Positions 1 to 64,000 of a DNA stretch of 64,000 nucleotides are shown piece after piece. The DNA lies in contig NC_016609.1 in the NCBI RefSeq assembly GCF_000246855.1, positions 3,286,001 through 3,350,000 on the forward strand, given 5' to 3'. The DNA is from Niastella koreensis GR20-10 (lineage in GTDB: Bacteria > Bacteroidota > Bacteroidia > Chitinophagales > Chitinophagaceae). The position numbers and the translations under genes were made by a program. Each line of letters opens with the position of its first letter. Within the stretch, counting starts at the first letter, position 1. Below the pieces are notes generated by a model that saw nothing but the letters and a program-made list of their open reading frames with translations, did no database searches and was not told where the DNA came from.

Positions 1-1
1 C

Positions 2-118
2 GAGGGGTATATTCATTATGCAAATAATGCGGTAGAAGTAAACTGTATGGATTGCATTGGCTGGTTCAAAGACTGGTATCCTGAAGAATACAAACAATAT
101 TATTTATTGGCTCAGTAA
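2..118 (+). CDS. C-terminal fragment of an unidentified protein
   Basis: An open reading frame enters from the left edge and ends at a TAA at 116-118, giving the last 38 residues of a protein whose start lies outside the window. The tail is rich in aromatic residues and has a CxxC-like MDCIG segment followed by WFKDWYPEEY. No family could be recognised from so short a piece. The next gene starts 8 bp after the stop in the same direction, so the two may be co-transcribed. That the frame is open and ends here is seen directly; that it is a real gene is inferred from its position and ordinary codon use. Confidence 0.5.
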   Translation, partial: EGYIHYANNAVEVNCMDCIGWFKDWYPEEYKQYYLLAQ

Positions 119-126
119 GATCTATT

Positions 127-288
127 ATGAGTAAATTGAATTCTCTATTTATTAGCCTTTGTACCCTTTTACCCCTGACTATAATAGCACAAAAGGAAGC
201 TTCGGGAAGTTATTTGATCCAGTATTTCACCGATGGAAAAAAGCGGATATTTTTGCGGCAGCAGCAAAATCCGTTTCATACTTTTTAA
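127..288 (+). CDS. Very small secreted protein or truncated gene (53 aa)
   Basis: ATG at 127 opens a 53-residue frame. The first 21 residues look like a signal peptide: a lysine near the start, a hydrophobic core rich in Leu/Ile, and an IIAQ cleavage-like site common in Bacteroidota. Only about 30 mature residues follow before a TAA. No family is recognisable. It sits 8 bp after the preceding gene and 10 bp before the membrane-protein gene at 299. The short mature part could mean a small exported peptide or the remnant of a larger exported protein cut by an early stop. The downstream frame shows no obvious continuation. Confidence 0.4.
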   Translation: MSKLNSLFISLCTLLPLTIIAQKEASGSYLIQYFTDGKKRIFLRQQQNPFHTF

Positions 289-298
289 GACCCTACCC

Positions 299-817
299 AT
301 GTTTTACTTTAAAACCATCACAATAAACAACGCTTCACCTGAGCTGGTTGAAAAAGCGATCCGGCATTATACTAAATTCAGAAACAGTTACCTGGGTTTC
401 GTGATATCTGCGGGTGAATTTCAGGTTGAACAGTTCTTTTCCGGATTGGAAAAGAAGAACATCTTACTGATAACCCGGATGAAAGACCTACCCAGCCCTA
501 ACCTTTGGGGAGACGATAGACCATGGCGTTATCGACCCATGCCTGCCATTTTTATTCGTTTCAATAAAGAGAACAACTTCTCTTCTTACCAAATACGATT
601 AGGGTTCTATTCTATGGTATTCTTTTGTATGGCCTCTTTTTGGTTTTTTTTTAGTGTATGGCTGTTATTACATAACGATTTTAATTTGGGGCTACTTTTT
701 TTTAGTTTGTTATTCCTTATTGTATTTTTATTTAGAACAAACAGAGAAATAAATAAAACCAAAGGGCTAATTGACAAAGCCATTCAAATAACCAGTTCTG
801 ATGCTCACCAGCAATAA
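299..817 (+). CDS. Hypothetical membrane protein with two C-terminal transmembrane helices
   Basis: This is a 172-residue protein if translation starts at the ATG at 299. The frame is open further upstream to 233, but that part overlaps the preceding small gene and has no secretion signal. The N-terminal 105 residues are soluble and mixed alpha/beta in character. Two strongly hydrophobic stretches (roughly residues 104-126 and 130-148, full of Phe/Leu/Val) form a helical hairpin in the membrane. A short charged cytosolic tail follows. No family is recognised. The gene ends just before a hairpin terminator shared with the convergent ThuA-domain gene. Confidence 0.6.
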   Translation: MFYFKTITINNASPELVEKAIRHYTKFRNSYLGFVISAGEFQVEQFFSGLEKKNILLITRMKDLPSPNLWGDDRPWRYRPMPAIFIRFNKENNFSSYQIRLGFYSMVFFCMASFWFFFSVWLLLHNDFNLGLLFFSLLFLIVFLFRTNREINKTKGLIDKAIQITSSDAHQQ

Positions 818-820
818 AAA

Positions 821-850
821 GGGCGGCCTGTTATCAGACCGCCCCTTATT
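821..850. terminator. Bidirectional hairpin terminator
   Basis: The stem is GGGCGGCCTG / CAGACCGCCC with a TTAT loop (one mismatch), at 821-844. It has an A-run on the left (816-820) and TTATTT on the right, so it can end transcription from both convergent genes (stops at 817 and 870). Confidence 0.75.
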
Positions 851-869
851 TATATAGAATTCAACTGCG

Positions 870-1616
870 CTATTTCATTTTAACCTTACCCATCGCATAC
901 TGCAAACCGCCCCATAAATGCTGCAGGTACAATGGATCGGCATACGATTCATCGGTATGGCCTAATTCGGTGTAAAAGGCGCGGCCACCTTCAAAATTGT
1001 GGTACCAGGCCATTGGATGGTTGGCGCCATTGGTGCCGCCCTGGTAAGAACTTTCATCGATGGAAATAAGCACATGCAGATCGGGCTGAATGTCCTTAAA
1101 ATTATACCACTCGTCGGTGCGTTTCCAGGGGCGGGGTAATTGTTTGGTGGAAATGTTGGTGCTGTCGTTGATGTTCAACACAGCTTCCTGGATCTTGGGA
1201 TGCTTTACAAAATAAGCCCCTACCAGTTTGCCATACCAGGGCCAGCCATATTCGGTATCGGTGGCGGCATGAATGCCCACGAATCCACCGCCAGCCTGGA
1301 TGTATTGCTGAAAAGCTTTTTGTTGCTCTTCATTCAATACATCGCCTGTGGTGCTTAAGAAAACAATAGCTTTATATTGCTTCAGGTTGGCTACCACGAA
1401 CTTTGTGGAATCGGTAGTGGTATCTACTTCAAAATGATACTTTACGCCTAACTCCTGAATGGCTTTTATACCTGCATCGATGGATTTGTGGTGATAACCG
1501 GCCGTTTTTGAAAATACCAGGATCTTGTCTTTTGCCAGGGAAACAATGGTGAAGGATAATAAAAAGAGCGCGGTCAATACAAATTTCATGTGGGCAGGTG
1601 CTATCGTTTTCTTCAT
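870..1616 (-). CDS. ThuA-domain protein, exported
   Basis: This 248-residue protein belongs to the ThuA-like (trehalose utilisation) family, which has a class-I glutamine-amidotransferase-like fold. An N-terminal hydrophobic signal sequence (about residues 10-28) precedes a Rossmann-like domain. Visible family hallmarks are KILVFSKTAGYHH at the first strand, FVGIHAATD (residues 112-120) and the GHTDESY segment near the C terminus. In Bacteroidota such proteins are often exported and sit near sugar-processing genes, but their substrate is rarely known. A second ATG at codon 10 would still leave a signal peptide. It is transcribed alone towards the shared terminator at 821-850, and its upstream region holds a palindrome at 1701-1738. 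Confidence 0.85.
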   Translation of the reverse strand: MKKTIAPAHMKFVLTALFLLSFTIVSLAKDKILVFSKTAGYHHKSIDAGIKAIQELGVKYHFEVDTTTDSTKFVVANLKQYKAIVFLSTTGDVLNEEQQKAFQQYIQAGGGFVGIHAATDTEYGWPWYGKLVGAYFVKHPKIQEAVLNINDSTNISTKQLPRPWKRTDEWYNFKDIQPDLHVLISIDESSYQGGTNGANHPMAWYHNFEGGRAFYTELGHTDESYADPLYLQHLWGGLQYAMGKVKMK

Positions 1617-1700
1617 GTTGTATAATTATTTTTTATATACTTATCCGAGCCTGAAAGTTACAGAGAAGTCGGAATAGCATGAAGAAAGGTTGCATGAAAA

Positions 1701-1738
1701 GTTGACCCGTTAACATGTTAACAAGTTACCGGGTCAAC
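1701..1738. repeat. Palindrome between ThuA gene and DUF1338 gene
   Basis: The outer arms GTTGACCCG (1701-1709) and CGGGTCAAC (1730-1738) are perfect complements. They enclose the perfect 14-bp palindrome GTTAACATGTTAAC (1709-1722). There is no T-run, so this is more likely a dispersed intergenic repeat or a regulatory site than a classical terminator. Confidence 0.6.
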
Positions 1739-1748
1739 CAGCATGGTA

Positions 1749-2642
1749 TTATCGGCTTGTTTGTGAGCTGTACGTGCTTTCAAAAATCTTATCGGCATTA
1801 CCGGCTTCAAACCCTTCCCGGCGGTGGATGCGCTGTACCTGGTCTTTGGGCAAATGAGCAAATTGCGGCAAAATGCGTCGCTCGGCAAACTCTATATACG
1901 AGCCTGAAATGGAATGTACTTCTCCCCCGGCAAACTCCGCATCTATCATTTCGGCTACCGTAGAGCTTTGTAACAAGCCGCCATCCGGACTGGTCTTTAT
2001 TTTACCGCCGGCATTGTTCAGGGTAAACCCGTTGCGCTCGAGGAATTCGTTGAACTGTACAATGGTATTGTACCCGTCTTTCAGGTTATGTACACTGATG
2101 GTAAAATGGTTCAGGTAATACCGGTTGTAAATAACCCAGGCGGCATATTCGCTTTGCGCCGCCAGGGTTTGAAAATCTGCCCAGGTTGGCAGGCGCCACA
2201 AGCCGCTGTGCAGGAACTGGTCTACTGCACCGGCATCGTCCAGGTTGATGGCTGAAACAGGATCTGCAGTGACTTCGTTGGTATAACTGGTAATGATCTG
2301 TTGTACCTCCGGCGACAGGTCCTTTACCCGCAACTCACTAATGAAAATACGTGGGTATTGCGGTGAAGGCGGTGCGTACCAAAAGGCATCCAGCTTCTTT
2401 TCAGGAAAGTGATAGTAATCTCTTTTCTGGTAGCCATAGTGCAAAAAGATCTTTTCCAGTGATTGAATACCCAACTGCGGCACTCCCATGGTGCGAAACG
2501 CAATATGATCATTTTCAATATCTGCCGGTTGGCTGATGATATTTTCCTTTATCATGGCATTGATAATGGCCGATACATCGGGAACGCGCTCTTTGTATCT
2601 GTTCATCAATCCGGACAATACGTTATCTAGTGTAGTTGACAT
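1749..2642 (-). CDS. DUF1338 / 2-oxoadipate dioxygenase-decarboxylase (HglS-like)
   Basis: The 297-residue protein starts at the ATG at 2640-2642. A longer frame reaches back into the upstream repeat and overlaps the next gene, so it was not used. The family (DUF1338, including Pseudomonas HglS) has an Fe(II) vicinal-oxygen-chelate-like fold and converts 2-oxoadipate to D-2-hydroxyglutarate in lysine degradation. The likely metal-facing residues are present: His46 in NDHIAFRT, His179 in YYLNHFT and Glu251 in SYIEFAER. The next gene upstream on the same strand is a saccharopine dehydrogenase, another lysine-pathway enzyme, which supports the assignment. The enzymatic step is inferred from family and context. 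The two genes are 79 bp apart, with a palindromic repeat between them. Confidence 0.8.
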   Translation of the reverse strand: MSTTLDNVLSGLMNRYKERVPDVSAIINAMIKENIISQPADIENDHIAFRTMGVPQLGIQSLEKIFLHYGYQKRDYYHFPEKKLDAFWYAPPSPQYPRIFISELRVKDLSPEVQQIITSYTNEVTADPVSAINLDDAGAVDQFLHSGLWRLPTWADFQTLAAQSEYAAWVIYNRYYLNHFTISVHNLKDGYNTIVQFNEFLERNGFTLNNAGGKIKTSPDGGLLQSSTVAEMIDAEFAGGEVHSISGSYIEFAERRILPQFAHLPKDQVQRIHRREGFEAGNADKIFESTYSSQTSR

Positions 2643-2656
2643 TGCTTGTGGTTTAA

Positions 2657-2707
2657 GTTCCAAGGTACAGGTTACAGGGTTTTCCCCTGAAACCTGGAAC
2701 CTGTAAC
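2657..2707. repeat. Palindromic intergenic repeat, GTTACAGG family, copy 1
   Basis: The left arm (2657-2679) and right arm (2685-2707) pair over 18 of 23 positions with a 5-nt loop. Arms are built from the word CAGGTTACAGG. Related copies occur at 16775-16803 (one arm), 39559-39625 and 46764-46825. Confidence 0.7.
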
Positions 2708-2721
2708 TGCATTTTAATTGC

Positions 2722-3780
2722 CTATTGCTTATTGGTATACAGAAATCCGTTCTTAGTCTTAAGAAACTTCTCAAAAGGAATTTCTTCCTGTTTAATAAAT
2801 CCCTTTTGCGGCAATTCTTTATTGGCTACCATTTCTACTACAGCGGCTACGGAAGCGGCGGTTGTCCAGGAGATGGCGCGCCATTCTTTACCATGGATAG
2901 TAATAGGATGATAGGCCTGGTAAAATTCATCCCGGGCCAGCTCCTGCCCTTTCCAGCCTTCCACTACGGCATATACATACACTACATCTTCACGTACCGG
3001 GGGCTTCGCTTCTGTTAGTATTTGTTCAGTTAACTCGCGCTTGTCTTTCAGGATCAGCTCATATAATAAAAACCGCATCAGTTTGGCATGACCGGGGTAC
3101 CGGATGGTTTTGTAATTGAGCGTATCTACTTTGCCCTCCAGGGTTTCGCATAACGTACCCAGGCCACCACTGGTGCTGAAGGCTTCAAACTCCTGCCCTT
3201 CTATATTAATGTATTCCACGCCATCTAACGAAGGCACCATTTTGCGGGTACCATTGTGTATTACTTCGGCATCGTTGATGTATTCATTGATAACCCCGGC
3301 CGGCGACCAGGTAAAAGAGTAAGCCATCAATCCATTGGGGTAACGGGGCAATGCGCCTACGCGTAACTCCACATCGCGCAATTTAGTGAACCGGTGACAA
3401 AGATCAGCGCCCACAATCCCGATAAAACCCGGCGCCAGTCCGCACTGTGGCGCCATTACGCCTTTGGAGGTTTCCGCCATTTTACGGATAGCACTGGTTG
3501 TGGGTACATCTTCTGTAAGATCGAAATAATGAATGCCGGTTTTAAAAGCAGTTTCGGCTACCGGTAAATTGAGGTTATAAGGTAAACAGGATACCACGCC
3601 GTCCTGTTTCGACAACACGTCTTCTAAAAAATTTTTATCGGTAATATTTCCGGTAACTACTTTAAATGGTACATCGGCAGGGGCCTTTTGATCAATACCG
3701 GTAACAGTAAATATATCGTTCAGCAATGTGGCTACCAGTGAACCCACCTTGCCCAGTCCGACAACGGCAATATGTTTCAT
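2722..3780 (-). CDS. Saccharopine dehydrogenase family protein
   Basis: This 352-residue NAD(P)-dependent enzyme has an N-terminal Rossmann nucleotide-binding motif (VVGLGKVGS, residues 5-13), typical of the saccharopine dehydrogenase NADP domain. The catalytic-domain segment MAPQCGLAPGFIG and a C-terminal portion including EFYQAYHP complete the family pattern. Length matches single-domain bacterial members. Saccharopine dehydrogenases split saccharopine to aminoadipate semialdehyde plus glutamate, or to lysine plus 2-oxoglutarate; the direction cannot be read from sequence. Its neighbour downstream is a 2-oxoadipate dioxygenase homologue, so the pair probably acts in lysine degradation. Other pathway steps are not in the window. 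Confidence 0.82.
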   Translation of the reverse strand: MKHIAVVGLGKVGSLVATLLNDIFTVTGIDQKAPADVPFKVVTGNITDKNFLEDVLSKQDGVVSCLPYNLNLPVAETAFKTGIHYFDLTEDVPTTSAIRKMAETSKGVMAPQCGLAPGFIGIVGADLCHRFTKLRDVELRVGALPRYPNGLMAYSFTWSPAGVINEYINDAEVIHNGTRKMVPSLDGVEYINIEGQEFEAFSTSGGLGTLCETLEGKVDTLNYKTIRYPGHAKLMRFLLYELILKDKRELTEQILTEAKPPVREDVVYVYAVVEGWKGQELARDEFYQAYHPITIHGKEWRAISWTTAASVAAVVEMVANKELPQKGFIKQEEIPFEKFLKTKNGFLYTNKQ

Positions 3781-3822
3781 ACTAATTTTAAATTAAAAGA
3801 ATTAAAATATAAAATTTGAGCG

Positions 3823-3873
3823 CTTCGACTTCGCTCAGTGCTTAATAGCACCACCCTTCGACTCCGCTCAGGG
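3823..3873. repeat. Two copies of CTTCGACTYCGCTCAG repeat
   Basis: Copy one spans 3823-3838. Copy two is CCCTTCGACTCCGCTCAGGG at 3854-3873 and is flanked by CCCT/AGGG self-complementary ends. The same type of word is a frequent intergenic repeat in Bacteroidota genomes (established knowledge). Confidence 0.6.
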
Positions 3874-4099
3874 TCAAATCAGGAATGGAATATGTGTTTA
3901 GGACGTGAAATCTATGGCACGTTGGCGCATGCGCTTCGGAGGAAAGCGAGGTAAGAATAGAATATTTTAACGCTGTAATTCACTACGCGAATTTATTCAA
4001 AAAAAGCTAAACGCCAAATCCGCCATGCTGAATGCTTAATACCGATCGTTTTAGGGCTGAATGATTTGTATGAAACACACAACGCAAAAAACAGCAACC

Positions 4100-4165
4100 A
4101 ATAGGCAATTGGCAAATTCCTTCGCTGCGCGAAGGAACAATAGACAATTTCGGCAATTGCCTATT
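4100..4165. repeat. Nested palindrome downstream of GH43
   Basis: The outer arms AATAGGCAATTG (4100-4111) and CAATTGCCTATT (4154-4165) are perfect complements. Inside lies a perfect 9-bp hairpin, TTCCTTCGC / GCGAAGGAA (4117-4137). Words of the type CAATTGCCTATTG recur at 2716-2731 beside the saccharopine dehydrogenase stop. It may also end GH43 transcription. Confidence 0.7.
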
Positions 4166-4167
4166 GT

Positions 4168-5844
4168 CTATTGATCATTTCCCTTACTTTCAAAATAGCT
4201 AAATACCGCGTTACTGGTGATCGGCAATCCGCTTGAGGTGGCATACATGGCATACATACAACCTACAAAGCCGCCGGCGGTATGGGTGCTCAGAAAACTG
4301 GCATCGAGGCCTTCTTTAAATGTTTTCCATGACTTGCTGCCTTTTTCCGCATAATAAAAAGAATAGGCATTGCCGTTGGTTTGTATTTTTAACTGCAGCG
4401 GCAACAGGTTGCTTGTTTGAATTTTCTGGGTGCTTAGCAGTAAGGGTTCGCCGCCATTTTTACCAGGCCCGCGGAACAATTGCAAAACAGGTTGGTTATT
4501 GTCGTACGACTGACAGAAGAAATAATAAAAATTTTCATTCTGAAACACCATCAGCCCGGCTTTTTCCTGCGAACTGGTAGGGTTAAACATAAGTGCTGTA
4601 GATGCATAGCCACGGAGGTGCGATTGCCGGAACCCAATGAATGCCGGGTTGGTTTTATCGGCCACGGTGGCGGGTTTTAGTTGCAGAGTAAGTGTTCCTT
4701 CCAGATTGTTTATCTGGTACCAGGGTTCACGCACCGTACGCAGAAACTCATAACGGTTATTTAAGGTTGGGCTTTTGAAGTTATCCCTGAAATGAAAATC
4801 GCTGCTGAACGGCAGGGGATTTTTAGCGGTGGTGTTGGGGATGCTTACTTTATCGGGCACGGTTTCATTTGCCGGCAGAATAATTGGCCAATCCTCTTGC
4901 CATTGAACCGGCGCCATAAAGGTTTCGCGGCCGGTATTGTAATTATCATCGGAATATGGACGGCAACCCAGGAACACGGCATACCAGCTGCCATCGGTTG
5001 TTGTTACCAGGTCGGCATGGCCGGTGGAGGTAACCGGTTTCTTTCTGTTGACATTTAACTGGCGCTGGCTAAGAATGGGATTGCCGCTATAGGGTTCATA
5101 AGGCCCTTCCACTTTTTTACTTCTGAAGATCACCTCCGAATGATTATAACTGGTACCCCCTTCTGCACACATCAGGTAATACATCTTATTGTATTTGTAC
5201 AGGTGCGGTCCCTCGATCCAGACCGGTTTTTGCGAGATATCCGAGCCTCCATTTACCAGGGTGATCTCTTCCCCTTTTGTTTGCAGGGTTGCCAGGTCTA
5301 TTTCGTACATCCGGATGGTCCGGTGGCCATCATATTGAGGTTTATTATCGGGCGCATAACTGTTGTAGGTAATATAAACTCTGCCGTTATCATCAAAGAA
5401 CAAAGAGGGATCGATGTCTTTTACATTGGGTAAGAACACGGGGTTGCTCCAGGGGCCTTTGGGATTTTTGGCGGTGATAATAAAATTGCCGCCATGGCTG
5501 GTATTGGTACAGGTTATATAGAACGTGCCTTTATAAAAACGGATGGTGGGGGCAAACAACCCGCCCGATACGTGGGTGCTATCCAGGTTCAATTGTTCGG
5601 GCCGGTCCATGGCAAAACCAATTTGTTCCCAGTTGGCCAGGTCGGTACTGTGAAAGATGGGTAACCCCGGATAATAGGCAAAAGTGGAATTGACCAGGTA
5701 GTAATCGTTTCCCGCCCGGCAAATGGAGGGGTCGGGATAAAAACCAGCCAGGATGGGGTTATCTACTTTGGCTGTTTGCGCGGTGGTGCTTAAACAGCTT
5801 ATGTATAGGAAAAAAAATGCTGGTAAGAATAATTTGGTTGTCAT
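4168..5844 (-). CDS. GH43 family beta-xylosidase/arabinosidase, exported
   Basis: This 558-residue enzyme has an N-terminal signal peptide (about 1-22) followed by a five-bladed GH43 propeller and, from about residue 350, a beta-sandwich domain typical of beta-xylosidases. The catalytic set is visible: Asp38 in FYPDPS (general base), Asp145 in DIDPS (pKa modulator) and Glu211 in WIEGPHLY (general acid). The family releases xylose or arabinose from xylan fragments. The gene lies at the distal end of the xylan locus but is separated from the GH10 gene by a terminator (5982-6018) and has its own promoter-like element, so it is probably a separate transcription unit. The signal peptide points to a periplasmic or surface role. 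Confidence 0.9.
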   Translation of the reverse strand: MTTKLFLPAFFFLYISCLSTTAQTAKVDNPILAGFYPDPSICRAGNDYYLVNSTFAYYPGLPIFHSTDLANWEQIGFAMDRPEQLNLDSTHVSGGLFAPTIRFYKGTFYITCTNTSHGGNFIITAKNPKGPWSNPVFLPNVKDIDPSLFFDDNGRVYITYNSYAPDNKPQYDGHRTIRMYEIDLATLQTKGEEITLVNGGSDISQKPVWIEGPHLYKYNKMYYLMCAEGGTSYNHSEVIFRSKKVEGPYEPYSGNPILSQRQLNVNRKKPVTSTGHADLVTTTDGSWYAVFLGCRPYSDDNYNTGRETFMAPVQWQEDWPIILPANETVPDKVSIPNTTAKNPLPFSSDFHFRDNFKSPTLNNRYEFLRTVREPWYQINNLEGTLTLQLKPATVADKTNPAFIGFRQSHLRGYASTALMFNPTSSQEKAGLMVFQNENFYYFFCQSYDNNQPVLQLFRGPGKNGGEPLLLSTQKIQTSNLLPLQLKIQTNGNAYSFYYAEKGSKSWKTFKEGLDASFLSTHTAGGFVGCMYAMYATSSGLPITSNAVFSYFESKGNDQ

Positions 5845-5872
5845 TGGGGCAACGTTATTAGGAGGTATGTAT

Positions 5873-5880
5873 CAAATATA
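5873..5880 (-). promoter_or_regulatory. Candidate -7 element for GH43
   Basis: On the minus strand the sequence reads TATATTTG, a match to the Bacteroidota -7 consensus TAnnTTTG, 29 bp upstream of the GH43 start. No clear TTTG-type -33 box was found at the usual spacing. Confidence 0.35.
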
Positions 5881-5904
5881 CAAAAGAAGGAAGAATAAGA
5901 GGTG

Positions 5905-5964
5905 ACCTGTAAGGAGGACTTTTACCCCGCGATTGTTTAAGATAAAATGGTTCTCCTTACAGGT
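5905..5964. promoter_or_regulatory. 12-bp inverted repeat upstream of GH43
   Basis: ACCTGTAAGGAG (5905-5916) and CTCCTTACAGGT (5953-5964) are perfect 12-bp complements separated by 36 bp. The pair lies just upstream of the GH43 promoter element and beyond the xylan-operon terminator. It could be an operator pair or a dispersed repeat. Confidence 0.5.
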
Positions 5965-5981
5965 TGTACCTAACACACCTT

Positions 5982-6018
5982 AAAAAAGCAGGGCTGAGCA
6001 CGACTAAGCGCCCAGCCC
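5982..6018 (-). terminator. Terminator of the xylan susC operon
   Basis: On the minus strand a GGGCTG/CAGCCC stem (5991-5996 with 6013-6018) is followed by a run of six T (5982-5987 on plus reads AAAAAA). It lies 20 bp past the GH10 stop codon and separates it from GH43. Confidence 0.7.
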
Positions 6019-6037
6019 CATCAGCCGGTCTCCCGAT

Positions 6038-7696
6038 TTATTTTAATTGCAAACCAGTCAGAAACTCAGTATACGAGTCTTTTTTATTATAATTATCATC
6101 CCACAACAAGGGGTAATCCTTGGTATGGTAGGGTGTGCGGGCGCGTAACCAGGAGTCGGAATCGCCTACTCCCCAAACGGTTATGCCATAGCGCTGCGCC
6201 TCGGGCACATTGCGCATGTACGATTCCACCACGTACCGGTATTTGGCGGCCTGTTGCGGCAGCATGGTGGGCGACAGTACAAAATTGGCGGTTTGCGGGG
6301 AATTCTGGTCGCCCAGGTTTACGCTGATATCCAGTTCGGTGATCTTTACCAGCAAACCCAGCCGCGCCATTTTCATCAATGCGTTATCGATGGCGGTATT
6401 AGATACCAGGTAGGTCATGTGCATTTGCAAGCCTACCCCATCAATGGGAACGCCTTTTGTTTTTAACCGGGTTATCAACGCAATGAGGCTGTCCATTTTA
6501 ACGGAATTCGTTTCATGGGCATAGTCGTTCAGAAATAATTTAGCGGTGGGGTCGGCGGCACGCGCATACCGGAAAGCTTTTGCTACCATGCTATCCCCGT
6601 TTGTAAGCATTTTTTTGGCTGCGTCCCGGTCGCCCAGGTAATCGCCCCAATAGAAAGCATCGCTTGCGCTTGTGCCGCTTCTCACCACCCCATTGTCGTC
6701 AAAGGGTTCGTTTACTACATCCCAGGCATGCACCCTGTCTTTATACCGGGTGATCATGCTGGTGATGAAATTCTTCATTGTTGTATCTATCCGTAATTGT
6801 TGTTCAGCAAAACCGGCAGCAGAAGCTGGTGGATTGCTGAGCGTTACGCTTACGCTGTCTATGTAATAGGTATTGGGCGTATAACCCATATCGAATACGA
6901 TCTTCTTGGTAGCATTATTCGGGGTGAACGTCCACTCATAGGGCGCCCAGCTGGTGGTGGGCACATAATCAGCTGAATATTGTGCGGAACCGCCATTGTT
7001 GCTCAACCTGAATTTGCCGCCTGCTGCTGCCGCTTTTGCGTAAAATCTTACTTTGTATGAAGTGCCCGAGGTCATGGTGATGTCGTCGCTTACCACCTGT
7101 ACATCCCAGGGGTTACCGGCTACGGCAGGCGCTGCTTTTAATGAGCGGGAACCCTGGTACGCTTCTCCGGCAGCCGTTCCTGCACTTACTACAGCACTGC
7201 CATTCCATACGCTCCAGTTAAGGAAAGTAACACCGCTGCCCGCGGTTTCAAACGAACCATTCAGGATGAGGCTGGGATTATTGACTGCTCCTGTGCCACC
7301 CTGGGCCAGTAAAGCTCGCAGATAGTTCCCGTTGTTGTTTTGATACCAGCATAAGGTATGTCCGTATACACTCATGCCGGCGCCTGTAATGCCATTTACA
7401 AATCCATCGGCATTGGTAAAGTTGTAAGAACCGTTGGCCTGTACAATAGCGCCATGTTTCATAACATAACCAGGGGTGGCCACGTTGAACTGCGATTTTA
7501 CAAGGGAGGTATAAGTACCATTGGCCGTGAAGGCGGTATAATCAACCCCAACGCCCAATGGAAAAGAGGCGGCGTCTTTTAATGTGAGATCCAGGTTGGG
7601 ATGAATGGTATCCGGATCGTTGCTCACCTTTTTCTGACAACCGGTTATGCAGGCAAACACAACCAGGCCGGGTAATAAAATATTATTAAGCTTCAT
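6038..7696 (-). CDS. GH10 endo-1,4-beta-xylanase lipoprotein with inserted CBM
   Basis: This 552-residue protein begins with a lipoprotein signal ending in CITGC (Cys20). A GH10 barrel starts near residue 44 and is interrupted after GHTLCWYQ (112-119) by a carbohydrate-binding beta-sandwich (about 140-288, with LILNGSFE and YYIDSVSVTL edges, CBM4/9/22-like). The barrel then resumes with WDVVNEPF, containing acid/base Glu330, and KITELDIS, containing nucleophile Glu454. GH10 enzymes cleave the xylan backbone. CBM insertion inside the barrel is known for Bacteroidetes gut and soil xylanases. It is the last gene of the susC-susD-SGBP-GH10 run, 18 bp from the next gene, and is probably anchored on the cell surface. 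Confidence 0.93.
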   Translation of the reverse strand: MKLNNILLPGLVVFACITGCQKKVSNDPDTIHPNLDLTLKDAASFPLGVGVDYTAFTANGTYTSLVKSQFNVATPGYVMKHGAIVQANGSYNFTNADGFVNGITGAGMSVYGHTLCWYQNNNGNYLRALLAQGGTGAVNNPSLILNGSFETAGSGVTFLNWSVWNGSAVVSAGTAAGEAYQGSRSLKAAPAVAGNPWDVQVVSDDITMTSGTSYKVRFYAKAAAAGGKFRLSNNGGSAQYSADYVPTTSWAPYEWTFTPNNATKKIVFDMGYTPNTYYIDSVSVTLSNPPASAAGFAEQQLRIDTTMKNFITSMITRYKDRVHAWDVVNEPFDDNGVVRSGTSASDAFYWGDYLGDRDAAKKMLTNGDSMVAKAFRYARAADPTAKLFLNDYAHETNSVKMDSLIALITRLKTKGVPIDGVGLQMHMTYLVSNTAIDNALMKMARLGLLVKITELDISVNLGDQNSPQTANFVLSPTMLPQQAAKYRYVVESYMRNVPEAQRYGITVWGVGDSDSWLRARTPYHTKDYPLLWDDNYNKKDSYTEFLTGLQLK

Positions 7697-7714
7697 TTGT
7701 ACTTCGTTTTGTTA

Positions 7715-8824
7715 TTAATAAGCAAACCGCACATTGTCAATATCCGCTTCCATTGGGTTTAAGTTGTAGTTCTGAAAATGGAACTTCACCTTGGTAATAT
7801 TGGCAGGATTTGGCGTTAATGTGCCACCGCCATAGTTATTAAACATGGTGGTTAACGGGATGGAAATGGTGTTCCAACCGGTGCCATTTACCGGTATGCT
7901 TACCGCAAAATTGGTGGAATTGTTATCGGTAGTGGTTTCCTGTACAATTACCTGCAGCATGGTAGCCGTTTTGCCATTATTGTTAATATCAAATTTCAGG
8001 GTGGTGACGGCTGTGGCAGATGTCATCCCAAATGTTTGATTGGCGGTGCTCAACGCGAATGTTGAAACCCCTGCATAGGAAGTGGTGGCCGGTTGTTTGC
8101 AGATCGTTTTTAAGAAGTTACCTGATTTAGGGTCGGGGTTTGCATTGGTAACGGTCTTTGAATCCATATCGCCATAAGCGTACCAGGAATTGCCGTCGGC
8201 AGCCAGTCCGCCGCCATCAAAATCGGAGATCAGGTATGCCCGCTCCCCTATTGTAATGGCACCGGTACTGTACGTGGTACCGCCCCAGGTTACTATAGAC
8301 AGCAACCCGGAGGCCGCGCCCGTTGGTACTTTTATTTTCAACCGGGTACGGCTCGATGAATCTACTATGATGGCCTTTACATTGCCGATATATACGCCAC
8401 TGATATTGGTGAACATGCTGCCGGTGATGGTTACTGTATCGCCTATGGGCACGTTACCCGGAGTGAAACTGTTGATCACCGGGGCAGGTTGCAGCACAGA
8501 AAAATTAACGGCAGCCATTCTTCCATCCCTGTTTTGGATAGTGATCTGCTGCGGACCATATTTAGCATTGGCAGGCACATTGGTAAAAATGGCCGAACTG
8601 GTATTGAACACCGAACTGAACGATGCCGTGGTAGTATCGAATTTTATAGATACGATGTCCTGCATATCGCTTCCCGTGATAGTGATAAAAGTTTCGGGTA
8701 ATGCAGTGGCAGGGTTCACCGATAAATTGCCGGGAGTGGGAATGCTGTCTTTTTTACAGGCTGTATATAATGTAGTTGCCAGGATGCAAATCGCTGTACA
8801 ACGTAATAAAATATGTTTATTCAT
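7715..8824 (-). CDS. IPT/TIG-domain surface glycan-binding lipoprotein
   Basis: This 369-residue lipoprotein has a signal peptide ending at Cys23 (LYTAC). Two IPT/TIG immunoglobulin-like domains follow (about residues 30-112 and 114-195). A C-terminal beta-sandwich of about 170 residues resembles the xylan-binding domain of surface glycan-binding protein B of xylan loci. It lies directly between SusD and the GH10 xylanase in the same direction, 19 bp after SusD, the usual slot for the SGBP of a xylan utilisation system. Its inferred role is to hold xylan at the outer membrane next to SusC/D. The C-terminal assignment comes from position and general features. Confidence 0.8.
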   Translation of the reverse strand: MNKHILLRCTAICILATTLYTACKKDSIPTPGNLSVNPATALPETFITITGSDMQDIVSIKFDTTTASFSSVFNTSSAIFTNVPANAKYGPQQITIQNRDGRMAAVNFSVLQPAPVINSFTPGNVPIGDTVTITGSMFTNISGVYIGNVKAIIVDSSSRTRLKIKVPTGAASGLLSIVTWGGTTYSTGAITIGERAYLISDFDGGGLAADGNSWYAYGDMDSKTVTNANPDPKSGNFLKTICKQPATTSYAGVSTFALSTANQTFGMTSATAVTTLKFDINNNGKTATMLQVIVQETTTDNNSTNFAVSIPVNGTGWNTISIPLTTMFNNYGGGTLTPNPANITKVKFHFQNYNLNPMEADIDNVRFAY

Positions 8825-8843
8825 TTGTTGGCCAGATTTGTGT

Positions 8844-10418
8844 TTAATAATAAGCTACCGGTGCATCTGCCAGTTTGGGATCGATGTCTATTTCCGATTG
8901 GGGTACCGGGAACAACAGCATGCTGGCAGTAACAGAAATTTTGTTGGATACAACAGCACCATCGCCACACCAGCCTTCAAACATGCCTCTTTCTGTTTTG
9001 CTTAACCGCTCCAGGGCTTTATCCCGGGGCAGGCGAAGGATATCGTACCAGTACTGGCCTTCAAAGGCAAATTCCAGTCTTCGTTCCCGCAACAGGTCAT
9101 CGGCTGTAATATTGTTAACCGGAATGCCGCCTAAACCGGCCCGCGTTCTTACCCGTAAAAACTGCGCAATGGCAATGGGGTCATTGGTGGAGGTATTGTT
9201 GCCCATTACAGCTTCTACATACGTTAGCAATACATCGGCATAGCGGATCATATAAGTGTTGATACCGGTTGACATACTATAGGCGCCGCCCGTAGCTGCG
9301 TTGTCTTCATAATTGCCCACTACATATTTTTTTACATTGGCGCCGGTTTTTGATTTGCAGGATGGATAGGTATAACCACCTCTTGCCTGCAACAATTCCG
9401 GGTAGTAATCATTGGCGCGCATATAAGTTGGTTTTCTGCGTTGGTCTCCGGCAATGGAATCCCGTTGCAGATCGAGGCTGGGTTTAAAACTGCCCCAGCC
9501 ATCGGTACCGCCGGTGAGTTCCTGCCCATATGCGGCGCAATAGGCCTGGGTAACATTGCCGGTGCCATAGGCACCATCGGCGTTGCTGGCCGTCCATTGC
9601 AGGGCCCATATAGATTCCTTGTTATTGTTGTTACGGGTATAAAACAGGTCTGCAAAGCTGTCCATTAACCCATATCCATAGGTGCTTTCATTGCTGATCA
9701 GCTCCCAGGCTTTTGCTTTGGCATTGGCAAAATCATCCATGGTCAGGTATACTTTTGCCATCATGGCCTTAGCGGCGCCAGCAGATACCCGGCCGGGCGT
9801 GGCGCCCTTATTGGGTAATTTTGTTTCCGCCTGCTTCAGGTCGTTGATGATGAACTTGTAAACATCCGATACTATATGGCGGGGCAACTGGTAATTCACC
9901 ATAAAGTTGTTGGTATCTGTTACAATAGGTACCGCGCCGTAATTTCTTACCAGGTAAAAATAGGCGGCGGCCCGCATGAAATAACATTCACCCATAGCGG
10001 TGTTAACGGTAGCGGCATCGAGGCTCAAAGCGTTGGGATTATTAGCCAGGTTCATTAAAATGGCATTGGCCTGACCTACCACGCTGTACAACGATGCCCA
10101 CCCTTTGTACAGGTACTCGTTCGACTGCGTTACGTTCATGTTCTGGAACTGGATCATGGCAGCATTGGCATCGCCGGTAGAATTACCGGAATACACATCG
10201 CCAATACTCATGCTGTAGGTGCAGTTAAAATTAAACCAGGGCGCTCCATACATGGCGGCGGTAGCTGCCTGTACTTCTGCGGGTGTTTTAAAATAGGTAT
10301 CTGTGGTATATTGTCCTTTGGGTGTGCCGTCGAAGAAAGATTTTTTACAGGCAACCATAGCCGATACAGCCAGGGTTATTCCTATAACACCTATAATATT
10401 TTTACAAATTGGCTTCAT
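8844..10418 (-). CDS. SusD/RagB family outer-membrane lipoprotein (xylan locus)
   Basis: This 524-residue lipoprotein has a signal ending in MVAC (Cys24). It shows the SusD fold: an N-terminal TPR-like helical part with the EVQAATAAMYGAP and GWASLYSVVGQANAI segments, and a C-terminal part with ADVLLTYVEAV and RRLEFAFEGQYWYDILRLPR. SusD proteins cap the SusC channel and bind oligosaccharides. It lies 30 bp downstream of its SusC partner and upstream of the SGBP and GH10 genes, so it should bind xylo-oligosaccharides (inference from context). Confidence 0.93.
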   Translation of the reverse strand: MKPICKNIIGVIGITLAVSAMVACKKSFFDGTPKGQYTTDTYFKTPAEVQAATAAMYGAPWFNFNCTYSMSIGDVYSGNSTGDANAAMIQFQNMNVTQSNEYLYKGWASLYSVVGQANAILMNLANNPNALSLDAATVNTAMGECYFMRAAAYFYLVRNYGAVPIVTDTNNFMVNYQLPRHIVSDVYKFIINDLKQAETKLPNKGATPGRVSAGAAKAMMAKVYLTMDDFANAKAKAWELISNESTYGYGLMDSFADLFYTRNNNNKESIWALQWTASNADGAYGTGNVTQAYCAAYGQELTGGTDGWGSFKPSLDLQRDSIAGDQRRKPTYMRANDYYPELLQARGGYTYPSCKSKTGANVKKYVVGNYEDNAATGGAYSMSTGINTYMIRYADVLLTYVEAVMGNNTSTNDPIAIAQFLRVRTRAGLGGIPVNNITADDLLRERRLEFAFEGQYWYDILRLPRDKALERLSKTERGMFEGWCGDGAVVSNKISVTASMLLFPVPQSEIDIDPKLADAPVAYY

Positions 10419-10448
10419 CGTTATACTATTTTGTCAGGTTCAGGATAT

Positions 10449-13400
10449 TTAAAATTCAACGTTTATGCCGCCGGTAATCGTTCTGGGAACCGGGTAACGG
10501 CCCAGGTCGATACCGCTCAGGAATACGTTTCCATTTACCGGCCCTACTTCAGGATCGTACCCTGAATAGTGGGTGAACGTGTGCAGGTTCTGGATGGAAA
10601 CATAAGCCCTGAACCTTGAAATGGCTTTCAGGTTCCGATGCATCAACGGGGTGAAGTTGTAACCCAGCGTTATATTCTGAATACGCAGGTAAGAACCATC
10701 TTCTATGAACCGGTTGCTGATGCCTCCGTTATCGTTCGGATCACCGTTTGCATAACGTGGCATGGAGGTGTTATTGTTTTCGTACGTCCAGCGGTCTTTT
10801 ACACTGGCCATTTGATTGCCTGCCGTGGCCGTCATGGCCTCGCCCCATACGCGGGTGTAGTTGAAGATATTATTACCATACGTTCCGGTCACGAAAATGG
10901 AAAGATCGAAATTCTGATAAGAGAAGTTGTTGGTAAAACCAAAGGTGAATTTAGGGTTGGGGTTCCCGATTATTACGCGGTCGTCGCCATCGATAGCGCC
11001 GCTTTTATCCTGGTCCCTGAACTGGATATCGCCCAGGTAGGTGCCGTTTTTGGCATCTCTGCTGTTTCCGGCGCGGATGGCGGCTCCATTCAACTGATCG
11101 ATGGTCTGGAACAAACCAACCGTTTGATATCCATAAAACAACCCTACTGGTTGTCCTACCATTGTTTTGGTGATGGGCGGGTTACCATTTACCGACAGGG
11201 TTTGTACAATGTTACTGGTTTGGCTGTTCAGTTCTTTTACGGTATTCTGGTAGTGTGAGAAAATGAGGGTGCTCTTCCAGTCTACTTTTGCATTTTTACC
11301 GGAGTGGTAGATCAGGGAGATGTCGTAGCCCTTATTTTGCATTTTACCATAGTTCACATAAGGCGCCGCCATTCCCAGCGTACCGCTGTTGGGAATACCG
11401 GTACCCGTAAACGCGGGATAAGTGGCTGCGAACAGGAATTTGTTGGAGATCTTATTGTACAGATCAACAGTAACATCAAACCGTTGTGCAATGCCTACAT
11501 CGATACCGAGGTTGGTTTGCGCCTGGTGTTCCCATTTTACATTGGGGTTGGCATAGTTACTGATGTACTGCCCCAAACCACTGCCAAATGCAGATGAGTT
11601 GATGAACACCGGGCTAAGCGCTGAACCATATACATAGTTGGGTACATTCTGATTACCCACTTCTCCATACCCGGCCCGGATCTTCAGGTGATTGATGTAT
11701 GAAAATGATTTTAAAAATTCTTCATTGGAAATTGTCCACGAAACGGAGATGCCCGGGAACCAACCTATTTGTTTACCCGGTGCAAATTTGCTGGTTTGGT
11801 CTCTTCTTATATTGGCGGTAAATGAATACCGGTTATCGAATGAATAAATGATGCGGCTGAAATAGGATTCCTGGGTGCTTTGCAACAGGCTTTGGATAGT
11901 GCTGGCTGTTGACGGATCGCCCAGGCTCAGCGAATAAAGGTCGTTGGAAACAAATTTCGACCGCGAAGAAGTTATGCTGTTCGTTTCATATTCCTGAGCC
12001 TCCTGGCCGGCCATGATGGTAACATCGTGTTGCTTTATTCTTTTTTGCCAGGTAAGTACGTTGCGCCAGTTCCAGAAAGTGGTTTTACTGGATTGTACTT
12101 TATAGCTGTTGAGGTTATTTATACTGCGGCCCCAGGCAAAGGTGGGCATCCAGGCATCGCTGTTGTTCCAGTTGAGGTCGCTGCCGAAATCAGACCGGAA
12201 GGTGAAGTCTTTCAGGAAAGTTGTTTGCACATACAGGTTGCTTTGCAGTTTGTTTTTTGTAAGCAGCGTATGCCAGGTAGTTGCCTGGGCCACCGGGTTA
12301 CCGCCGCTCATGGCGCCTAAACCGGTAATATCGCTTGGACCGCCATACGTGCCATCCACATTGGTAATGGGCACATCGGGCGATTGCTGGATAGCCATGG
12401 CAATCACATTCCCGTAATTGTTATTGGAGTTATTGGTGAGCGTGATGGTTTGACCGGTGCTGCTGTAACTGCCATTTACCCCCAGTTTTAACCAGGGCTT
12501 TACCTGGTTATCGAGGTTAATGCGAATTGTTTTACGTTTTAACCCGGAACCTATAATCGTTCCTTCCTGGTTGAAATAGTTGCCGGAGATATAATAGGTG
12601 GTACCGGCTTTACCGCCCGACAAAGCCAGCTGGTAGTTTTGAATGGCGGCAGATTGAAAAATAGCCCGTTGCCAATCGGTACCCTTGCCCAGCAGATCTA
12701 TATTGGCGAACTGCGGCTGCCGTTCGGTACCGGTAAAATCAGCAATGCCGTTCTTGTAAGCGCCATAAGCTTTCAGGTCCATCAGATCGAGGTACTTACT
12801 GATGTTTGCCACGCCGTAGTACCCATCGAAGGTTATTTTACCATCGCCGGCTTTTCCTTTTTTTGTAGTGATGATGATGACGCCATTGGCAGCTCGATTG
12901 CCATAGATAGAAGTGGCGGAAGCATCTTTTAGGATGTCTACCGATAAAATGTCGTTGGGGTTTAAAAATGACAGGGCGCTCATATTGCTTTCACCATCGC
13001 CTACAAAAGAAATAGCGTCTTTGTTATTGTTACCTTCCAGGGGCACGCCATCTATAACATATAAGGGCTCAGTTCCGCCGAAGGTGGAAATACCGCGGAT
13101 CTTTACAGATACACCGCCACCGGGGGCGCCGGAATTCTGGGTTACTGTAACGCCCGAAGCCTTGCCCTGCAGCATTTGATCGATACCGGTTTGCGGCAGG
13201 TTCTTCAGGTCATCTGCTTTTATGGAAACAATGGAACTGTTTACGTCTTTCCGTTTCTGAGTACCATACCCGATCACCACCACATCATCGAGGTTCAATA
13301 CCTGTGTTTTCATAATAATGAGGAAGCGGGATTCCTTTCCGATCACGATTTCCTGTTTTTCGTACCCTATGGCGGAAATAATCAATATTTTATCTTCATC

Positions 13401-13961
13401 GGTTGTACTCAATTCAAAAAGCCCTTCCTTATTGGTAGTTGTGCCACGGGTGGTGCCTTTTACCTGGATGCTGGCGCTTACAATGGGCACTCCTTCCTCG
13501 GTTACAATCTTTCCGGTGAGTTTGCCAGGCAGGATTACCGGCATTGCCTCATAACCGGTATTGTCCTCAAAGGCAATACCATCGCTGCCGGATACAACTC
13601 CGGCAATAGCGATGGTATTTAAAAAGATGTACCCGTTTTTGTCTACTTCAAAACTGATGCGCAAGGGGGTAAGCACCAGTGAAAGAAACGCTGACAGCGG
13701 TTTTTCCTTTACACTGATGGTAACCCGGCGGTCAGACTGAATGATCTCCCGGCTGTAGAGGAATTTGGCGCCGGTCATTTTACTTACGTCTTTCAGTACC
13801 GATTTCAATTCCTTGTTCGATACTGAAATGGTTACGTTTTTGGCCAGTATCTCCTGGCCCGTGGTGACTTTGGCGAGGCTACAAAACGATGTCAACATCA
13901 GCAGGATCGGGATGGCAGATAGTTTCATAATGGCAGTCACTAATGAAAAATAATTTTTCAT
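10449..13961 (-). CDS. SusC/RagA TonB-dependent outer-membrane transporter with STN domain
   Basis: Starting at the ATG at 13959-13961 (a TTG three codons earlier is also open), the protein has 1170 residues. Order of domains: signal peptide (about 1-35), STN secretin/TonB short domain (about 50-118), carboxypeptidase-regulatory-like beta domain (about 147-230), plug with the classical VVVIGYGTQKR and ASATSIYGNRAANGVI motifs, then a TonB-dependent barrel ending in an aromatic residue (INVEF). The STN domain is the receiver for FecR-type anti-sigma signalling, and a FecR/ECF-sigma pair is adjacent upstream on the same strand. It imports xylo-oligosaccharides together with the SusD partner (inferred from neighbours). 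Confidence 0.95.
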   Translation of the reverse strand: MKNYFSLVTAIMKLSAIPILLMLTSFCSLAKVTTGQEILAKNVTISVSNKELKSVLKDVSKMTGAKFLYSREIIQSDRRVTISVKEKPLSAFLSLVLTPLRISFEVDKNGYIFLNTIAIAGVVSGSDGIAFEDNTGYEAMPVILPGKLTGKIVTEEGVPIVSASIQVKGTTRGTTTNKEGLFELSTTDEDKILIISAIGYEKQEIVIGKESRFLIIMKTQVLNLDDVVVIGYGTQKRKDVNSSIVSIKADDLKNLPQTGIDQMLQGKASGVTVTQNSGAPGGGVSVKIRGISTFGGTEPLYVIDGVPLEGNNNKDAISFVGDGESNMSALSFLNPNDILSVDILKDASATSIYGNRAANGVIIITTKKGKAGDGKITFDGYYGVANISKYLDLMDLKAYGAYKNGIADFTGTERQPQFANIDLLGKGTDWQRAIFQSAAIQNYQLALSGGKAGTTYYISGNYFNQEGTIIGSGLKRKTIRINLDNQVKPWLKLGVNGSYSSTGQTITLTNNSNNNYGNVIAMAIQQSPDVPITNVDGTYGGPSDITGLGAMSGGNPVAQATTWHTLLTKNKLQSNLYVQTTFLKDFTFRSDFGSDLNWNNSDAWMPTFAWGRSINNLNSYKVQSSKTTFWNWRNVLTWQKRIKQHDVTIMAGQEAQEYETNSITSSRSKFVSNDLYSLSLGDPSTASTIQSLLQSTQESYFSRIIYSFDNRYSFTANIRRDQTSKFAPGKQIGWFPGISVSWTISNEEFLKSFSYINHLKIRAGYGEVGNQNVPNYVYGSALSPVFINSSAFGSGLGQYISNYANPNVKWEHQAQTNLGIDVGIAQRFDVTVDLYNKISNKFLFAATYPAFTGTGIPNSGTLGMAAPYVNYGKMQNKGYDISLIYHSGKNAKVDWKSTLIFSHYQNTVKELNSQTSNIVQTLSVNGNPPITKTMVGQPVGLFYGYQTVGLFQTIDQLNGAAIRAGNSRDAKNGTYLGDIQFRDQDKSGAIDGDDRVIIGNPNPKFTFGFTNNFSYQNFDLSIFVTGTYGNNIFNYTRVWGEAMTATAGNQMASVKDRWTYENNNTSMPRYANGDPNDNGGISNRFIEDGSYLRIQNITLGYNFTPLMHRNLKAISRFRAYVSIQNLHTFTHYSGYDPEVGPVNGNVFLSGIDLGRYPVPRTITGGINVEF

Positions 13962-14002
13962 AAATTGCAATCCTTGGTTTTAATAATAATTGAAATCAAC
14001 CG

Positions 14003-14035
14003 CCTGTATCCTACTGTGCAAAAAGCAGATACAGG
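14003..14035. promoter_or_regulatory. Inverted repeat around a promoter-like element before xylan susC
   Basis: CCTGTATC (14003-14010) and GATACAGG (14028-14035) are perfect complements. Between them, on the minus strand, lies TGCTTTTTGC, which resembles the TTTG-containing -7 box. The site is 42-74 bp upstream of susC and could be the sigma-controlled promoter or its operator. Confidence 0.4.
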
Positions 14036-14043
14036 TAACAACC

Positions 14044-14083
14044 GGAAGCTTGTAATGGGCCAACATTACAGGCTTCCTTTTTT
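14044..14083 (+). terminator. Terminator-like hairpin upstream of xylan susC
   Basis: The stem GGAAGCTTGTAATG / CATTACAGGCTTCC (13 of 14 pairs) is followed by six T on the plus strand. Its T-run faces away from both minus-strand genes around it, so its orientation is unexpected. It may be a repeat or may block antisense transcription. Confidence 0.5.
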
Positions 14084-14108
14084 CCCGCCATCGCTTACGC
14101 GAGGCGGG
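14084..14108. repeat. CCCGCC...GGCGGG palindrome
   Basis: CCCGCC (14084-14089) and GGCGGG (14103-14108) pair, with an inner CGC/GCG. It is a short GC-rich intergenic palindrome between fecR and susC. The rest of the 13962-14256 interval shows no gene. Confidence 0.5.
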
Positions 14109-14256
14109 GCTAAGGAAAGTGGCAAGTGAATCGTTCGTTACAACATAGTACAGTTAGTTTTGGTTACTTATTAATTCAGTGTTCTCAGTTCTTTGTTCTT
14201 GGTTTTTGGTTATATGTTGCCGCGATGGCTTTCAGCTTATAGCTTTAGGCTGTATT

Positions 14257-15411
14257 TTATTTACATCCCTTTGTATTTATTATCACACTCCCGTCAATCA
14301 CTTCATAGGTCGCATTGATAATCCTACAAATGATGCGCAGCTTTTCATAGAAGGGTTCATTGCCTAATGCGGCAGAAATGGTGCAGGTTTTCAGCACTTC
14401 TTCATCTATCAGAATGGGTACGCCATAAGCGGTTTGTAAGCGGCTGAATACTTCTGCCGCGGGGGTATCGTCAAAATCAAAGCTGTAATTTGCCTGGCTG
14501 GCGATCACCGGTTTTTCTACCAGTGATTTATTCATTTGTTCGTTGGGAATATCGTATACTACCTGTTGGTTGGGAGTAACTACCATGCCTTTTAAGGTGG
14601 CAGAACCGGCATCGGTACTGGTGAAATTCTCGCGTTTAAAAACCGACACCTTCCCGGTTTTTACCACTACGCTGGCCGTTTCGGCGCTGCTCATGGCTTT
14701 TACATAAAAGCTGGTGCCCAGCACTTTTGTAACTATTGTTTTGGTATATACAATAAACGGACGTTCGGGATTACGGGTTATATTAAAAAAGGCATTGCCT
14801 TCCAGGTATACTTCTCTTTTACCCGATGAAAAATTGGCCGCATACGTAAGCCGGCTGCTTTTTTCCAGCACTACTTCACTTCCATCTGACAATACAATGT
14901 GCTGCCCGCTGTCTGAATTGTTATTGTACTCAAGGCTTTTGTGTTTTGATTCCTTTAAAAAGGCCTTGTAGGCATTGGCAGGCGCCTGGCCGGGTTTATT
15001 GGAATAATGCCAGTAAACGCCTGCGATCATTAAAAGAGACGCTGCAATACCCACCAGGTAGCGTGTACGGAAAAAAGGGATACCTTTCAAGCCCCGCTCC
15101 TTACCATCATCCGTATAGGTCTCCAGGTATCCAGGTTCTTCATCCTCGTATATTTCCGGGTTTAAGGATAATAATTTCTGTTGAATAAGATCAGCTTCCC
15201 GGTTTATTTCCTGGTTAGTAAGTTGGTTGTTGCTTTCGGTAAGCGTTTCAATAATTGCTTTGGCTGCAGCTACCCACTCCAGCCGGGCTGGATTTTTATC
15301 TATCCATTGGCTCCAGTAAATGGCGGCGGCTTCATCTTTTTCAATGATCCATTTTCTGAACAATTCACTGGCCAGTAAGTCATCTATGCTATTGATATCC
15401 TGATTTTTCAT
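14257..15411 (-). CDS. FecR-type anti-sigma factor (xylan locus)
   Basis: The start is taken as the ATG at 15409-15411, giving 384 residues; a longer frame only adds an unlikely A/T-rich leader. The N-terminal cytoplasmic anti-sigma part (1-115) is followed by one transmembrane helix (about 117-136). A periplasmic FecR domain follows (LSDGSEVVLEKSSRL, REVYLEGNAFFNITR). A C-terminal DUF4974-type domain (FDFDDTPAAEVFSRLQ) ends the protein. FecR proteins hold an ECF sigma factor until an STN-bearing SusC signals substrate. The gene lies between the ECF sigma gene and STN-susC, all on the minus strand, the standard arrangement. Confidence 0.92.
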   Translation of the reverse strand: MKNQDINSIDDLLASELFRKWIIEKDEAAAIYWSQWIDKNPARLEWVAAAKAIIETLTESNNQLTNQEINREADLIQQKLLSLNPEIYEDEEPGYLETYTDDGKERGLKGIPFFRTRYLVGIAASLLMIAGVYWHYSNKPGQAPANAYKAFLKESKHKSLEYNNNSDSGQHIVLSDGSEVVLEKSSRLTYAANFSSGKREVYLEGNAFFNITRNPERPFIVYTKTIVTKVLGTSFYVKAMSSAETASVVVKTGKVSVFKRENFTSTDAGSATLKGMVVTPNQQVVYDIPNEQMNKSLVEKPVIASQANYSFDFDDTPAAEVFSRLQTAYGVPILIDEEVLKTCTISAALGNEPFYEKLRIICRIINATYEVIDGSVIINTKGCK

Positions 15412-15542
15412 CTGATGTATGCTCCCTGTAAACCCAATACACCGCGACGAAAAAAAACTACTGTACTTTTTGGAAGAAATTTTGAGATTTCCTGATTTCG
15501 GGATTTGAAAACCAGGCTGGTGGCTGACAATTAAAGAAATCA

Positions 15543-16169
15543 CTAAATCGCTAAATCAGAAATCCATAATTGGCTTAATACCAATATCAATACAATAGAT
15601 AATGCAATAGTTGGTTTAAAATAAGCACCGGTATGCCGGCGCAATTTATTGAGTGCGTCGTTGAGGAGATTGTATACCGACTGACGGTTTAATTGCATAA
15701 TGTCGGCAATTTCGGCGGCGCTGGCATTGAGGTAGAAGCGTAAATAAATGATCTCCTGCTGGCGTTTGGAGAGTTGCAGGATACATTTTCTTATTCTGTC
15801 GGCCAAAGCGGCCCTTTGCTCCTGTTGAATGAGCTGGTCGTCGGGAGTTGCATTGGCATCTTTGAACTCGATAAAACTGAGGCCTTCTGTTGAACCGGAT
15901 TTGGTGAGCGCCTTTCCCAGGCGGCGGCGCAATGCTTTCATGAGGTAATGCTCTACCGAAGCTGTTTCATTTATAGCATTCCGTTTATGCCACAGATACA
16001 GGAAAAGATCCTGGATGCAATCCTTTACCAGGGCCGCATCGCGGGTGAATTTACAACCATATTGATAGAGTAAATTGTAATGCCGTTTTACGATGGCATC
16101 GAGAGCGAGGTGATCGCCGGGCAAAAATTGTATCCACAGTTCTTCACTGGTAAAATCCACGTATTTCAT
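15543..16169 (-). CDS. ECF sigma-70 factor with C-terminal hydrophobic helix
   Basis: This 208-residue sigma factor shows region 2 (DCIQDLFLYLWHKRN, about residues 49-63) and a region 4 helix-turn-helix (LSKRQQEIIYLRF ... ASAAEIADIMQL). After region 4 it carries an extra 22-residue hydrophobic segment (TIALSIVLILVLSQLWI) that looks like a membrane anchor. It would act with the downstream FecR anti-sigma to drive the xylan susC operon. A LacI-like palindrome (16246-16259) lies 77 bp upstream. Sigma function is certain from the domains; the tail-anchor function is inference. Confidence 0.9.
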   Translation of the reverse strand: MKYVDFTSEELWIQFLPGDHLALDAIVKRHYNLLYQYGCKFTRDAALVKDCIQDLFLYLWHKRNAINETASVEHYLMKALRRRLGKALTKSGSTEGLSFIEFKDANATPDDQLIQQEQRAALADRIRKCILQLSKRQQEIIYLRFYLNASAAEIADIMQLNRQSVYNLLNDALNKLRRHTGAYFKPTIALSIVLILVLSQLWISDLAI

Positions 16170-16245
16170 GCTGGCAGCAGTCGTTGGTTGGGTTAAAAAG
16201 GCTACATGTGTTCCGACACTAAAATAGGAAAAAGATTTTTATTAA

Positions 16246-16259
16246 TGTAAACGGTTACA
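16246..16259. promoter_or_regulatory. LacI-type operator-like palindrome upstream of ECF sigma gene
   Basis: TGTAAACGGTTACA matches a 14-bp LacI-family operator pattern with one mismatch between half-sites. It sits 77 bp upstream of the minus-strand sigma gene. No LacI-family regulator is in the window. Confidence 0.4.
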
Positions 16260-16284
16260 GCGCTATTTTTTTAACCCCGGGCTG

Positions 16285-16740
16285 CTAGAGATCGTCCTGC
16301 TTTCTTTTTTTCAACCTGTTAAAACAAATGCCTTCCGGTTCGGGAAACTCTACCAGCATGGGTTGCAGCTTCTTCCAGCCGGTAATTAAATTGTTTCCGT
16401 CTTTACTCAGGCTGAACAATACGTCACCGGGTTTGAAGTCCTGTGAGCCATCGAGGTATTTATTATATCTTACATCAACCCGGGAAGAATCGCCGGAGAT
16501 AGTAGTGAGTAATTTTATATAAGTAGTTAACCCGGTAATTTCCAGGGTGCCCCAGCAGGTATCGTTTTGTTGCGACACCGATAACTCCCACTCCATGATC
16601 TTGTTAATACCGGTAGCCGTAGGCACTGGTAATTCGTGATAGGAATAATCGCCCACCCAGTTTGTGCAATGCCCAAATGAATTATTTTTTGAGCAGGCGC
16701 ACATGGAAAACAATAATAGCGTGATGAACAAACTTTTCAT
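16285..16740 (-). CDS. Hypothetical lipoprotein (151 aa)
   Basis: A short lipoprotein signal ends at MCAC (Cys16). The mature part of about 135 residues is predicted all-beta, with GDYSYHELP near the start, WELSV and GDVLFSLSKDG later, and several scattered cysteines. It resembles small Bacteroidota lipoproteins of the DUF5991 type, but this is only an impression. It is on the same strand as the xylan sigma factor and ends 115 bp upstream of it, with the LacI-like palindrome in the gap. A role in the xylan system is not shown. Confidence 0.65.
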   Translation of the reverse strand: MKSLFITLLLFSMCACSKNNSFGHCTNWVGDYSYHELPVPTATGINKIMEWELSVSQQNDTCWGTLEITGLTTYIKLLTTISGDSSRVDVRYNKYLDGSQDFKPGDVLFSLSKDGNNLITGWKKLQPMLVEFPEPEGICFNRLKKRKQDDL

Positions 16741-16774
16741 AAAGTATGGGACTATATATAATTATGGTTGCTGA

Positions 16775-16803
16775 TTACAAGTTTCAGGTTACAGGTTGCA
16801 GGG
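16775..16803. repeat. GTTACAGG repeat family, single arm (copy 2)
   Basis: The words ATTACAAG, TTTCAGG and TTACAGG follow one another as in one arm of the palindromes at 39559-39625 and 46764-46825, but no matching second arm was found nearby. Confidence 0.55.
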
Positions 16804-17086
16804 CAGGTTCATATTAATGATTGAACCATGAACGATTTAGGTTATTGAGCCTGGGTGAAATATTTCGATGGTTATGGGCGAGGTGTATTACAAATGCCGA
16901 TAAATTATAATAGGAGCATTGTGCCGTAATGCGTGGCAATTTCACATTTTATCCGATACACGGTTGTGCTTTTTCGCTGTTGTGGATAAAATAGCAGACC
17001 AGCAGGCAGATAATGTCGATTTTCAGTACGCCTGCCCAAAAGCGCATTTATTATGTACTTATCACGATAACTAACTGGCTGTCATG

Positions 17087-17100
17087 CGGAAACGTTTCCG
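17087..17100. promoter_or_regulatory. Perfect LacI-type operator palindrome upstream of second susC
   Basis: CGGAAACGTTTCCG is a perfect 14-bp palindrome with the central AACGTT of LacI/GalR-family operators. It lies 77 bp before the susC start. This susC lacks an STN domain, so control by a soluble repressor rather than by sigma/FecR would fit. Confidence 0.55.
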
Positions 17101-17176
17101 TAAATAAAGCAGATCTGTTACATCTATTAACCTGTATTTGTTGTCTTGCCTGTAAACCCAATTTAAAACGATTGTT

Positions 17177-20100
17177 ATGCCTACAACCAAACTAACCTTG
17201 GTTGCATTGGTAATGTGCTGGTGTTCTGTTGCTTTTGCCCAAAACAAACAGTTTACCGGAAGAGTTACCAATCCGCAACAAGCTCCACTTGCAGGGGTCA
17301 CTGTCCAGGTCAAAAATAGCAAAGTAACTACTGCTACCGCCTCAGATGGCAGCTTCACCATTTCAGCATCAGGCGATAAAGTGACACTTGTGTTTTCTTC
17401 CATTGGTCTTGAAAAGAAAGAGATAATCGCCACTGCAGGTGTGCCGGTTGAACTGCAGTTAAAAGAAGAAGCACAAGGTCTGTCGGATGTGGTAGTAGTT
17501 GGATATGGCACCCAACGAAAGACCGAGCTCACCGGCGCTGTATCTTCCATTAAAGGCGAAAAGCTGCGCGAAATGCCTGTTGTAAGTGTTGAACAGGCTG
17601 TAGCGGGCCGCCTGGCGGGTGTACAGGTACAACAAACATCCGGACAACCGGGAGCCGGCATCAGTATTCGCGTACGCGGTGTTTCGTCTATCGCAGGTGG
17701 TAATGAACCCCTGTACGTTATTGACGGATTGCCGCAGTTCAATGATGATGTACGGGGCGCCAACGGACTGGCCACTATTAATCCGTCGGATATTGAATCG
17801 ATAGAAGTATTAAAAGATGCATCGGCAACAGCTATTTATGGTTCCCGTGGCGCCAATGGTGTGGTAATGGTCACTACCCGCTCAGGCAGGGCCGGACAAC
17901 CACGGGTAGTATTTGAAAGCTCTTTCGGTATGCAAAAAATACGCAAGAAACTGGAGTTGATGAATGCCGATGAGTATGTAGATTTTTCCAAACGGTATTA
18001 TACCAATTCGGGTATAGCCTTTCCTGCTGACCTTGCGGCCTATACGCCCGGTGTTAATACCGACTGGCAGGATGAAGTGTTCCGCACCGCTTTGCTTACC
18101 AATAACAACCTGAGTGTTTCAGGGGGAAATGATAAAACCCGGTACTACATTTCTACCGGTTATATCAATCAACAGGGTATTGTTCGCAACAGCGGTTATC
18201 AGCGTGGTTCGGTGCGATTGAACCTTGATAGCAAAGTGAGCGATATTTTTACCGTTCAATCACGCCTCACGGTTTCACGCGCCAAACAGAATGGCTTCTC
18301 CCCTTCTGTAGGTGACAATACCCGCAACCTGGGTAAATCAGGTATTGGTTCTGTATTGCGTGCTATCAGTACAGTACCTGTAAAAAATCCAGATGGTACG
18401 TATACGGATGTTACACCATTCAGCTTTAATGGCATCGATGCCGAGAACCCGGTGGCCATGGCCGATGAAGTGCTCGATCAAAATACAACTACCCGCGTTC
18501 AGGGCGGCGTTGATTTTAAAGTAACGATCGCAAAAGGACTAATCAATACTACCCGGTTATCGGGCGACTTTTATAGTATCCGTCGCGACCTGTATTTCCC
18601 CCGCATCTTGCCGCGCCTGGGTAACAATATTGGTTCTGCCGAGCTGGGCAACTATGATAAAACCTCGTTACTGGCTGAAGATTTTTTGGAATATAAATAC
18701 AACCTTACACCGGAGTCGTACATTGAAGCCATTGGCGGGGTATCGTATCAGAAAGAACGGCTCAATACAACCGATTTGGCCGCATCAGGTTTTGGAACAG
18801 ACCAGTTAAAGAATTATAATTTTAGTTCGGCCAGCTCTGTGAGTAAACCGGTTACTAACGTTGTTGAGGATGCGATCGTCAGCGCCTTTGCCCGGGTACG
18901 GTTGAATTTGAAAGAAAAATACATCTTCGCCGCCAGTATTCGCCGGGATGGCGCCTCTGTATTTGCTGAGAATAATAAATACGGCGTGTTCCCGTCGGTA
19001 TCTGCTGCCTGGCGGATGTCGGAGGAAGCGTTTCTGCAGGATGTTTCCTGGCTGTCGAGTCTGAAAGTGCGTGCCAGCTGGGGACAGGCAGGTAACCCGG
19101 CCATCAAACCTTATCAGTCGTTATTACTGGGGCAAACAGTAAATACGGGCCAGGGTGCGGGTACCGGTTTATCAGTTGGGTTGGCGCCAACCTTCCCCAA
19201 TCCTAATTTGAAATGGGAAACTACCACGCAAACTGATGTCGGTTTTGACGCTGGTGTTTTGAAAGAAAGATTCCGTCTCAGTTTTGACTATTATATTAAA
19301 ACCACCACCGACCTGCTGGCGCTTGTGCAATTGCCACCAAGTGCCGGGGTAGGCGCCGGCATTGGTTCGGGTCCGGGCCAGATCATCGATAATGTAGGAG
19401 AAGTGCAAAACAAAGGTTGGGAATTTACTTTGGGCGCCAATATTCTGAATAATGACGACTGGTCCATCAACATCGATGTAAACCTGTCGCACAATAAGAA
19501 CGAGGTTACTAAAACAAAAGATGGGAAAGATATTCCCACCATTGCCGGTGGCAATGATGCATCCGGTTCCAACAGCATTATTCGCCCGGGCCAACCACTC
19601 TCTGCATTCTTTGGACCAAAATTCCTGGGCCTGGATAAAGATGGCGTTCCTTTATATGAGAATCTGAATGGTGATAAAGATGCTACTGGTCGCGACCTCA
19701 TTAATGCGTTGGATAACCAGATCATAGGCAGCCCCTACCCTGATCTGTATTATGGCATCAACCCAACCATCCGGTATAAACGTTTTACCTTGTCATCAAT
19801 TTGGGCTGGCGTAAGCGGATCGCGCATCAACAATGCCGTTTTATTCGACATGACCATTCCAACACCGGTGAACCAGTATAACAAACTGAAAGCGGTGAAT
19901 GATTTTTATCCCACTCCAAGTCTTACTGTCAGTAACTATCATTTCCGCAGCGACCGGTATATGGAAAATGGTTCGTTCTTCAGGTTACGCAACATCCGGT
20001 TAGATTATAACATCGAGCTAAAAAGCAAGGCTATCAAAAACCTGAATGTGTATGTTAGCGCCCAGAATCTGCTCACGTTTACCGATTATTCAGGCTACGA

Positions 20101-20206
20101 TCCGGAGGTGAATACATTTAATGGGAACGATCGCAGGCAGGGTGTTGATCTTGGTGCATATCCGGCTGCAAAGACTTACAATTTGGGTTTTGGAATCACA
20201 TTTTAA
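17177..20206 (+). CDS. SusC/RagA TonB-dependent outer-membrane transporter (no STN domain)
   Basis: This 1009-residue transporter has a signal peptide (1-21, ending AFAQ) and a carboxypeptidase-regulatory-like domain (about 25-100). The plug carries VVVVGYGTQRKTELTG and ASATAIYGSRGANGVVMV. The barrel ends in ITF. Unlike the other two SusC proteins of this window it has no STN domain, so it is not expected to signal through FecR. Its partner SusD gene follows after 23 bp. No glycoside hydrolase accompanies the pair, so the substrate cannot be read from context. A perfect LacI-type palindrome precedes the gene. Confidence 0.95.
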   Translation: MPTTKLTLVALVMCWCSVAFAQNKQFTGRVTNPQQAPLAGVTVQVKNSKVTTATASDGSFTISASGDKVTLVFSSIGLEKKEIIATAGVPVELQLKEEAQGLSDVVVVGYGTQRKTELTGAVSSIKGEKLREMPVVSVEQAVAGRLAGVQVQQTSGQPGAGISIRVRGVSSIAGGNEPLYVIDGLPQFNDDVRGANGLATINPSDIESIEVLKDASATAIYGSRGANGVVMVTTRSGRAGQPRVVFESSFGMQKIRKKLELMNADEYVDFSKRYYTNSGIAFPADLAAYTPGVNTDWQDEVFRTALLTNNNLSVSGGNDKTRYYISTGYINQQGIVRNSGYQRGSVRLNLDSKVSDIFTVQSRLTVSRAKQNGFSPSVGDNTRNLGKSGIGSVLRAISTVPVKNPDGTYTDVTPFSFNGIDAENPVAMADEVLDQNTTTRVQGGVDFKVTIAKGLINTTRLSGDFYSIRRDLYFPRILPRLGNNIGSAELGNYDKTSLLAEDFLEYKYNLTPESYIEAIGGVSYQKERLNTTDLAASGFGTDQLKNYNFSSASSVSKPVTNVVEDAIVSAFARVRLNLKEKYIFAASIRRDGASVFAENNKYGVFPSVSAAWRMSEEAFLQDVSWLSSLKVRASWGQAGNPAIKPYQSLLLGQTVNTGQGAGTGLSVGLAPTFPNPNLKWETTTQTDVGFDAGVLKERFRLSFDYYIKTTTDLLALVQLPPSAGVGAGIGSGPGQIIDNVGEVQNKGWEFTLGANILNNDDWSINIDVNLSHNKNEVTKTKDGKDIPTIAGGNDASGSNSIIRPGQPLSAFFGPKFLGLDKDGVPLYENLNGDKDATGRDLINALDNQIIGSPYPDLYYGINPTIRYKRFTLSSIWAGVSGSRINNAVLFDMTIPTPVNQYNKLKAVNDFYPTPSLTVSNYHFRSDRYMENGSFFRLRNIRLDYNIELKSKAIKNLNVYVSAQNLLTFTDYSGYDPEVNTFNGNDRRQGVDLGAYPAAKTYNLGFGITF

Positions 20207-20229
20207 GCTGATTATTTAAATTATTATAT

Positions 20230-21699
20230 ATGAAACAAAAGATCTTCTATATATATCTTGCCATTGCATTGCTTTCCAGTTGTGATAAATTACTGGAAGA
20301 AAAGCCAAAGGCAATTGCTACGCTGGGGGCTCTTGATCCCACCACACTGGATCAAACCATCATAGGAGTATATGAACCATTGACGCGCAGCCGGGGCCGG
20401 TTATGGGAATCAACCGTTGGCCTGGGTTTGGAATTGATGAGTGAATATGCCGACGGCGGATCGATCCAATTGAGCTGGAGCAATTACAACAACGTAATGA
20501 GCCAGCCCAACAGTTTTGCGCAATCGTGGACTACCCTGTACGAAGCCATTGGCAGGGCGAACTCATTGATCGATAATCTGAACCGCAACACAACCCTGAG
20601 TGATGCCGTAAAAAATAAAGCTTATGGTGAAGCTTATTTTGTGCGTGGCTATTGTTATTATTTTGCCGTTAGGGTTTGGGGTAAGGTGCCGTTGAGGTTG
20701 CAGCCCATTGTAAACGCCAATGATGTAGCCCTGGCCCTGTCACCGGTTAATGTGATCTATGATTCAGTGATCAGGGATATGAAGTTTGCAGAAGCCAACC
20801 TGCCCAATACCACTACGTCCCCGGGCCGTGCCACAGCAGGCGCAGCCAAAACAGCTTTGGCCGATATTTACTTAACATTAGGTCAATACCAACTGGCGCG
20901 CGATAAAGCCAAAGAGGTGATGGACAATAAAGCCAACTATGGCTATGACCTGGAACCTTCCCTGGAAACTGTATACTCCCCTACGTTAGCAACCAATAAA
21001 GAAGATGTGTTCTCATTGAAGTTCTCCGAGATAGTTGACAAAGGTGCTTTTATGGCTTCTTATTGGGCCGATTCTAAAGCAAAGGCAGCCGGCTTTTCAG
21101 TAAGTGGTAATAAATTTGGCGGCATTATTTCTGCAGCGCCATTGATCAAAAACTGGGACAACAATGACCTGCGCAAAAAATTCAGTTTGTATAATAGTTA
21201 TTTGATCAATGGGGTGGTAACAGCCGCAGAAATAGAAACTGACATCTATGATCTTCGACTGGGTAAATACAAAGACCCCAATGCGCCCATAGACACCGGA
21301 AATGGGAATGACTTTTACTTATATCGTTTTGCCGATGTGCTGTTAATATTTGCTGAGGCTGAAAACAAAGTAAACGGTCCAACTGCCGCTGCGTATGGCG
21401 CTATTAACCAGGTACGTCGCCGGGCATATGGAGTATCCACCAATACAGCCAGCGCTGTAGCTGATCTGCCAGCAGGATTAAGTCAAACCGCTTTTGATGA
21501 TATGGTGTTCCGCGAAAGAGGATATGAGTTTATTGGTGAATGCAAACGCTGGTTCGACATGGTGAGAACCAATCGCCTGGCGCAAACAATCAGTGATGTA
21601 AATTCGGTGATTAAATTCCCAAATCGTAAACCGGTGCCAACTAAAACACTGTTTGGCTTACCGGATGTAGAGTTACAAAACAATCCATTAGCGAATTAA
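20230..21699 (+). CDS. SusD/RagB family outer-membrane lipoprotein
   Basis: This 489-residue lipoprotein has a signal ending in LSSC (Cys18). Helical TPR-like segments (WTTLYEAIGRANSLIDNL, GEAYFVRGYCYYFAVR) and the C-terminal FADVLLIFAEAENK and RERGYEFIGECKRWFDMVR motifs identify the family. It follows its SusC partner by 23 bp and should cap that channel. The gene ends next to a strong palindrome (21706-21775) that separates it from the convergent pirin-like gene. Ligand unknown. Confidence 0.93.
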   Translation: MKQKIFYIYLAIALLSSCDKLLEEKPKAIATLGALDPTTLDQTIIGVYEPLTRSRGRLWESTVGLGLELMSEYADGGSIQLSWSNYNNVMSQPNSFAQSWTTLYEAIGRANSLIDNLNRNTTLSDAVKNKAYGEAYFVRGYCYYFAVRVWGKVPLRLQPIVNANDVALALSPVNVIYDSVIRDMKFAEANLPNTTTSPGRATAGAAKTALADIYLTLGQYQLARDKAKEVMDNKANYGYDLEPSLETVYSPTLATNKEDVFSLKFSEIVDKGAFMASYWADSKAKAAGFSVSGNKFGGIISAAPLIKNWDNNDLRKKFSLYNSYLINGVVTAAEIETDIYDLRLGKYKDPNAPIDTGNGNDFYLYRFADVLLIFAEAENKVNGPTAAAYGAINQVRRRAYGVSTNTASAVADLPAGLSQTAFDDMVFRERGYEFIGECKRWFDMVRTNRLAQTISDVNSVIKFPNRKPVPTKTLFGLPDVELQNNPLAN

Positions 21700-21705
21700 T
21701 AACGA

Positions 21706-21775
21706 ATGTCGAATATCGAACGCTGAATGCTGAAGTAACTTCATCATTCAGCGTTCTGCATTCAATATTCGACAT
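21706..21775. repeat. Long palindrome overlapping the pirin-like gene stop codon
   Basis: Arms start ATGTCGAATAT (21706-21716) and end ATATTCGACAT (21765-21775). Further pairing involves GAACGCTGAATG and CATTCAGCGTTC, with a small internal insertion. It serves as the boundary between convergent genes. The stop codon of the minus-strand gene (21762-21764) lies within the right arm. Confidence 0.7.
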
Positions 21776-22472
21776 GTAATAACGGAATTTCCATTACCAG
21801 AATAATAGCATCGTTAGAAAGTGCTTCCAATTCAATTTCCGAAGCCTCCCAGAGGGCCAGGCCATCACGTGGATGTAACAGGCGGTATTGCACTTCGAAG
21901 GCGCCCTGAATTACAAATGCAAATAAGCCGTTTTGTAGCTGGCTGAGTTTATAAACAGACTCCTCACGGCCATTGTATTTACCAATAGAAAATTTATAAT
22001 GCGGATGAGTAACCGGTATTGGCACCAGTTGATTGGTATTGTTAATTATATTGAATAAAGTTACCTGCGGGGCATTATCCCTTTCATTACCCAATTTATA
22101 GAACCAGAGCTGTAAAAAATTCACCAGTTCATCGTGGTACGGGTTGCTTATTTGAATAGTAGTGTTCTTAGGCGTTGTATATAACAGGCATTCTCCTGCA
22201 GAAACACAGTTAGCATGTCCGGCGCTATCTGTATAGGCGATAGTACCCACTACCGGGATCAAAACTATTACCGAATCTGCTTCAACGGTCATGGAGATGC
22301 TTTTACCACCAGCCAGTGTTTCATCGTTCAATACATAGAATGGTCCGAACGGAAGTTTATGTTCCTGTTGGTATTGACCAAAGTTAAATGTGTTGAAACT
22401 CCGGAACCAGTCTGTTTCGTGATGACCACGTTCTTCAGCCAGGAATATTTTCCCCTTGTTCTGTTGTACCAT
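21762..22472 (-). CDS. Pirin-like bicupin protein
   Basis: This 236-residue protein has the pirin/YhhW-type opening LAEERGHHETDWFRSFNTFNFG and a FGPFYVLNDETLAGG segment typical of the first cupin. It then has a second, shorter cupin half with LFAFVIQGAFEV. Pirins of this kind are cytosolic and metal-dependent; some degrade quercetin and others act as redox sensors. The usual His/Glu metal set of the first cupin is only partly evident (HH near residue 17, DE at the DETLAGG turn). Its last four residues are encoded by the arm of a palindrome. It overlaps the upstream gene by 38 bp, suggesting translational coupling. Confidence 0.75.
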   Translation of the reverse strand: MVQQNKGKIFLAEERGHHETDWFRSFNTFNFGQYQQEHKLPFGPFYVLNDETLAGGKSISMTVEADSVIVLIPVVGTIAYTDSAGHANCVSAGECLLYTTPKNTTIQISNPYHDELVNFLQLWFYKLGNERDNAPQVTLFNIINNTNQLVPIPVTHPHYKFSIGKYNGREESVYKLSQLQNGLFAFVIQGAFEVQYRLLHPRDGLALWEASEIELEALSNDAIILVMEIPLLHVEY

Positions 22473-22977
22473 GCGCTGCTGGTTTTATTGAGTAAATGCT
22501 TACAAACGGCGGCAACATAAACAGCTCTGTTAAATGCTCACCGTTTTCCATATTGCCAGGGATAGACAGCAACAGCTGGTTGTTGATGGTATCATGCCAA
22601 ACCAGGTGACCGGTGAAGAAACTAATGGCCACCTGGTGTTTGGCTTTATCTTTTATATCAGAGTTAATGATCTCGAACCGGTAGTTATTAAACGGCAGAA
22701 ATAACCGGCCCAAACTATTCAATAGATCGGGCACCCTACCCTGCAGTTGTTGCAAATACCCAATGACGGCGGCGCTTACGAGAAAATGTAACTTTTCGGC
22801 CGCCGGCACATGGGTAATTAAATCGCGGAATGCTGTATATTTCTTTTCCTGGTTATAGAATTGCGATTGCAACAGGAACTCGGTGTAGGTATCATTAAAC
22901 ACCAGTTTATCCCAGGGTTTCACCGAGCTTACATCGATCACCTTTCTGTAACACAATCTGATTATTCCCTTATGCAT
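22435..22977 (-). CDS. Unrecognised protein (180 aa)
   Basis: A 180-residue cytosolic-looking protein with no signal peptide or membrane helix. It has mixed alpha/beta character: a leading basic stretch, a helical middle (FLVSAAVIGYLQQLQ), and the C-terminal part FTGHLVWHDTINNQLLLSIPG. No family was recognised. It overlaps the start of the pirin-like gene by 38 bp and begins 11 bp downstream of the intradiol dioxygenase stop, so the three minus-strand genes probably form one operon. The long overlap and ordinary composition suggest it is a genuine gene. Confidence 0.6.
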   Translation of the reverse strand: MHKGIIRLCYRKVIDVSSVKPWDKLVFNDTYTEFLLQSQFYNQEKKYTAFRDLITHVPAAEKLHFLVSAAVIGYLQQLQGRVPDLLNSLGRLFLPFNNYRFEIINSDIKDKAKHQVAISFFTGHLVWHDTINNQLLLSIPGNMENGEHLTELFMLPPFVSIYSIKPAAHGTTEQGENIPG

Positions 22978-22988
22978 ACATTCGCTTA

Positions 22989-23729
22989 TTATGCTGCTAC
23001 ATTGATGGTATGGGTAAGCGTATATCCGCCCGACAAACTACCAGTCACGGTTGACAATTCCATACCTGCGGTATCATCACTGAAAACATTATCGCTGGCA
23101 TTATAAGTATAACCACTCATTCCTTTTGTATACCCATAGGTAGTGCCACCGCTGCCATTTACAGTTGCTACCGCACTGGTACTGCCTTCGGGGAAGGAGA
23201 TCTGTGTTACCAGCAAAGAAGTACCTGCTGCATTATAAACGTGCACATGAATGTGGGTGGCCCGGCCTGAATACCAGCCCGGGAAAATGGAAGTAAATGT
23301 CACCAGTCCGTTGGAATCAGTGGTTTGGCGGCCGCGTAAAAAGTGAACCGACGTGTAATTGGTCGATTGCATGCTGGTACCGCCATATTCGGAGTAATTG
23401 CCATCTTTATCACAATGCCAGATGTCTACGAGGGCGCCGCTCAACGCACTACAGCTGTTGTTCTTGTTTGTAATTGTGATCTTGATGGTGAATGGAACCC
23501 CGGTCCTATCCCCCGTAATATCGGATTTTACCAGCGTGCCGGGCGATTTGGTGGGGAATGGTCCTTCCGTTTCAGTAGGAGAAATGGTACAGGAACCGGT
23601 ACTGCCTGAGGTGGTACTGCCATCTGTGGTGGTGGTATCGGTATTCTTTTTACAGGCGCTGGCCAAAGGAGCAATAGCTGCCAGACCAAGGGCGGCTAAT
23701 CCATTTTTCAGAAAATGCTTTCTTTCCAT
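22989..23729 (-). CDS. Exported intradiol ring-cleavage dioxygenase family protein
   Basis: This 246-residue protein carries a signal with a lipobox-like LASAC (Cys26), then a Ser/Thr/Gly-rich linker (30-48). The intradiol dioxygenase beta-sandwich follows. ALVDIWHCDKDGNYSEY supplies one Tyr ligand, and the FPGWYSGRATHIHVHV motif supplies Tyr153, His159 and His161, the non-haem Fe(III) set. Cytosolic catechol and protocatechuate dioxygenases lack such a signal; exported members act on extracellular aromatics such as lignin-derived phenols (family knowledge). It is the first gene of a probable three-gene operon with a pirin-like protein. Confidence 0.85.
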   Translation of the reverse strand: MERKHFLKNGLAALGLAAIAPLASACKKNTDTTTTDGSTTSGSTGSCTISPTETEGPFPTKSPGTLVKSDITGDRTGVPFTIKITITNKNNSCSALSGALVDIWHCDKDGNYSEYGGTSMQSTNYTSVHFLRGRQTTDSNGLVTFTSIFPGWYSGRATHIHVHVYNAAGTSLLVTQISFPEGSTSAVATVNGSGGTTYGYTKGMSGYTYNASDNVFSDDTAGMELSTVTGSLSGGYTLTHTINVAA

Positions 23730-23836
23730 GCTTATTTGATTTGGTTGTGTAGAGTTATTGCCTATCTGACCGTGTTTATTTGTAAAGTTTAACCCTTATT
23801 CCTGCCTGAAAGGCCTTCCCTCGGTGAAAATGGAAA

Positions 23837-23865
23837 TTGTGTCGATGAATTATGGCCTATATTTG
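23837..23865 (+). promoter_or_regulatory. Promoter of the MBL hydrolase gene
   Basis: TTG at 23837-23839 and TATATTTG at 23858-23865 (match to TAnnTTTG) are separated by 18 bp, as expected for a Bacteroidota housekeeping promoter. The ATG follows only 8 bp later. Confidence 0.5.
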
Positions 23866-23873
23866 CACCCAAC

Positions 23874-24728
23874 ATGTCACTGTATATTGCATCGCTGAAT
23901 TCGGGAAGTAATGGAAACTGTTATTATGTGGGCAACGGCCAGGAAGCCATCCTGGTAGATGCGGGCATCTCCTGCCGCGAAACGGAACGGCGCATGGCCC
24001 GCATAGGTTTATCGATGCAAACGGTAAAAGCCATTTTTGTTTCACACGAACATACCGATCACATCAGCGGCATCCCGGTACTCGCAAAGAAATACAGTCT
24101 CCCGGTTTATATTACCGACGCCACATTGTACCACGGCAACATCGATATTAAAAGAGATCAGGTAATTACCTTCAAACCATATGAACCGGTTACTATCGGT
24201 GAGTTGGCCATTCAGGCTTTTCCAAAATTTCATGATGCAGCCGAGCCGCATAGTTTTATTGTGAATGGCAACAATGTGAACATTGGCATCTTCACCGATA
24301 TCGGTTCACCCTGCGATCATCTGGTACTTCACTTCAAGCATTGCCATGCCGCTTTCCTGGAGGCGAATTATGATGAAGACATGCTGGAGAACGGGAGTTA
24401 TCCGCGGCATTTAAAGAACCGCATCCGTGGCGGGCATGGACATCTTTCCAATAAACAGGCGCTGGAAGTATTTACCAAACACCGGCCTTCGTATATGAGC
24501 CATCTCTTCCTTGCGCATCTATCAAGAGATAACAACTCGCCTCAACTGGTTCAACAATTATTTGATGAACATGCCGGTAATACGCAAATAATAATTGCTT
24601 CGCGTTTTGAAGAAACGGCCGTGTACCACGTGCAGGCTACGCATGATAAAGAACACATTTCCCTTCCTCAAAAATCTGATTCGCCTTTGCGGATAAAACC
24701 TTCGTATACGCAGTTGCGCTTGTGGTAA
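23874..24728 (+). CDS. YycJ/WalJ-like metallo-beta-lactamase-fold hydrolase
   Basis: This 284-residue cytosolic protein opens with the SLNSGSNGNCYYV strand characteristic of YycJ-like MBL proteins. It carries the metal motif SHEHTDH (His58, His60, Asp62, His63), a later IGIFTDIG strand and LFLAHLSRDNNSP containing the distal His. Some YycJ-family proteins are DNA exonucleases acting in repair (established for homologues). It has its own promoter with an unusually short leader and is transcribed alone. Confidence 0.85.
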   Translation: MSLYIASLNSGSNGNCYYVGNGQEAILVDAGISCRETERRMARIGLSMQTVKAIFVSHEHTDHISGIPVLAKKYSLPVYITDATLYHGNIDIKRDQVITFKPYEPVTIGELAIQAFPKFHDAAEPHSFIVNGNNVNIGIFTDIGSPCDHLVLHFKHCHAAFLEANYDEDMLENGSYPRHLKNRIRGGHGHLSNKQALEVFTKHRPSYMSHLFLAHLSRDNNSPQLVQQLFDEHAGNTQIIIASRFEETAVYHVQATHDKEHISLPQKSDSPLRIKPSYTQLRLW

Positions 24729-24873
24729 GTGGGTAGTGTACTAATCAAACAAGTACAATTATTCTGCTTATACAATCATTGAATTGTATCCTGTTAATTT
24801 GTTATTAAAAGCCTAATCAGAACCGTAATAATAACACACAAAACAACAACTATTATTATTTTTGCGGAGACTC

Positions 24874-25227
24874 ATGAAAAAGCTTTTAGTAACTATATTA
24901 GCCCTTGTTTATCTCACCAGCACGGTGGGTGCTACATTGCGGCTGGATTGTTGCCTGGAGAACCTGGCTACTATTGGCCTGGGTGCTATCAAAGAATATA
25001 AGGATTGCAACAACGAGCACAAGCAGTTGAAGCTGGGCCATGAGCAAAAGCACCATGAGACGCACATCCGGGTTGCGAAAAGCTTTCCAGCCACCATAAG
25101 CTCTTCTTTTCCTGCTTATTCATTTCAGGCCATTGCTTCTTTAACGGAAGCATATCCTGTTAATAATGCACCGCCACAACGGGCAAACATCCCGCTTTTT
25201 ATACTACATTGCGTTCACCGGATTTAA
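24874..25227 (+). CDS. HYC_CC_PP-like small exported protein
   Basis: Starting at ATG 24874, the protein has 117 residues: a signal peptide (MKKLL ... STVGAT), a LDCCLENL segment where the family has its HYC motif, a His-rich middle (HEQKHHETH), and a C-terminal NNAPPQRANIPLFIL with the PP motif and a late Cys. The layout fits the Bacteroidota family named HYC_CC_PP, often near copper or other metal transporters. Here the histidine and tyrosine of HYC are not present at the expected place. A TATTTTTG word just upstream may be its -7 element. Function unknown; metal binding is plausible. Confidence 0.65.
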   Translation: MKKLLVTILALVYLTSTVGATLRLDCCLENLATIGLGAIKEYKDCNNEHKQLKLGHEQKHHETHIRVAKSFPATISSSFPAYSFQAIASLTEAYPVNNAPPQRANIPLFILHCVHRI

Positions 25228-25294
25228 TCCTTCTCTACTTATCTTCTTCATCAGCATGCTTTATGCTGTTTCTTCAATCATTAAATATAAGACC

Positions 25295-25867
25295 ATGAGA
25301 ATTATATTTCTCGCATTGTCATTTATAGCATCTGCAATAATGGTTAATGCGCAAAGTGGTGTATACCTCACCTACGACGATTTTGAGAACAACAGACTTA
25401 CTTATGCCACCAATGATCCAGTAGAGGACAATAAAATCAGGTTCAATGAATTTATTGCAAAGCCATATCTGATTTTAAAACACAAGGGAGAAAAGGTGCA
25501 CGTGTTCAAAGACGAGATCTATGCCTACAAGAATAAGAAGGACATTGTTCGCACCTGGAACTTCACGCCTTATTATTTCCTGGAGAAAGGGCCTGTGTGG
25601 ATCTATTATAGAGATGTGTATACCTCCCAACCCAAGGGCACCCAGCGGGTACGGAAGTTTTTCTATTCGACGTATGGCAAGGGAGAAATATTACTCCTGA
25701 CTGTACATAATCTGAAACGTTCGTTCCCCAATAATGACCTGTTTCATATTTACCTGGATGCGCAATTCCGAAACGATGCTGATCTGGCGCAATATGACAG
25801 GTACGCCAATAAATACAAAGTGAATGATCTTTTGGAGAAAGCGGGTTCGGGGATAACTAAAAAGTAA
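25295..25867 (+). CDS. Hypothetical secreted protein (190 aa)
   Basis: The ATG at 25295 gives a clean signal peptide (1-22, ending VNAQ); the frame is open further upstream but overlaps the previous gene without a sensible start. The mature part of about 168 residues contains many Tyr/Asp/Lys, with YLTYDDFENNRLTY at the start. No family was recognised; similar short secreted proteins with a YxTYxDF opening are common in Bacteroidota and uncharacterised. It follows the HYC_CC_PP-like gene by 67 bp and ends at a strong shared terminator. Confidence 0.7.
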   Translation: MRIIFLALSFIASAIMVNAQSGVYLTYDDFENNRLTYATNDPVEDNKIRFNEFIAKPYLILKHKGEKVHVFKDEIYAYKNKKDIVRTWNFTPYYFLEKGPVWIYYRDVYTSQPKGTQRVRKFFYSTYGKGEILLLTVHNLKRSFPNNDLFHIYLDAQFRNDADLAQYDRYANKYKVNDLLEKAGSGITKK

Positions 25868-25882
25868 GTGCAATAAAATAAA

Positions 25883-25915
25883 AACGGTCAAAGGAACTGA
25901 ACCCCTTTGACCGTT
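25883..25915. terminator. Bidirectional terminator
   Basis: Perfect 12-bp stem AACGGTCAAAGG / CCTTTGACCGTT with an A-rich left flank and T-rich right flank. It lies between convergent genes ending at 25867 and 25961. Confidence 0.8.
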
Positions 25916-25960
25916 CTGTTATTGTGTTAGCATTTCAGCCTTTTGCTTTGTTGTCCTTCT

Positions 25961-26566
25961 TCATTTCGGAAAATTGGGATCGGCTTTTACTTCCATGATC
26001 TGTTGTGTATGCCGGTTACTGTGCGCAGCTATGAATAATACAAACTGGTAGCTGTCTATAGAACCAAAGGGCATGGTGGCAATATGTGAACGAAGGTCTT
26101 CATTGGTTGATTTTATAAAGTCAATCAGTTTTTCCCGGTTCTTTTTAAACGAGTCCAATGCTTCTTCGGTGCTTTTTAGGGGAATGTTTTCCGGTTGCAG
26201 CTTTTCCACAGTCTTCACCTTATTGGTGCGGTCTTCCACTTTTTGCACCAGCTGCTCATCGGTAACCTTTATTTCCGATTTTTTTTCGGGGTTGGCAGCC
26301 TGCTTCAATGTAGCTTCAGCCTGTCCCCATAACATTTCTTCACTGGCGGCAATATGCTTCACACATTCTTCAACACTCCACCGGTCGGGTGCTGGTTTAA
26401 ACATCAGCTGGGCTGGTGTAAGGCCCTTTACCTGCTCAAAAACAGCTTTTTCAGTATCCTTTAATAGTTTGGTAGCATAACTCCTTTCTTTTTTGCTAAT
26501 GGCGTTATCAGCCAGCAGAAAGGAAAGCATCAGGAAGGTAGATGCAAGCAAAAACATTCTTTTCAT
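25961..26566 (-). CDS. DinB-like family protein, exported
   Basis: Using the ATG at 26564-26566, the protein has 201 residues. A signal peptide (1-20) precedes a DinB four-helix bundle. The metal triad is visible: His71 in VKHIAASE, His182 and His186 in AAHSNRHTQQ. DinB/YfiT proteins bind zinc or nickel, and related enzymes are thiol-dependent transferases; most members have unknown substrates. An exported DinB is common in Bacteroidota. A TAATTTTG -7-like word on the minus strand at 26646-26653 may be its promoter. Confidence 0.8.
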   Translation of the reverse strand: MKRMFLLASTFLMLSFLLADNAISKKERSYATKLLKDTEKAVFEQVKGLTPAQLMFKPAPDRWSVEECVKHIAASEEMLWGQAEATLKQAANPEKKSEIKVTDEQLVQKVEDRTNKVKTVEKLQPENIPLKSTEEALDSFKKNREKLIDFIKSTNEDLRSHIATMPFGSIDSYQFVLFIAAHSNRHTQQIMEVKADPNFPK

Positions 26567-26645
26567 ATACAATCGTTTTTTGGGTGAACAATACCGGGGT
26601 ATCGTTTAAGTTGTTTTAATAGAGCGGGATAATCTCAGCAGGCGC

Positions 26646-26653
26646 CAAAATTA
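26646..26653 (-). promoter_or_regulatory. Candidate -7 element for the DinB-like gene
   Basis: On the minus strand TAATTTTG matches TAnnTTTG, 80 bp before the ATG. No convincing -33 box. Confidence 0.3.
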
Positions 26654-26839
26654 AGAAATTTTATAATAAGTGGTACTGATTTTAAAAACCACCCCCAAAT
26701 GTCTTTAGCAGATATTAGCAAATTCGTATCGGCAATTAGCCTGTTAGTACAACCGAAATGTAATAATTGATTGATATAAACGACATTTAGTGTTAGTAAT
26801 ACAATTTCACTCTGTACATTTTCACACGTGCTAATTGGT

Positions 26840-26847
26840 TACATTTG
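26840..26847 (+). promoter_or_regulatory. Candidate -7 element for the second ECF sigma gene
   Basis: TACATTTG matches TAnnTTTG and lies 15 bp before the sigma-factor ATG at 26862. The position favours that ATG over an in-frame TTG at 26835, which would lie upstream of the transcription start. Confidence 0.4.
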
Positions 26848-26861
26848 TATTGCCCAGCCAT

Positions 26862-27437
26862 ATGAATTACAAGGTTTTTGACGACGCGATACTTCTCAAA
26901 CTACTCAAAGCCGGTGATGGATCTGCTTTGGAGGAAATTTATGTGCGCTATAGTGAAATGGTATTTCTTGCTGCTCTGAAAAAGGTAAGATCAAAACCCA
27001 TAGCAGAAGAACTGGTGCAAAACGTTTTTGTGAGTTTATGGGTAAAGCGTGAAACAGCCCAGATTCAACAATTACCTGCCTATCTTCAATCGGCCATCCG
27101 CTACCAGGTTATCGATTACATCCGCTCCCGGCTTATTCGTGAAAAGTATTACCAATCGGCCTCCGCGCAAATGAATGTACAGGAAAATCTTTCTGAATCA
27201 AGGCTGCTGTTGCATGAGTTATCGATTGCCATTGATAATACCATAAAAAAGCTGCCCCAGAAAACACAGGAGATCTTCCGGTTAAGCCGGTACGAAAAGC
27301 GTTCTGTCAAGGAGATCGCCCAATACATGAACCTTTCTGAAAAAGCTGTTGAATACCATGTAACACAATCACTTAAGTTCATGCGCGTACATTTGAAAGA
27401 TTTCATTATTGTGGAAATGTTCCTCATACATCTTTAG
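26862..27437 (+). CDS. ECF sigma-70 factor (second system)
   Basis: This 191-residue sigma factor has region 2 (LVQNVFVSLWVKRE and LPAYLQSAIRYQVIDYIRSR) and region 4 helix-turn-helix (LPQKTQEIFRLSR ... SVKEIAQYMNLSEKAVEYHV). It lacks the C-terminal hydrophobic helix of the other sigma factor in the window. It is followed by a 148-residue unknown gene and a terminator. Then come a FecR anti-sigma and an STN-bearing SusC, which are its likely partners although they are not in the same transcript. Confidence 0.92.
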   Translation: MNYKVFDDAILLKLLKAGDGSALEEIYVRYSEMVFLAALKKVRSKPIAEELVQNVFVSLWVKRETAQIQQLPAYLQSAIRYQVIDYIRSRLIREKYYQSASAQMNVQENLSESRLLLHELSIAIDNTIKKLPQKTQEIFRLSRYEKRSVKEIAQYMNLSEKAVEYHVTQSLKFMRVHLKDFIIVEMFLIHL

Positions 27438-27500
27438 GAGGGGGATAAAATATGTAATTATAAATTATTATAATTGCTCCGTACTAAATCTCTGAGAACT

Positions 27501-27947
27501 ATGGAAGCTATTAAAAAAAGGTTACACCCGTACTTTGGTAAAGATCTTACTGTTGTGATTGACGATGACAATGAAAACTTGATCATGCTCGACTGGGATG
27601 CCCTAAGCAGGGAATATGCTGAACTGACCAGTAAGATGAAAGGAATGACCCAGGAACAAATGGGCGATTTCCTGCAAGCCAACAGCTGCGACCTGATGGA
27701 TATTTATGAATATTTCATGGATGATGATTGTATTGGTAAGGTTGAAAATGAAGAATGGCTTCCCATCGGTTTATTGGGGCTTACCCATTCTCCGGACAGC
27801 TATGCAGAAATGTCGCACGGTGGATTATTACTGCTGGACCTTGGTGTTGATGAGGAAAACCCGCCTGTTATCCGGTTTTACGAATCAGAGGAAGCAGCCA
27901 TTGCTGAAGATTTTGAAGCTTTACAAATTACTGTAGTTAAGGGATAA
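27501..27947 (+). CDS. Hypothetical acidic protein, SUKH-like in appearance
   Basis: The 148-residue protein starts at ATG 27501. It is strongly acidic (IDDDNE, FMDDD, DLGVDEEN, FYESEEAA), has no signal or membrane helix and has the rhythm of a SMI1/KNR4 (SUKH) type fold: an N-terminal helical half and a C-terminal GGLLLLDL strand followed by a helix. SUKH proteins are often toxin-immunity proteins, but no toxin is nearby and the similarity is only an impression. It lies between an ECF sigma gene and its presumed anti-sigma, 63 bp after sigma, and is followed by a terminator. Confidence 0.55.
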   Translation: MEAIKKRLHPYFGKDLTVVIDDDNENLIMLDWDALSREYAELTSKMKGMTQEQMGDFLQANSCDLMDIYEYFMDDDCIGKVENEEWLPIGLLGLTHSPDSYAEMSHGGLLLLDLGVDEENPPVIRFYESEEAAIAEDFEALQITVVKG

Positions 27948-28001
27948 TCAATACCCGTTGCGTTTTACATTCCTGCCGATCATTTTCCATTCATTTTATA
28001 T

Positions 28002-28031
28002 AATCACCTGGCCCTGCCGGGTGATTTTTTT
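28002..28031 (+). terminator. Rho-independent terminator between sigma/unknown and fecR
   Basis: The stem AATCACC-GGC / GCC-GGTGATT (28002-28026) is followed by a run of T to 28031. It lies between the 148-aa gene and fecR, so fecR needs its own promoter. Confidence 0.8.
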
Positions 28032-28111
28032 CTTCCACCCTTTTAGGGATTTATTCCGCACAACCGACTTATTATTAAATCTGCTCATGGAGCAGTTCCA
28101 AACAAAACTAC

Positions 28112-29173
28112 ATGAATCGAAAGGCCTTTTATCATTTGCTGAAACGGTATGTAGAGAACGATTGCACAGAGGAAGAAAGAAAGCTGGTAGAACAATGGTA
28201 TGAATTACTGGGTGATGAGGAAGATATTGACCCTACCCTGCCAGCCAGTGAAATAAAAGAAACCCTGGAACGCCTTTGGCCGAAAATTCAGGAACATACC
28301 CTGCTTACAGAAAGCAGGGAACAGGAATCACCACCGGCGAAGCTTGTACCAGTGTGGATACGCTGGCTGAGCGCCGCTGTGATTACGGGGAGCATTCTTA
28401 CAGCGGGCTGGTGGTACCTGGTTGCTAAAAAGCAGGAGACCGCTATGCAACAAAAAGTAATGCCCGGGCTGCACCAGGTACGAAATGATAAGATCATTAC
28501 CGATACGGTGCATTTGCCCGACGGTTCCCTGGTAATGCTGGAACCCAAAGCAATTTTGCGTTACCACGACCGCTTTGAAGGCCCTAAACGGGAGGTATAC
28601 CTGGAAGGAAATGCTTTTTTTAAAGTGACCCGTAACCCCAAATCGCCCTTCTATGTATACAGTAAAAATATTGTGACCCAGGTACTGGGCACCAGCTTTT
28701 TTGTAAAAACGAACCCACAAACAAAGAACGTAGAAGTGTCGGTGCAAACGGGTAAAGTGGCTGTGTATGAAGCGGGCCGGGAAACCGTGCAGGAAAGAAA
28801 GAACGAAGAATCGAGTGGCGTGATCCTGAAACCCAATCAAAAGGTGATTTACAGCGATAACGATCACCATTTCAGAACAACCCTGGTAGAGATCCCATTG
28901 CCCGTAATAGCCAGTAAGAACGCCGAAGAAAAAGTAACGGAACTGAACTTTGTTTTTGACGAAGCGCCCATTGCGCGGGTTTTAACTTACCTGGAGCAGG
29001 CCTATCACATTGAAATGGTGATGGAAAATGAAAGCCTGGCGAAATGTTTGTTTACCGGTGATATTAAAGGTAAAAACCTGTACGACCAACTGGAAATTAT
29101 TTGTGAATCGGTTTCAGCCACCTATGAGATCCGCGGTACCCGCATTCTCATCAAAGGCTCAGGTTGTGATTAA
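28112..29173 (+). CDS. FecR-type anti-sigma factor (second system)
   Basis: This 353-residue protein has an N-terminal cytoplasmic helical part (1-80) and one transmembrane helix (about 84-104). The FecR domain follows (LPDGSLVMLEPKAILRY, REVYLEGNAFFKVTR). A C-terminal DUF4974-like domain contains FDEAPIARVLTYLEQAY. It is expected to bind the ECF sigma factor at 26862 and to receive a signal from the STN domain of the next gene product. A 218-bp leader separates it from susC. Confidence 0.92.
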   Translation: MNRKAFYHLLKRYVENDCTEEERKLVEQWYELLGDEEDIDPTLPASEIKETLERLWPKIQEHTLLTESREQESPPAKLVPVWIRWLSAAVITGSILTAGWWYLVAKKQETAMQQKVMPGLHQVRNDKIITDTVHLPDGSLVMLEPKAILRYHDRFEGPKREVYLEGNAFFKVTRNPKSPFYVYSKNIVTQVLGTSFFVKTNPQTKNVEVSVQTGKVAVYEAGRETVQERKNEESSGVILKPNQKVIYSDNDHHFRTTLVEIPLPVIASKNAEEKVTELNFVFDEAPIARVLTYLEQAYHIEMVMENESLAKCLFTGDIKGKNLYDQLEIICESVSATYEIRGTRILIKGSGCD

Positions 29174-29391
29174 ACAACGGGAGATTAAGCATCATTATAA
29201 ATACCCAACCATTTTCTAACATCCAAAACGATTGTCGCATGAGAATAAAAACCTACATCACATAATCCCACACTCATAAGGCTTTTAATTGGTCACCTGA
29301 TCATTTCATTTCCGGCGCAAAACCCGGGAAATGGTAATCTTTTTTGCCTACTGCCAGTTGCGTATCGTCAATTGACTAAACAATCTTATTT

Positions 29392-32300
29392 ATGAAACAT
29401 CAACGATTGGTTACAATTTTTTCTATTGCCATGAGGGTAGGTTTTATCCAGGTCCTGCTTATTGTTTACCTTGGTTCCTATGCATATTATAACAACGCAG
29501 ACGCACAAGGTGTGCTTGATAAAATAGTATCGGTTTCTGTTGAAAAAGGACAGCTAAAAGAAGTCTTTAACCTGCTGCAGAATCAAACGGGCGCGCGTAT
29601 TGTGTACAGTTCAAAAACCATTGAAGCCGGCCGCAAGGTTTCTATAAAGGCCAGTCAGAAAAAACTGGGCGAAGTGCTGGCTGAACTGCTCTCGCCATTT
29701 GGCATCACTTTTAAATTAATCAGGGACCGGATCATTTTATTCAAAGCAGCGCCAAATTCGTTTAACGATACATCCGGCACCAATGAATTAGCGGTACAGT
29801 TATCGGCTGTAACCCTGCAGGATATCAAAGGCCAGGTAACAGATGATAAAGGCAATCCCCTGCCGGGCGTAAGTATTGTGGTGAAAGGCACGGGTACCGG
29901 AACAAACACCGATATGAACGGCAATTTTACGATTGCTGTGCCGGAAGGTAAAACGATCCTGGTGGTGTCATCTGTAGGTTTTCAAACCCAGGAAATAAAT
30001 ATTGCCGGAAAAACATCATTGGCCATTGTTATGACAGTGGGCGCTACCGGTCAGTTAAGTGACATTGTAGTGGTTGGTTATGGTACGCAAAAGAAAGTAA
30101 CCGTTACAGGCGCTGTGGCCCAGGTAAAGGGCGCAGAACTGGCAAAATCTCCTTCCGTAAATTTATCCAATGCGTTAGCGGGCCGGTTACCAGGTGTTAC
30201 CGCCATTCAATCGAGCGGTGAGCCCGGTTACGATGGTTCTACCATCCGCATCCGGGGTTCAAATACGCCTAATAATAGCGGCGCCCTCATTGTTATTGAT
30301 GGGGTGCCCGACAGGGCCGGCGGCCTGGAGCGTTTGAATCCGCAGGACATAGAAAGTATGTCGGTACTGAAAGATGCAGCAGCAGCCATTTATGGTTCGC
30401 GTGCTGCTAACGGCGTTATACTCATTACTACCAAACGCGGCAAAAACGGCAAGCCGCAATTGTCGTATGCTTTTAACCAGGGCTGGGCGCAGCCAACACG
30501 TATTCCAAAGATGTCTGATGCAGTGGAATATGCTACCATCATTAACGAGCTTACGTTGTTTGATGGTTTGCCGGCCGACCAATGGGCTGCCGGCTGGAAT
30601 GCATTTAAACAAAATGGCACCTACACCCGTACAGATAATGGCGTAAAAGTAGATGCCATCTACTCCCCCGCCGACATCACCAAATTCGGAGACGGTACCG
30701 ACCCCTGGGGACATCCTAATACCGATTGGTATCATACCACACTAAAGACCTGGTCGCCTCAGTCGAATCATAACGTGCAAATGTCTGGTGGTTCAGATAA
30801 CGTAAAATACCTGGCCTCTTTGGGTTATGAAAACCAGGATGGGTATTATAAAAATTCCGCCACCGGGTACAAGCAATACGATATGCGGTTGAATGTGGAC
30901 GCCAAAGTAAATAAATACCTATCCACCAGTCTTGGGTTAACGGCGCGCGAAGAATATCGCTTTTTCCCAACGGTTGGTGCACAACCCATCTTTCGCATGC
31001 TTATGCGTGGTAAACCTACCGAGCAGGAAGTATGGCCTAATGGCTTGCCCGGGCCTGATATAGAAAATGGTCAGAACCCGATCGTGATCACTACCAACCA
31101 AACTGGTTATGACAAAGACCACCGGGATTATTTTCAAACCAATGGAAGAATTGACCTGCAGGTGCCCTTTGTTGAGGGATTAAAGATCTCCGGTTTCGCT
31201 GCGCTGGATAAGTACTTCAGGCGGGAAAAACGGTGGGAAACGCCGTGGTACCTGTATTTCTGGGATAAAGTAAGTTATGAAGCTGACGGGGTTACCCCGA
31301 AGCTCACCAAGTCGGTGCGTTCAACATTCAATGATCCGCGGCTTACTGAATCACAGGAAGATCAGTTGAATATTAACCTGAGTGGTTTTATCAGTTACGA
31401 TAAAACATTCGGTCCGCATACCATGAACATAATGGCGGCTGTTACCCGGGAAACCATCGGTAACCAAACCTTTAATGCCTTTCGCCGGAATTATATTTCT
31501 CCAGCCATTGACCAGCTGTTTGCAGGCGGCGATGCACAAAAAGACAATACCGGCAGTGCGTACGACCGGGCGCGGTTAAGTTATTTTGGCCGGGTAAATT
31601 ATAACTATAAGGAAAAATACCTGGCTGAGTTCCTGTGGCGCTATGATGGTTCTTATATGTTCCCTGAAAACGACCGTTTCGGTTTCTTCCCGGGTATATT
31701 GCTTGGCTGGCGCCTGAGTGAAGAAAAATTCTTTAAACGGGTAACCTTCATCAACAATTTAAAACTCCGCGCCTCCTGGGGACAAATGGGAAACGACAAC
31801 ATTTTATTTAATGGCGTATTGCAGGAGTACCGGTATTTATCAACCTATGGTTTCAATTCTTACATCGTTGGTGGCAATGTGGTAAAAACGCTTACTGAAA
31901 CCGGCGTACCCAATCCGGGGTACACCTGGGAAGTGGCCAACAATTCAAACGTGGGTCTGGAAGGTTCTGCCCTAAACAGCCGCCTTAGTTTTGAATTTGA
32001 TGTGTTCAACAATATCCGCACAAAAATATTGATGCAGAACTCCGCGGTAGTGCCTGCTTCCGCCGGCATTACCCTGCCACCGGAAAACCTGGGTAAAGTG
32101 CAGAACAGGGGATTTGAATTTACCATAGGTTATAATGACAACTTCGGTGATTTTCGTTTTGGCGTAAGCGTAAATGGCGGCTATGCCAAAAACAAAGTGA
32201 TCAACCTGCCTGAAACGCCTGGCTTAAAGCCTTATCAATATTCAAAGGGGCATACCTTCGGCACCGATGGCGCCGCCTTCCTGGTGTATGAATACGACGG

Positions 32301-32928
32301 GGTTTTTGTTGACCAGGATGATATCAACAAGAATAAGGTCGATTATAGTGCAGCTACCAATAAGTTGCTTCCCGGTGACATGAAAATAAAAGATGTAAGC
32401 GGCGACGGTAAAATAGATGCAGATGACCGCGTACGGCTTGAAAAGAACCGTGATCCCTGGTTTACCGGCGGGGTAAATTTCAACCTGCAATACAAAGATT
32501 TTGACTGCAGCATTTTATTTCAGGGCGCTACCGGTGGTTTGCTGTTCTTTGGTACCGAATCGGGCACCATTGGTAATTTTTTGAAATACTCTTACGATCA
32601 TCGCTGGACGGTAGAACATCCCAGCAGTACCGACCCCCGCCTGGCTAACCGCGGCAATACCTATTTCAACGGCGGCTCCTTTGGCACCAATACATATTGG
32701 TTAAGAAGCAGCAATTACCTGCGGTTAAAGAATGTTGAATTTGGATACAACCTGCCTGGAAAAATTGGCCAGAAAGCGGGTGTAAGCAATCTTCGATTAT
32801 ATGTAAATGGTATTAACCTGGTAACGCTGGACAAAATGAAGATCTATGATCCAGAATCAACCAGCGGCAACGGACAGTATTATCCACAATCAAGGATCCT
32901 GAATGTGGGCGCCAGAATATCATTCTAA
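29392..32928 (+). CDS. SusC/RagA TonB-dependent outer-membrane transporter with STN domain
   Basis: This 1178-residue transporter has a signal region (1-42), an STN domain (about 45-116), a carboxypeptidase-regulatory-like domain (about 142-225), a plug with IVVVGYGTQKKVTVTG and AAAIYGSRAANGVILI, and a barrel ending in RISF. The STN domain and the FecR/ECF genes just upstream make it a signalling transporter. Downstream, 18 bp away, is its SusD. An imperfect CATTTCC/GGAAATG repeat and a TAATCTTTTTTGC word lie 50-90 bp upstream and may form the sigma-dependent promoter. Substrate unknown. Confidence 0.95.
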   Translation: MKHQRLVTIFSIAMRVGFIQVLLIVYLGSYAYYNNADAQGVLDKIVSVSVEKGQLKEVFNLLQNQTGARIVYSSKTIEAGRKVSIKASQKKLGEVLAELLSPFGITFKLIRDRIILFKAAPNSFNDTSGTNELAVQLSAVTLQDIKGQVTDDKGNPLPGVSIVVKGTGTGTNTDMNGNFTIAVPEGKTILVVSSVGFQTQEINIAGKTSLAIVMTVGATGQLSDIVVVGYGTQKKVTVTGAVAQVKGAELAKSPSVNLSNALAGRLPGVTAIQSSGEPGYDGSTIRIRGSNTPNNSGALIVIDGVPDRAGGLERLNPQDIESMSVLKDAAAAIYGSRAANGVILITTKRGKNGKPQLSYAFNQGWAQPTRIPKMSDAVEYATIINELTLFDGLPADQWAAGWNAFKQNGTYTRTDNGVKVDAIYSPADITKFGDGTDPWGHPNTDWYHTTLKTWSPQSNHNVQMSGGSDNVKYLASLGYENQDGYYKNSATGYKQYDMRLNVDAKVNKYLSTSLGLTAREEYRFFPTVGAQPIFRMLMRGKPTEQEVWPNGLPGPDIENGQNPIVITTNQTGYDKDHRDYFQTNGRIDLQVPFVEGLKISGFAALDKYFRREKRWETPWYLYFWDKVSYEADGVTPKLTKSVRSTFNDPRLTESQEDQLNINLSGFISYDKTFGPHTMNIMAAVTRETIGNQTFNAFRRNYISPAIDQLFAGGDAQKDNTGSAYDRARLSYFGRVNYNYKEKYLAEFLWRYDGSYMFPENDRFGFFPGILLGWRLSEEKFFKRVTFINNLKLRASWGQMGNDNILFNGVLQEYRYLSTYGFNSYIVGGNVVKTLTETGVPNPGYTWEVANNSNVGLEGSALNSRLSFEFDVFNNIRTKILMQNSAVVPASAGITLPPENLGKVQNRGFEFTIGYNDNFGDFRFGVSVNGGYAKNKVINLPETPGLKPYQYSKGHTFGTDGAAFLVYEYDGVFVDQDDINKNKVDYSAATNKLLPGDMKIKDVSGDGKIDADDRVRLEKNRDPWFTGGVNFNLQYKDFDCSILFQGATGGLLFFGTESGTIGNFLKYSYDHRWTVEHPSSTDPRLANRGNTYFNGGSFGTNTYWLRSSNYLRLKNVEFGYNLPGKIGQKAGVSNLRLYVNGINLVTLDKMKIYDPESTSGNGQYYPQSRILNVGARISF

Positions 32929-32946
32929 CAACAAAAAAACCAGTCG

Positions 32947-34827
32947 ATGAAAAAGATACTGTTTTGTGTTCTGCTCCTGGCAATTGCAGGAGCCTGCAAA
33001 AGAGATTTCCTGAATACCAAACCGCTTGATAAAGTATCCTCAACAGATACCTGGAAAGATGGCGCACTGGCAGAAGCATTTGTAACCGGGATCTATGCCG
33101 GCCTTGGCCAGGGTGGGTTTGATGAACAAATGCTGGCGGCCCTCTCCGATGAAGCTGTTTTTACGCACCCGGGACGGGGTATCAATATTATAAATGAAGG
33201 CACCTTAAACCCCTCGAATATTGGCTGGGTGAATGTGAACTACCGCTGGGGCAAGGATGCCAGTAATACGGATATGTATGCCATGATAAGGCAGGCAAAC
33301 CTGGCGCTGGAGAATTTACGTACCGCTACGTTTGATGATAAAACACTCAACGACCGGCTGCAGGGTGAATCGCATTTTATGCGCGCCTTTTATTATCACC
33401 AGCTGATCCGCTATTACGGCGGTGTGCCGATAGTTGACCGGTCATATGGCCTTAAAGAAGATTATACGGTGACCCGGAATACCTGGGAAGAATGCGTGAA
33501 TTTCATACTTAAGGAATGTGATAGCGCTGTCACCCTGTTGAAGGGAAAATCAATGTCGGCAGGAAGGGCCACCGACCTGGCCGCTATGGCATTGAAAGCA
33601 CGCATCCTGTTATATGCAGCCAGTGACCTGCACGACATGCCTACCGCCAAATCCAAATCAGCCTTGATCAGCGGTTATGCGCATCCGGAATTCCTGGGTT
33701 ATGTAAGTGGCGACCGCGTTGCCAGGTGGACGGCCGCCAAAAACGCCGCTAAAGCCCTGATGGACCTGGCTCCTACAAGAGGTTATAAATTAAACCTCAC
33801 AGCGCCGGCACCGGCTGCTGATGGTAAAAAGAATTACGTATCCCTGGCTATGGGCGGCGGCAGCAAAGGCCCCGACGTAGATAAAAGTGCCGAAACCGAG
33901 ATCCTGTTTGGACGTTACTGGACGATCAATAAAGATGAATATGCCGGTATGTATGTTGGCCTTGCCAATGGACCCAATGGCTATCATAACTGGGCAGGCA
34001 ATACGCCGGTACAGGAACTGGTGGATGATTATGAAATGATGGATGGCACCAAATTCAGCTGGACCAATCCTGCGCAAAAAGCGCAGCCATATGTAAATCG
34101 CGACCCCCGTTTTTATGCTTCCATCCTGTTCGATGGCGCCGACTGGAAACCACGGGATAAGATCTCAGGCACTGTGGACCCTGCCAACCAGATCCAAACC
34201 GGTAAGTATGATCAGGGCGGCGGGGTGTTTTTGCCTGGTCTCGATACCCGCTCCAGTTCTATTGAGAACTGGAATGGCAGCTGGACAGGCTATTATGTTC
34301 GCAAGTTTATTGATCCTGATCCCGACCTGGTTGACAATACCACCCGGCAAACAGTACCCTGGCCTTTCTTCCGGTATACCGAAGTAGTGATGAATTACAT
34401 TGAAGCCTGTATAGAACTGGGGGAAGATAATGAGGCTAAAACCTGGTTGAACAGGATCCGTTTCAGGGCAGGTATGCCGGCTGTTACAGAAACCGGGGCG
34501 GCACTGAAGGAGCGCTATAGAAATGAACGACGGGTTGAACTGGCCTATGAAGATCAGCGTTACCACGATTGCCGCCGTTGGATGATAGCCCCTGCTACCC
34601 TGGGCAGAAAGCTGGTATATATTGATGTGGTAGGAACGCTGAAAGCAGGCGCCAGTGCAGCCTCGCCTTACAAACACGATGAAACAAGATACAATTATAC
34701 CTATACCCCGCTGGAGGTGAATTCGCAGGAAGACAGGAAATGGGATGATAAAATGTATTACCGGCCGATAGCCCAGGATGAGATGAATACCAATTTGAAG
34801 CTGATACAAAACCCAGGATATAATTAA
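32947..34827 (+). CDS. SusD/RagB family outer-membrane lipoprotein (long form)
   Basis: This 626-residue lipoprotein, longer than most SusD proteins (about 500-550), has a signal ending in IAGAC (Cys17). Family motifs include YAMIRQANLALENL, ESHFMRAFYYHQLIRYYGGVP, RYTEVVMNYIEACIELG and RRVELAYEDQRYHDCRRW. It follows its SusC by 18 bp. Its stop codon directly abuts the start of the FG-GAP lipoprotein gene with no spacer, so these genes are very likely co-translated. Confidence 0.93.
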   Translation: MKKILFCVLLLAIAGACKRDFLNTKPLDKVSSTDTWKDGALAEAFVTGIYAGLGQGGFDEQMLAALSDEAVFTHPGRGINIINEGTLNPSNIGWVNVNYRWGKDASNTDMYAMIRQANLALENLRTATFDDKTLNDRLQGESHFMRAFYYHQLIRYYGGVPIVDRSYGLKEDYTVTRNTWEECVNFILKECDSAVTLLKGKSMSAGRATDLAAMALKARILLYAASDLHDMPTAKSKSALISGYAHPEFLGYVSGDRVARWTAAKNAAKALMDLAPTRGYKLNLTAPAPAADGKKNYVSLAMGGGSKGPDVDKSAETEILFGRYWTINKDEYAGMYVGLANGPNGYHNWAGNTPVQELVDDYEMMDGTKFSWTNPAQKAQPYVNRDPRFYASILFDGADWKPRDKISGTVDPANQIQTGKYDQGGGVFLPGLDTRSSSIENWNGSWTGYYVRKFIDPDPDLVDNTTRQTVPWPFFRYTEVVMNYIEACIELGEDNEAKTWLNRIRFRAGMPAVTETGAALKERYRNERRVELAYEDQRYHDCRRWMIAPATLGRKLVYIDVVGTLKAGASAASPYKHDETRYNYTYTPLEVNSQEDRKWDDKMYYRPIAQDEMNTNLKLIQNPGYN

Positions 34828-37800
34828 ATGACTTTTCAAAAGACATTTCTCTTTGTTGTCATGGGCTTCCTTTTCCTTTTTACCTGCTGTACTCAACAAA
34901 GGTATGGGAAACAGGAAGCCCACCCCTTATTCACGCTATTACCAACCGACAGCACGCATGTTACATTCAGTAATACATTAACGGAAGGATTAAACACCAA
35001 TGTGTTGATGTATGAATATTTTTATAACGGCGGCGGAGTAGCAACAGGTGATGTGAATGGGGATGGATTGACAGATATTTATTTCACTGCCAATATGGGT
35101 GACAACCAGCTTTACCTGAATAAAGGGGCCATGCATTTTGAGGATATTACGCAGGCGGCAGGTGTTGGTGGCAGGCCTGGTCCCTGGAAAACAGGTGTTA
35201 CCATGGCTGATGTAAACGGCGATGGACTGCTGGATATTTACCTGTGTTACTCCGGGAAACTACGGGGTGAAAAAAGGATCAACCAATTGTTCATCAATAC
35301 CGGTAACGATAAACAAGGTTATCCTCATTTTAGTGAACAGGCGCAGCAATATGGCCTGGCCGATTCAGGGTATAGCACGCAGGCTTATTTTTTCGATGCT
35401 GATCGCGATGGCGATCTGGATTGTTTTTTATTGAACCATAATCCCAATTCATTACCCGTGCTGGATGAAGCCAGTACCGCCGCCATCCTGAAAAAAGAGG
35501 ACCCGGCTATTGGCGTTAGATTATTGCGAAATAACAAAAACTGCTTTACCGATATAACGCATCAGGCCGGAATCAGCAGTTCGGCCTTAACATATGGCTT
35601 AGGCGCCGGCATTGCAGACATAAACGGGGATGGCTGGCCTGATATTTATATCTCGAACGACTATGCGGTGCCCGATTACCTGTACATCAACAATCATGAT
35701 GGCACGTTCACCGATCAATTGCAAAGCTGCCTGGGGCACAACAGCCAGTTTTCTATGGGCAACGACATTGCCGACATTAATAACGATGGGCTGCCTGATA
35801 TTTATACCCTGGATATGTTGCCCGAAGACAATCACCGGCAGAAGTTATTGTTTGCGCCGGATAACTATGAAAAGTTTGACCTGAACCTGCGATCTGGTTT
35901 CTACTATCAGTACATGCGAAATATGTTGCAGTTGAATATTGGCCGCCCCCTCCCGGCCTCCTCCGCCAGTTGGCGGAGAGGAGGTTTCTCCCTCCCGACA
36001 AGTCGGGAGGGACGGGGGGAGGCCTTCAGCGAAATCGGTCAGCTGGCAGGTATATCCAATACCGACTGGAGCTGGGCGCCCCTGCTGGCAGATTATAACA
36101 ATGATGGCTGGAAGGACCTGATGGTGACCAATGGCTATCTGCGCGATTATACCAATCTTGACTTCATCAAGTACATGAACGATTATGTGCAAAGCAAGGG
36201 CCGTTTGCAGCGCGAAGATGTGTTGCAACTCGTTCATCAGATCCCATCTTCCAATGTGGTGAATTACCTGTTTGCCAATAATAAGAACTGTACCTTCTCC
36301 AATGTATCGGCGCAATGGGGATTTAACAGTCCGTCCAACAGCAATGGCGCAGCCTATGCCGATCTGGACAATGATGGCGATCTTGATTTAGTGATCAACA
36401 ATATCAACCAACCGGCTTTTATTTATCGCAATGAAGCACGTCAGCAAAACAGTTCTCATTATTTACAGGTTCAGTTGCATGGCTTGCCCGGTAATACCCA
36501 GGGCATTGGAGCGAAAGTTTTTCTTTATAGTAAAACCGGGCATCAATACCTGGAACAAATGCCCACGCGGGGATATCTGTCAACCGTTTCTTCAACTTTA
36601 CATTTTGGGTTGGGTGCGCAAACAATTATTGATTCCTTACAAATTACCTGGACAAGCGGCAAACAACAGGTAATAAGAGCCGTTAAAGCCGATCAACTTT
36701 TAGTGTTGGATGAAAAGCAAGCTACACAAGTCTTTAAAGCAACACCAGTCTCTCCTCCCCTGTTTACTGCCGTTCATTCACCATTGCCATTTCAATCGCG
36801 GGCAAATACGATCAACGATTTCAAACGGCAACCTTTGTTGGTATGTCCCCTGTCGTTCAATGGCCCCTGCCTGGTAAAAGGCGATGTGAATGGTGATGGG
36901 CTCGACGACATTTACGCCGGCGGGGGCAGTGGCCAGGCTGCCGTATTGTATTTGCAACAGAAAGATGGCCGGTTCCTGCCCAGGAAAGTACCTGCTTTTG
37001 AGCTGGACGCGGCCTGTGAAGATGCAGATGCTGTTATCGTTGATGTGAATGGTGATGGATACAACGATATCTACGTAGCCAGTGGCGGGTATCATAATTA
37101 CCAGCCAAATGATCCGTTGCTGCAGGACCGGTTATACCTTAATGATGGTAAAGGCAATTTCACCAAAAGCCCCCATGCACTGCCAGCCATGAAAGTTAGC
37201 AAAAGTTGTGTGCGGGTAAATGACTTTAATAACGATGGTAACCCCGATCTGTTTATTGGCGGCCGCGTAATTCCCGGTCGTTATCCGGAAACACCGGAAA
37301 GCTTTCTACTCATTAATGATGGCAAAGGCCATTTTACCAATCAGATCGCCAACATAGCGCCATCGCTGGCAAAGGCCGGGATGATTACTGACGCTCTCTG
37401 GATAGACCTGAACAATGATGCGCAAAAGGACCTGGTAGTGGTTGGCGAATGGATGCCGGTAACCGTATTCATCAGCGTTAATCACCAATTGCAGGACCAA
37501 ACAAAGAACTATTTCAGCACACCCTATTGTGGCTGGTGGAATAAAATAGCTGCCGGTGATTTTAATAAAGATGGCAAACCTGACCTGGTGATTGGCAACC
37601 TGGGATTGAATACCCAATGCCGGGTCAACAACGCAGCACCTGCCGACCTGTATTACAAAGACTTTGACGACAATGGCGCCATCGATCCCCTGTTTTGTTT
37701 TTACATTCAGGGCAAGTCATATCCTTATTGTACCCGCGATGAATTGCTGGATCAGATAAGCATGATGCGTACTCGCTTTACGGATTATAAAAGTTATGCA

Positions 37801-38226
37801 GATGCTACTATGCAGGAGATCTTTACCGCGGAAGAATTGAAAGGCGTGAACCGTTTACAGGCCAATTACCTGCAAACAGCTTTGTTTGAAAGCAGCCCCA
37901 ATGGCAAATACCAATTACACGCATTGCCTGTGCAGGCCCAGTTTGCACCTGTATTTACGATCACCCCGCTGGATTATAACAATGATGGCAATGAAGACCT
38001 TTTGTTATGTGGTAATATGAACCGGGCCCGGTTACGCCCCGGTAAATACGATGCCAATTATGGTGTGCTGTTACAGAACGACGGCAAGGGCGGGTTTACT
38101 TATCTAGATCAGCAGCGATCGGGTTTTTATTTGAAAGGCGATGTTCGCAGCGTGCTTTCCATCAATAACCTGTTATTATTCGGCATCAACCAGCAAGCCC
38201 TGCAAGCCTATGAAAAAAATAAATAA
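34828..38226 (+). CDS. Large FG-GAP/VCBS-repeat lipoprotein with ASPIC/UnbV domain
   Basis: This 1132-residue protein has a lipoprotein signal (FTCC, about residue 20). Many FG-GAP/VCBS repeats carry calcium-type DxNGDGxxD loops (DVNGDGLTD, DINGDGWPD, DLDNDGDLD, DFNNDGNPD). An ASPIC/UnbV module (GIGAKVFLYSKTG ... LHFGLGAQ) lies near residues 560-610, followed by a second propeller set. It probably forms calcium-dependent beta-propellers on the cell surface. It starts at the base after the SusD stop and overlaps the haloperoxidase-like gene by 17 bp. Residues of about 372-399 are encoded by a GC-rich palindromic repeat that appears to have inserted in frame. Confidence 0.9.
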   Translation: MTFQKTFLFVVMGFLFLFTCCTQQRYGKQEAHPLFTLLPTDSTHVTFSNTLTEGLNTNVLMYEYFYNGGGVATGDVNGDGLTDIYFTANMGDNQLYLNKGAMHFEDITQAAGVGGRPGPWKTGVTMADVNGDGLLDIYLCYSGKLRGEKRINQLFINTGNDKQGYPHFSEQAQQYGLADSGYSTQAYFFDADRDGDLDCFLLNHNPNSLPVLDEASTAAILKKEDPAIGVRLLRNNKNCFTDITHQAGISSSALTYGLGAGIADINGDGWPDIYISNDYAVPDYLYINNHDGTFTDQLQSCLGHNSQFSMGNDIADINNDGLPDIYTLDMLPEDNHRQKLLFAPDNYEKFDLNLRSGFYYQYMRNMLQLNIGRPLPASSASWRRGGFSLPTSREGRGEAFSEIGQLAGISNTDWSWAPLLADYNNDGWKDLMVTNGYLRDYTNLDFIKYMNDYVQSKGRLQREDVLQLVHQIPSSNVVNYLFANNKNCTFSNVSAQWGFNSPSNSNGAAYADLDNDGDLDLVINNINQPAFIYRNEARQQNSSHYLQVQLHGLPGNTQGIGAKVFLYSKTGHQYLEQMPTRGYLSTVSSTLHFGLGAQTIIDSLQITWTSGKQQVIRAVKADQLLVLDEKQATQVFKATPVSPPLFTAVHSPLPFQSRANTINDFKRQPLLVCPLSFNGPCLVKGDVNGDGLDDIYAGGGSGQAAVLYLQQKDGRFLPRKVPAFELDAACEDADAVIVDVNGDGYNDIYVASGGYHNYQPNDPLLQDRLYLNDGKGNFTKSPHALPAMKVSKSCVRVNDFNNDGNPDLFIGGRVIPGRYPETPESFLLINDGKGHFTNQIANIAPSLAKAGMITDALWIDLNNDAQKDLVVVGEWMPVTVFISVNHQLQDQTKNYFSTPYCGWWNKIAAGDFNKDGKPDLVIGNLGLNTQCRVNNAAPADLYYKDFDDNGAIDPLFCFYIQGKSYPYCTRDELLDQISMMRTRFTDYKSYADATMQEIFTAEELKGVNRLQANYLQTALFESSPNGKYQLHALPVQAQFAPVFTITPLDYNNDGNEDLLLCGNMNRARLRPGKYDANYGVLLQNDGKGGFTYLDQQRSGFYLKGDVRSVLSINNLLLFGINQQALQAYEKNK
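35941..36024. repeat. GC-rich palindromic element inserted in frame in the FG-GAP gene
   Basis: Two perfect hairpins lie side by side: CTCCGCCA / TGGCGGAG (35961-35968 with 35971-35978) and CCCTCCCGAC / GTCGGGAGGG (35990-35999 with 36002-36011). The GC-rich flanks GGCC...CCCTCCC and GGGACGGGGGG...GGCC can also pair. The local composition (nearly all G+C) and the low-complexity peptide it encodes differ sharply from the surrounding gene. The CCCGAC..GTCGGG core recurs outside genes at 44965-44980. Confidence 0.75.
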
Positions 38227-39556
38227 AACCATTTACCTTATAACTATCCTCGTGATGGAACTGAGCGGCTGCACCACGCATCCACCCCGACAAGCCGGGA
38301 CAGAGAAACAACCACCCGTCCTCACAACGCCGGTTATTGGCCAGGTGCTTACCCAAATGACGGAAGTAATGATCCACGATATTACCAATCCACCCCTGGC
38401 TGCCCGCTTTTTTTCGTATGCCTGTTTGGCCGGTTATGAAGTGGTGGCGCAAAATAACCTGGCATTCAAAAGCATGCATGGCATGTTAAAAGATTATCCT
38501 GCGCTTAAGAAACCAGATACCATTCAACCATACGATGTACATTTAAGTGCAGTACTGGCCATGTTACAAACTGCACAAATAATGCAGCCTTCGGGAAAGT
38601 TGTTAGCTGCCTACGAACAGCAATTACTGGACAGCTGTCGCCGGCGTGGCTATGATGAGACCATCATAAATAATTCAAAACGGTATGCCGTAGCGGTTAG
38701 TAAGAGAATACTGGCTTATGCCAAAGCCGATCGTTACAATTTGATCAGTAATTACCCCCGGTATACGCCAATTAACAGAGAAGGCTGCTGGTATCCTACT
38801 CCGCCCGCTTTTTTACCAGCCGTGGAACCATATTTCAACACCGTGCGTACATTGGCGTTGGACTCCTGCACGCAATTTCCCGCACCACCACCGGTGGCAT
38901 TTTCAACCGGGAAAAAGACTGCGTTTTACAGGTTATTGTTTGCAAATTATACCGAAGGAAAACAGGTGCCGGCAGAACACCGCATCATTGCCGCCTTTTG
39001 GGATTGTAACCCGTTTGCCATCCAGGACGATGGGCATTTGATCTTAAGCAGAAAGAAAATCTCACCGGGCGCCCACTGGCTGGGTATCACGGGTATTGCC
39101 TGTGAAAAAGCCGGTAAACATTTTGAAGAAGCCATGCAGATCTATACCAATGTGGCAGTAGGATTACTGGATGCTTTTATCTGTTGCTGGAATGAAAAAT
39201 ACCGCAGTAACCGCATCCGCCCCGAAACAGCCATTCGCAAATACATAGATCCGCAATGGGTACCGGTGCTGCAAACACCTCCATTTCCCGAATACCTGAG
39301 CGGACATTCGGTTATCTCAGCCTGTTCGGCCACTATTCTAACCCATTTTTTTGGCAACAACTTTTCTTATACCGACAGCGTGGAAGTAGCCTATGGCTTA
39401 GCGCCACGCTCATTTACCTCTTTTGAACAGGCTGCGCAGGAAGCAGCCATCAGCCGGTTTTACGGCGGCATTCATTTTATGGATGCGATCAATAACGGAT
39501 TGGTAATTGGAGGAAAAGTAGGTGATGTGGTAATTAAGAAGATGAGTGGTGAATGA
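38210..39556 (+). CDS. Vanadium-dependent haloperoxidase/PAP2-superfamily lipoprotein
   Basis: Starting at ATG 38210 the protein has 448 residues and a lipoprotein signal ending in ELSGC (Cys21). The acid-phosphatase/vanadium-haloperoxidase active-site motifs are all visible: Lys330 and Arg337-Pro (EKYRSNRIRP), SGH (364-366), and Arg416 with His422 in SRFYGGIHF. Vanadium haloperoxidases oxidise halides with peroxide; relatives are phosphatases. Which activity applies cannot be told from sequence. It overlaps the FG-GAP gene by 17 bp and is the last gene of the SusC/SusD run. A location on the outer membrane or in the periplasm is inferred. Confidence 0.85.
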   Translation: MKKINKTIYLITILVMELSGCTTHPPRQAGTEKQPPVLTTPVIGQVLTQMTEVMIHDITNPPLAARFFSYACLAGYEVVAQNNLAFKSMHGMLKDYPALKKPDTIQPYDVHLSAVLAMLQTAQIMQPSGKLLAAYEQQLLDSCRRRGYDETIINNSKRYAVAVSKRILAYAKADRYNLISNYPRYTPINREGCWYPTPPAFLPAVEPYFNTVRTLALDSCTQFPAPPPVAFSTGKKTAFYRLLFANYTEGKQVPAEHRIIAAFWDCNPFAIQDDGHLILSRKKISPGAHWLGITGIACEKAGKHFEEAMQIYTNVAVGLLDAFICCWNEKYRSNRIRPETAIRKYIDPQWVPVLQTPPFPEYLSGHSVISACSATILTHFFGNNFSYTDSVEVAYGLAPRSFTSFEQAAQEAAISRFYGGIHFMDAINNGLVIGGKVGDVVIKKMSGE

Positions 39557-39558
39557 AT

Positions 39559-39625
39559 GTTACAAGTTGCAGGTTACAGGCAATACAGCAGATATTTAAA
39601 GCCTTGTAACCTGAAACCTGTAACA
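39559..39625. repeat. Palindromic intergenic repeat, GTTACAGG family, copy 3
   Basis: The left arm (39559-39581) and the right arm (39601-39625) are near-perfect complements built of GTTACA, GGTT and TTTCAGG words, with a 19-nt loop. It separates the haloperoxidase-like gene from the convergent YhcH-like gene. Confidence 0.75.
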
Positions 39626-39636
39626 GTTGCTTATAA

Positions 39637-40092
39637 TTACTGAACTGCCACCTTAATCACCACTTTCTTTACATACGCAGGAGCATCAATCTTAATATTC
39701 GGCATATGCAGATCGTGCGGAAAGAAAACAGCAAACATGCCTTGCTGTAATACGGAAAAGAAAGATGGTTTTTCACCCCACAGCATAAAATCTTTTTCGT
39801 TGTCGTAAGCCTGGGAGGGCGTTTGTGTTTTCAGAAAATCATGACCAATGCGCTCGGCGCCTGCAACGATGTATTGAATATCTATATACTTTTTATGTGA
39901 TTCCATTTGCTCGTTGTCGGGACTTACGGTATCGTACTCATTCACGATGGCGAACAGGTTCTGGCCATCCAGTTCATACTTTCCTTTTTCTACCTTTGAA
40001 AAATCGGTCTGGCTCAAATACTCAAAAGCTTTCGTAAACAAAGGGCCCTGGTTGTAATATAACTGCGCGTTTGACAGCAAATCGAGAATCAT
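39637..40092 (-). CDS. YhcH/YjgK/YiaL family protein
   Basis: This 151-residue cytosolic beta-sandwich protein of the YhcH/EbgC family shows the hallmark segments HKKYIDIQYIVAGAERIG and AVFFPHDLHMPNI, which hold the conserved His/Asp/Glu metal-binding set. Family members occur with sialic-acid, arabinose and other sugar operons; biochemical roles are mostly unproven. It is transcribed towards the convergent haloperoxidase gene and preceded by a palindrome (40136-40219). Its relation to the porin gene upstream is only by neighbourhood. Confidence 0.85.
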   Translation of the reverse strand: MILDLLSNAQLYYNQGPLFTKAFEYLSQTDFSKVEKGKYELDGQNLFAIVNEYDTVSPDNEQMESHKKYIDIQYIVAGAERIGHDFLKTQTPSQAYDNEKDFMLWGEKPSFFSVLQQGMFAVFFPHDLHMPNIKIDAPAYVKKVVIKVAVQ

Positions 40093-40135
40093 CTGGTAAA
40101 ATTATTTTATTAAAATGAGGCAGCAAGATAAGGAA

Positions 40136-40219
40136 AAGTGAGTAGTGAGTGAGTTTACTATTATTCAGACATCCGGAATAGTCGCGGGCCAACTCACTAC
40201 TCACTACTTACTACTCACT
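40136..40219. repeat. Palindrome of GAGTAGTGAGTAG-type words
   Basis: The left arm (40136-40155, AGTGAGTAGTGAGTGAGTT) and right arm (40190-40219, words ACTCACTACTCACTAC) are complementary with some register slip and enclose about 34 nt. It lies between two minus-strand genes. Confidence 0.65.
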
Positions 40220-41588
40220 AAAAGAATATCTGGTATTGCAAAACCACGCAATTCTTACGCGGGCCTTTCTCTATAACATTTGCAACCTGCTCGTAGGTGG
40301 GCCGGTTCTGCCAGTCGAGCGTGAACTTTGATTTATGTCCATTCAACAGGCAATTGATGCCGGCATTGTAAATATTCATTCGCTTACCTGCCAGCCGGTC
40401 GAATTTGGCGCTGGTGAAAGACGCATACGGCATAAAGCGGCTTTTGCTGTTTAAAAACTTCTCGGGGAACAGATAGCCTACCTGCGAATAAATTACCTGG
40501 CCAGTGCCAAACATGGGATAGGTATTGCCATAGGTTGGCCCCTGTGCGGGAATGGTGTTATTCCCCAGGGTACCATTGGCCGGGTTCATGGAACCGTTAT
40601 AGCGCATATAATTGGTGCCGTAATTGGTGTTGAAAAAACCGGCGTAAGCAGAGATCGCATCCTGTTTACTGCTCAACGGCATGTCGAGGAAACTTTCCAC
40701 TGCAAAATGTTTCATGTCCTGGTAACTGGTATCAATACCATTTTCTGCCTGCTTCCACATGGCGTCCTGCTGAAAGATACCGCCCACCGCAATATTGAAG
40801 ATCTTTTTCTTACCTAAATAGGTGCCCGTCATATAAGGCGTGGTGTGGTTCTCGTGGTCGAAGAACTGGTAAATAATATAGGCCTGAGGTTGTAATTGAT
40901 GGCCTAAGCCGGCAAAGTTGGCGTTCCGGTTAAATTGGTAAGGCGATCCGGAAGACGTAATGGGAAACGGATCACTAAGGATAAACCGGTAATCGAATTT
41001 ACCCACCTGCCCTCTTGCATATACGCTCAGCTTGCGGCTGAATTCATCAGTTTGGTCAACGGTACTCTGGGCAAATACGGGTACATCCATGGTCATGATG
41101 GTACTAACGCTGGGTTGCGAAAACCGCGACAGACCATTGGCAATGGTAAGGCCACCGCCTATTTTTAACTGATTGCCTTTGGATACTTTGTATTCGCATA
41201 AGGCGTCATGAAAAAAAGCCGCCCATTTCCGGTTGGAGCCGGTATTGAACTGGCTGTTGAAATTGTTCATCCCAAACTGGAAATAAATAAAAACGTTATC
41301 GGTAAGCTGGCCATACGCCTGAAAGCGGGTACGGCGCAAACCAATATCAACCGTATTATCCTTTGGCGTGCCTTCCACCAAAGTATACGGGTTGCTTTCG
41401 TTAAACCTCACCCACGTTTGGTTCATTACCGTAAATTGAAAATAATGACTGCCGTTAGCGTTCAGGTTAATCTTTAACGCGTCTTTTTCAGGCGGCGGAG
41501 GCTGCGCGGGTGTCGCTGCTCCCTGTTCCACCTGTGCCTGGGTAAACACCGATAAGAATAGCAGAAATACAATAGATACTGATCTCAT
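40218..41588 (-). CDS. Outer-membrane porin-like beta-barrel protein
   Basis: This 456-residue protein has a signal peptide (1-18, ending TQAQ), a Pro-rich linker (PAQPPPPEKD) and alternating aromatic/hydrophobic strands to a C-terminal QYQIFF. The terminal aromatic is typical of outer-membrane barrels. Strand patterns such as GLRRTRFQAYGQLTDNVFIYFQFGMN resemble phosphate-selective porin (OprO/OprP-like) proteins of Bacteroidota. No substrate can be inferred. The stop is immediately next to a palindrome whose arm overlaps the last bases. Confidence 0.75.
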   Translation of the reverse strand: MRSVSIVFLLFLSVFTQAQVEQGAATPAQPPPPEKDALKINLNANGSHYFQFTVMNQTWVRFNESNPYTLVEGTPKDNTVDIGLRRTRFQAYGQLTDNVFIYFQFGMNNFNSQFNTGSNRKWAAFFHDALCEYKVSKGNQLKIGGGLTIANGLSRFSQPSVSTIMTMDVPVFAQSTVDQTDEFSRKLSVYARGQVGKFDYRFILSDPFPITSSGSPYQFNRNANFAGLGHQLQPQAYIIYQFFDHENHTTPYMTGTYLGKKKIFNIAVGGIFQQDAMWKQAENGIDTSYQDMKHFAVESFLDMPLSSKQDAISAYAGFFNTNYGTNYMRYNGSMNPANGTLGNNTIPAQGPTYGNTYPMFGTGQVIYSQVGYLFPEKFLNSKSRFMPYASFTSAKFDRLAGKRMNIYNAGINCLLNGHKSKFTLDWQNRPTYEQVANVIEKGPRKNCVVLQYQIFF

Positions 41589-41818
41589 GGTCGTCTCTTT
41601 AGATTTTTTTTAGGACAGCGAATATAGCAACAGGATTCTATTCCGGCTATCCGAAAACATTAAAAGACGTTAAGAATCAGTATTATCAGGAATGATTAAT
41701 GGAGGAGAGCTTTTTCATGAATGACAAACAATCGAGCTGCCCAATACAGACCTGGGCATGGTCACTAAATGGCGCAATCGCAAGAGGCGAAACAAATGTA
41801 ACTAATATTTTTTGTAGA

Positions 41819-42346
41819 TCATAATTTATTGATCTCAGTCATTTCTACCATTTCCCCGTTGCGAAAACCAACATTCAGGAAGCTGGTCTTGTCCTCCATA
41901 TGAATAATATAGGTCAGGGGTTTCATAGGTAGTGCAATTTCTTCCACCAGCATTATGCTGTAGTCGTAGTAAACTGTTTTTACCGCACTGCGTACTTCCC
42001 GGTCAAGAACGGTCTCATCGTACTGGCGCATGGAGTTGAGCCAATTGCCTCTTTTATTATATGTAATCAGGTACAGCACGCCGTCCTGGATAAAACGCGC
42101 CCGGTATCCATCCGGCACTTTATACCAGCTTTCATTATCAACATACTGCCAGCTGTTTTTAAAACTTCTGACTGCTTTGATGGGAATATCCCGAAAGGTG
42201 GCCATGCTATTGGGCAATGCATCTGCTCTTTGGAAAGCTTTGTTATTTTCCAGGTCCTGCTCTTTAACATCGGGTTGTGCATGTACCGCAACATGCACCA
42301 GGCATAACGCACAAAATAGCGTTAGCAGTAAAAACGATCTTTTCAT
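41819..42346 (-). CDS. Hypothetical secreted protein, PepSY-like in appearance
   Basis: This 175-residue protein has a clear signal peptide (1-23, ending VHAQ). The mature part has the cadence of the secreted PepSY-like (DUF2874) family: SFKNSWQYVDNESWYKVPDGYRA, then YLITYNKRGNWLNSM, then a strand with YDYSIMLVEEI. Such proteins are small periplasmic proteins of unknown function. It is a single gene between the porin and GH3 genes, and the family call is tentative. Confidence 0.6.
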   Translation of the reverse strand: MKRSFLLLTLFCALCLVHVAVHAQPDVKEQDLENNKAFQRADALPNSMATFRDIPIKAVRSFKNSWQYVDNESWYKVPDGYRARFIQDGVLYLITYNKRGNWLNSMRQYDETVLDREVRSAVKTVYYDYSIMLVEEIALPMKPLTYIIHMEDKTSFLNVGFRNGEMVEMTEINKL

Positions 42347-42513
42347 GTTTTTAAAGTATTTAACGGCAGCACCCGATAGAAGCTTAATTACATATGGAGC
42401 GGTAGGATGATCTCAAAAAGAGACCGGAAAGAATGGTTGGTATAGCTAAGAGGACTGATATACCAAATATAAACGAATAATCTGGTTGTTTTATTATTTA
42501 ACCGTTACGCATA

Positions 42514-42548
42514 TAAAAAAACCTGTGCCGGTTAAGCCAGCACAGGTT
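42514..42548 (-). terminator. Terminator of the GH3 gene
   Basis: On the minus strand AACCTGTGC / GCACAGGTT forms a stem (42520-42528 with 42540-42548), followed by a T-run (AAAAAAA on plus, 42514-42520). It lies 20 bp past the GH3 stop. Confidence 0.8.
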
Positions 42549-42568
42549 CTTGTTTCTTAAAGTTATAC

Positions 42569-44926
42569 TTACTTACCAACTTTCAACTCAACCTTTTGAA
42601 CGTCGGCAGAACTGCGTCCTACCATACATTCAAAAATGCCATCTTCTACACCGTAATGCATTCCGGCATTCCAGAAGGCGAGTTTGCTGGCATCAATGGT
42701 AAAGGAAACCTTTTTTGTTTGTCCGGGTTCGAGCGTAATGCGGGTAAAATCTTTCAATTCTTTTACCGGCCGTGTTACGCTGCTTACTTTTTGATGAATG
42801 TATAATTGCACAATTTCATCCCCTTTCCTGTTTCCGGTATTGGTAACCTCTACCTCCACCGTTCCATACACTTTTTCAGTTGGCGTGGATGCGCCGCCCG
42901 TTTTAGGCATGTCTGCAGCCAGCAATACCTGTGGTTTTGAATAATTAAAGGTGGTATAGCTTAAGCCATAACCAAATGGGAACAGCGGCGATTTTGTTTC
43001 TGTTACATAGTCGAAATATTGTGCACTGGGTTTGTGATTGTAATAAACAGGTACCTGTCCGGTTGAACGCGGATAGGTAATGGTTATTTTTCCCGATGGG
43101 TTAACATCGCCAAACAAAATATTGGCGAAGGCATTGCCGGCTTCTTCGCCCATAAACCAGCCATCTACCATAGCAGGCACCAGCTGTGCAACGGCGGGAA
43201 TGGCCAGCGGACGGCCATGCGTTAAATAAACAATCATTGGTTTACCGGTACCTGCAATGGCTTTTACCAGGTCTTCCTGCTGACTTTGCAACCGAAGATC
43301 GGGCATATCGCCAAAGTGATTAGGGCCCCAGGCTTCGCGCGATAATTGTTCATTTTCACCTATAGCCAGCACTATCACATCAGCCTGTTGGGCTGTTTTA
43401 ACAGCCTCCTCAATCAATTGTGCATTTTCGGCGGGGGAAGGGAAAATGATGGTATCGATGTACTGATAATTGTTCTGGCTTATGGTATCGCCATTGGTGG
43501 TAATGCGGCAGCCTTTTGCATAAAGCACCTCGGCACTACCCTGCACTTTATTTTTTATTCCTTCCAGCAAGGAAACATTCTTTGATGGAAGACCGGAATA
43601 ATCACCCAGGTAATTGGTGGCGGCCATGGGACCAATCACTGCTATTTTTTTATACTGATCTTTTTTAAGCGGTAACAGGTTGTTCGTATTCTTCAGCAGG
43701 ACCATCGACTCTTCGGCAATTTTCAAAGCCAGCGCACGTCCTTCGGTACCGGCGGCATTTTGTTTTGCCTTTTCCAGATCAATGGGTTGTTGCTCATCGA
43801 AAAGGCCCAGTTTGAATTTTAATTCGAGTATCCGGGCCACAGCGCTGTCCAGCGCTTTGGTGCTGAGTTTGTTTTCTTTTACCAGTTCGCCCAGGTGGCG
43901 GTAGTTAACGCCATAAGGCAGATCGGAAGTTACCCCGGCATTGAACGACATCAATGCGGCTGCCTTTTGATCGGTGGCTACAAAATGTTTATTCCATAAC
44001 TGATCTATCCCAAACCAATCGCTCACCACTACTCCATTATAATTCCACTCTTTTCGCAACACCTCTTTCAGCAACCATTTATTGGCATGGGAAGGAACGC
44101 CGTCAATTTCATTATATGAAGCCATGATACCGGCGGGATTGGCGTTTTTTATGCAAAGGCGAAAAGGTTCCATATGCGCTTCGCGAATAACACGTAATGA
44201 ATAGTTGGCGGGCCCCTGGTTATCGCCACCCTCTGACTGGCCGTGCCCTGAAAAGTGTTTCAGCGTGGCAGCCACATGATTAACCGCAATACTGCCATTA
44301 TTACTACCCTGAAAACCCCTTACAATAGCGCTGCCAAGCGTTCCGCATAAATATGGGTCTTCGCCCAGCGTTTCCCCGGTTCTGCCCCAACGCGGGTCGC
44401 GACAAACATCTACCACCGGCGCCAGCACCAGGCTGGTTCCGCGTACCCGGGCCTGTTTGGCCGCATGCGTATATATTTTTTCAAGCAGTTCAGGATCCCA
44501 GGAACAGGCTAAACCAATGCCATGCGGAAATACATCCACCTCGCGTTGAACCAGGCCATGATGCGCTTCATCAATAAAAATAATGGGAATACCCAGCCGG
44601 GTTTTGTGTACCAGGTAATCCTGCAGCCGGTTACGGGCGGCAATCGTTACCTCCATGGTTTCATCAAAAGCGGGATTAATCATCCCCATGCCGTTTTTAT
44701 ACAGGGAATCGAGTTTAGCCGGATTGTTGAACAATTTATCATCCAGTTTTGGCCGGCCGGCATGCATGGTTTGCAACTGGGCCACTTTTTCTTCCAGCGT
44801 CATGCGCGAAAGCAGGTCACTCACCCGTTTGGCAATGGGTTGTTTGGCGTCTTTATAAGCAGGTTGTTGAGCAAATGAAAAGCTTACACAACAAATAAAG
44901 GAACAGACAAGCGTAGCAAATTTCAT
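42569..44926 (-). CDS. bglX: GH3 family beta-glucosidase/beta-xylosidase (BglX-like)
   Basis: This 785-residue exported enzyme has a signal peptide (1-19). It shows the GH3 N-terminal barrel (GRTGETLGEDPYL, KHFSGHGQSEGG, nucleophile Asp303 in VVVSDWFG), the alpha/beta sandwich (LAIGENEQLSREAWG) and a C-terminal fibronectin-III-like domain from about residue 690. Length and domain order fit periplasmic BglX. The family cleaves terminal beta-linked glucose or xylose. It is transcribed alone with its own terminator. A link to the xylan locus 27 kb away is possible but not shown. Confidence 0.92.
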   Translation of the reverse strand: MKFATLVCSFICCVSFSFAQQPAYKDAKQPIAKRVSDLLSRMTLEEKVAQLQTMHAGRPKLDDKLFNNPAKLDSLYKNGMGMINPAFDETMEVTIAARNRLQDYLVHKTRLGIPIIFIDEAHHGLVQREVDVFPHGIGLACSWDPELLEKIYTHAAKQARVRGTSLVLAPVVDVCRDPRWGRTGETLGEDPYLCGTLGSAIVRGFQGSNNGSIAVNHVAATLKHFSGHGQSEGGDNQGPANYSLRVIREAHMEPFRLCIKNANPAGIMASYNEIDGVPSHANKWLLKEVLRKEWNYNGVVVSDWFGIDQLWNKHFVATDQKAAALMSFNAGVTSDLPYGVNYRHLGELVKENKLSTKALDSAVARILELKFKLGLFDEQQPIDLEKAKQNAAGTEGRALALKIAEESMVLLKNTNNLLPLKKDQYKKIAVIGPMAATNYLGDYSGLPSKNVSLLEGIKNKVQGSAEVLYAKGCRITTNGDTISQNNYQYIDTIIFPSPAENAQLIEEAVKTAQQADVIVLAIGENEQLSREAWGPNHFGDMPDLRLQSQQEDLVKAIAGTGKPMIVYLTHGRPLAIPAVAQLVPAMVDGWFMGEEAGNAFANILFGDVNPSGKITITYPRSTGQVPVYYNHKPSAQYFDYVTETKSPLFPFGYGLSYTTFNYSKPQVLLAADMPKTGGASTPTEKVYGTVEVEVTNTGNRKGDEIVQLYIHQKVSSVTRPVKELKDFTRITLEPGQTKKVSFTIDASKLAFWNAGMHYGVEDGIFECMVGRSSADVQKVELKVGK

Positions 44927-45350
44927 ATTAACAGTTGATTTTGGATAAATAAGTGTTCGTGCCTCCCGACTGAAGTCGGGCCGGAACGTATGGGTACTCT
45001 ATGAAATTTGGTTGGGAATTGCGTAGAAGGCGCTCAAGTTAGCAAAAAAAAGATTAGACCGGAAACCGGTGGTCATATGTGGATTTCCTGATTTTGAACG
45101 AATTGATTGCTTTATTGTTAATAATATGCCTCTGTTTGATGCCTGAAATTCATTAAAATATCCGGTTTTTAGCCCGCTTCCTTTGCAAATTTTTTAATGA
45201 TAGGGTAACATTCGGCGGTTTGTTCAACAGATATAGGGCAGAATTTGATATTTTTTCATTTTTAACTCCACTATTAGAAAAAATACAGCTAAAGCCCTTA
45301 TAATCTGACTATATTTTAAGAATTTTGCAACTTGATTTAAATTATATAAA
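44927..45350. other. 424-bp divergent intergenic region (GH3 / leuC)
   Basis: No gene was seen. It holds the palindrome CCCGACTGAAGTCGGG at 44965-44980. On the minus strand there is a TAATCTTTTTTTTGC word (about 45043-45057) that may belong to the GH3 promoter. On the plus strand the word GAATTTTG (45320-45327) is one mismatch from TAnnTTTG, 24 bp before leuC. No leader peptide or riboswitch was recognised. Confidence 0.5.
44965..44980. repeat. CCCGACTGAAGTCGGG palindrome
   Basis: This is a perfect 7-bp stem with a GA loop. The core CCCGAC/GTCGGG is shared with the palindrome found inside the FG-GAP gene at 35990-36011. Confidence 0.6.
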
Positions 45351-46754
45351 ATGAGCAAAACCCCCGCTGCATTATTCGACAAAGTATGGGATTCGCATGT
45401 GGTCAGGCATATAGAAGATGGCCCCGATGTGTTGTTTATTGACCGGCATTTTATTCATGAGGTAACCAGCCCGGTTGCGTTTTTGGGCCTGGAAAGCCGG
45501 GGATTGAAAGTGATGTTCCCCGAAAAAACCTTCGCTACCGCCGATCATAATACCCCCACCATTAACCAGCATTTGCCGGTACAGGACCCCCTGAGTGCCA
45601 ACCAGCTGAAAGCCCTGGAAAGCAACTCGGCCAAATATGGTATTTCACACTGGGGACTGGGCAATCCTAAAAATGGGATCGTGCACGTTGTGGGTCCCGA
45701 AAACGGTATTACCCTGCCCGGGATGACCATCGTTTGTGGTGATTCGCATACTTCTACCCATGGTGCTTTTGGCGCTATTGCATTTGGTATTGGTACTTCT
45801 GAAGTTGAGATGGTACTGAGCAGCCAGTGTATTATGCAGCCCCGCCCCAAAAAAATGCGCATCAAAGTAAACGGCAAACTGGGTAAAGGCATTGTGCCCA
45901 AAGATGTGGTGTTATACATCATTTCAAAGCTCACTGCTGCCGGCGCTACCGGTTATTTTGTTGAATTTGCCGGTGATGTTTTTGAGAACATGACCATGGA
46001 AGGCCGCATGACCGTGTGTAACATGAGTATTGAAATGGGCGCCCGTGGCGGAATGGTTGCCCCGGACGAAACCACTTTCAACTATATTAAAGGCCGTGAG
46101 AAAGCCCCCAAAGGCGAAGCCTGGGATAAAGCGCTGGCCTACTGGAAAACGCTGAAAACCGAAGAAGGCGCTTTTTTCGATAAAGAATACGAATTTGATG
46201 CCGCTGATATTGAACCCATGATCACCTATGGTACCAACCCGGGTATGGGTATCGGCATTACCAAACATATTCCTTCTGCCGCGCAAATTGGCAGCAGCAA
46301 ATCCACCTACGATAAGTCGTTAGCATATATGGATTTCCATGAAGATGACAACATGATCGGCAAAAAGATCGATTACGTGTTCATTGGTAGCTGTACCAAT
46401 GGCCGCATCGAGGATTTCCGGGCTTTTGCATCGGTTATCAAAGGCCGTAAAAAAGCAGATCATGTAACTGCATGGATAGTTCCCGGTTCGCACATTGTTG
46501 AACAGCAGATCAAGGATGAAGGCATCCTGGATATTTTGCTGGCAGCAGGTTTTCAATTACGTCAACCCGGTTGTTCAGCCTGTCTGGCAATGAACGACGA
46601 CAAGATCCCCGCCGGTAAGTATGCAGTAAGCACCAGCAACCGCAACTTTGAAGGCCGTCAGGGTCCTGGCGCCAGAACATTGTTGGCCAGTCCGCTGGTA
46701 GCAGCTGCGGCAGCGGTTACAGGTTTTGTTACTGACCCCCGTGAGTTCATCTAA
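45351..46754 (+). CDS. leuC: 3-isopropylmalate dehydratase large subunit
   Basis: This 467-residue aconitase-family protein contains the [4Fe-4S] cysteine motifs GSCTNGR and PGCSACLA, plus the substrate-loop segment [24 protein letters not shown]. With LeuD it isomerises 2-isopropylmalate to 3-isopropylmalate in leucine synthesis. Length is normal for bacterial LeuC. It is the first gene of the leu operon; leuD follows after 116 bp, with a GTTACAGG-type palindrome in the gap. Confidence 0.97.
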
Positions 46755-46763
46755 ATGTTTCAG

Positions 46764-46825
46764 GTTACAAGTTTCAAGTTACAGGGGAATACATGATTTT
46801 AAACCCTGAACCTGCAACCTGTAAC
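46764..46825. repeat. Palindromic intergenic repeat, GTTACAGG family, copy 4
   Basis: The left arm (46764-46786) and the right arm (46804-46825) pair well. Words are GTTACAAG, TTTCAAG, TTACAGGG against CCCTGAACC, TGCAACC, TGTAAC. It sits between leuC and leuD inside an operon. Confidence 0.75.
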
Positions 46826-46870
46826 AACATAAGAAAACACAAGAATCACACTACAAACGCAATCACACTA

Positions 46871-47467
46871 ATGGCATACGATAAGTTCACAGTATTAAAG
46901 AGCACAGCGGTACCTATGCCAATCGAAAACGTAGATACCGACCAGATCATTCCGGCCCGTTTTTTAAAGGCTACCGAGCGCAAGGGATTTGGTGATAACC
47001 TGTTCCGCGACTGGCGTTTTGAAAATGACGGCACCCCGAAAAAAGATTTCGTGCTGAACAACCCCATTTACACCGGTAAAATACTGGTAGGTGGTAAAAA
47101 CTTCGGAAGCGGCAGCAGCCGCGAGCACGCTGCCTGGGCCATTTACGATTATGGTTTCCGTTGCGTGGTGAGCAGCTTTTTTGCCGACATTTTCAAGAAC
47201 AACTCTTTAAACATCGGCATCTTACCCGTACAGGTAAGTGAAGCATTCCTTGATAAGATATTCAAAGCTATTGAAGCCAATCCCAAAACCGAACTGGAAG
47301 TAAACCTTCCCGAACAAAAGATCACGATTGTAGGTGATGGGGCCTCTGAGTTATTTGAGATCAATGGCTATAAGAAGCACAATATGACAAATGGCTTCGA
47401 TGATATCGATTTCCTGCAAAGCCTGAAATCCGACATCAAGACATTCTCGGAAAAAAGTATCTATTAG
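46871..47467 (+). CDS. leuD: 3-isopropylmalate dehydratase small subunit
   Basis: From the ATG at 46871 the protein has 198 residues, a normal LeuD length; a longer open frame upstream runs through the palindromic repeat and was not used. Motifs NVDTDQIIPARFLK and GKNFGSGSSREHAAWAI are diagnostic. It forms the heterodimer with LeuC. It is followed by a 102-bp gap holding an A/T-rich palindrome, then the LeuA/CimA-type gene. Confidence 0.96.
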   Translation: MAYDKFTVLKSTAVPMPIENVDTDQIIPARFLKATERKGFGDNLFRDWRFENDGTPKKDFVLNNPIYTGKILVGGKNFGSGSSREHAAWAIYDYGFRCVVSSFFADIFKNNSLNIGILPVQVSEAFLDKIFKAIEANPKTELEVNLPEQKITIVGDGASELFEINGYKKHNMTNGFDDIDFLQSLKSDIKTFSEKSIY

Positions 47468-47567
47468 AATAAATTAAAAATTAAAAATGAGGAATAAGAA
47501 ATGAAAGAGTGAACACGCCTGTATTTACTTTTTCATTTCTCATTTTTAATTTCTCATTTCTCATTTA
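47468..47567. repeat. A/T-rich palindrome between leuD and the synthase gene
   Basis: AATTAAAAATGAG (47479-47491) and CTCATTTTTAATT (47539-47551) are perfect 13-bp complements, with further ATGAG/CTCAT words on both sides. The right side ends directly at the next ATG. Confidence 0.65.
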
Positions 47568-47569
47568 CT

Positions 47570-49093
47570 ATGCCTGGTGACCAGCGACACATAGAGATCA
47601 TGGATACCACACTCCGCGATGGTGAACAAACCAGCGGCGTGTCGTTCTCCCCCACCGAAAAGCTAACGATTGCCCAGCTATTATTAACAGAGGTAAAAGT
47701 AGACCGTATTGAGATCGCTTCCGCCCGCGTAAGCGAAGGCGAATTTGAAGCGGTAAAAGCCATTACCAAATGGGCAAAAGCCAATGGCTTTTTGAACCAG
47801 GTAGAGGTGCTCACCTTTGTTGACGGCGATGTATCTATACAATGGATGCAACAGGCCGGTGCCAAAGTAATGAACCTGCTTACCAAGGGCTCGTTGAACC
47901 ACCTCACCCACCAGTTAAAGAAAAAGCCTGAGCAACACTTTGCAGAAATAGCAGAAGTGGTAAAGCTGGCCAGGAAAAAAGGAATTGAAGTAAATGTATA
48001 TCTCGAAGACTGGAGCAATGGCATGCGCCATTCACAAGAGTATGTGTTCCAGTACCTCGACTTTCTGCAAAAGCTACCGGTAAAACGCGTCATGCTGCCC
48101 GATACCCTGGGCATACTCACCCCGTCGGAATCGTTCGAGTACATTGCTGCTATTGTACAACGCTATCCCGGTACGCATTTCGATTTTCACGCACATAATG
48201 ATTATGACCTGGGCACAGCCAATGTGCTGGAAGGCGTAAAAGCCGGCGCCCATGGAATACACCTCACCATCAATGGAATGGGCGAAAGAGCAGGTAATGC
48301 TCCCCTTGCCAGCGCCATTGCGGTGTTGAATGATTTTATGCCCGAAGTAAAAACTTCGGTGGTGGAAGCCTCCTTATACCGCGTTAGTAAGCTGGTGGAA
48401 ACCTTTTCGGGTTTTCGCATCCCAGTGAACAAACCGGTAGTAGGCGAAAACGTATTCACGCAAACAGCAGGCATCCATGCCGATGGCGACAAGAAGAACA
48501 AATTGTACTTCAGCGATCTGATGCCTGAACGTTTTGGCCGTACCCGAAAATATGCACTGGGCAAAACCAGCGGCAAGGCCAATATTGAAAACAACTTGGC
48601 GCAACTGGGTATTCAGTTAAGTGAACCCGACCTGAAAAAAGTTACCCAGCGTATTATTGAGCTGGGCGACAAAAAGGAAGTAGTTACCCAGGCCGATCTG
48701 CCGTACATCATTTCCGATGTGATCGACAGCAAAAACATTGAAGAAAAAGTACTGATCGAGAATTATGTGCTTACCCATTCAAAAAATCTCCGTCCTTCGG
48801 TAACGCTGGAAATCTCTATCAATGGCGAATTATATGAAGAGCATGCGCAAGGCGATGGCCAATATGATGCCTTTGTAAATGCGTTGAAGAAGGTGTATAA
48901 AAAAATGAAAAAAGACCTGCCTGTGTTAACGGATTATGCAGTACGCATACCACCCGGCGGCAAAAGCGATGCCTTGTGCGAAACCGTTATCACCTGGAAT
49001 AATAATGGCAAGGAATTTAAAACCCGCGGACTGGATAGTGACCAAACCGTGGCGGCTATCAAGGCTACACAGAAGATGTTGAATTTGATATAG
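47570..49093 (+). CDS. 2-isopropylmalate synthase / citramalate synthase family enzyme
   Basis: This 507-residue enzyme has the HMGL-like barrel: catalytic opening MDTTLRDGEQTSG, metal-binding DFHAHNDYDLG, then GERAGNAPL. A C-terminal LeuA-dimer regulatory domain begins at about residue 370. Family members condense acetyl-CoA with 2-oxoisovalerate (LeuA) or with pyruvate (CimA), and Bacteroidota often have both. The sequence alone does not settle which. Place between leuCD and leuB supports a role in leucine or isoleucine supply. It is followed by the repeat-bracketed four-helix-bundle gene and then leuB. Confidence 0.88.
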   Translation: MPGDQRHIEIMDTTLRDGEQTSGVSFSPTEKLTIAQLLLTEVKVDRIEIASARVSEGEFEAVKAITKWAKANGFLNQVEVLTFVDGDVSIQWMQQAGAKVMNLLTKGSLNHLTHQLKKKPEQHFAEIAEVVKLARKKGIEVNVYLEDWSNGMRHSQEYVFQYLDFLQKLPVKRVMLPDTLGILTPSESFEYIAAIVQRYPGTHFDFHAHNDYDLGTANVLEGVKAGAHGIHLTINGMGERAGNAPLASAIAVLNDFMPEVKTSVVEASLYRVSKLVETFSGFRIPVNKPVVGENVFTQTAGIHADGDKKNKLYFSDLMPERFGRTRKYALGKTSGKANIENNLAQLGIQLSEPDLKKVTQRIIELGDKKEVVTQADLPYIISDVIDSKNIEEKVLIENYVLTHSKNLRPSVTLEISINGELYEEHAQGDGQYDAFVNALKKVYKKMKKDLPVLTDYAVRIPPGGKSDALCETVITWNNNGKEFKTRGLDSDQTVAAIKATQKMLNLI

Positions 49094-49096
49094 AGA

Positions 49097-49629
49097 AGGC
49101 AACGAGGCATCAAGGCAACAAGGCAACGAGGGGGAATACAATATAAGAGGTTTGCGAGTTGAGTTAATTATTTAACTAAAACTTGCAGCAAAAATGTCAA
49201 CCATTAAATCTTTTCGTCACCTGATTGTATGGCAAAAATCCATGAACCTGGTCACTGAAATTTATAAGACTACAAGATCTTTTCCATCTGAAGAATTATA
49301 TGCATTAACAAGCCAATTACGACGTTGTGCCGTATCAATTCCCAGCAACATTGCGGAAGGCTATGGTAGAAGTTCAACATTGGATTATAAACGTTTTCTC
49401 AGAATAGCAGTTGGTTCTATATATGAATTGCAAACGCAGATTGAGATTGCCTCAAATTTGAAATATCTTTCATCAGAGTCGTTTGGCAATCTAAGTAGTA
49501 CCGCAAAAGAAATTGAACTTATGCTCTTTTCTTTGATAAATAAATTGATTAACTAAAAAGGCTATTAGTTAATAAGGCCTGACGACGGTACTGTACTCGT
49601 TGCCTCGTTGCCTTGTTGCCTAGACGCCT
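49097..49629. mobile_element. Four-helix-bundle gene bracketed by inverted GGCAACGAG repeats
   Basis: Inverted repeats of 26 bp at 49106-49131 and 49603-49628 match at 24 of 26 positions. Both consist of the words GGCAACAA and GGCAACGAG, and further copies of the word continue at 49098-49105 and 49593-49602. They enclose only the four-helix-bundle gene. The unit sits inside the leu operon between the synthase gene and leuB, all in the same direction. No transposase is present, and target-site duplication was not recognised. That this is a mobile or domesticated cassette is inference. Confidence 0.5.
49194..49556 (+). CDS. Four-helix-bundle protein (S23/IVS-type family)
   Basis: This 120-residue all-helical protein carries the family signature QLRRCAVSIPSNIAEGYGR (41-59), preceded by FRHLIVWQKSMNLVTEIYK and followed by FLRIAVGSIYELQTQIEIA. 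The family was first seen encoded in 23S rRNA intervening sequences and is related in fold to the Avd accessory protein of diversity-generating retroelements (established knowledge). Most chromosomal copies have no known function. No rRNA, reverse transcriptase or variable-repeat gene is near. The gene lies between inverted repeats within the leu operon. Confidence 0.9.
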   Translation: MSTIKSFRHLIVWQKSMNLVTEIYKTTRSFPSEELYALTSQLRRCAVSIPSNIAEGYGRSSTLDYKRFLRIAVGSIYELQTQIEIASNLKYLSSESFGNLSSTAKEIELMLFSLINKLIN

Positions 49630-49641
49630 AAAATTTAAAGC

Positions 49642-50715
49642 ATGGCAAGCAAGCACATACTCATCGTTCCTGGCGACGGCATTGGCCAGGAAGTAACTGC
49701 AGTTGGTAAAAAAGTGTTAGATAAGATCGCTGCAAAATTCGGACACACCTTTACATACGACGAAGCATTGATAGGCCATGTGGCCATTGAGGCAACCGGC
49801 AATCCCCTGCCCGATGAATCACTGGAAAAAATGCGCAAATCGGACGCCGTGTTGTTTGGCGCAGTAGGCCACCCCAAATACGACAACGACCCATCTGCCA
49901 AAGTACGTCCTGAGCAGGGTTTGTTGAAAATGCGTAAAGAACTTGGATTGTATGCCAACTTACGTCCAATTAAATTATTCGATGAGTTGTTGGGCGCTTC
50001 CAGCATTAAACCCGAGATCTTAAAAGGTGCTGATATCCTTTTCTTCCGGGAGCTGACGGGTGATATTTATTTTGGGGAGAAAGGCAGAAAGAACAATGGC
50101 GATACTGCTTATGATATTGCTGAATACAGCCGTTTTGAAGTAGAGCGTATTGCCCGCAAAGCATTTGAGGCAGCCCGCACCAGAAGAAAAAAACTGTGCT
50201 CTGTAGATAAAGCCAACGTAATTGAAACAAGCCGGTTGTGGCGTGAAGTGGTACAAAAAATAGCCAAAGAGTATCCCGATGTAGAAGTAGAACATCAGTT
50301 TGTTGATGCTACGGCTATGTTATTGATAAAAGATCCCCGCCGTTTTGATGTGGTGGTAACTGCCAACCTGTTTGGCGACATCCTTACCGATGAAGCATCA
50401 CAGATTGCCGGTTCAATGGGTATGCTGGCCTCCGCCTCTGTAGGTGATGGCACCGGCGTATACGAGCCCATTCACGGTTCAGCACATGACATCACTGGTA
50501 AAGGCGTAGCCAATCCGCTGGCGTCTATTTTATCAGCTGCCCTGCTGCTGGATATTTCATTTGGCATGAAAGCCGAATCAGAAGCGGTTATCAGTGCTGT
50601 TGATAAAGTATTGAAAGCTGGTTTCCGCACCCGGGATATTGCCGATGCGCAAACACCTGCAGATAAAATATTAGGTACAGACGCCATTGGCGCTGAAGTG
50701 CTGAAGCATCTGTAA
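49642..50715 (+). CDS. leuB: 3-isopropylmalate dehydrogenase
   Basis: This 357-residue enzyme shows the IDH/IMDH family motifs ILIVPGDGIGQEV, FFRELTGDIYFGE, TANLFGDILTDEASQIAGSMG and EPIHGSAHDITGKGVANP. It oxidises 3-isopropylmalate to 2-oxoisocaproate with NAD+. It closes the leucine operon and is followed by a strong terminator. It begins only 13 bp after the right inverted repeat of the four-helix-bundle unit. Confidence 0.97.
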   Translation: MASKHILIVPGDGIGQEVTAVGKKVLDKIAAKFGHTFTYDEALIGHVAIEATGNPLPDESLEKMRKSDAVLFGAVGHPKYDNDPSAKVRPEQGLLKMRKELGLYANLRPIKLFDELLGASSIKPEILKGADILFFRELTGDIYFGEKGRKNNGDTAYDIAEYSRFEVERIARKAFEAARTRRKKLCSVDKANVIETSRLWREVVQKIAKEYPDVEVEHQFVDATAMLLIKDPRRFDVVVTANLFGDILTDEASQIAGSMGMLASASVGDGTGVYEPIHGSAHDITGKGVANPLASILSAALLLDISFGMKAESEAVISAVDKVLKAGFRTRDIADAQTPADKILGTDAIGAEVLKHL

Positions 50716-50736
50716 TTAAGATAATACCTTTTGTTG

Positions 50737-50770
50737 AAAGTGGACTTCCGGCAAGGAGTCCACTTTTTTT
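50737..50770 (+). terminator. Terminator of the leucine operon
   Basis: Perfect 10-bp stem AAAGTGGACT / AGTCCACTTT (50737-50746 with 50757-50766) followed by a T-run to 50770. Confidence 0.88.
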
Positions 50771-50879
50771 ATGCCTGCTATGTATTGCCAAAAAAGCTAA
50801 TTGATGTGTTAGAATGAGATAATTGCGTAAATTATATCTCTTTAATTTAGGTATTCCTTTACCACCGTTAATATGCCAT

Positions 50880-51665
50880 ATGAAGCAATTAAAAAAACGA
50901 CTGCAACAGGGCGCTACCCTGCATGGCTGCTGGTTGAATTTAGGCAGTACCGTAACCACAGAGATTGTGGGCCTGGCCGGATACGACTGGGTGCTGATAG
51001 ACCTTGAGCATGGCGCGGGCAGCGAAAAGGATGTATATCAACAGCTGCAGGCGCTGGAGCACACACCAGCCGCCGCCATTGTACGGATTGAAAGCACGCA
51101 GCGGCAGCGGATCCATCGCATACTCGATATGGGCGCCGAAGGTATTATGTGTCCCCGCATAACCAGTGCCGCCGAAGCTGCTGCTGTAGCCAGCGGATTA
51201 CATTATCCCCCCGATGGCACCCGGGGTGTTGCCAAAATGGTCCGGGCTTCCTCATTCGGACAAAATTTTCAAAACTACTATCAGCAGGCAAAAGAAAATA
51301 TATTGGGCATTGTTCAGATAGAAACCCTCGAGGTGCTGGACCACCTCGATGAAATTGCGGGTATCGATGGAATCGATGTGTTGTTTATCGGACCGGCCGA
51401 TTTAACCATGTCCCTGGGCATCTTTGGCCAGTTCGATCATCCATTGTATGTGGATGCGGTAAAGGCAACGGTAAATGCCGCTGAAAAAGCAGGCAAGGCC
51501 ACAGGCATTTTATTCGCTAATCCGGATGAATACACCCGTTATAGCAATATGGGCATCCGCCTGATCGCCTGCGGAGCCGATGCTACTTTTGTTGCTAATG
51601 GCGCCCGCAATTTGGCCCATACCTTACAAACCTTCCGGAGTTCGGGTAAATCAGGCCAGTCATGA
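50880..51665 (+). CDS. HpcH/HpaI aldolase (5-keto-4-deoxy-glucarate aldolase type)
   Basis: From ATG 50880 the protein has 261 residues. The class-II pyruvate aldolase motifs are visible: DLEHG with His44, VRI with Arg69, MGAEGIMCPRI, then VQIETLEVLDHLDEI with the metal-binding Glu and LFIGPADLTMS with Asp. Members include GarL, which splits 5-keto-4-deoxy-D-glucarate into pyruvate and tartronate semialdehyde. The next genes are a GntP permease (4-bp overlap), a GarR-type reductase and GudD, so the GarL role is well supported by context. Confidence 0.88.
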   Translation: MKQLKKRLQQGATLHGCWLNLGSTVTTEIVGLAGYDWVLIDLEHGAGSEKDVYQQLQALEHTPAAAIVRIESTQRQRIHRILDMGAEGIMCPRITSAAEAAAVASGLHYPPDGTRGVAKMVRASSFGQNFQNYYQQAKENILGIVQIETLEVLDHLDEIAGIDGIDVLFIGPADLTMSLGIFGQFDHPLYVDAVKATVNAAEKAGKATGILFANPDEYTRYSNMGIRLIACGADATFVANGARNLAHTLQTFRSSGKSGQS

Positions 51666-53101
51666 ACCTATCCTTGTTCCTGGCAGAACCTGCCGTTATA
51701 TTATTTACCGGTATCATCATTGTAGCCGGTGGTATTATCTGGTTAAAACTGAATCCCTTTCTGGCTCTTTTGCTGGGCGCACTGGTGGTGGCTATTATGA
51801 CGCCGGCATCGGCAGTTGTACAATATGCGCTGAGCAAAGGCGCCACGCAGGCCGCCGCCCTTCAACAGGCAAACCGCTCAGTTGGTGAAAGAGTAGCGTT
51901 GGAATTTGGCAATACCTGTTCAAAAATAGGCATCATCATAGCGATGGCGGCCATTATAGGAAAATGCCTGCTCGAAAGCGGCGCCGCAGAACGGATTGTA
52001 CGATCGGTATTACGCCTCACCGGTTTACAAAAAGCCCCCGTAGCATTTATCATAAGCAGTTTCTTTGTAGGAGTTCCTGTGTTCTTTGATGCGGTGATCT
52101 TACTCATGACACCCCTGGCAAAAACGATCAGCCTGCGACTGGGAAAAAACTACCTGCTGTTCATACTGGCCATTGCCGGCGGCGCAGCTATGGCCAATTC
52201 ATTAGTGCCGCCAGCGCCAGGTCCCCTGTTCCTGGCCACTGAAATGCATATTGCCATGGGCACCATGATGATCGCCGGCATTATACTGGGCTTGTTCACC
52301 ATTACAGCTGGTTATTATTATGCGGTGTGGGTAAACAGAAAATGGCCTGTTGAATTAAGGGATTCGCTCGATGCAAAACTGGAAGATATCAGGATGGTTT
52401 CGTTACAGGAAACCAAACAGCTTCCGCCGCTGTGGCTATCTGTTTTGCCGCTGTTGATCCCACTGGTATTTATTTGCGCCGATACAGCAATACATTCCAT
52501 GCATGACGTACAACCGGGAAAGCTGGCAGCCGTAATAAAATTCATGGGCGACAGAAACATCGCGCTGGTTATCGGGGCACTTATTGCATTACTCATTCTT
52601 AAGGTTCACAAAAAGCAAAGCACAGCTGGTTTAAGTTCATTGGTGCAGGGAGCAGTCATAAGCGCCGGCAGCCTTATTCTAATCATTTCAGCAGGCGGCG
52701 CTTTTGGCGGCATGCTGCAACAAACAGGCATCAGTGAGCGCATTGCCCTGTGGACGAAAGATTACCAGATGACATTGATACCGATGGCGTTTTTTATCAC
52801 GGCTATTGTACGTACTGCACAGGGATCGGCTACTGTAGCTTTGATCACCGCATCAGGTATTTTGTCGGGATTGACACATAATACCAGTTTACCCTATCAT
52901 CCTTTGTATTTAGGCCTGGCCATCGGTTGCGGGTCGAAATTGGTACCGTGGATGAATGACGCCGGGTTCTGGCTCATTTGTAAAATGAGCAACCTTACCG
53001 AGAGAGAAACCTTACGTGCCTTTGCACCTATGTTGCTGGTGATGGGACTTACAGGACTTGTTATAATAATGATTGCGGCAAAACTGTTGCCGCTGGTATA
53101 G
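51662..53101 (+). CDS. GntP-family permease (gluconate/sugar-acid symporter)
   Basis: This 479-residue integral membrane protein has about a dozen hydrophobic segments and the GntP pattern ANSLVPPAPGPLFLATEMH, RTAQGSATVALITASGI and a late MNDAGFWLICK. The family imports gluconate and related sugar acids with protons. Its ATG overlaps the stop of the aldolase gene by 4 bp (ATGA), so translation is coupled. In the glucarate operon it is probably the D-glucarate or related hexarate importer. The gap after it (53102-53254) holds a GGCAACGAG palindrome. Confidence 0.9.
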   Translation: MNLSLFLAEPAVILFTGIIIVAGGIIWLKLNPFLALLLGALVVAIMTPASAVVQYALSKGATQAAALQQANRSVGERVALEFGNTCSKIGIIIAMAAIIGKCLLESGAAERIVRSVLRLTGLQKAPVAFIISSFFVGVPVFFDAVILLMTPLAKTISLRLGKNYLLFILAIAGGAAMANSLVPPAPGPLFLATEMHIAMGTMMIAGIILGLFTITAGYYYAVWVNRKWPVELRDSLDAKLEDIRMVSLQETKQLPPLWLSVLPLLIPLVFICADTAIHSMHDVQPGKLAAVIKFMGDRNIALVIGALIALLILKVHKKQSTAGLSSLVQGAVISAGSLILIISAGGAFGGMLQQTGISERIALWTKDYQMTLIPMAFFITAIVRTAQGSATVALITASGILSGLTHNTSLPYHPLYLGLAIGCGSKLVPWMNDAGFWLICKMSNLTERETLRAFAPMLLVMGLTGLVIIMIAAKLLPLV

Positions 53102-53105
53102 GAGC

Positions 53106-53220
53106 AAAGGCAACGAGGCAAGAAGGGATCCAGGCATCGAGGAAAACCTCGTAATAATGCATAAAAAACTCGTTGCCTCGTTGCCTCGTTGCCTAGGGAC
53201 CTTGTTGCCTTTATACCTGG
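53106..53220. repeat. GGCAACGAG-family palindrome without cargo gene
   Basis: The left part (53106-53142, words AAAGGCAACGAGGC and GGCATCGAGG) faces an inverted right part (53169-53212, words CTCGTTGCCTCGTTGCC and CCTTGTTGCCTTT). The loop is about 26 bp and encodes nothing. The words are those of the inverted repeats around the four-helix-bundle gene at 49097-49629. It sits between two genes of the glucarate operon. Confidence 0.7.
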
Positions 53221-53254
53221 CGAGAAATTATTTAAAACTTAAAAGTGAAGGATA

Positions 53255-54130
53255 ATGGAAAAGATAGGTTTCATTGGCTTAGGCATTATGGGAAAGCCTA
53301 TGGCATTGCACTTGGTAAATGCAGGCTATCCTGTATGTGTATTGCAAAAAAATAAAGCCGCCCAGGAACTGGTAGCCGCAGGCGCCGTGGCGCTGACTAG
53401 TGGTAAAGCCATAGCGCAGACGTGTGATATCATTATCACCATGCTGCCCGATTCGCCCGAAGTGCTGGAAATTGTTACCGGTCAGGAAGGAATTATTGAT
53501 GGGGTGCGTGCTGGTAGTTTATTTATCGATATGAGCACCATTGCGCCTTCAACCGCCAAAGAAATTCACCGGTTGTTACAGGCAAAAAGTGTGGAAGCGC
53601 TGGATGCGCCGGTTTCCGGGGGGCAGGTGGGCGCTACGTCTGCATCTTTATCAATAATGGTGGGCGGCAGTGCGCCGGCTTTTGACCGGGCGCTGCCCCT
53701 GTTCAAAACAATGGGAAAAAACATCGTGCATATCGGGGAAGCAGGGGCCGGACAAATGACAAAAGCCTGCAACCAGATGATTGTGGGGATGACGATACAG
53801 GCGGTAGGTGAAGCCTTTGCACTGGCAAAAAAAGCCGGGGTTGACCTGGATAAAATGCGGGAAGTACTGCTGGGCGGTTTTGCTCAAAGCCGCATCCTCG
53901 ATCTGCATGGCAAAAGGATCATCGATGCCAATTATACACCAGGCTTTAAAATAAAACTGCACAGGAAAGACATGAATATCGCACTGCAGGCCGGTAAGGA
54001 ATTTTCCGTTCCGCTATATGGTACGGCCCAGGTGAGTGCGCAAATGGATGCACTGATAGCCCAGGGCAAAGGAGAATGGGACCACAGCGCCATTGCCTGG
54101 CTGATACAACAATTGTCTGGAATAAATTAA
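53255..54130 (+). CDS. garR: Tartronate semialdehyde reductase (2-hydroxy-3-oxopropionate reductase type)
   Basis: This 291-residue beta-hydroxyacid dehydrogenase has the Rossmann motif GFIGLGIMGKPMA (5-17), the substrate motif DAPVSGGQVGA (117-127) and catalytic Lys170 in GQMTKACNQ. The family reduces tartronate semialdehyde to glycerate or acts on related 3-hydroxyacids. Between a GarL-type aldolase with its permease and a glucarate dehydratase, the GarR role is the natural one. The following gudD starts 21 bp after its stop. Confidence 0.87.
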   Translation: MEKIGFIGLGIMGKPMALHLVNAGYPVCVLQKNKAAQELVAAGAVALTSGKAIAQTCDIIITMLPDSPEVLEIVTGQEGIIDGVRAGSLFIDMSTIAPSTAKEIHRLLQAKSVEALDAPVSGGQVGATSASLSIMVGGSAPAFDRALPLFKTMGKNIVHIGEAGAGQMTKACNQMIVGMTIQAVGEAFALAKKAGVDLDKMREVLLGGFAQSRILDLHGKRIIDANYTPGFKIKLHRKDMNIALQAGKEFSVPLYGTAQVSAQMDALIAQGKGEWDHSAIAWLIQQLSGIN

Positions 54131-54151
54131 CGCTTACCTATACATGTGCTC

Positions 54152-55459
54152 ATGAACCTAAGAATCAAAGCTCCCCGCATCCGGGAAATGATCGTAACAC
54201 CAATAGCCATTACCGATCCGCCCCTGCTGAATGCAGCAGGTTTACATGCTCCTTATGCATTACGTACCATTGTTGAATTGATAACCGATGATAATATTTC
54301 GGGCGTTAGCGAAATTCCCGGCAATGTAAGCATCAACGAATCGCTTGAATTGGCGCGTCACCTCATCATTGGAAGATCGCCGGTACAATTAAGCAGTATA
54401 GGCCGCGAACTGGAAAATTATTTTGGCAGGGAAACAGCCGCACAACGGGGCGATACGCCCTGGGACCAGCGAAAACTGGTGCATGTTTTCAGCGCCATTG
54501 AAGTAGCCTGTCTGGATATCATTGGAAAAATTACCGGTTTGCCTGTAGTTGACCTGCTTGGCGGCAAAATGCGTGAACGCGTACCTTTTGCTGCTTATCT
54601 TTTTTACAAATACAAAGGCGCCGGCGGTGAAATGGGCTTTAACATCGATGAGCAGGCCAACCAATGGAGCGCCGCCCGCCAGGTTGCAGCGCTTGATCCC
54701 GAAGGCATAGTTCACCAGGCAAAAGCCATGTGCGCAGCATTTGGTTTCCGTTCTATAAAATTAAAAGGCGGGGTATTTGACCCGGCCCGGGAAACTGCAG
54801 CCATTTTTGCACTGCGGGATGCATTTGGCGAATATGTTCCGTTACGTATAGACCCCAATGCACTATGGACGGTTGAAACATCCATCCATTACGGCCGTAA
54901 AATGGAAGGCATTATCGAATACCTGGAAGATCCTACCCGCGGCCAGAAAAATATGTCGATTGTACGGCAGGCGCTTAAAACGCCATTGGCGACAAATATG
55001 TGCACCACATCCTTCGAGGATATACCGGGCAGTGTGGCTGTAGGCGCTGAAGATATTATTCTCAGCGATCACCATTTCTGGGGTGGCTTACGGGCCTCTA
55101 TGGAATTATCAAAGATATGCACCACGTTCGGGCGGCATCTTTCCATGCATTCCAACAGCCACCTGGGCATATCACTGGCGGCGATGGTGCATCTGGGCGC
55201 AGCCCTGCCCTATTTGCCTTACGACCTCGATACGCATTATCCCTGGCAATCGGATGAAGTTGTCAGCAGCGGCCGCTTCCATTTTGAAGATGGCGCCGTT
55301 ACTGTTCCTTCTGCCCCCGGCCTGGGCGTGGAACTCGACAAGCAGGCACTGACCAGGTTGCATCAGCAATACCTGGATTGCGGATTAACTAAACGCGATG
55401 ATGAAACTGAAATGCAAAAGGTAGTGCCAGGCTGGAAGTTTGAATCAGTGCGTTGGTGA
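54152..55459 (+). CDS. gudD: D-glucarate dehydratase
   Basis: Start is placed at ATG 54152 (an in-frame GTG lies two codons upstream), giving 435 residues. This enolase-superfamily enzyme shows the KxK acid/base pair Lys203/Lys205 (SIKLKGG), metal region Asp234 and Glu259, Asn282, and catalytic His337 in SNSHLGIS, with SDHHFWGG before it. It dehydrates D-glucarate to 5-keto-4-deoxyglucarate, which the aldolase of the same operon would split. Glycerate kinase, needed to finish the route, is not in the window. Confidence 0.93.
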   Translation: MNLRIKAPRIREMIVTPIAITDPPLLNAAGLHAPYALRTIVELITDDNISGVSEIPGNVSINESLELARHLIIGRSPVQLSSIGRELENYFGRETAAQRGDTPWDQRKLVHVFSAIEVACLDIIGKITGLPVVDLLGGKMRERVPFAAYLFYKYKGAGGEMGFNIDEQANQWSAARQVAALDPEGIVHQAKAMCAAFGFRSIKLKGGVFDPARETAAIFALRDAFGEYVPLRIDPNALWTVETSIHYGRKMEGIIEYLEDPTRGQKNMSIVRQALKTPLATNMCTTSFEDIPGSVAVGAEDIILSDHHFWGGLRASMELSKICTTFGRHLSMHSNSHLGISLAAMVHLGAALPYLPYDLDTHYPWQSDEVVSSGRFHFEDGAVTVPSAPGLGVELDKQALTRLHQQYLDCGLTKRDDETEMQKVVPGWKFESVRW

Positions 55460-56011
55460 TTCATCAAAGCGGCTGTTATCAACAAATGTATCCTGGTCGT
55501 AACACCAGCAAAAAGATAATATTGCCTGCAGTTTAATTACAGTGACAATAACTACATTCTCCGCAAATGCAGCAGTGACAGCTGTATCATGGTAACAACT
55601 ATTCTTTAAAATACTTTATTCATCTAATATGCGTGGATTATACATTAATCCGGGGCTTAATATTGAAGCCACACTAAAACAATTAATAATCATTTTTTCA
55701 CATGCGGTTAACCGTTAAAAACTTAACATTGGAAGATGACATTTCTTTGTAATTTTATAATAACCTAATATGCAAATGAGGTTAAGGCCCTCCCGACACA
55801 CCTTCTAACCTCCTTTACAGATCCGGTTGGTGTTATTCTCAATACCATTCCATCTCTTTATGGAATGAACCGGCAGTTTATATTCCGTGCCAGATGAAAC
55901 AACCTCAACCGTAAATAATAAGTATTTAAGGTAGAAAATTTTGTAGCAATCTTTCCTGTCGAAAGGCAGGGATGATAAACCTTATTCGTCAACATTAAGA
56001 ACTGCAATGCT
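55460..56011. other. 552-bp gap after the glucarate operon
   Basis: No gene longer than about 30 codons and no recognised RNA. It holds two small palindromes: CGGTTAACCG (55705-55714, perfect) and CATTCCAT/ATGGAATG (55846-55853 with 55860-55867). Otherwise it is A/T-rich. It marks the border between ordinary metabolism and the kinase-LanC region. Confidence 0.55.
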
Positions 56012-56467
56012 ATGAAAAAAAGTAATGTGGCCGTGGGTATCATTTGCACATTGAACATTACCCTGTTAGTATACGCAGCTACTGCCAAATTGCTTGATTA
56101 CGATAATTTCCAATTTGGACTTACTGAATCACCGTTTATTGCTCCGTTTGCCAATATACTGGCATGGGCTGTACCTGCCACTGAGTATCTCATTGTGGCG
56201 TTACTGGTTATACCTGCTACACGATCAGCTGGCCTGTATGCGTCCTTTGGATTAATGTCAATATTCACCATCTATATAGCGGCCATGCTGCTTTCCGGCA
56301 GCGACATACCCTGCTCCTGCGGGGGCGTGCTGGAAGAGATGTCATGGAGCACGCATATAATATTTAACTGCTTCTTTATTGTTAATTCAGCCTGGGGTAT
56401 TTACCTGCAGCGAAAAAAGCGACGAACGCCTGCCTACTTACCTGCTTTAACCAAACCACTTCATTAA
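56012..56467 (+). CDS. MauE/DoxX-like four-helix membrane protein
   Basis: This 151-residue protein has four hydrophobic segments (about 8-26, 44-66, 72-94 and 114-132) and a PCSCGG motif (Cys101, Cys103) between the last two, like MauE-type or DoxX-like redox membrane proteins of Bacteroidota. MauE relatives take part in electron transfer or disulfide chemistry of exported proteins and also occur beside peptide-modification genes. It is the first gene of the plus-strand block 56012-60446, 114 bp before the HTH gene. Its link to that block is by position only. Confidence 0.75.
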   Translation: MKKSNVAVGIICTLNITLLVYAATAKLLDYDNFQFGLTESPFIAPFANILAWAVPATEYLIVALLVIPATRSAGLYASFGLMSIFTIYIAAMLLSGSDIPCSCGGVLEEMSWSTHIIFNCFFIVNSAWGIYLQRKKRRTPAYLPALTKPLH

Positions 56468-56502
56468 TCACTGTTAATCTTATTTAGAATCAAAAAGGCA
56501 AT

Positions 56503-56565
56503 GTTACGGCCCATGCGTAACGCTGGAAATCGATTCCTTATCCCGTGGCGATTAACAACCGCCAC
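56503..56565. promoter_or_regulatory. Two inverted repeats upstream of the small HTH gene
   Basis: GTTACG / CGTAAC (56503-56508 with 56516-56521) and GTGGCG / CGCCAC (56545-56550 with 56560-56565) are perfect. Both lie within 80 bp of the HTH start at 56582 and could be autoregulatory operators. Confidence 0.35.
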
Positions 56566-56581
56566 TTAAATCACCCGATAT

Positions 56582-56860
56582 ATGCAACGAGATATCATTG
56601 ACCGGCTCTCGCGCCTGGACCACCTTATCCGTATAAAGGGTACAGGCACCCCAGCGCAACTGGCAGAGCGATTAAACCTATCTGAAAGAAGCATTTACGA
56701 TTACATCAGCTTTATGAAGGGATTAGGCTGCCCGATAAAATTCGACAGCTATCGCGAAAGCTATTTTTATGAAGAAGATGGCTTCTTCGTGATTGCATTC
56801 TTTTCAAAAAGTAAGCTAAAACCTTTATTTGAGAATTACTCAAGGGGGCTGAATGACTGA
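56582..56860 (+). CDS. Small HTH DNA-binding protein (92 aa)
   Basis: The N-terminal half is a winged-helix or HTH_11-type DNA-binding domain (IKGTGTPAQLAERLNLSERSIYDYISFMK, about residues 19-47). The remaining 45 residues (GCPIKFDSYRESYFYEEDG) fit a beta-wing and a short hydrophobic tail. There is no ligand-binding domain. It lies directly upstream of the kinase-LanC gene. A perfect 11-bp inverted repeat sits in the gap between them, a likely target. Regulation of the block by this protein is inference. Confidence 0.8.
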   Translation: MQRDIIDRLSRLDHLIRIKGTGTPAQLAERLNLSERSIYDYISFMKGLGCPIKFDSYRESYFYEEDGFFVIAFFSKSKLKPLFENYSRGLND

Positions 56861-56886
56861 TTAATGATGGCGGCAAGAATTAATAC

Positions 56887-56911
56887 TCCACTGCAGTTAT
56901 ACTGCAGTGGA
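56887..56911. promoter_or_regulatory. Perfect 11-bp inverted repeat before the kinase-LanC gene
   Basis: TCCACTGCAGT and ACTGCAGTGGA are exact complements separated by TAT. The site lies 26 bp after the HTH stop and 68 bp before the kinase ATG at 56979. No T-run follows, so an operator or RNA hairpin is more likely than a terminator. It also speaks against the in-frame GTG at 56907 as the start. Confidence 0.6.
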
Positions 56912-56978
56912 CCCGCCGATATTTAATATCAGGGTAACATTGGACCGTGTAGGGTCAAATTCATTAAACTTTATCAGG

Positions 56979-59132
56979 ATGAAAGTGGAGACTATTAAAA
57001 CCGTTTCACAGAGTGTAACGGAAGAAACCGAAGTAAAAGGCAAAGCCGTCAAAAAAGCCGGAAAACGAATCGGCTACAATTATATTATCGTAAAAAGCCT
57101 CAAAGAAAGCCAAAAGAATGATGTTGTAAAATGTTTTTATATAAAAAGCCTTACCAATTTTGGCTTCTGTGTTATAAAGGAAGGAACTTACGGAGATACA
57201 AAAGACAAGCATGGCCGCGACATAAAAGACCGCCTGATCTGGCAACAACAGTTACATGCCGAATTGCAGGACAAGGTGCGTATACCCAGGCTGTTGGGAC
57301 ATTTTGAAGAAAACGGCAATTATTACCTTGTAATAGAAAGCATAAAAGGTAAGCCGTTTTTTAAAGCCTGCCGGGAAAAGAATGGAGAACTGCGTGACGG
57401 GTTAATAACAGGAACGCGTACCGGAATCACCTTTATAAATTACTTAATACAGATCATTGACCTGTTGAACACCCTGCATAAACATCATGTTGTGCATCGC
57501 GATGCTACTTCCAACAATTTTATCATTATGCCCAACGGGAAAGTGGCAGTGATAGATATGGAACTTAGCTATTCCCTGCTACAACAGGCGCCGTCGCCCC
57601 CATTTCAGCTGGGAACTTTTGGATTTATGTCGCCGGAACAACTAAGAACAGAAACGCCTACGATCAAAGAGGATGTATTTTCTGCCGGCGCTTTGTTATT
57701 GCAGGTTTGGACGGGCATTTCACCAACAAAGTTAATTGACGTTTCACTGGAAGCCCTGGTTGAAAAGGTGCATTTTTTTATTCCTGATAAAACAATCGCC
57801 CGTATTGTGGTGCAATGTTTGCACCCTGATGCCCCAAAGCGCCCTGGCTTATCAACGATTTATAATGAATTGGTACAATACAAAGGCGACTTGCGCCAAA
57901 AGCAGCAACGCTCAATAACAAATCCCGTAGTATTTACAAAAGATCAAATCAATCAAACGATACAACAGGCAATTGAAACCATTGGTTCTCCCCTGTTGGC
58001 AGATCCCCAAAAAGGTTGGTTTGCCGAAAGCAATAAAACTGAACCCCTTAATGATAAAAGGAAGATCAACAAGGTTTGGTATACCAGTTTCAGTAAAGGG
58101 GCAACGGGTGTAATGTACTTATTGAACAGGGCAAAGAAAACAGGGTTCGATACCCAAGCCTCAGACCTCCCTGTTCAAAAAGCATTAGACCTTATAAACA
58201 CCAAATACATTCAGCGCATAGATGATGCATCCCCAAGTTTACATTTTGGTGCTACCGGCATTGCAGCCGTACTGGCAAATGCTATCAATGACGGCTTAAT
58301 AGAAGCCCAAACAATTTATTTCGAATGGATCAATCAATTACTTGACCGGGATAACCAAAATGCCGGGTTTATGAATGGCATAGCCGGTCAGGGTATAGCC
58401 CATCTGCTATGCAGTGATTTTTTACCAGCTGAATTAATAAAAGAACGGTTAGACCGGTATGTGGCATTCCTGTTAAAAAATCAATTGAACGACGGGTCGT
58501 GGATCTATAAAGAAATAGAAGACAAAGTAAAAAAGCGACAGGGATTTGCTACCGGCGCATCGGGTATTATTTATTTTCTGCTGGAATACGCGCTGCGTTA
58601 TCAGAACAAAGAGGTGCAGGCATCCGCAGAAGCAGGCCTGCAATGGCTAATGAAAAGAGCTGTTTACCGGGGCAATAAGATACAATGGCGCTCCGATAAA
58701 AATAAAGAACTAATGCACTGGTGGAGCGAAGGCACGTCGGGAATCGCCCTCGCTTTTATAAAAGCTTATTCGTGTTCGGATAACCTTACTGATAAGCAGC
58801 GTTATAAACAATTTGCCACCGGTGCATTATTAAACCACCCCAAACAGGTAGTGGACAACAATCTTAGTCAGCTGCAGGGATTGAGCGGATTGGGAGAAGT
58901 GTACCTGGAAGCTTGCCGGGTATTTCAGGAACAGGAATGGAATGAAAGAGCAGCCTGGATTGCCCAGGTGATCATGCATTTGAAGAAAGAACACCACGAA
59001 TTTGGCCCTTACTGGATGGTGCAATACGAACATCAGCCCACACCAGATTTTATGACCGGCAACAGTGGCGTTATCCACTTTTTATTACGATATTGTTATC
59101 CGGATAAAATTGGATTTCCACTGCTGTCATAA
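56979..59132 (+). CDS. Protein kinase fused to a zinc-ligand-less LanC-like domain
   Basis: From ATG 56979 the protein has 717 residues. About 55 basic N-terminal residues precede a Hanks-type kinase: Lys67 in CVIKEG, catalytic loop HRDATSNN (173-180, Asp175 and Asn180), Asp193 in VIDME in place of DFG, and GTFGFMSPEQ (212-221). The C-terminal half (about 365-717) is a LanC-like alpha toroid of seven GxxG repeats: GATGVMYLL, GATGIAAVL, GIAGQGIAHLL, GASGIIYFLL, GTSGIALAF, GLSGLGEVYL, GNSGVIHFLL. The LanC zinc ligands are absent: WWSEG replaces the Cys motif and LQGLSG replaces CHG. Class III/IV lanthipeptide synthetases have lyase-kinase-cyclase order, but there is no room for a lyase here. 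Function unknown; peptide or protein phosphorylation is likely. Confidence 0.85.
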   Translation: MKVETIKTVSQSVTEETEVKGKAVKKAGKRIGYNYIIVKSLKESQKNDVVKCFYIKSLTNFGFCVIKEGTYGDTKDKHGRDIKDRLIWQQQLHAELQDKVRIPRLLGHFEENGNYYLVIESIKGKPFFKACREKNGELRDGLITGTRTGITFINYLIQIIDLLNTLHKHHVVHRDATSNNFIIMPNGKVAVIDMELSYSLLQQAPSPPFQLGTFGFMSPEQLRTETPTIKEDVFSAGALLLQVWTGISPTKLIDVSLEALVEKVHFFIPDKTIARIVVQCLHPDAPKRPGLSTIYNELVQYKGDLRQKQQRSITNPVVFTKDQINQTIQQAIETIGSPLLADPQKGWFAESNKTEPLNDKRKINKVWYTSFSKGATGVMYLLNRAKKTGFDTQASDLPVQKALDLINTKYIQRIDDASPSLHFGATGIAAVLANAINDGLIEAQTIYFEWINQLLDRDNQNAGFMNGIAGQGIAHLLCSDFLPAELIKERLDRYVAFLLKNQLNDGSWIYKEIEDKVKKRQGFATGASGIIYFLLEYALRYQNKEVQASAEAGLQWLMKRAVYRGNKIQWRSDKNKELMHWWSEGTSGIALAFIKAYSCSDNLTDKQRYKQFATGALLNHPKQVVDNNLSQLQGLSGLGEVYLEACRVFQEQEWNERAAWIAQVIMHLKKEHHEFGPYWMVQYEHQPTPDFMTGNSGVIHFLLRYCYPDKIGFPLLS

Positions 59133-59158
59133 GCCTTATTTCACCAGAAAAGCGACAA

Positions 59159-59944
59159 ATGAATTACGCGAAAGTTTTAGATGCGGCAATGACCTTATTT
59201 CCTAAAAAGATAACGGTAACTTATATTAACGCCGTTACAAAACAACCAATAGGAAAATATAAAATCCCGCTCAGCCAGGTACCACTTGTTTTCAACAAAC
59301 CTGTTACCACCACCATTGATGGGCAGGAATGGCGTATTGTAAAAGCTGATCCTGTGAACGCTGATGATATTTCCATTTTTAAAAAACTGACGTTGCACGT
59401 ACTTGATAAGGATCAGTTGCAGCATACGCCATTAGGCCATAACGTGCCTACCCGGCATGCCAATAGCCCTTTAACAACCCCTACCCCTTTTTACCAGCAG
59501 TTTACATTGAATATGACTACAGACGACTGGTTGCAACTGGAATTTATGCCAGTTCGTTCATTACCACTCATCCAGGAAGAACTTGCCCTGATAGACACGA
59601 TTTTAGCAGATGAAAACGGGTTTAATCCCCTATTGGGTTTTAAAAACATGCATACACGTAGCCTTACAGGCCAAATTGGTTCAAATATCCCTTTTGACGC
59701 TTTTTGCGCTCACATTCCAGTAAACCAAAAAGGTAATATCCGGCTGGCACACGGCGATTTCATTGAAAATGGGTTTGTTTTGCGCACTGAGAATTACGAA
59801 TATTACGGCACAGTAGAAAATAACCGCATTACCTATTTAGGCCTGACGGCCTTTGAATGCATAGACGATGAATTTGTACACGTGGCCACTACCTGGAACC
59901 TGGCACTAGTAAACTGGTGTCAGGGCAGTATAACAGCAGTTTAA
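59159..59944 (+). CDS. Unrecognised protein downstream of the kinase-LanC gene (261 aa)
   Basis: A 261-residue cytosolic-looking protein without signal peptide or membrane helix. The N-terminal 80 residues read as a beta-rich module (KITVTYINAVTKQPIGKYKI, WRIVKADPVNADD). A middle region is rich in Thr/Pro, and the C-terminal half again looks beta-rich (FVLRTENYEYYGTVENNRITYLGLTAF). No family was recognised. It follows the kinase-LanC gene by 26 bp in the same direction, so they are almost certainly co-transcribed. It may be a substrate, partner or second modifying factor; nothing in the sequence decides between these. Confidence 0.7.
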   Translation: MNYAKVLDAAMTLFPKKITVTYINAVTKQPIGKYKIPLSQVPLVFNKPVTTTIDGQEWRIVKADPVNADDISIFKKLTLHVLDKDQLQHTPLGHNVPTRHANSPLTTPTPFYQQFTLNMTTDDWLQLEFMPVRSLPLIQEELALIDTILADENGFNPLLGFKNMHTRSLTGQIGSNIPFDAFCAHIPVNQKGNIRLAHGDFIENGFVLRTENYEYYGTVENNRITYLGLTAFECIDDEFVHVATTWNLALVNWCQGSITAV

Positions 59945-60013
59945 GCCGACCGAATGCATTTTTATTTGCCTGATTTCAAAAAGTCCTTTAATTTACACGG
60001 TCAGTTAAGTTGT

Positions 60014-60088
60014 ACTTCCAATAATTGGTACTTTGGAAGTCATGTACACAATGCTCCGATTAGTAAGCCAACTGCCACTATTGGCTTA
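60014..60088. promoter_or_regulatory. Two inverted repeats upstream of the lysine-tailed HTH gene
   Basis: ACTTCCAA / TTGGAAGT (60014-60021 with 60033-60040) and TAAGCCA / TGGCTTA (60064-60070 with 60082-60088) are perfect. They occupy the gap between the 261-aa gene and the HTH gene at 60111, and may be operators. Confidence 0.35.
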
Positions 60089-60110
60089 ACCATTAAATGT
60101 ATTGAACAGC

Positions 60111-60446
60111 ATGGCAAAAAAGAAACGCATTGCTGCAAAAAGGACTCATCTGGTAAATAAAAAGACAGCAGCCCCCAAAAAGAAAGCTGCCGGTAAAAAG
60201 AAAAAAGCTGCAAAAAAATCGTTTACCTCTTCCAGGATCCTGACCCAACGGCTGGTAATACACACGAATGATATTACCAAGATCCTTGGTATAAACATTC
60301 GTACTGCACAACGGTTACTCCAAAGCATCCGGGAATCTTTAGGGCGGAAGAAAAAAGATTATGTGTCAATAAGGGAGTTTGCCGATTATGTGCACCTCGG
60401 TGAAGAAGAAGTAAGGCAAAATCTAAGTACAACCTCTCTCAACTAG
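60111..60446 (+). CDS. HTH protein with lysine-rich histone-like N-terminal tail
   Basis: From ATG 60111 the protein has 111 residues. The first 38 are almost only Lys, Ala and Pro (AKKKRIAAKR, KKTAAPKKKAAGKKKKAAKK), like histone-H1-type tails. The remainder is a helix-turn-helix domain seen in small Bacteroidota DNA-binding proteins (NDITKILGINIRTAQRLLQSIRE, then VSIREFADYVHLGEEEV). It probably binds DNA with the tail adding non-specific affinity. It ends the plus-strand block and is followed by a very strong hairpin. Confidence 0.8.
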   Translation: MAKKKRIAAKRTHLVNKKTAAPKKKAAGKKKKAAKKSFTSSRILTQRLVIHTNDITKILGINIRTAQRLLQSIRESLGRKKKDYVSIREFADYVHLGEEEVRQNLSTTSLN

Positions 60447-60472
60447 CTAATAGAACAGACGATTTTTACAAT

Positions 60473-60530
60473 ATAACCTGTATTTAAAGGATAGCCGGCT
60501 TAATTGGGTCAGCCTTTAAATACAGGTTAT
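60473..60530. terminator. Perfect 18-bp inverted repeat, bidirectional terminator
   Basis: ATAACCTGTATTTAAAGG (60473-60490) and CCTTTAAATACAGGTTAT (60513-60530) are exact complements with a 22-nt loop. It lies between convergent genes ending at 60446 and 60568. Flanks are A/T-rich. Confidence 0.75.
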
Positions 60531-60567
60531 GTGTAATTTAAACGTACTGCACAGTGTCCTTTATCAA

Positions 60568-61482
60568 CTACTTTAAACGTTCGCGCTTTCCATCTTTATC
60601 AACCCTATAAAAATTATTCCCTTTTATAAAAAGGGCTTCAGAAACTCCTGCAGCATGATTAGTATCTACATTAATTATCTTCCCATTGAAAAATGAGGTA
60701 ACCTTGTCTACTATTGTATGACCTGTGATGATCATCTTTGCATCAAACTTTTTCAGAATGGTATCCACCTGGCCTTCAGAAACAGCCGCCCTGTAATAAC
60801 CCCGGTACCAAAAGGGAGACTCATCACTGTTTAAAATAGCATGTAAGGCAGGATCAGTAAACAGCTCATTAGCCCTGGTATAATATGGCCGGGCCAGCTC
60901 ATTGATCTCCGTAACTGACAAATTCAATTTCAACAACGCTTCTGATATCCCTCCATGAACAAACAGGATATCCCCTATTTGTTCAATTATATTTTTAGTA
61001 CGTAACCATCGCCACAATTCACTATTGCCATCATACAATGCTGTTGCCGGGTGCCGGGAACCTGATGGCGTTATTGCATATTTGGGATGTATATAACGCC
61101 AATCGCCATTCATATTCATGATCTCATGATTGCCAAGAATAAAATGCACATGCCCGCCATCCCTTTGGGCCCTTTCTTCCAAAGAATAGATCAGCCAGAG
61201 GCACTCCATCACTTCTTCACCACGGTCAAAGCAGTCTCCCAGTATAACCAAATGATTATCTTTAAACGACCATTTCAGGTATTTATCTATTATTTTATAA
61301 TTTCTCAACAGCAGGAACAGCGATTTGAAATTCCCTTCAATATCAGACAAAACAAAAATTTGTTTAGGCGCATCATATACGCTTCTTTCATTACGCAATT
61401 GTTCCTGTAACCGCAGGTGGTAATACCTGCCATCTGCATCCAGACCCGGAACAAGCATAGGTATATTAACTTTTGTAAGCAT
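60568..61482 (-). CDS. Calcineurin-like metallophosphoesterase
   Basis: This 304-residue protein has the metallophosphoesterase motifs in order: VLSDIEGN (Asp47, with Glu where many have His), GDCFDRGEE (82-90), GNHEIMN (117-123), IITGHTIV and a late His-containing segment (NVDTNHAAG). The arrangement resembles Shewanella-like bacterial phosphatases of the PPP type. There is no signal peptide, so it is cytosolic. It is the last gene of a minus-strand run and starts 45 bp after the thioredoxin-like lipoprotein. Substrate unknown. Confidence 0.85.
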   Translation of the reverse strand: MLTKVNIPMLVPGLDADGRYYHLRLQEQLRNERSVYDAPKQIFVLSDIEGNFKSLFLLLRNYKIIDKYLKWSFKDNHLVILGDCFDRGEEVMECLWLIYSLEERAQRDGGHVHFILGNHEIMNMNGDWRYIHPKYAITPSGSRHPATALYDGNSELWRWLRTKNIIEQIGDILFVHGGISEALLKLNLSVTEINELARPYYTRANELFTDPALHAILNSDESPFWYRGYYRAAVSEGQVDTILKKFDAKMIITGHTIVDKVTSFFNGKIINVDTNHAAGVSEALFIKGNNFYRVDKDGKRERLK

Positions 61483-61527
61483 TTACAAATATTCAGGTAT
61501 TTATCATTAATATGCTGCAACGCTGTT

Positions 61528-62091
61528 TCAAGGGGCCATTCGGTGACCAGAAAAAAACTCCCTCAGGTCTTCCCGTACTGTTCGGGGAATGGCAGCGACC
61601 TTTTTATATACTTTCCGGCTACTGGAATAGTATATGGTTGGTTTGTTCTCATACAACAAAAGCCTATGAGCCTCATTGGTGCTATCTAATAAAAGCTTAT
61701 CTGTTTCAGGCATCACTTTATTGTTCTCCTGGAAATACCCTCTGATGGATTTGTAGCCGCCATTTGCAGAAATAATAATAAAATGATTATTGGGTAAGTC
61801 ATTTTTATGTTCCGCAATGCTGTCAATGGTTTTATTACGGCATGCCGGACAGCTGGCTTGTACCGGCAATATCAGGAAAGCCAGGGAGTCTTCCTGTTCT
61901 TTATTAGAAACAGCAGACCTGGTTAGCTGCATAAGGTTATTAAAAATTGCAGATTGCCGGCTGTCATCTGCAATTAATTCAATGCTGTTTTTTTTATCCC
62001 CGGATTTGCAATGGATCGCCAATACTGACAGTATAAAAACAACTATATAGTAACCACTCTTCCCGGGAAGGTTATTTGATGATGTTCTCAT
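61528..62091 (-). CDS. Thioredoxin-like CxxC lipoprotein
   Basis: Taking the ATG at 62089-62091, the protein has 187 residues; a longer frame lacks a signal sequence. An uncleaved helix or lipoprotein signal ends at LAIHC (Cys28). The redox motif ASCPACRNK (Cys81, Cys84) follows a strand FLILPVQ, as in TlpA/thioredoxin-like folds, and a cis-Pro-like PTIYY comes near the end. Such proteins act in disulfide exchange outside the cytoplasm. It overlaps the DUF4221-like gene by 20 bp, indicating coupled translation. Confidence 0.72.
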   Translation of the reverse strand: MRTSSNNLPGKSGYYIVVFILSVLAIHCKSGDKKNSIELIADDSRQSAIFNNLMQLTRSAVSNKEQEDSLAFLILPVQASCPACRNKTIDSIAEHKNDLPNNHFIIISANGGYKSIRGYFQENNKVMPETDKLLLDSTNEAHRLLLYENKPTIYYSSSRKVYKKVAAIPRTVREDLREFFSGHRMAP

Positions 62092-63268
62092 TTTGTGCCA
62101 ATTGATTAATTGAATAGGAGCTGTCATCACTATATGCCAGTCGGATAAAATGCAAGGCAAATTCATCTCCTGCTTTCGTTTGGGCATAGATGCCACCCTC
62201 CTTTGTAAAAAATAAAGTATTGAGCCAAATGGTTTTATCTATTTCAGATTCACCTATAATTTTAAAATTTTCATTAAAAATGAGTAACCGTTGAGTTCTA
62301 TCCAGTTTTTTGGCCTTATACTCGGCCTCGCTTATTTTACTTTTGACTACACGTAAGTATCTATTTTTATAAGGGTCAAAATAAACAGGACCATATGAAT
62401 CCTTTGTTATATAATTCTCTAGTTGTTTTTCACCTGTTGAGAGTTCTTCTTTTGAAACGGGGGTAATGGGGGCATCCTGGTACTGGCTTTTGGCAAAATA
62501 AGCAGCGTGAAAATCTGCCAGGTTCGTTTCATAAATGCAGGTGTCTGCCGCAAAGCTGAAAACAAAACGGCCATGGTTATTATAGCAATAGCTGTAATCT
62601 AAAAAACTATATCCAAAAATATTTTTCTGGTATAATTCCGGCAGGTGATAATGCAGGGATGCCTTTTTGTTATGCAGGTCAAAGGCATATAACACCTTCC
62701 ATTTTTTCAAATCATCCAGGGAGGTTTCTTTAACATAGGGCCTTACTCCCGCAAATAAATGATTTCCTTTAAAAACGGGCGGGTTATTGTTATCGAATAA
62801 AGCAAAGGCATTATCAGGCTTTTCAACAAACTCAACTGATTTTTTGATCTTACCCACACTATTCAGCAGGTACAGCTTATTTTGATTAAATACAAAAACA
62901 CTGTCAAAGCTTTTAACATAAACCGTTGTTTTGTACAGTGAATGATGCAGCCATTCTTTAACCGGGATCCTTTTTATGGGTTGCGGAAATCGAAGCGTAT
63001 AAATATTCAATGACCCGGAACGCTGATCAAAAAAAGCTAAGTATTCCTTTCCGTTTTGTGAAAATACATTTACCGACTTAATAGCATTAAAAGTACTATC
63101 ATTCAAGGGTATTGAAATCGTATCTGGTTTGCTGGCAATTTGCACAGAATGGTATTGCGGTGGAATAAATACGTAGGTACTATCAATGGTAGCATCCCTT
63201 TCCCGGCATGCCTGGCTGCCTGCAAAAACAAACAAAATAATAACTGCAATATTTATTGTTTTCCTCAT
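62072..63268 (-). CDS. DUF4221-like lipoprotein
   Basis: This 398-residue lipoprotein has a signal ending in SQAC (Cys21). The mature part is a series of short beta-strand pairs typical of propeller-like folds (FLAFFDQRSGSLNIYTLRF, VLYAFDLHNKKASLHYHLPELY, FDPYKNRYLRVVKSKI). The overall order matches the Bacteroidota DUF4221 family, whose function is unknown. It lies between an unknown gene upstream and the CxxC lipoprotein downstream, with a 20-bp overlap to the latter. Confidence 0.72.
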   Translation of the reverse strand: MRKTINIAVIILFVFAGSQACRERDATIDSTYVFIPPQYHSVQIASKPDTISIPLNDSTFNAIKSVNVFSQNGKEYLAFFDQRSGSLNIYTLRFPQPIKRIPVKEWLHHSLYKTTVYVKSFDSVFVFNQNKLYLLNSVGKIKKSVEFVEKPDNAFALFDNNNPPVFKGNHLFAGVRPYVKETSLDDLKKWKVLYAFDLHNKKASLHYHLPELYQKNIFGYSFLDYSYCYNNHGRFVFSFAADTCIYETNLADFHAAYFAKSQYQDAPITPVSKEELSTGEKQLENYITKDSYGPVYFDPYKNRYLRVVKSKISEAEYKAKKLDRTQRLLIFNENFKIIGESEIDKTIWLNTLFFTKEGGIYAQTKAGDEFALHFIRLAYSDDSSYSINQLAQNENIIK

Positions 63269-63351
63269 TTTTATCGTTTTCCATTTTCTTAAATCATGCC
63301 ATATTGCCTGGTTATTTGAAACTCATCTTTACAAACGATTTAAGGAGCTTG

Positions 63352-64000
63352 CTATTTTTTTGAACGCACACGCATACTGTCTTCATAATGGTGCACCCAT
63401 TGCTTATACTCAGGGAACCCAGGCTGTTTATAATAGTCTTTTAAGATCGAATCGGTAACCGGAGTTTCGAAACCAAGTTTTAATATTATATCACGGGCAA
63501 CAATATATTGCAACAATCTTTCGCGAAGCTGTCCGGCGAAGTTTTGTTTTACCGCATCATATTGAAAAAGGTTACGCTTCTCTCTTACACCCAGGCTGTC
63601 ATTTCCATAATCAAAGTTGAATTTTTTTAAGACCTGAATGCGGTTATATTGATAGAAATAAGTAACCATTCCGTCGTAGTCTTCTTTTGACCTTAACCAC
63701 TTAGCCAAACTCCCGTTAAGCGTGGAGTCGCAAATAGCCTTCATATCTCCCTGTGTTAACCCGGATGTACTGTTTTTCATCAGGATGCTATTAAAATTCA
63801 AAAATGTCTCTGCGCGCTGTTCCTCCACTCTGTCAATTGTATGCACCTTAACCCAATCATAAATAAATGGGGAAACCTTTTCTTTATAGGATTCAAGAAT
63901 AGCCATTGACACTTCTTCACAGGTGTCCAGGTAACTTTTCCAGTTTAAATAGTCTTTTAAGGAGTTTATAATGAAGAAATCCTTTGTAGGTTGTTGTTTT
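63352..64000 (-). CDS. Unidentified protein, C-terminal part (start beyond window)
   Basis: The frame is open from the right edge to a stop at 63352-63354, giving at least 215 residues. There are internal GTG codons but no convincing start, so the gene probably begins outside the window. The visible part is highly helical and charged (VSMAILESYKEKVSPFIYDW, YFYQYNRIQVLKKFNFDYG, LLQYIVARDIILKLG). No family was recognised; the helical pattern recalls the N-terminal parts of some TlpA-like proteins, but no thioredoxin domain follows. It is 83 bp upstream of the DUF4221-like gene on the same strand. Confidence 0.55.
   Translation of the reverse strand, partial: KQQPTKDFFIINSLKDYLNWKSYLDTCEEVSMAILESYKEKVSPFIYDWVKVHTIDRVEEQRAETFLNFNSILMKNSTSGLTQGDMKAICDSTLNGSLAKWLRSKEDYDGMVTYFYQYNRIQVLKKFNFDYGNDSLGVREKRNLFQYDAVKQNFAGQLRERLLQYIVARDIILKLGFETPVTDSILKDYYKQPGFPEYKQWVHHYEDSMRVRSKK

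What the first reader, a model, noticed from the sequence alone, without database searches (positions are those of the whole stretch)
56582..60446. Candidate uncharacterised cassette: HTH regulator, kinase-LanC fusion, unknown 261-aa protein, lysine-tailed HTH protein
Four plus-strand genes follow each other with small gaps, and inverted repeats lie before the first, second and fourth. The core protein joins a kinase with intact catalytic residues to a LanC-like toroid. The next gene is of no known family. No lanthipeptide precursor, exporter or protease is visible. This could be a peptide or protein modification system, or a signalling module, not covered by current lanthipeptide classes.
Basis: partly seen in the sequence, partly recalled or inferred. 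Interest (0 to 1): 0.75.

Follow-up and report, generated by a model that had tools for sequence, protein, structure and literature searches.

The report
Kinase-cyclase paired with secreted peptides
A relative of the enzymes that make ring-shaped lanthipeptides has lost the part that prepares residues for ring closure, and in soil bacteria of the Chitinophagaceae it travels with a small secreted peptide, a phosphatase and a nutrient-type outer-membrane receptor, which suggests an undescribed system that puts phosphates on a peptide instead of rings.

Summary
[quoted passage not shown] Its constant partners are the preceding HTH gene and the convergent minus-strand block that runs past the window: PPP-type phosphatase, thioredoxin-fold lipoprotein F10, DUF4221 protein, small peptide F11, an 860-aa TlpA-phosphatase, SusD, SusC. 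In 294 Chitinophagaceae genomes F10 and F11 each occur in 13, the same 13, all among the 14 with a lyase-less kinase-LanC. F11 is present at 21 of 21 named loci long enough to show it and at 0 of 31 lyase-containing relatives. F11 looks like a RiPP precursor: conserved leader, variable Ser/Thr-rich tail, tandem copies. Thirteen of 16 carrier genomes, this one included, have no RamC_N lyase. I infer a peptide-phosphorylating system derived from lanthipeptide machinery (0.5); that the kinase acts on F11 is not shown. The 261-aa gene is a frequent but dispensable neighbour (13 of 23 loci), Lys-HTH a local one (4 of 23).

The parts
56012..56467 (+). MauE-like membrane protein, 151 aa (PCSCGG motif); occasional upstream neighbour
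   Evidence: Pfam MauE 1.3e-31; at 8 of 23 named lyase-less loci and 13 of 19 Bacteroidota full-length loci
56582..56860 (+). HTH_11 regulator, 92 aa
   Evidence: Pfam HTH_11 2.3e-6; homologue upstream of the kinase-LanC at 23 of 23 named loci
56887..56911 (.). 11-nt perfect inverted repeat with 3-nt spacer between HTH and kinase-LanC; operator or hairpin (inferred)
56979..59132 (+). Lyase-less kinase-LanC protein, 717 aa (alternative GTG start 56907)
   Evidence: Pkinase and LANC_like; best NCBIfam LanL 248.9 bits, below the 650 cut-off, matched from model position 181; no RamC_N; clade support 100/100
59159..59944 (+). 261-aa protein of unknown family (U261), frequent but dispensable neighbour
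   Evidence: no Pfam/NCBIfam hit; at 13 of 23 named loci; model pLDDT 87.2, no Foldseek PDB match at E 0.001 or better
60111..60446 (+). Lys-rich HTH protein, 111-114 aa; genus-level neighbour, probably not part of the system
   Evidence: 4 of 23 named loci; strong match in 10 of 10 same-genus genomes, including those without the kinase-LanC
60568..61482 (-). PPP-type metallophosphatase, 304 aa, no signal peptide seen (GDCFDRG, GNHE)
   Evidence: Metallophos 1.5e-15; at 19 of 21 named loci
61528..62196 (-). F10: thioredoxin-fold lipoprotein-like protein with CPxC (probable ATG 62091, read by eye)
   Evidence: model pLDDT 84.4, Foldseek best match ResA 1.2e-4; in 13 of 294 genomes, all with lyase-less kinase-LanC
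62072..63268 (-). DUF4221 lipoprotein-like protein, 398 aa
   Evidence: Pfam DUF4221 1.8e-23; at 19 of 21 named loci
63352..64000 (-). F364 lipoprotein-like protein (364 aa, continues to 64446), homologous to part of the 860-aa protein. Beyond the window (extrapolated coordinates): F11 peptide 64541-64879(-), 860-aa TlpA-PPP protein 65061-67643(-), SusD 67681-69117(-), SusC 69139-72561(-), FecR 72681-73928(-)
   Evidence: SusC, SusD and FecR named by sequence reading, not by a family search

Best explanation
The window holds the left half of a peptide-modification and uptake/signalling locus of Chitinophagaceae. Proposed mechanism: (1) F11, a roughly 85-150 aa precursor encoded just past the window, carries an N-terminal leader that also looks like a Sec signal. 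(2) The cytoplasmic kinase-LanC protein binds that leader and phosphorylates Ser/Thr in the tail. Because the lyase domain is gone, phosphate is not eliminated and no dehydroamino acid forms; the zinc-less LanC toroid serves as a peptide-binding module. (3) The peptide is exported by Sec. (4) The thioredoxin-fold protein F10 (with MauE where present) handles the Cys pair. (5) The exported 860-aa TlpA-phosphatase dephosphorylates the peptide, while the cytoplasmic PPP protein is an antagonist or, where degenerate, a binding protein. (6) The SusC-SusD-FecR genes beside it take the peptide, or what it binds, back up and signal it. Shown: gene content, linkage, domain loss, motif states and the leader-like conservation of F11. 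Inferred: that F11 is the substrate, that the product stays phosphorylated, all cellular locations, and steps 3 to 6.
For: Co-occurrence: in 294 Chitinophagaceae genomes F10 occurs in 13 and F11 in 13, the same 13, all among the 14 with lyase-less kinase-LanC; the 14th, G199, is 84% complete and its locus is on a 4-kb contig with the gene in two ORFs. Chance is about 9e-22 if genomes are treated as independent, about 1e-6 by genus. Linkage: F11 and the 860-aa protein at 21 of 21 named loci whose DNA reaches that far, F10/DUF4221/PPP at 19 of 21; none of the 31 named full-length relatives with lyase has F11, F10, DUF4221 or PPP at the thresholds used. At L138 and L183 F11 lies directly behind the kinase-LanC on the same strand. 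Lyase: RamC_N absent from 13 of 16 carrier genomes including this one; HopA1-type lyase 0 of 16; 10 of 16 have neither RamC_N nor LanB. Kinase motifs kept in 23 of 23 compared, including the glutamate of the DF(G/E) motif described for class III kinases (PMC10604976, passages). F11 is precursor-like: in 19 of 21 loci the first 30 residues are on average 52% identical, against 15-21% for the N-termini of three neighbouring proteins, 21% for a shuffled baseline and 22% for F11's own last 40; up to 5 copies at a locus (L166), S+T 20-35% of the tail in 32 of 34 copies. Cys: at the 19 loci with F10, 30 of 31 F11 copies have a Cys pair at a constant place, 8-13 apart (the exception is a 48-aa ORF); at the two sister loci without F10 (L145, L147) 0 of 3 do, two copies having no Cys. 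This pairs F10 with the Cys and leaves Ser/Thr for the kinase. The clade is monophyletic; kinase and LanC are under purifying selection, dN/dS 0.05-0.16 in 6 comparisons, dS above 1.
Against: No biochemical data; F11 as substrate rests on linkage and conservation. F11 copies were found with a profile built on this genus's copies, so leader conservation is partly selected for, and the two loci with the most divergent F11 failed my start-finding pattern and were left out of the 52% figure. The standalone PPP keeps all four scanned motifs at only 6 of 19 loci. L145 and L147 are sister sequences, so the F10/Cys pairing is one event, and they lack DUF4221 and PPP too. Two of 23 members keep the full Cys-Cys-His zinc triad (L150, L153), so ring formation is not excluded there. 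At L137 and L142 a separate RamC_N-kinase protein sits inside the block, so dehydration in trans is possible. One unnamed full-length locus (L074) has a weak F10-profile match, 3e-6. In ThurKC the isolated kinase domain and the lyase-kinase pair were inactive, though other class III/IV domains work in isolation (PMC10604976). Chance figures ignore shared ancestry.
Confidence: 0.5

Rival explanations
1. It is still a lanthipeptide pathway: phospho-Ser/Thr in F11 is eliminated by a lyase supplied in trans or by an unrecognised one, and the metal-independent LanC domain closes thioether rings onto the two F11 cysteines.
For: Two conserved Cys and many Ser/Thr in most F11 copies; class III cyclase domains also lack zinc ligands yet cyclise (PMC10604976, passages); a RamC_N-kinase protein is inside the block at L137 and L142; the LanC domain is under purifying selection; two members keep Cys-Cys-His.
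Against: RamC_N absent from 13 of 16 carrier genomes, HopA1 lyase from 16 of 16, LanB from 12 of 16; two F11 copies have no Cys at all, and the Cys pair is lost where the thioredoxin-fold protein is lost.
Confidence: 0.22
2. The kinase-LanC protein is a regulator: it phosphorylates a protein (HTH, the SusC/FecR pathway or the phosphatase) to control the locus, and F11 is an unmodified secreted peptide.
For: HTH is the most constant neighbour (23 of 23), a conserved palindrome lies between HTH and kinase at several loci, and FecR and SusC genes follow the block in the window's genome.
Against: The closest relatives are of the peptide-modifying synthetase family, and Bacteroidota ones sit beside their own small leader-type peptides; the F11 N-terminus is much more conserved than those of neighbouring exported proteins.
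Confidence: 0.2
3. One reading: HTH, kinase-LanC, 261-aa protein and Lys-HTH work together.
For: Same-strand order with small gaps in the window; the 261-aa gene follows the kinase directly at 11 of 23 named loci and lies upstream of HTH at 2 more.
Against: The 261-aa gene is absent from 10 of 23 named loci and Lys-HTH from 19 of 23, though L138 and L149 belong to genomes where both persist at another place; both exist without the kinase in G002.
Confidence: 0.06

Closest known systems
Class IV lanthipeptide synthetase LanL (NF038150)
   Same: Best model hit (248.9 bits); kinase followed by LanC domain in the same order
   Different: No N-terminal lyase; zinc triad Cys-Cys-His replaced by Ser583, Leu632, Gln633 in the window; far below the curated 650 bits. 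Mining that classes any LanC plus Pkinase protein as class III/IV (PMC7268733, passages) would file it there by default
Class III lanthipeptide synthetase LanKC (e.g. ThurKC 8sam; closest PDB hit 8car)
   Same: Kinase with DF(G/E) motif, LanC domain without zinc ligands
   Different: Lyase domain absent; 148.2 bits against a 575 cut-off; linked to F11, thioredoxin, phosphatase and SusCD genes
Full-length RamC_N-kinase-LanC loci of Bacteroidota (Mucilaginibacter, Olivibacter, Chitinophaga and others)
   Same: Small leader-type peptides, often with two Cys, at many of these loci; MauE at 13 of 19, SusC and SusD at 16 of 19
   Different: Lyase present; no F11, F10, DUF4221 or PPP genes (0 of 19)
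MNIO-modified RiPP-lipoproteins of Bacteroidota (ChrH/DybH family; PMC12636315, passages)
   Same: Cytoplasmic modification of a peptide that carries its own signal peptide; SusCD genes often nearby
   Different: Unrelated modifying enzyme and chemistry; lipobox in that precursor, none seen in F11

Membership tests
[quoted passage not shown]
   No RamC_N in the protein or anywhere in the window's genome
Class III/IV lanthipeptide synthetase (LanKC/LanL) | Central Ser/Thr kinase with catalytic residues and DF(G/E) | tested here: met
   Pfam Pkinase 2e-20; K67, H173, D175, N180, D193, E195 present in 23 of 23 compared
Class III/IV lanthipeptide synthetase (LanKC/LanL) | C-terminal LanC-like domain | tested here: met
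   LANC_like 1.5e-26, residues 393-737 of the 741-aa reading
Class IV synthetase LanL | Zinc ligands Cys, Cys, His in LanC | tested here: not met
   Ser, Leu, Gln in the window; complete triad in 2 of 23 lyase-less members; PDB LanCL2 6wq1 aligns its CHG motifs opposite SEG and LQG
Class III/IV lanthipeptide synthetase (LanKC/LanL) | NCBIfam curated cut-off (650 LanL, 575 LanKC) | tested here: not met
   248.9 and 148.2 bits
Lanthipeptide pathway | Precursor Ser/Thr and Cys joined as (methyl)lanthionine | not testable with these tools
   F11 has Ser/Thr and usually two Cys, but 2 of 34 copies have none; product unknown
RiPP system in general | Small precursor gene linked to the enzyme, conserved leader, variable core | tested here: met
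RiPP system in general | Enzyme modifies that precursor | not testable with these tools
   needs biochemistry
PPP-family metallophosphatase (60568-61482) | Metal-site motifs GDxxDRG and GNHE (recalled as PPP signature) | tested here: met
   GDCFDRG and GNHE in the window protein; lost in whole or part at 13 of 19 named loci that have the gene
Class V lanthipeptide machinery | HopA1-type lyase (LanY; PMC10604976, passages) | tested here: not met
   0 of 16 carrier genomes

The most novel reading that the evidence does not exclude
A ribosomal phosphopeptide system: lanthipeptide-synthetase ancestry rebuilt by deleting the lyase and recruiting phosphatases, so that a leader-guided kinase makes a secreted, multiply phosphorylated, disulfide-bearing peptide that is handled outside the cytoplasm by a TlpA-phosphatase and recaptured through SusCD, for instance as a metal or nutrient scavenger or a self-sensed signal. 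No system of this kind came up in the searches made.
Probability: 0.3. Interest if true: 0.88.

Novelty: new variant of a known kind. Interest (0 to 1): 0.7.

Why it matters
In class III and IV enzymes phosphorylation is a step before elimination. A clade that keeps kinase and LanC, drops the lyase and is locked to a peptide and phosphatases would make phosphorylation itself the product, and would give a LanC-fold domain a role other than cyclisation. It also points to a group of Bacteroidota candidate precursor peptides linked to SusCD receptors that I did not find described, and the question is directly testable with a few genes in E. coli.

Tried and rejected

Papers: passages only were seen of PMC12636315, PMC10604976, PMC7268733, PMC11251773, PMC10206099 and PMC9934072; all others only in search listings.
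Full report
The observation. The four plus-strand ORFs are present at the stated coordinates. The core protein is best read from ATG 56979 (717 aa), because close relatives begin there. It matches Pkinase and LANC_like. Its best NCBIfam models are LanL (248.9 bits, curated cut-off 650) and LanKC (148.2, cut-off 575); the LanL match starts at model position 181, so the N-terminal lyase part is missing. Only the 11-nt perfect one between HTH and kinase was tested: 4 of 1000 shuffles reach arm 10, and counterparts lie in the same gap at L136, L137, L139, L143 and L154.

Where the unit really lies. The window is part of a 9.03-Mb chromosome (G000). In the genus (10 genomes) a full kinase-LanC is in 7, the 261-aa protein in 9, one of them broken, and Lys-HTH in 10. 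In G003 and G005 the kinase-LanC sits elsewhere, with its own HTH paralogue, while the 261-aa and Lys-HTH genes stay at the old site; in G005 a 45-residue LanC remnant with a stop lies between HTH and the 261-aa gene. Beside the kinase-LanC lies a second block: PPP phosphatase, F10, DUF4221, small peptide F11 and a roughly 860-aa protein. In G007 the contig ends first and the block is on another contig. In the window this block is the minus-strand set from 60568 to the right edge. The DNA beyond shows F364 to 64446, F11 at 64541-64879, the 860-aa protein at 65061-67643, then SusD, SusC (with an STN-like N-terminus, read by eye) and FecR. Pfam reads the 860-aa protein as thioredoxin/AhpC-TSA plus Metallophos.

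Co-occurrence. The same 294 Chitinophagaceae genomes were searched for each family. The kinase-LanC profile hit 24 genomes at 1e-40; by frame length and neighbourhood 14 of these have lyase-less proteins. F10 was found in 13 and F11 in 13, in each case the same 13 of those 14. The 14th, G199, is 84% complete with the gene, in two ORFs, on a 4-kb contig. The PPP family alone is in 44, so it is not specific. The overlap would arise by chance with probability about 9e-22 for independent genomes, or about 1e-6 by genus; shared ancestry makes both figures optimistic.

Named loci. One scan of GTDB species genomes gave 78 loci; 60 were tabulated (L136-L195) and 18 weak partial kinase matches were not. 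Of the 60, 23 are lyase-less (Niastella, Longitalea, Chitinophaga, Pseudobacter, Flavihumibacter, Paraflavitalea, Pseudoflavitalea and a Chitinophagaceae MAG), 31 are full-length with RamC_N, and 6 are partial or split forms. The recount gives HTH at 23 of 23; F11 and the 860-aa protein at 21 of 21 loci whose DNA reaches that far (L136 and L157 end too early); F10, DUF4221 and PPP at 19 of 21 (not L145, L147); SusD at 20 of 21 (the L137 stretch ends first); the 261-aa gene at 13 of 23, MauE at 8 of 23, Lys-HTH at 4 of 23. None of the 31 full-length loci has F11, F10, DUF4221 or PPP at the thresholds used; among unnamed full-length loci, L074 has a weak F10-profile match, 3e-6. A tree of 54 proteins (window, 22 named lyase-less, 31 full-length; L157, in two ORFs, left out) makes the lyase-less set one clade, 100/100.

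What was lost. RamC_N is absent from 13 of 16 carrier genomes; the three with it are G001, where it is a split RamC_N-kinase inside the block, and G259 and G312, in other full-length genes. HopA1-type lyase is in 0 of 16 and LanB in 4 of 16, not in this genome. Ten of 16, this one included, have neither RamC_N nor LanB. The window's genome has one LanC domain. The zinc triad is Ser/Leu/Gln in the window, complete in 2 of 23 lyase-less members, 0 of 19 Bacteroidota full-length members and 12 of 12 full-length members from other phyla. Lack of zinc ligands is normal for class III enzymes, which still cyclise (PMC10604976, passages), so this point alone does not exclude rings; the lost lyase is the stronger argument.

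The peptide. F11 has an N-terminus such as MQKxSxKKLSILGLVLMAASAVTAAxxPxK, then a variable tail with 20-35% Ser+Thr in 32 of 34 copies. In 19 of 21 loci (two failed my start-finding pattern) the first 30 residues are on average 52% identical, against 15-21% for the N-termini of three neighbouring proteins, 21% for a shuffled baseline and 22% for F11's own last 40 residues. A plain Sec signal would not need this; a leader read by an enzyme would. The copies were found with a profile that includes the leader, which favours conserved ones. Tandem copies occur (three at L121 and L149, five at L166). At L138 and L183 F11 directly follows the kinase-LanC on the same strand.

Thiol and phosphate partners. 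F10 models as a thioredoxin fold (pLDDT 84.4; ResA E 1.2e-4, TM 0.35 by query and 0.51 by target), with an invariant CPxC motif and an invariant N-terminal Cys that I read as a lipobox. At the 19 loci with F10, 30 of 31 F11 copies have a Cys pair at a constant place, 8-13 apart, one copy with four more; the exception is a 48-aa ORF. At L145 and L147, which lack F10, 0 of 3 copies do. These two are sisters, so this is one event, but it fits F10 acting on the Cys and leaves Ser/Thr for the kinase. The PPP domain of the 860-aa protein keeps all four scanned motifs at 19 of 21 loci; the standalone PPP at 6 of the 19 loci that have it.

Context in the phylum. Of 19 Bacteroidota full-length relatives, 16 have both SusC and SusD nearby and 13 MauE. 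Many have small leader-type peptides: one cluster of 15 ORFs from 11 loci, others from three and two loci, some without Cys. A weak F11-profile hit to one of them (E 0.0034, in a search of small ORFs only) hints at common descent of the leaders. The lyase-less system may thus be a derived branch of a broader Bacteroidota group of SusCD-linked lanthipeptide-synthetase-like loci; the midpoint-rooted tree does not settle this, since it places the lyase-less clade nearer the non-Bacteroidota enzymes.

Verdict. I judge it most likely (0.5) a peptide-phosphorylating RiPP-like system; a lanthipeptide pathway with an unseen lyase (0.22) and a regulatory kinase (0.2) remain. It fails membership of class III/IV synthetases on the lyase. 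It is a new variant of a known kind, of high interest because the decisive test is simple mass spectrometry.

Noticed in passing
L158, L160, L167, L169, L176, L178, L180, L182, L190 and others: Full-length RamC_N-kinase-LanC loci of Mucilaginibacter, Chitinophaga and Olivibacter carry families of small signal-peptide-like, Thr-rich peptides near MauE and SusD/SusC; they look like RiPP precursors.
   Followed up: partly
L067:14139-15512 (= L137:16236), L142:13855, L073, L135, L189, L192, L194, L195: A third architecture: RamC_N-kinase without LanC (about 435-470 aa). Two copies sit inside F11 blocks; most of the others have MauE nearby, some SusCD.
   Followed up: partly
G005:C198:319834-319968: A 45-residue LanC-domain remnant with an in-frame stop between the HTH and 261-aa genes suggests loss of the kinase-LanC from this site, while an intact copy lies on another contig.
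   Followed up: partly
L165, L168, L171, L172, L173, L188, L191: Several Legionella/Fluoribacter genomes carry full-length class IV-like synthetases with a complete zinc triad; no SusC/SusD match nearby.
   Followed up: no
L138, L140, L142-L144, L146, L148, L150, L151, L153, L164, L166, L183: The standalone PPP protein at 13 of 19 loci has lost metal-site motifs, suggesting a pseudophosphatase role.
   Followed up: partly
L140:8295, L142:8280: A separate ORF of about 450 aa with a LanC match lies upstream of HTH and kinase-LanC in Chitinophaga filiformis and Chitinophaga sp. CF418.
   Followed up: no
G024:C1:629630, G030:C1:1611457, G037:C33:637: Distant relatives of the 261-aa protein occur away from any kinase-LanC, beside unrelated genes.
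   Followed up: partly
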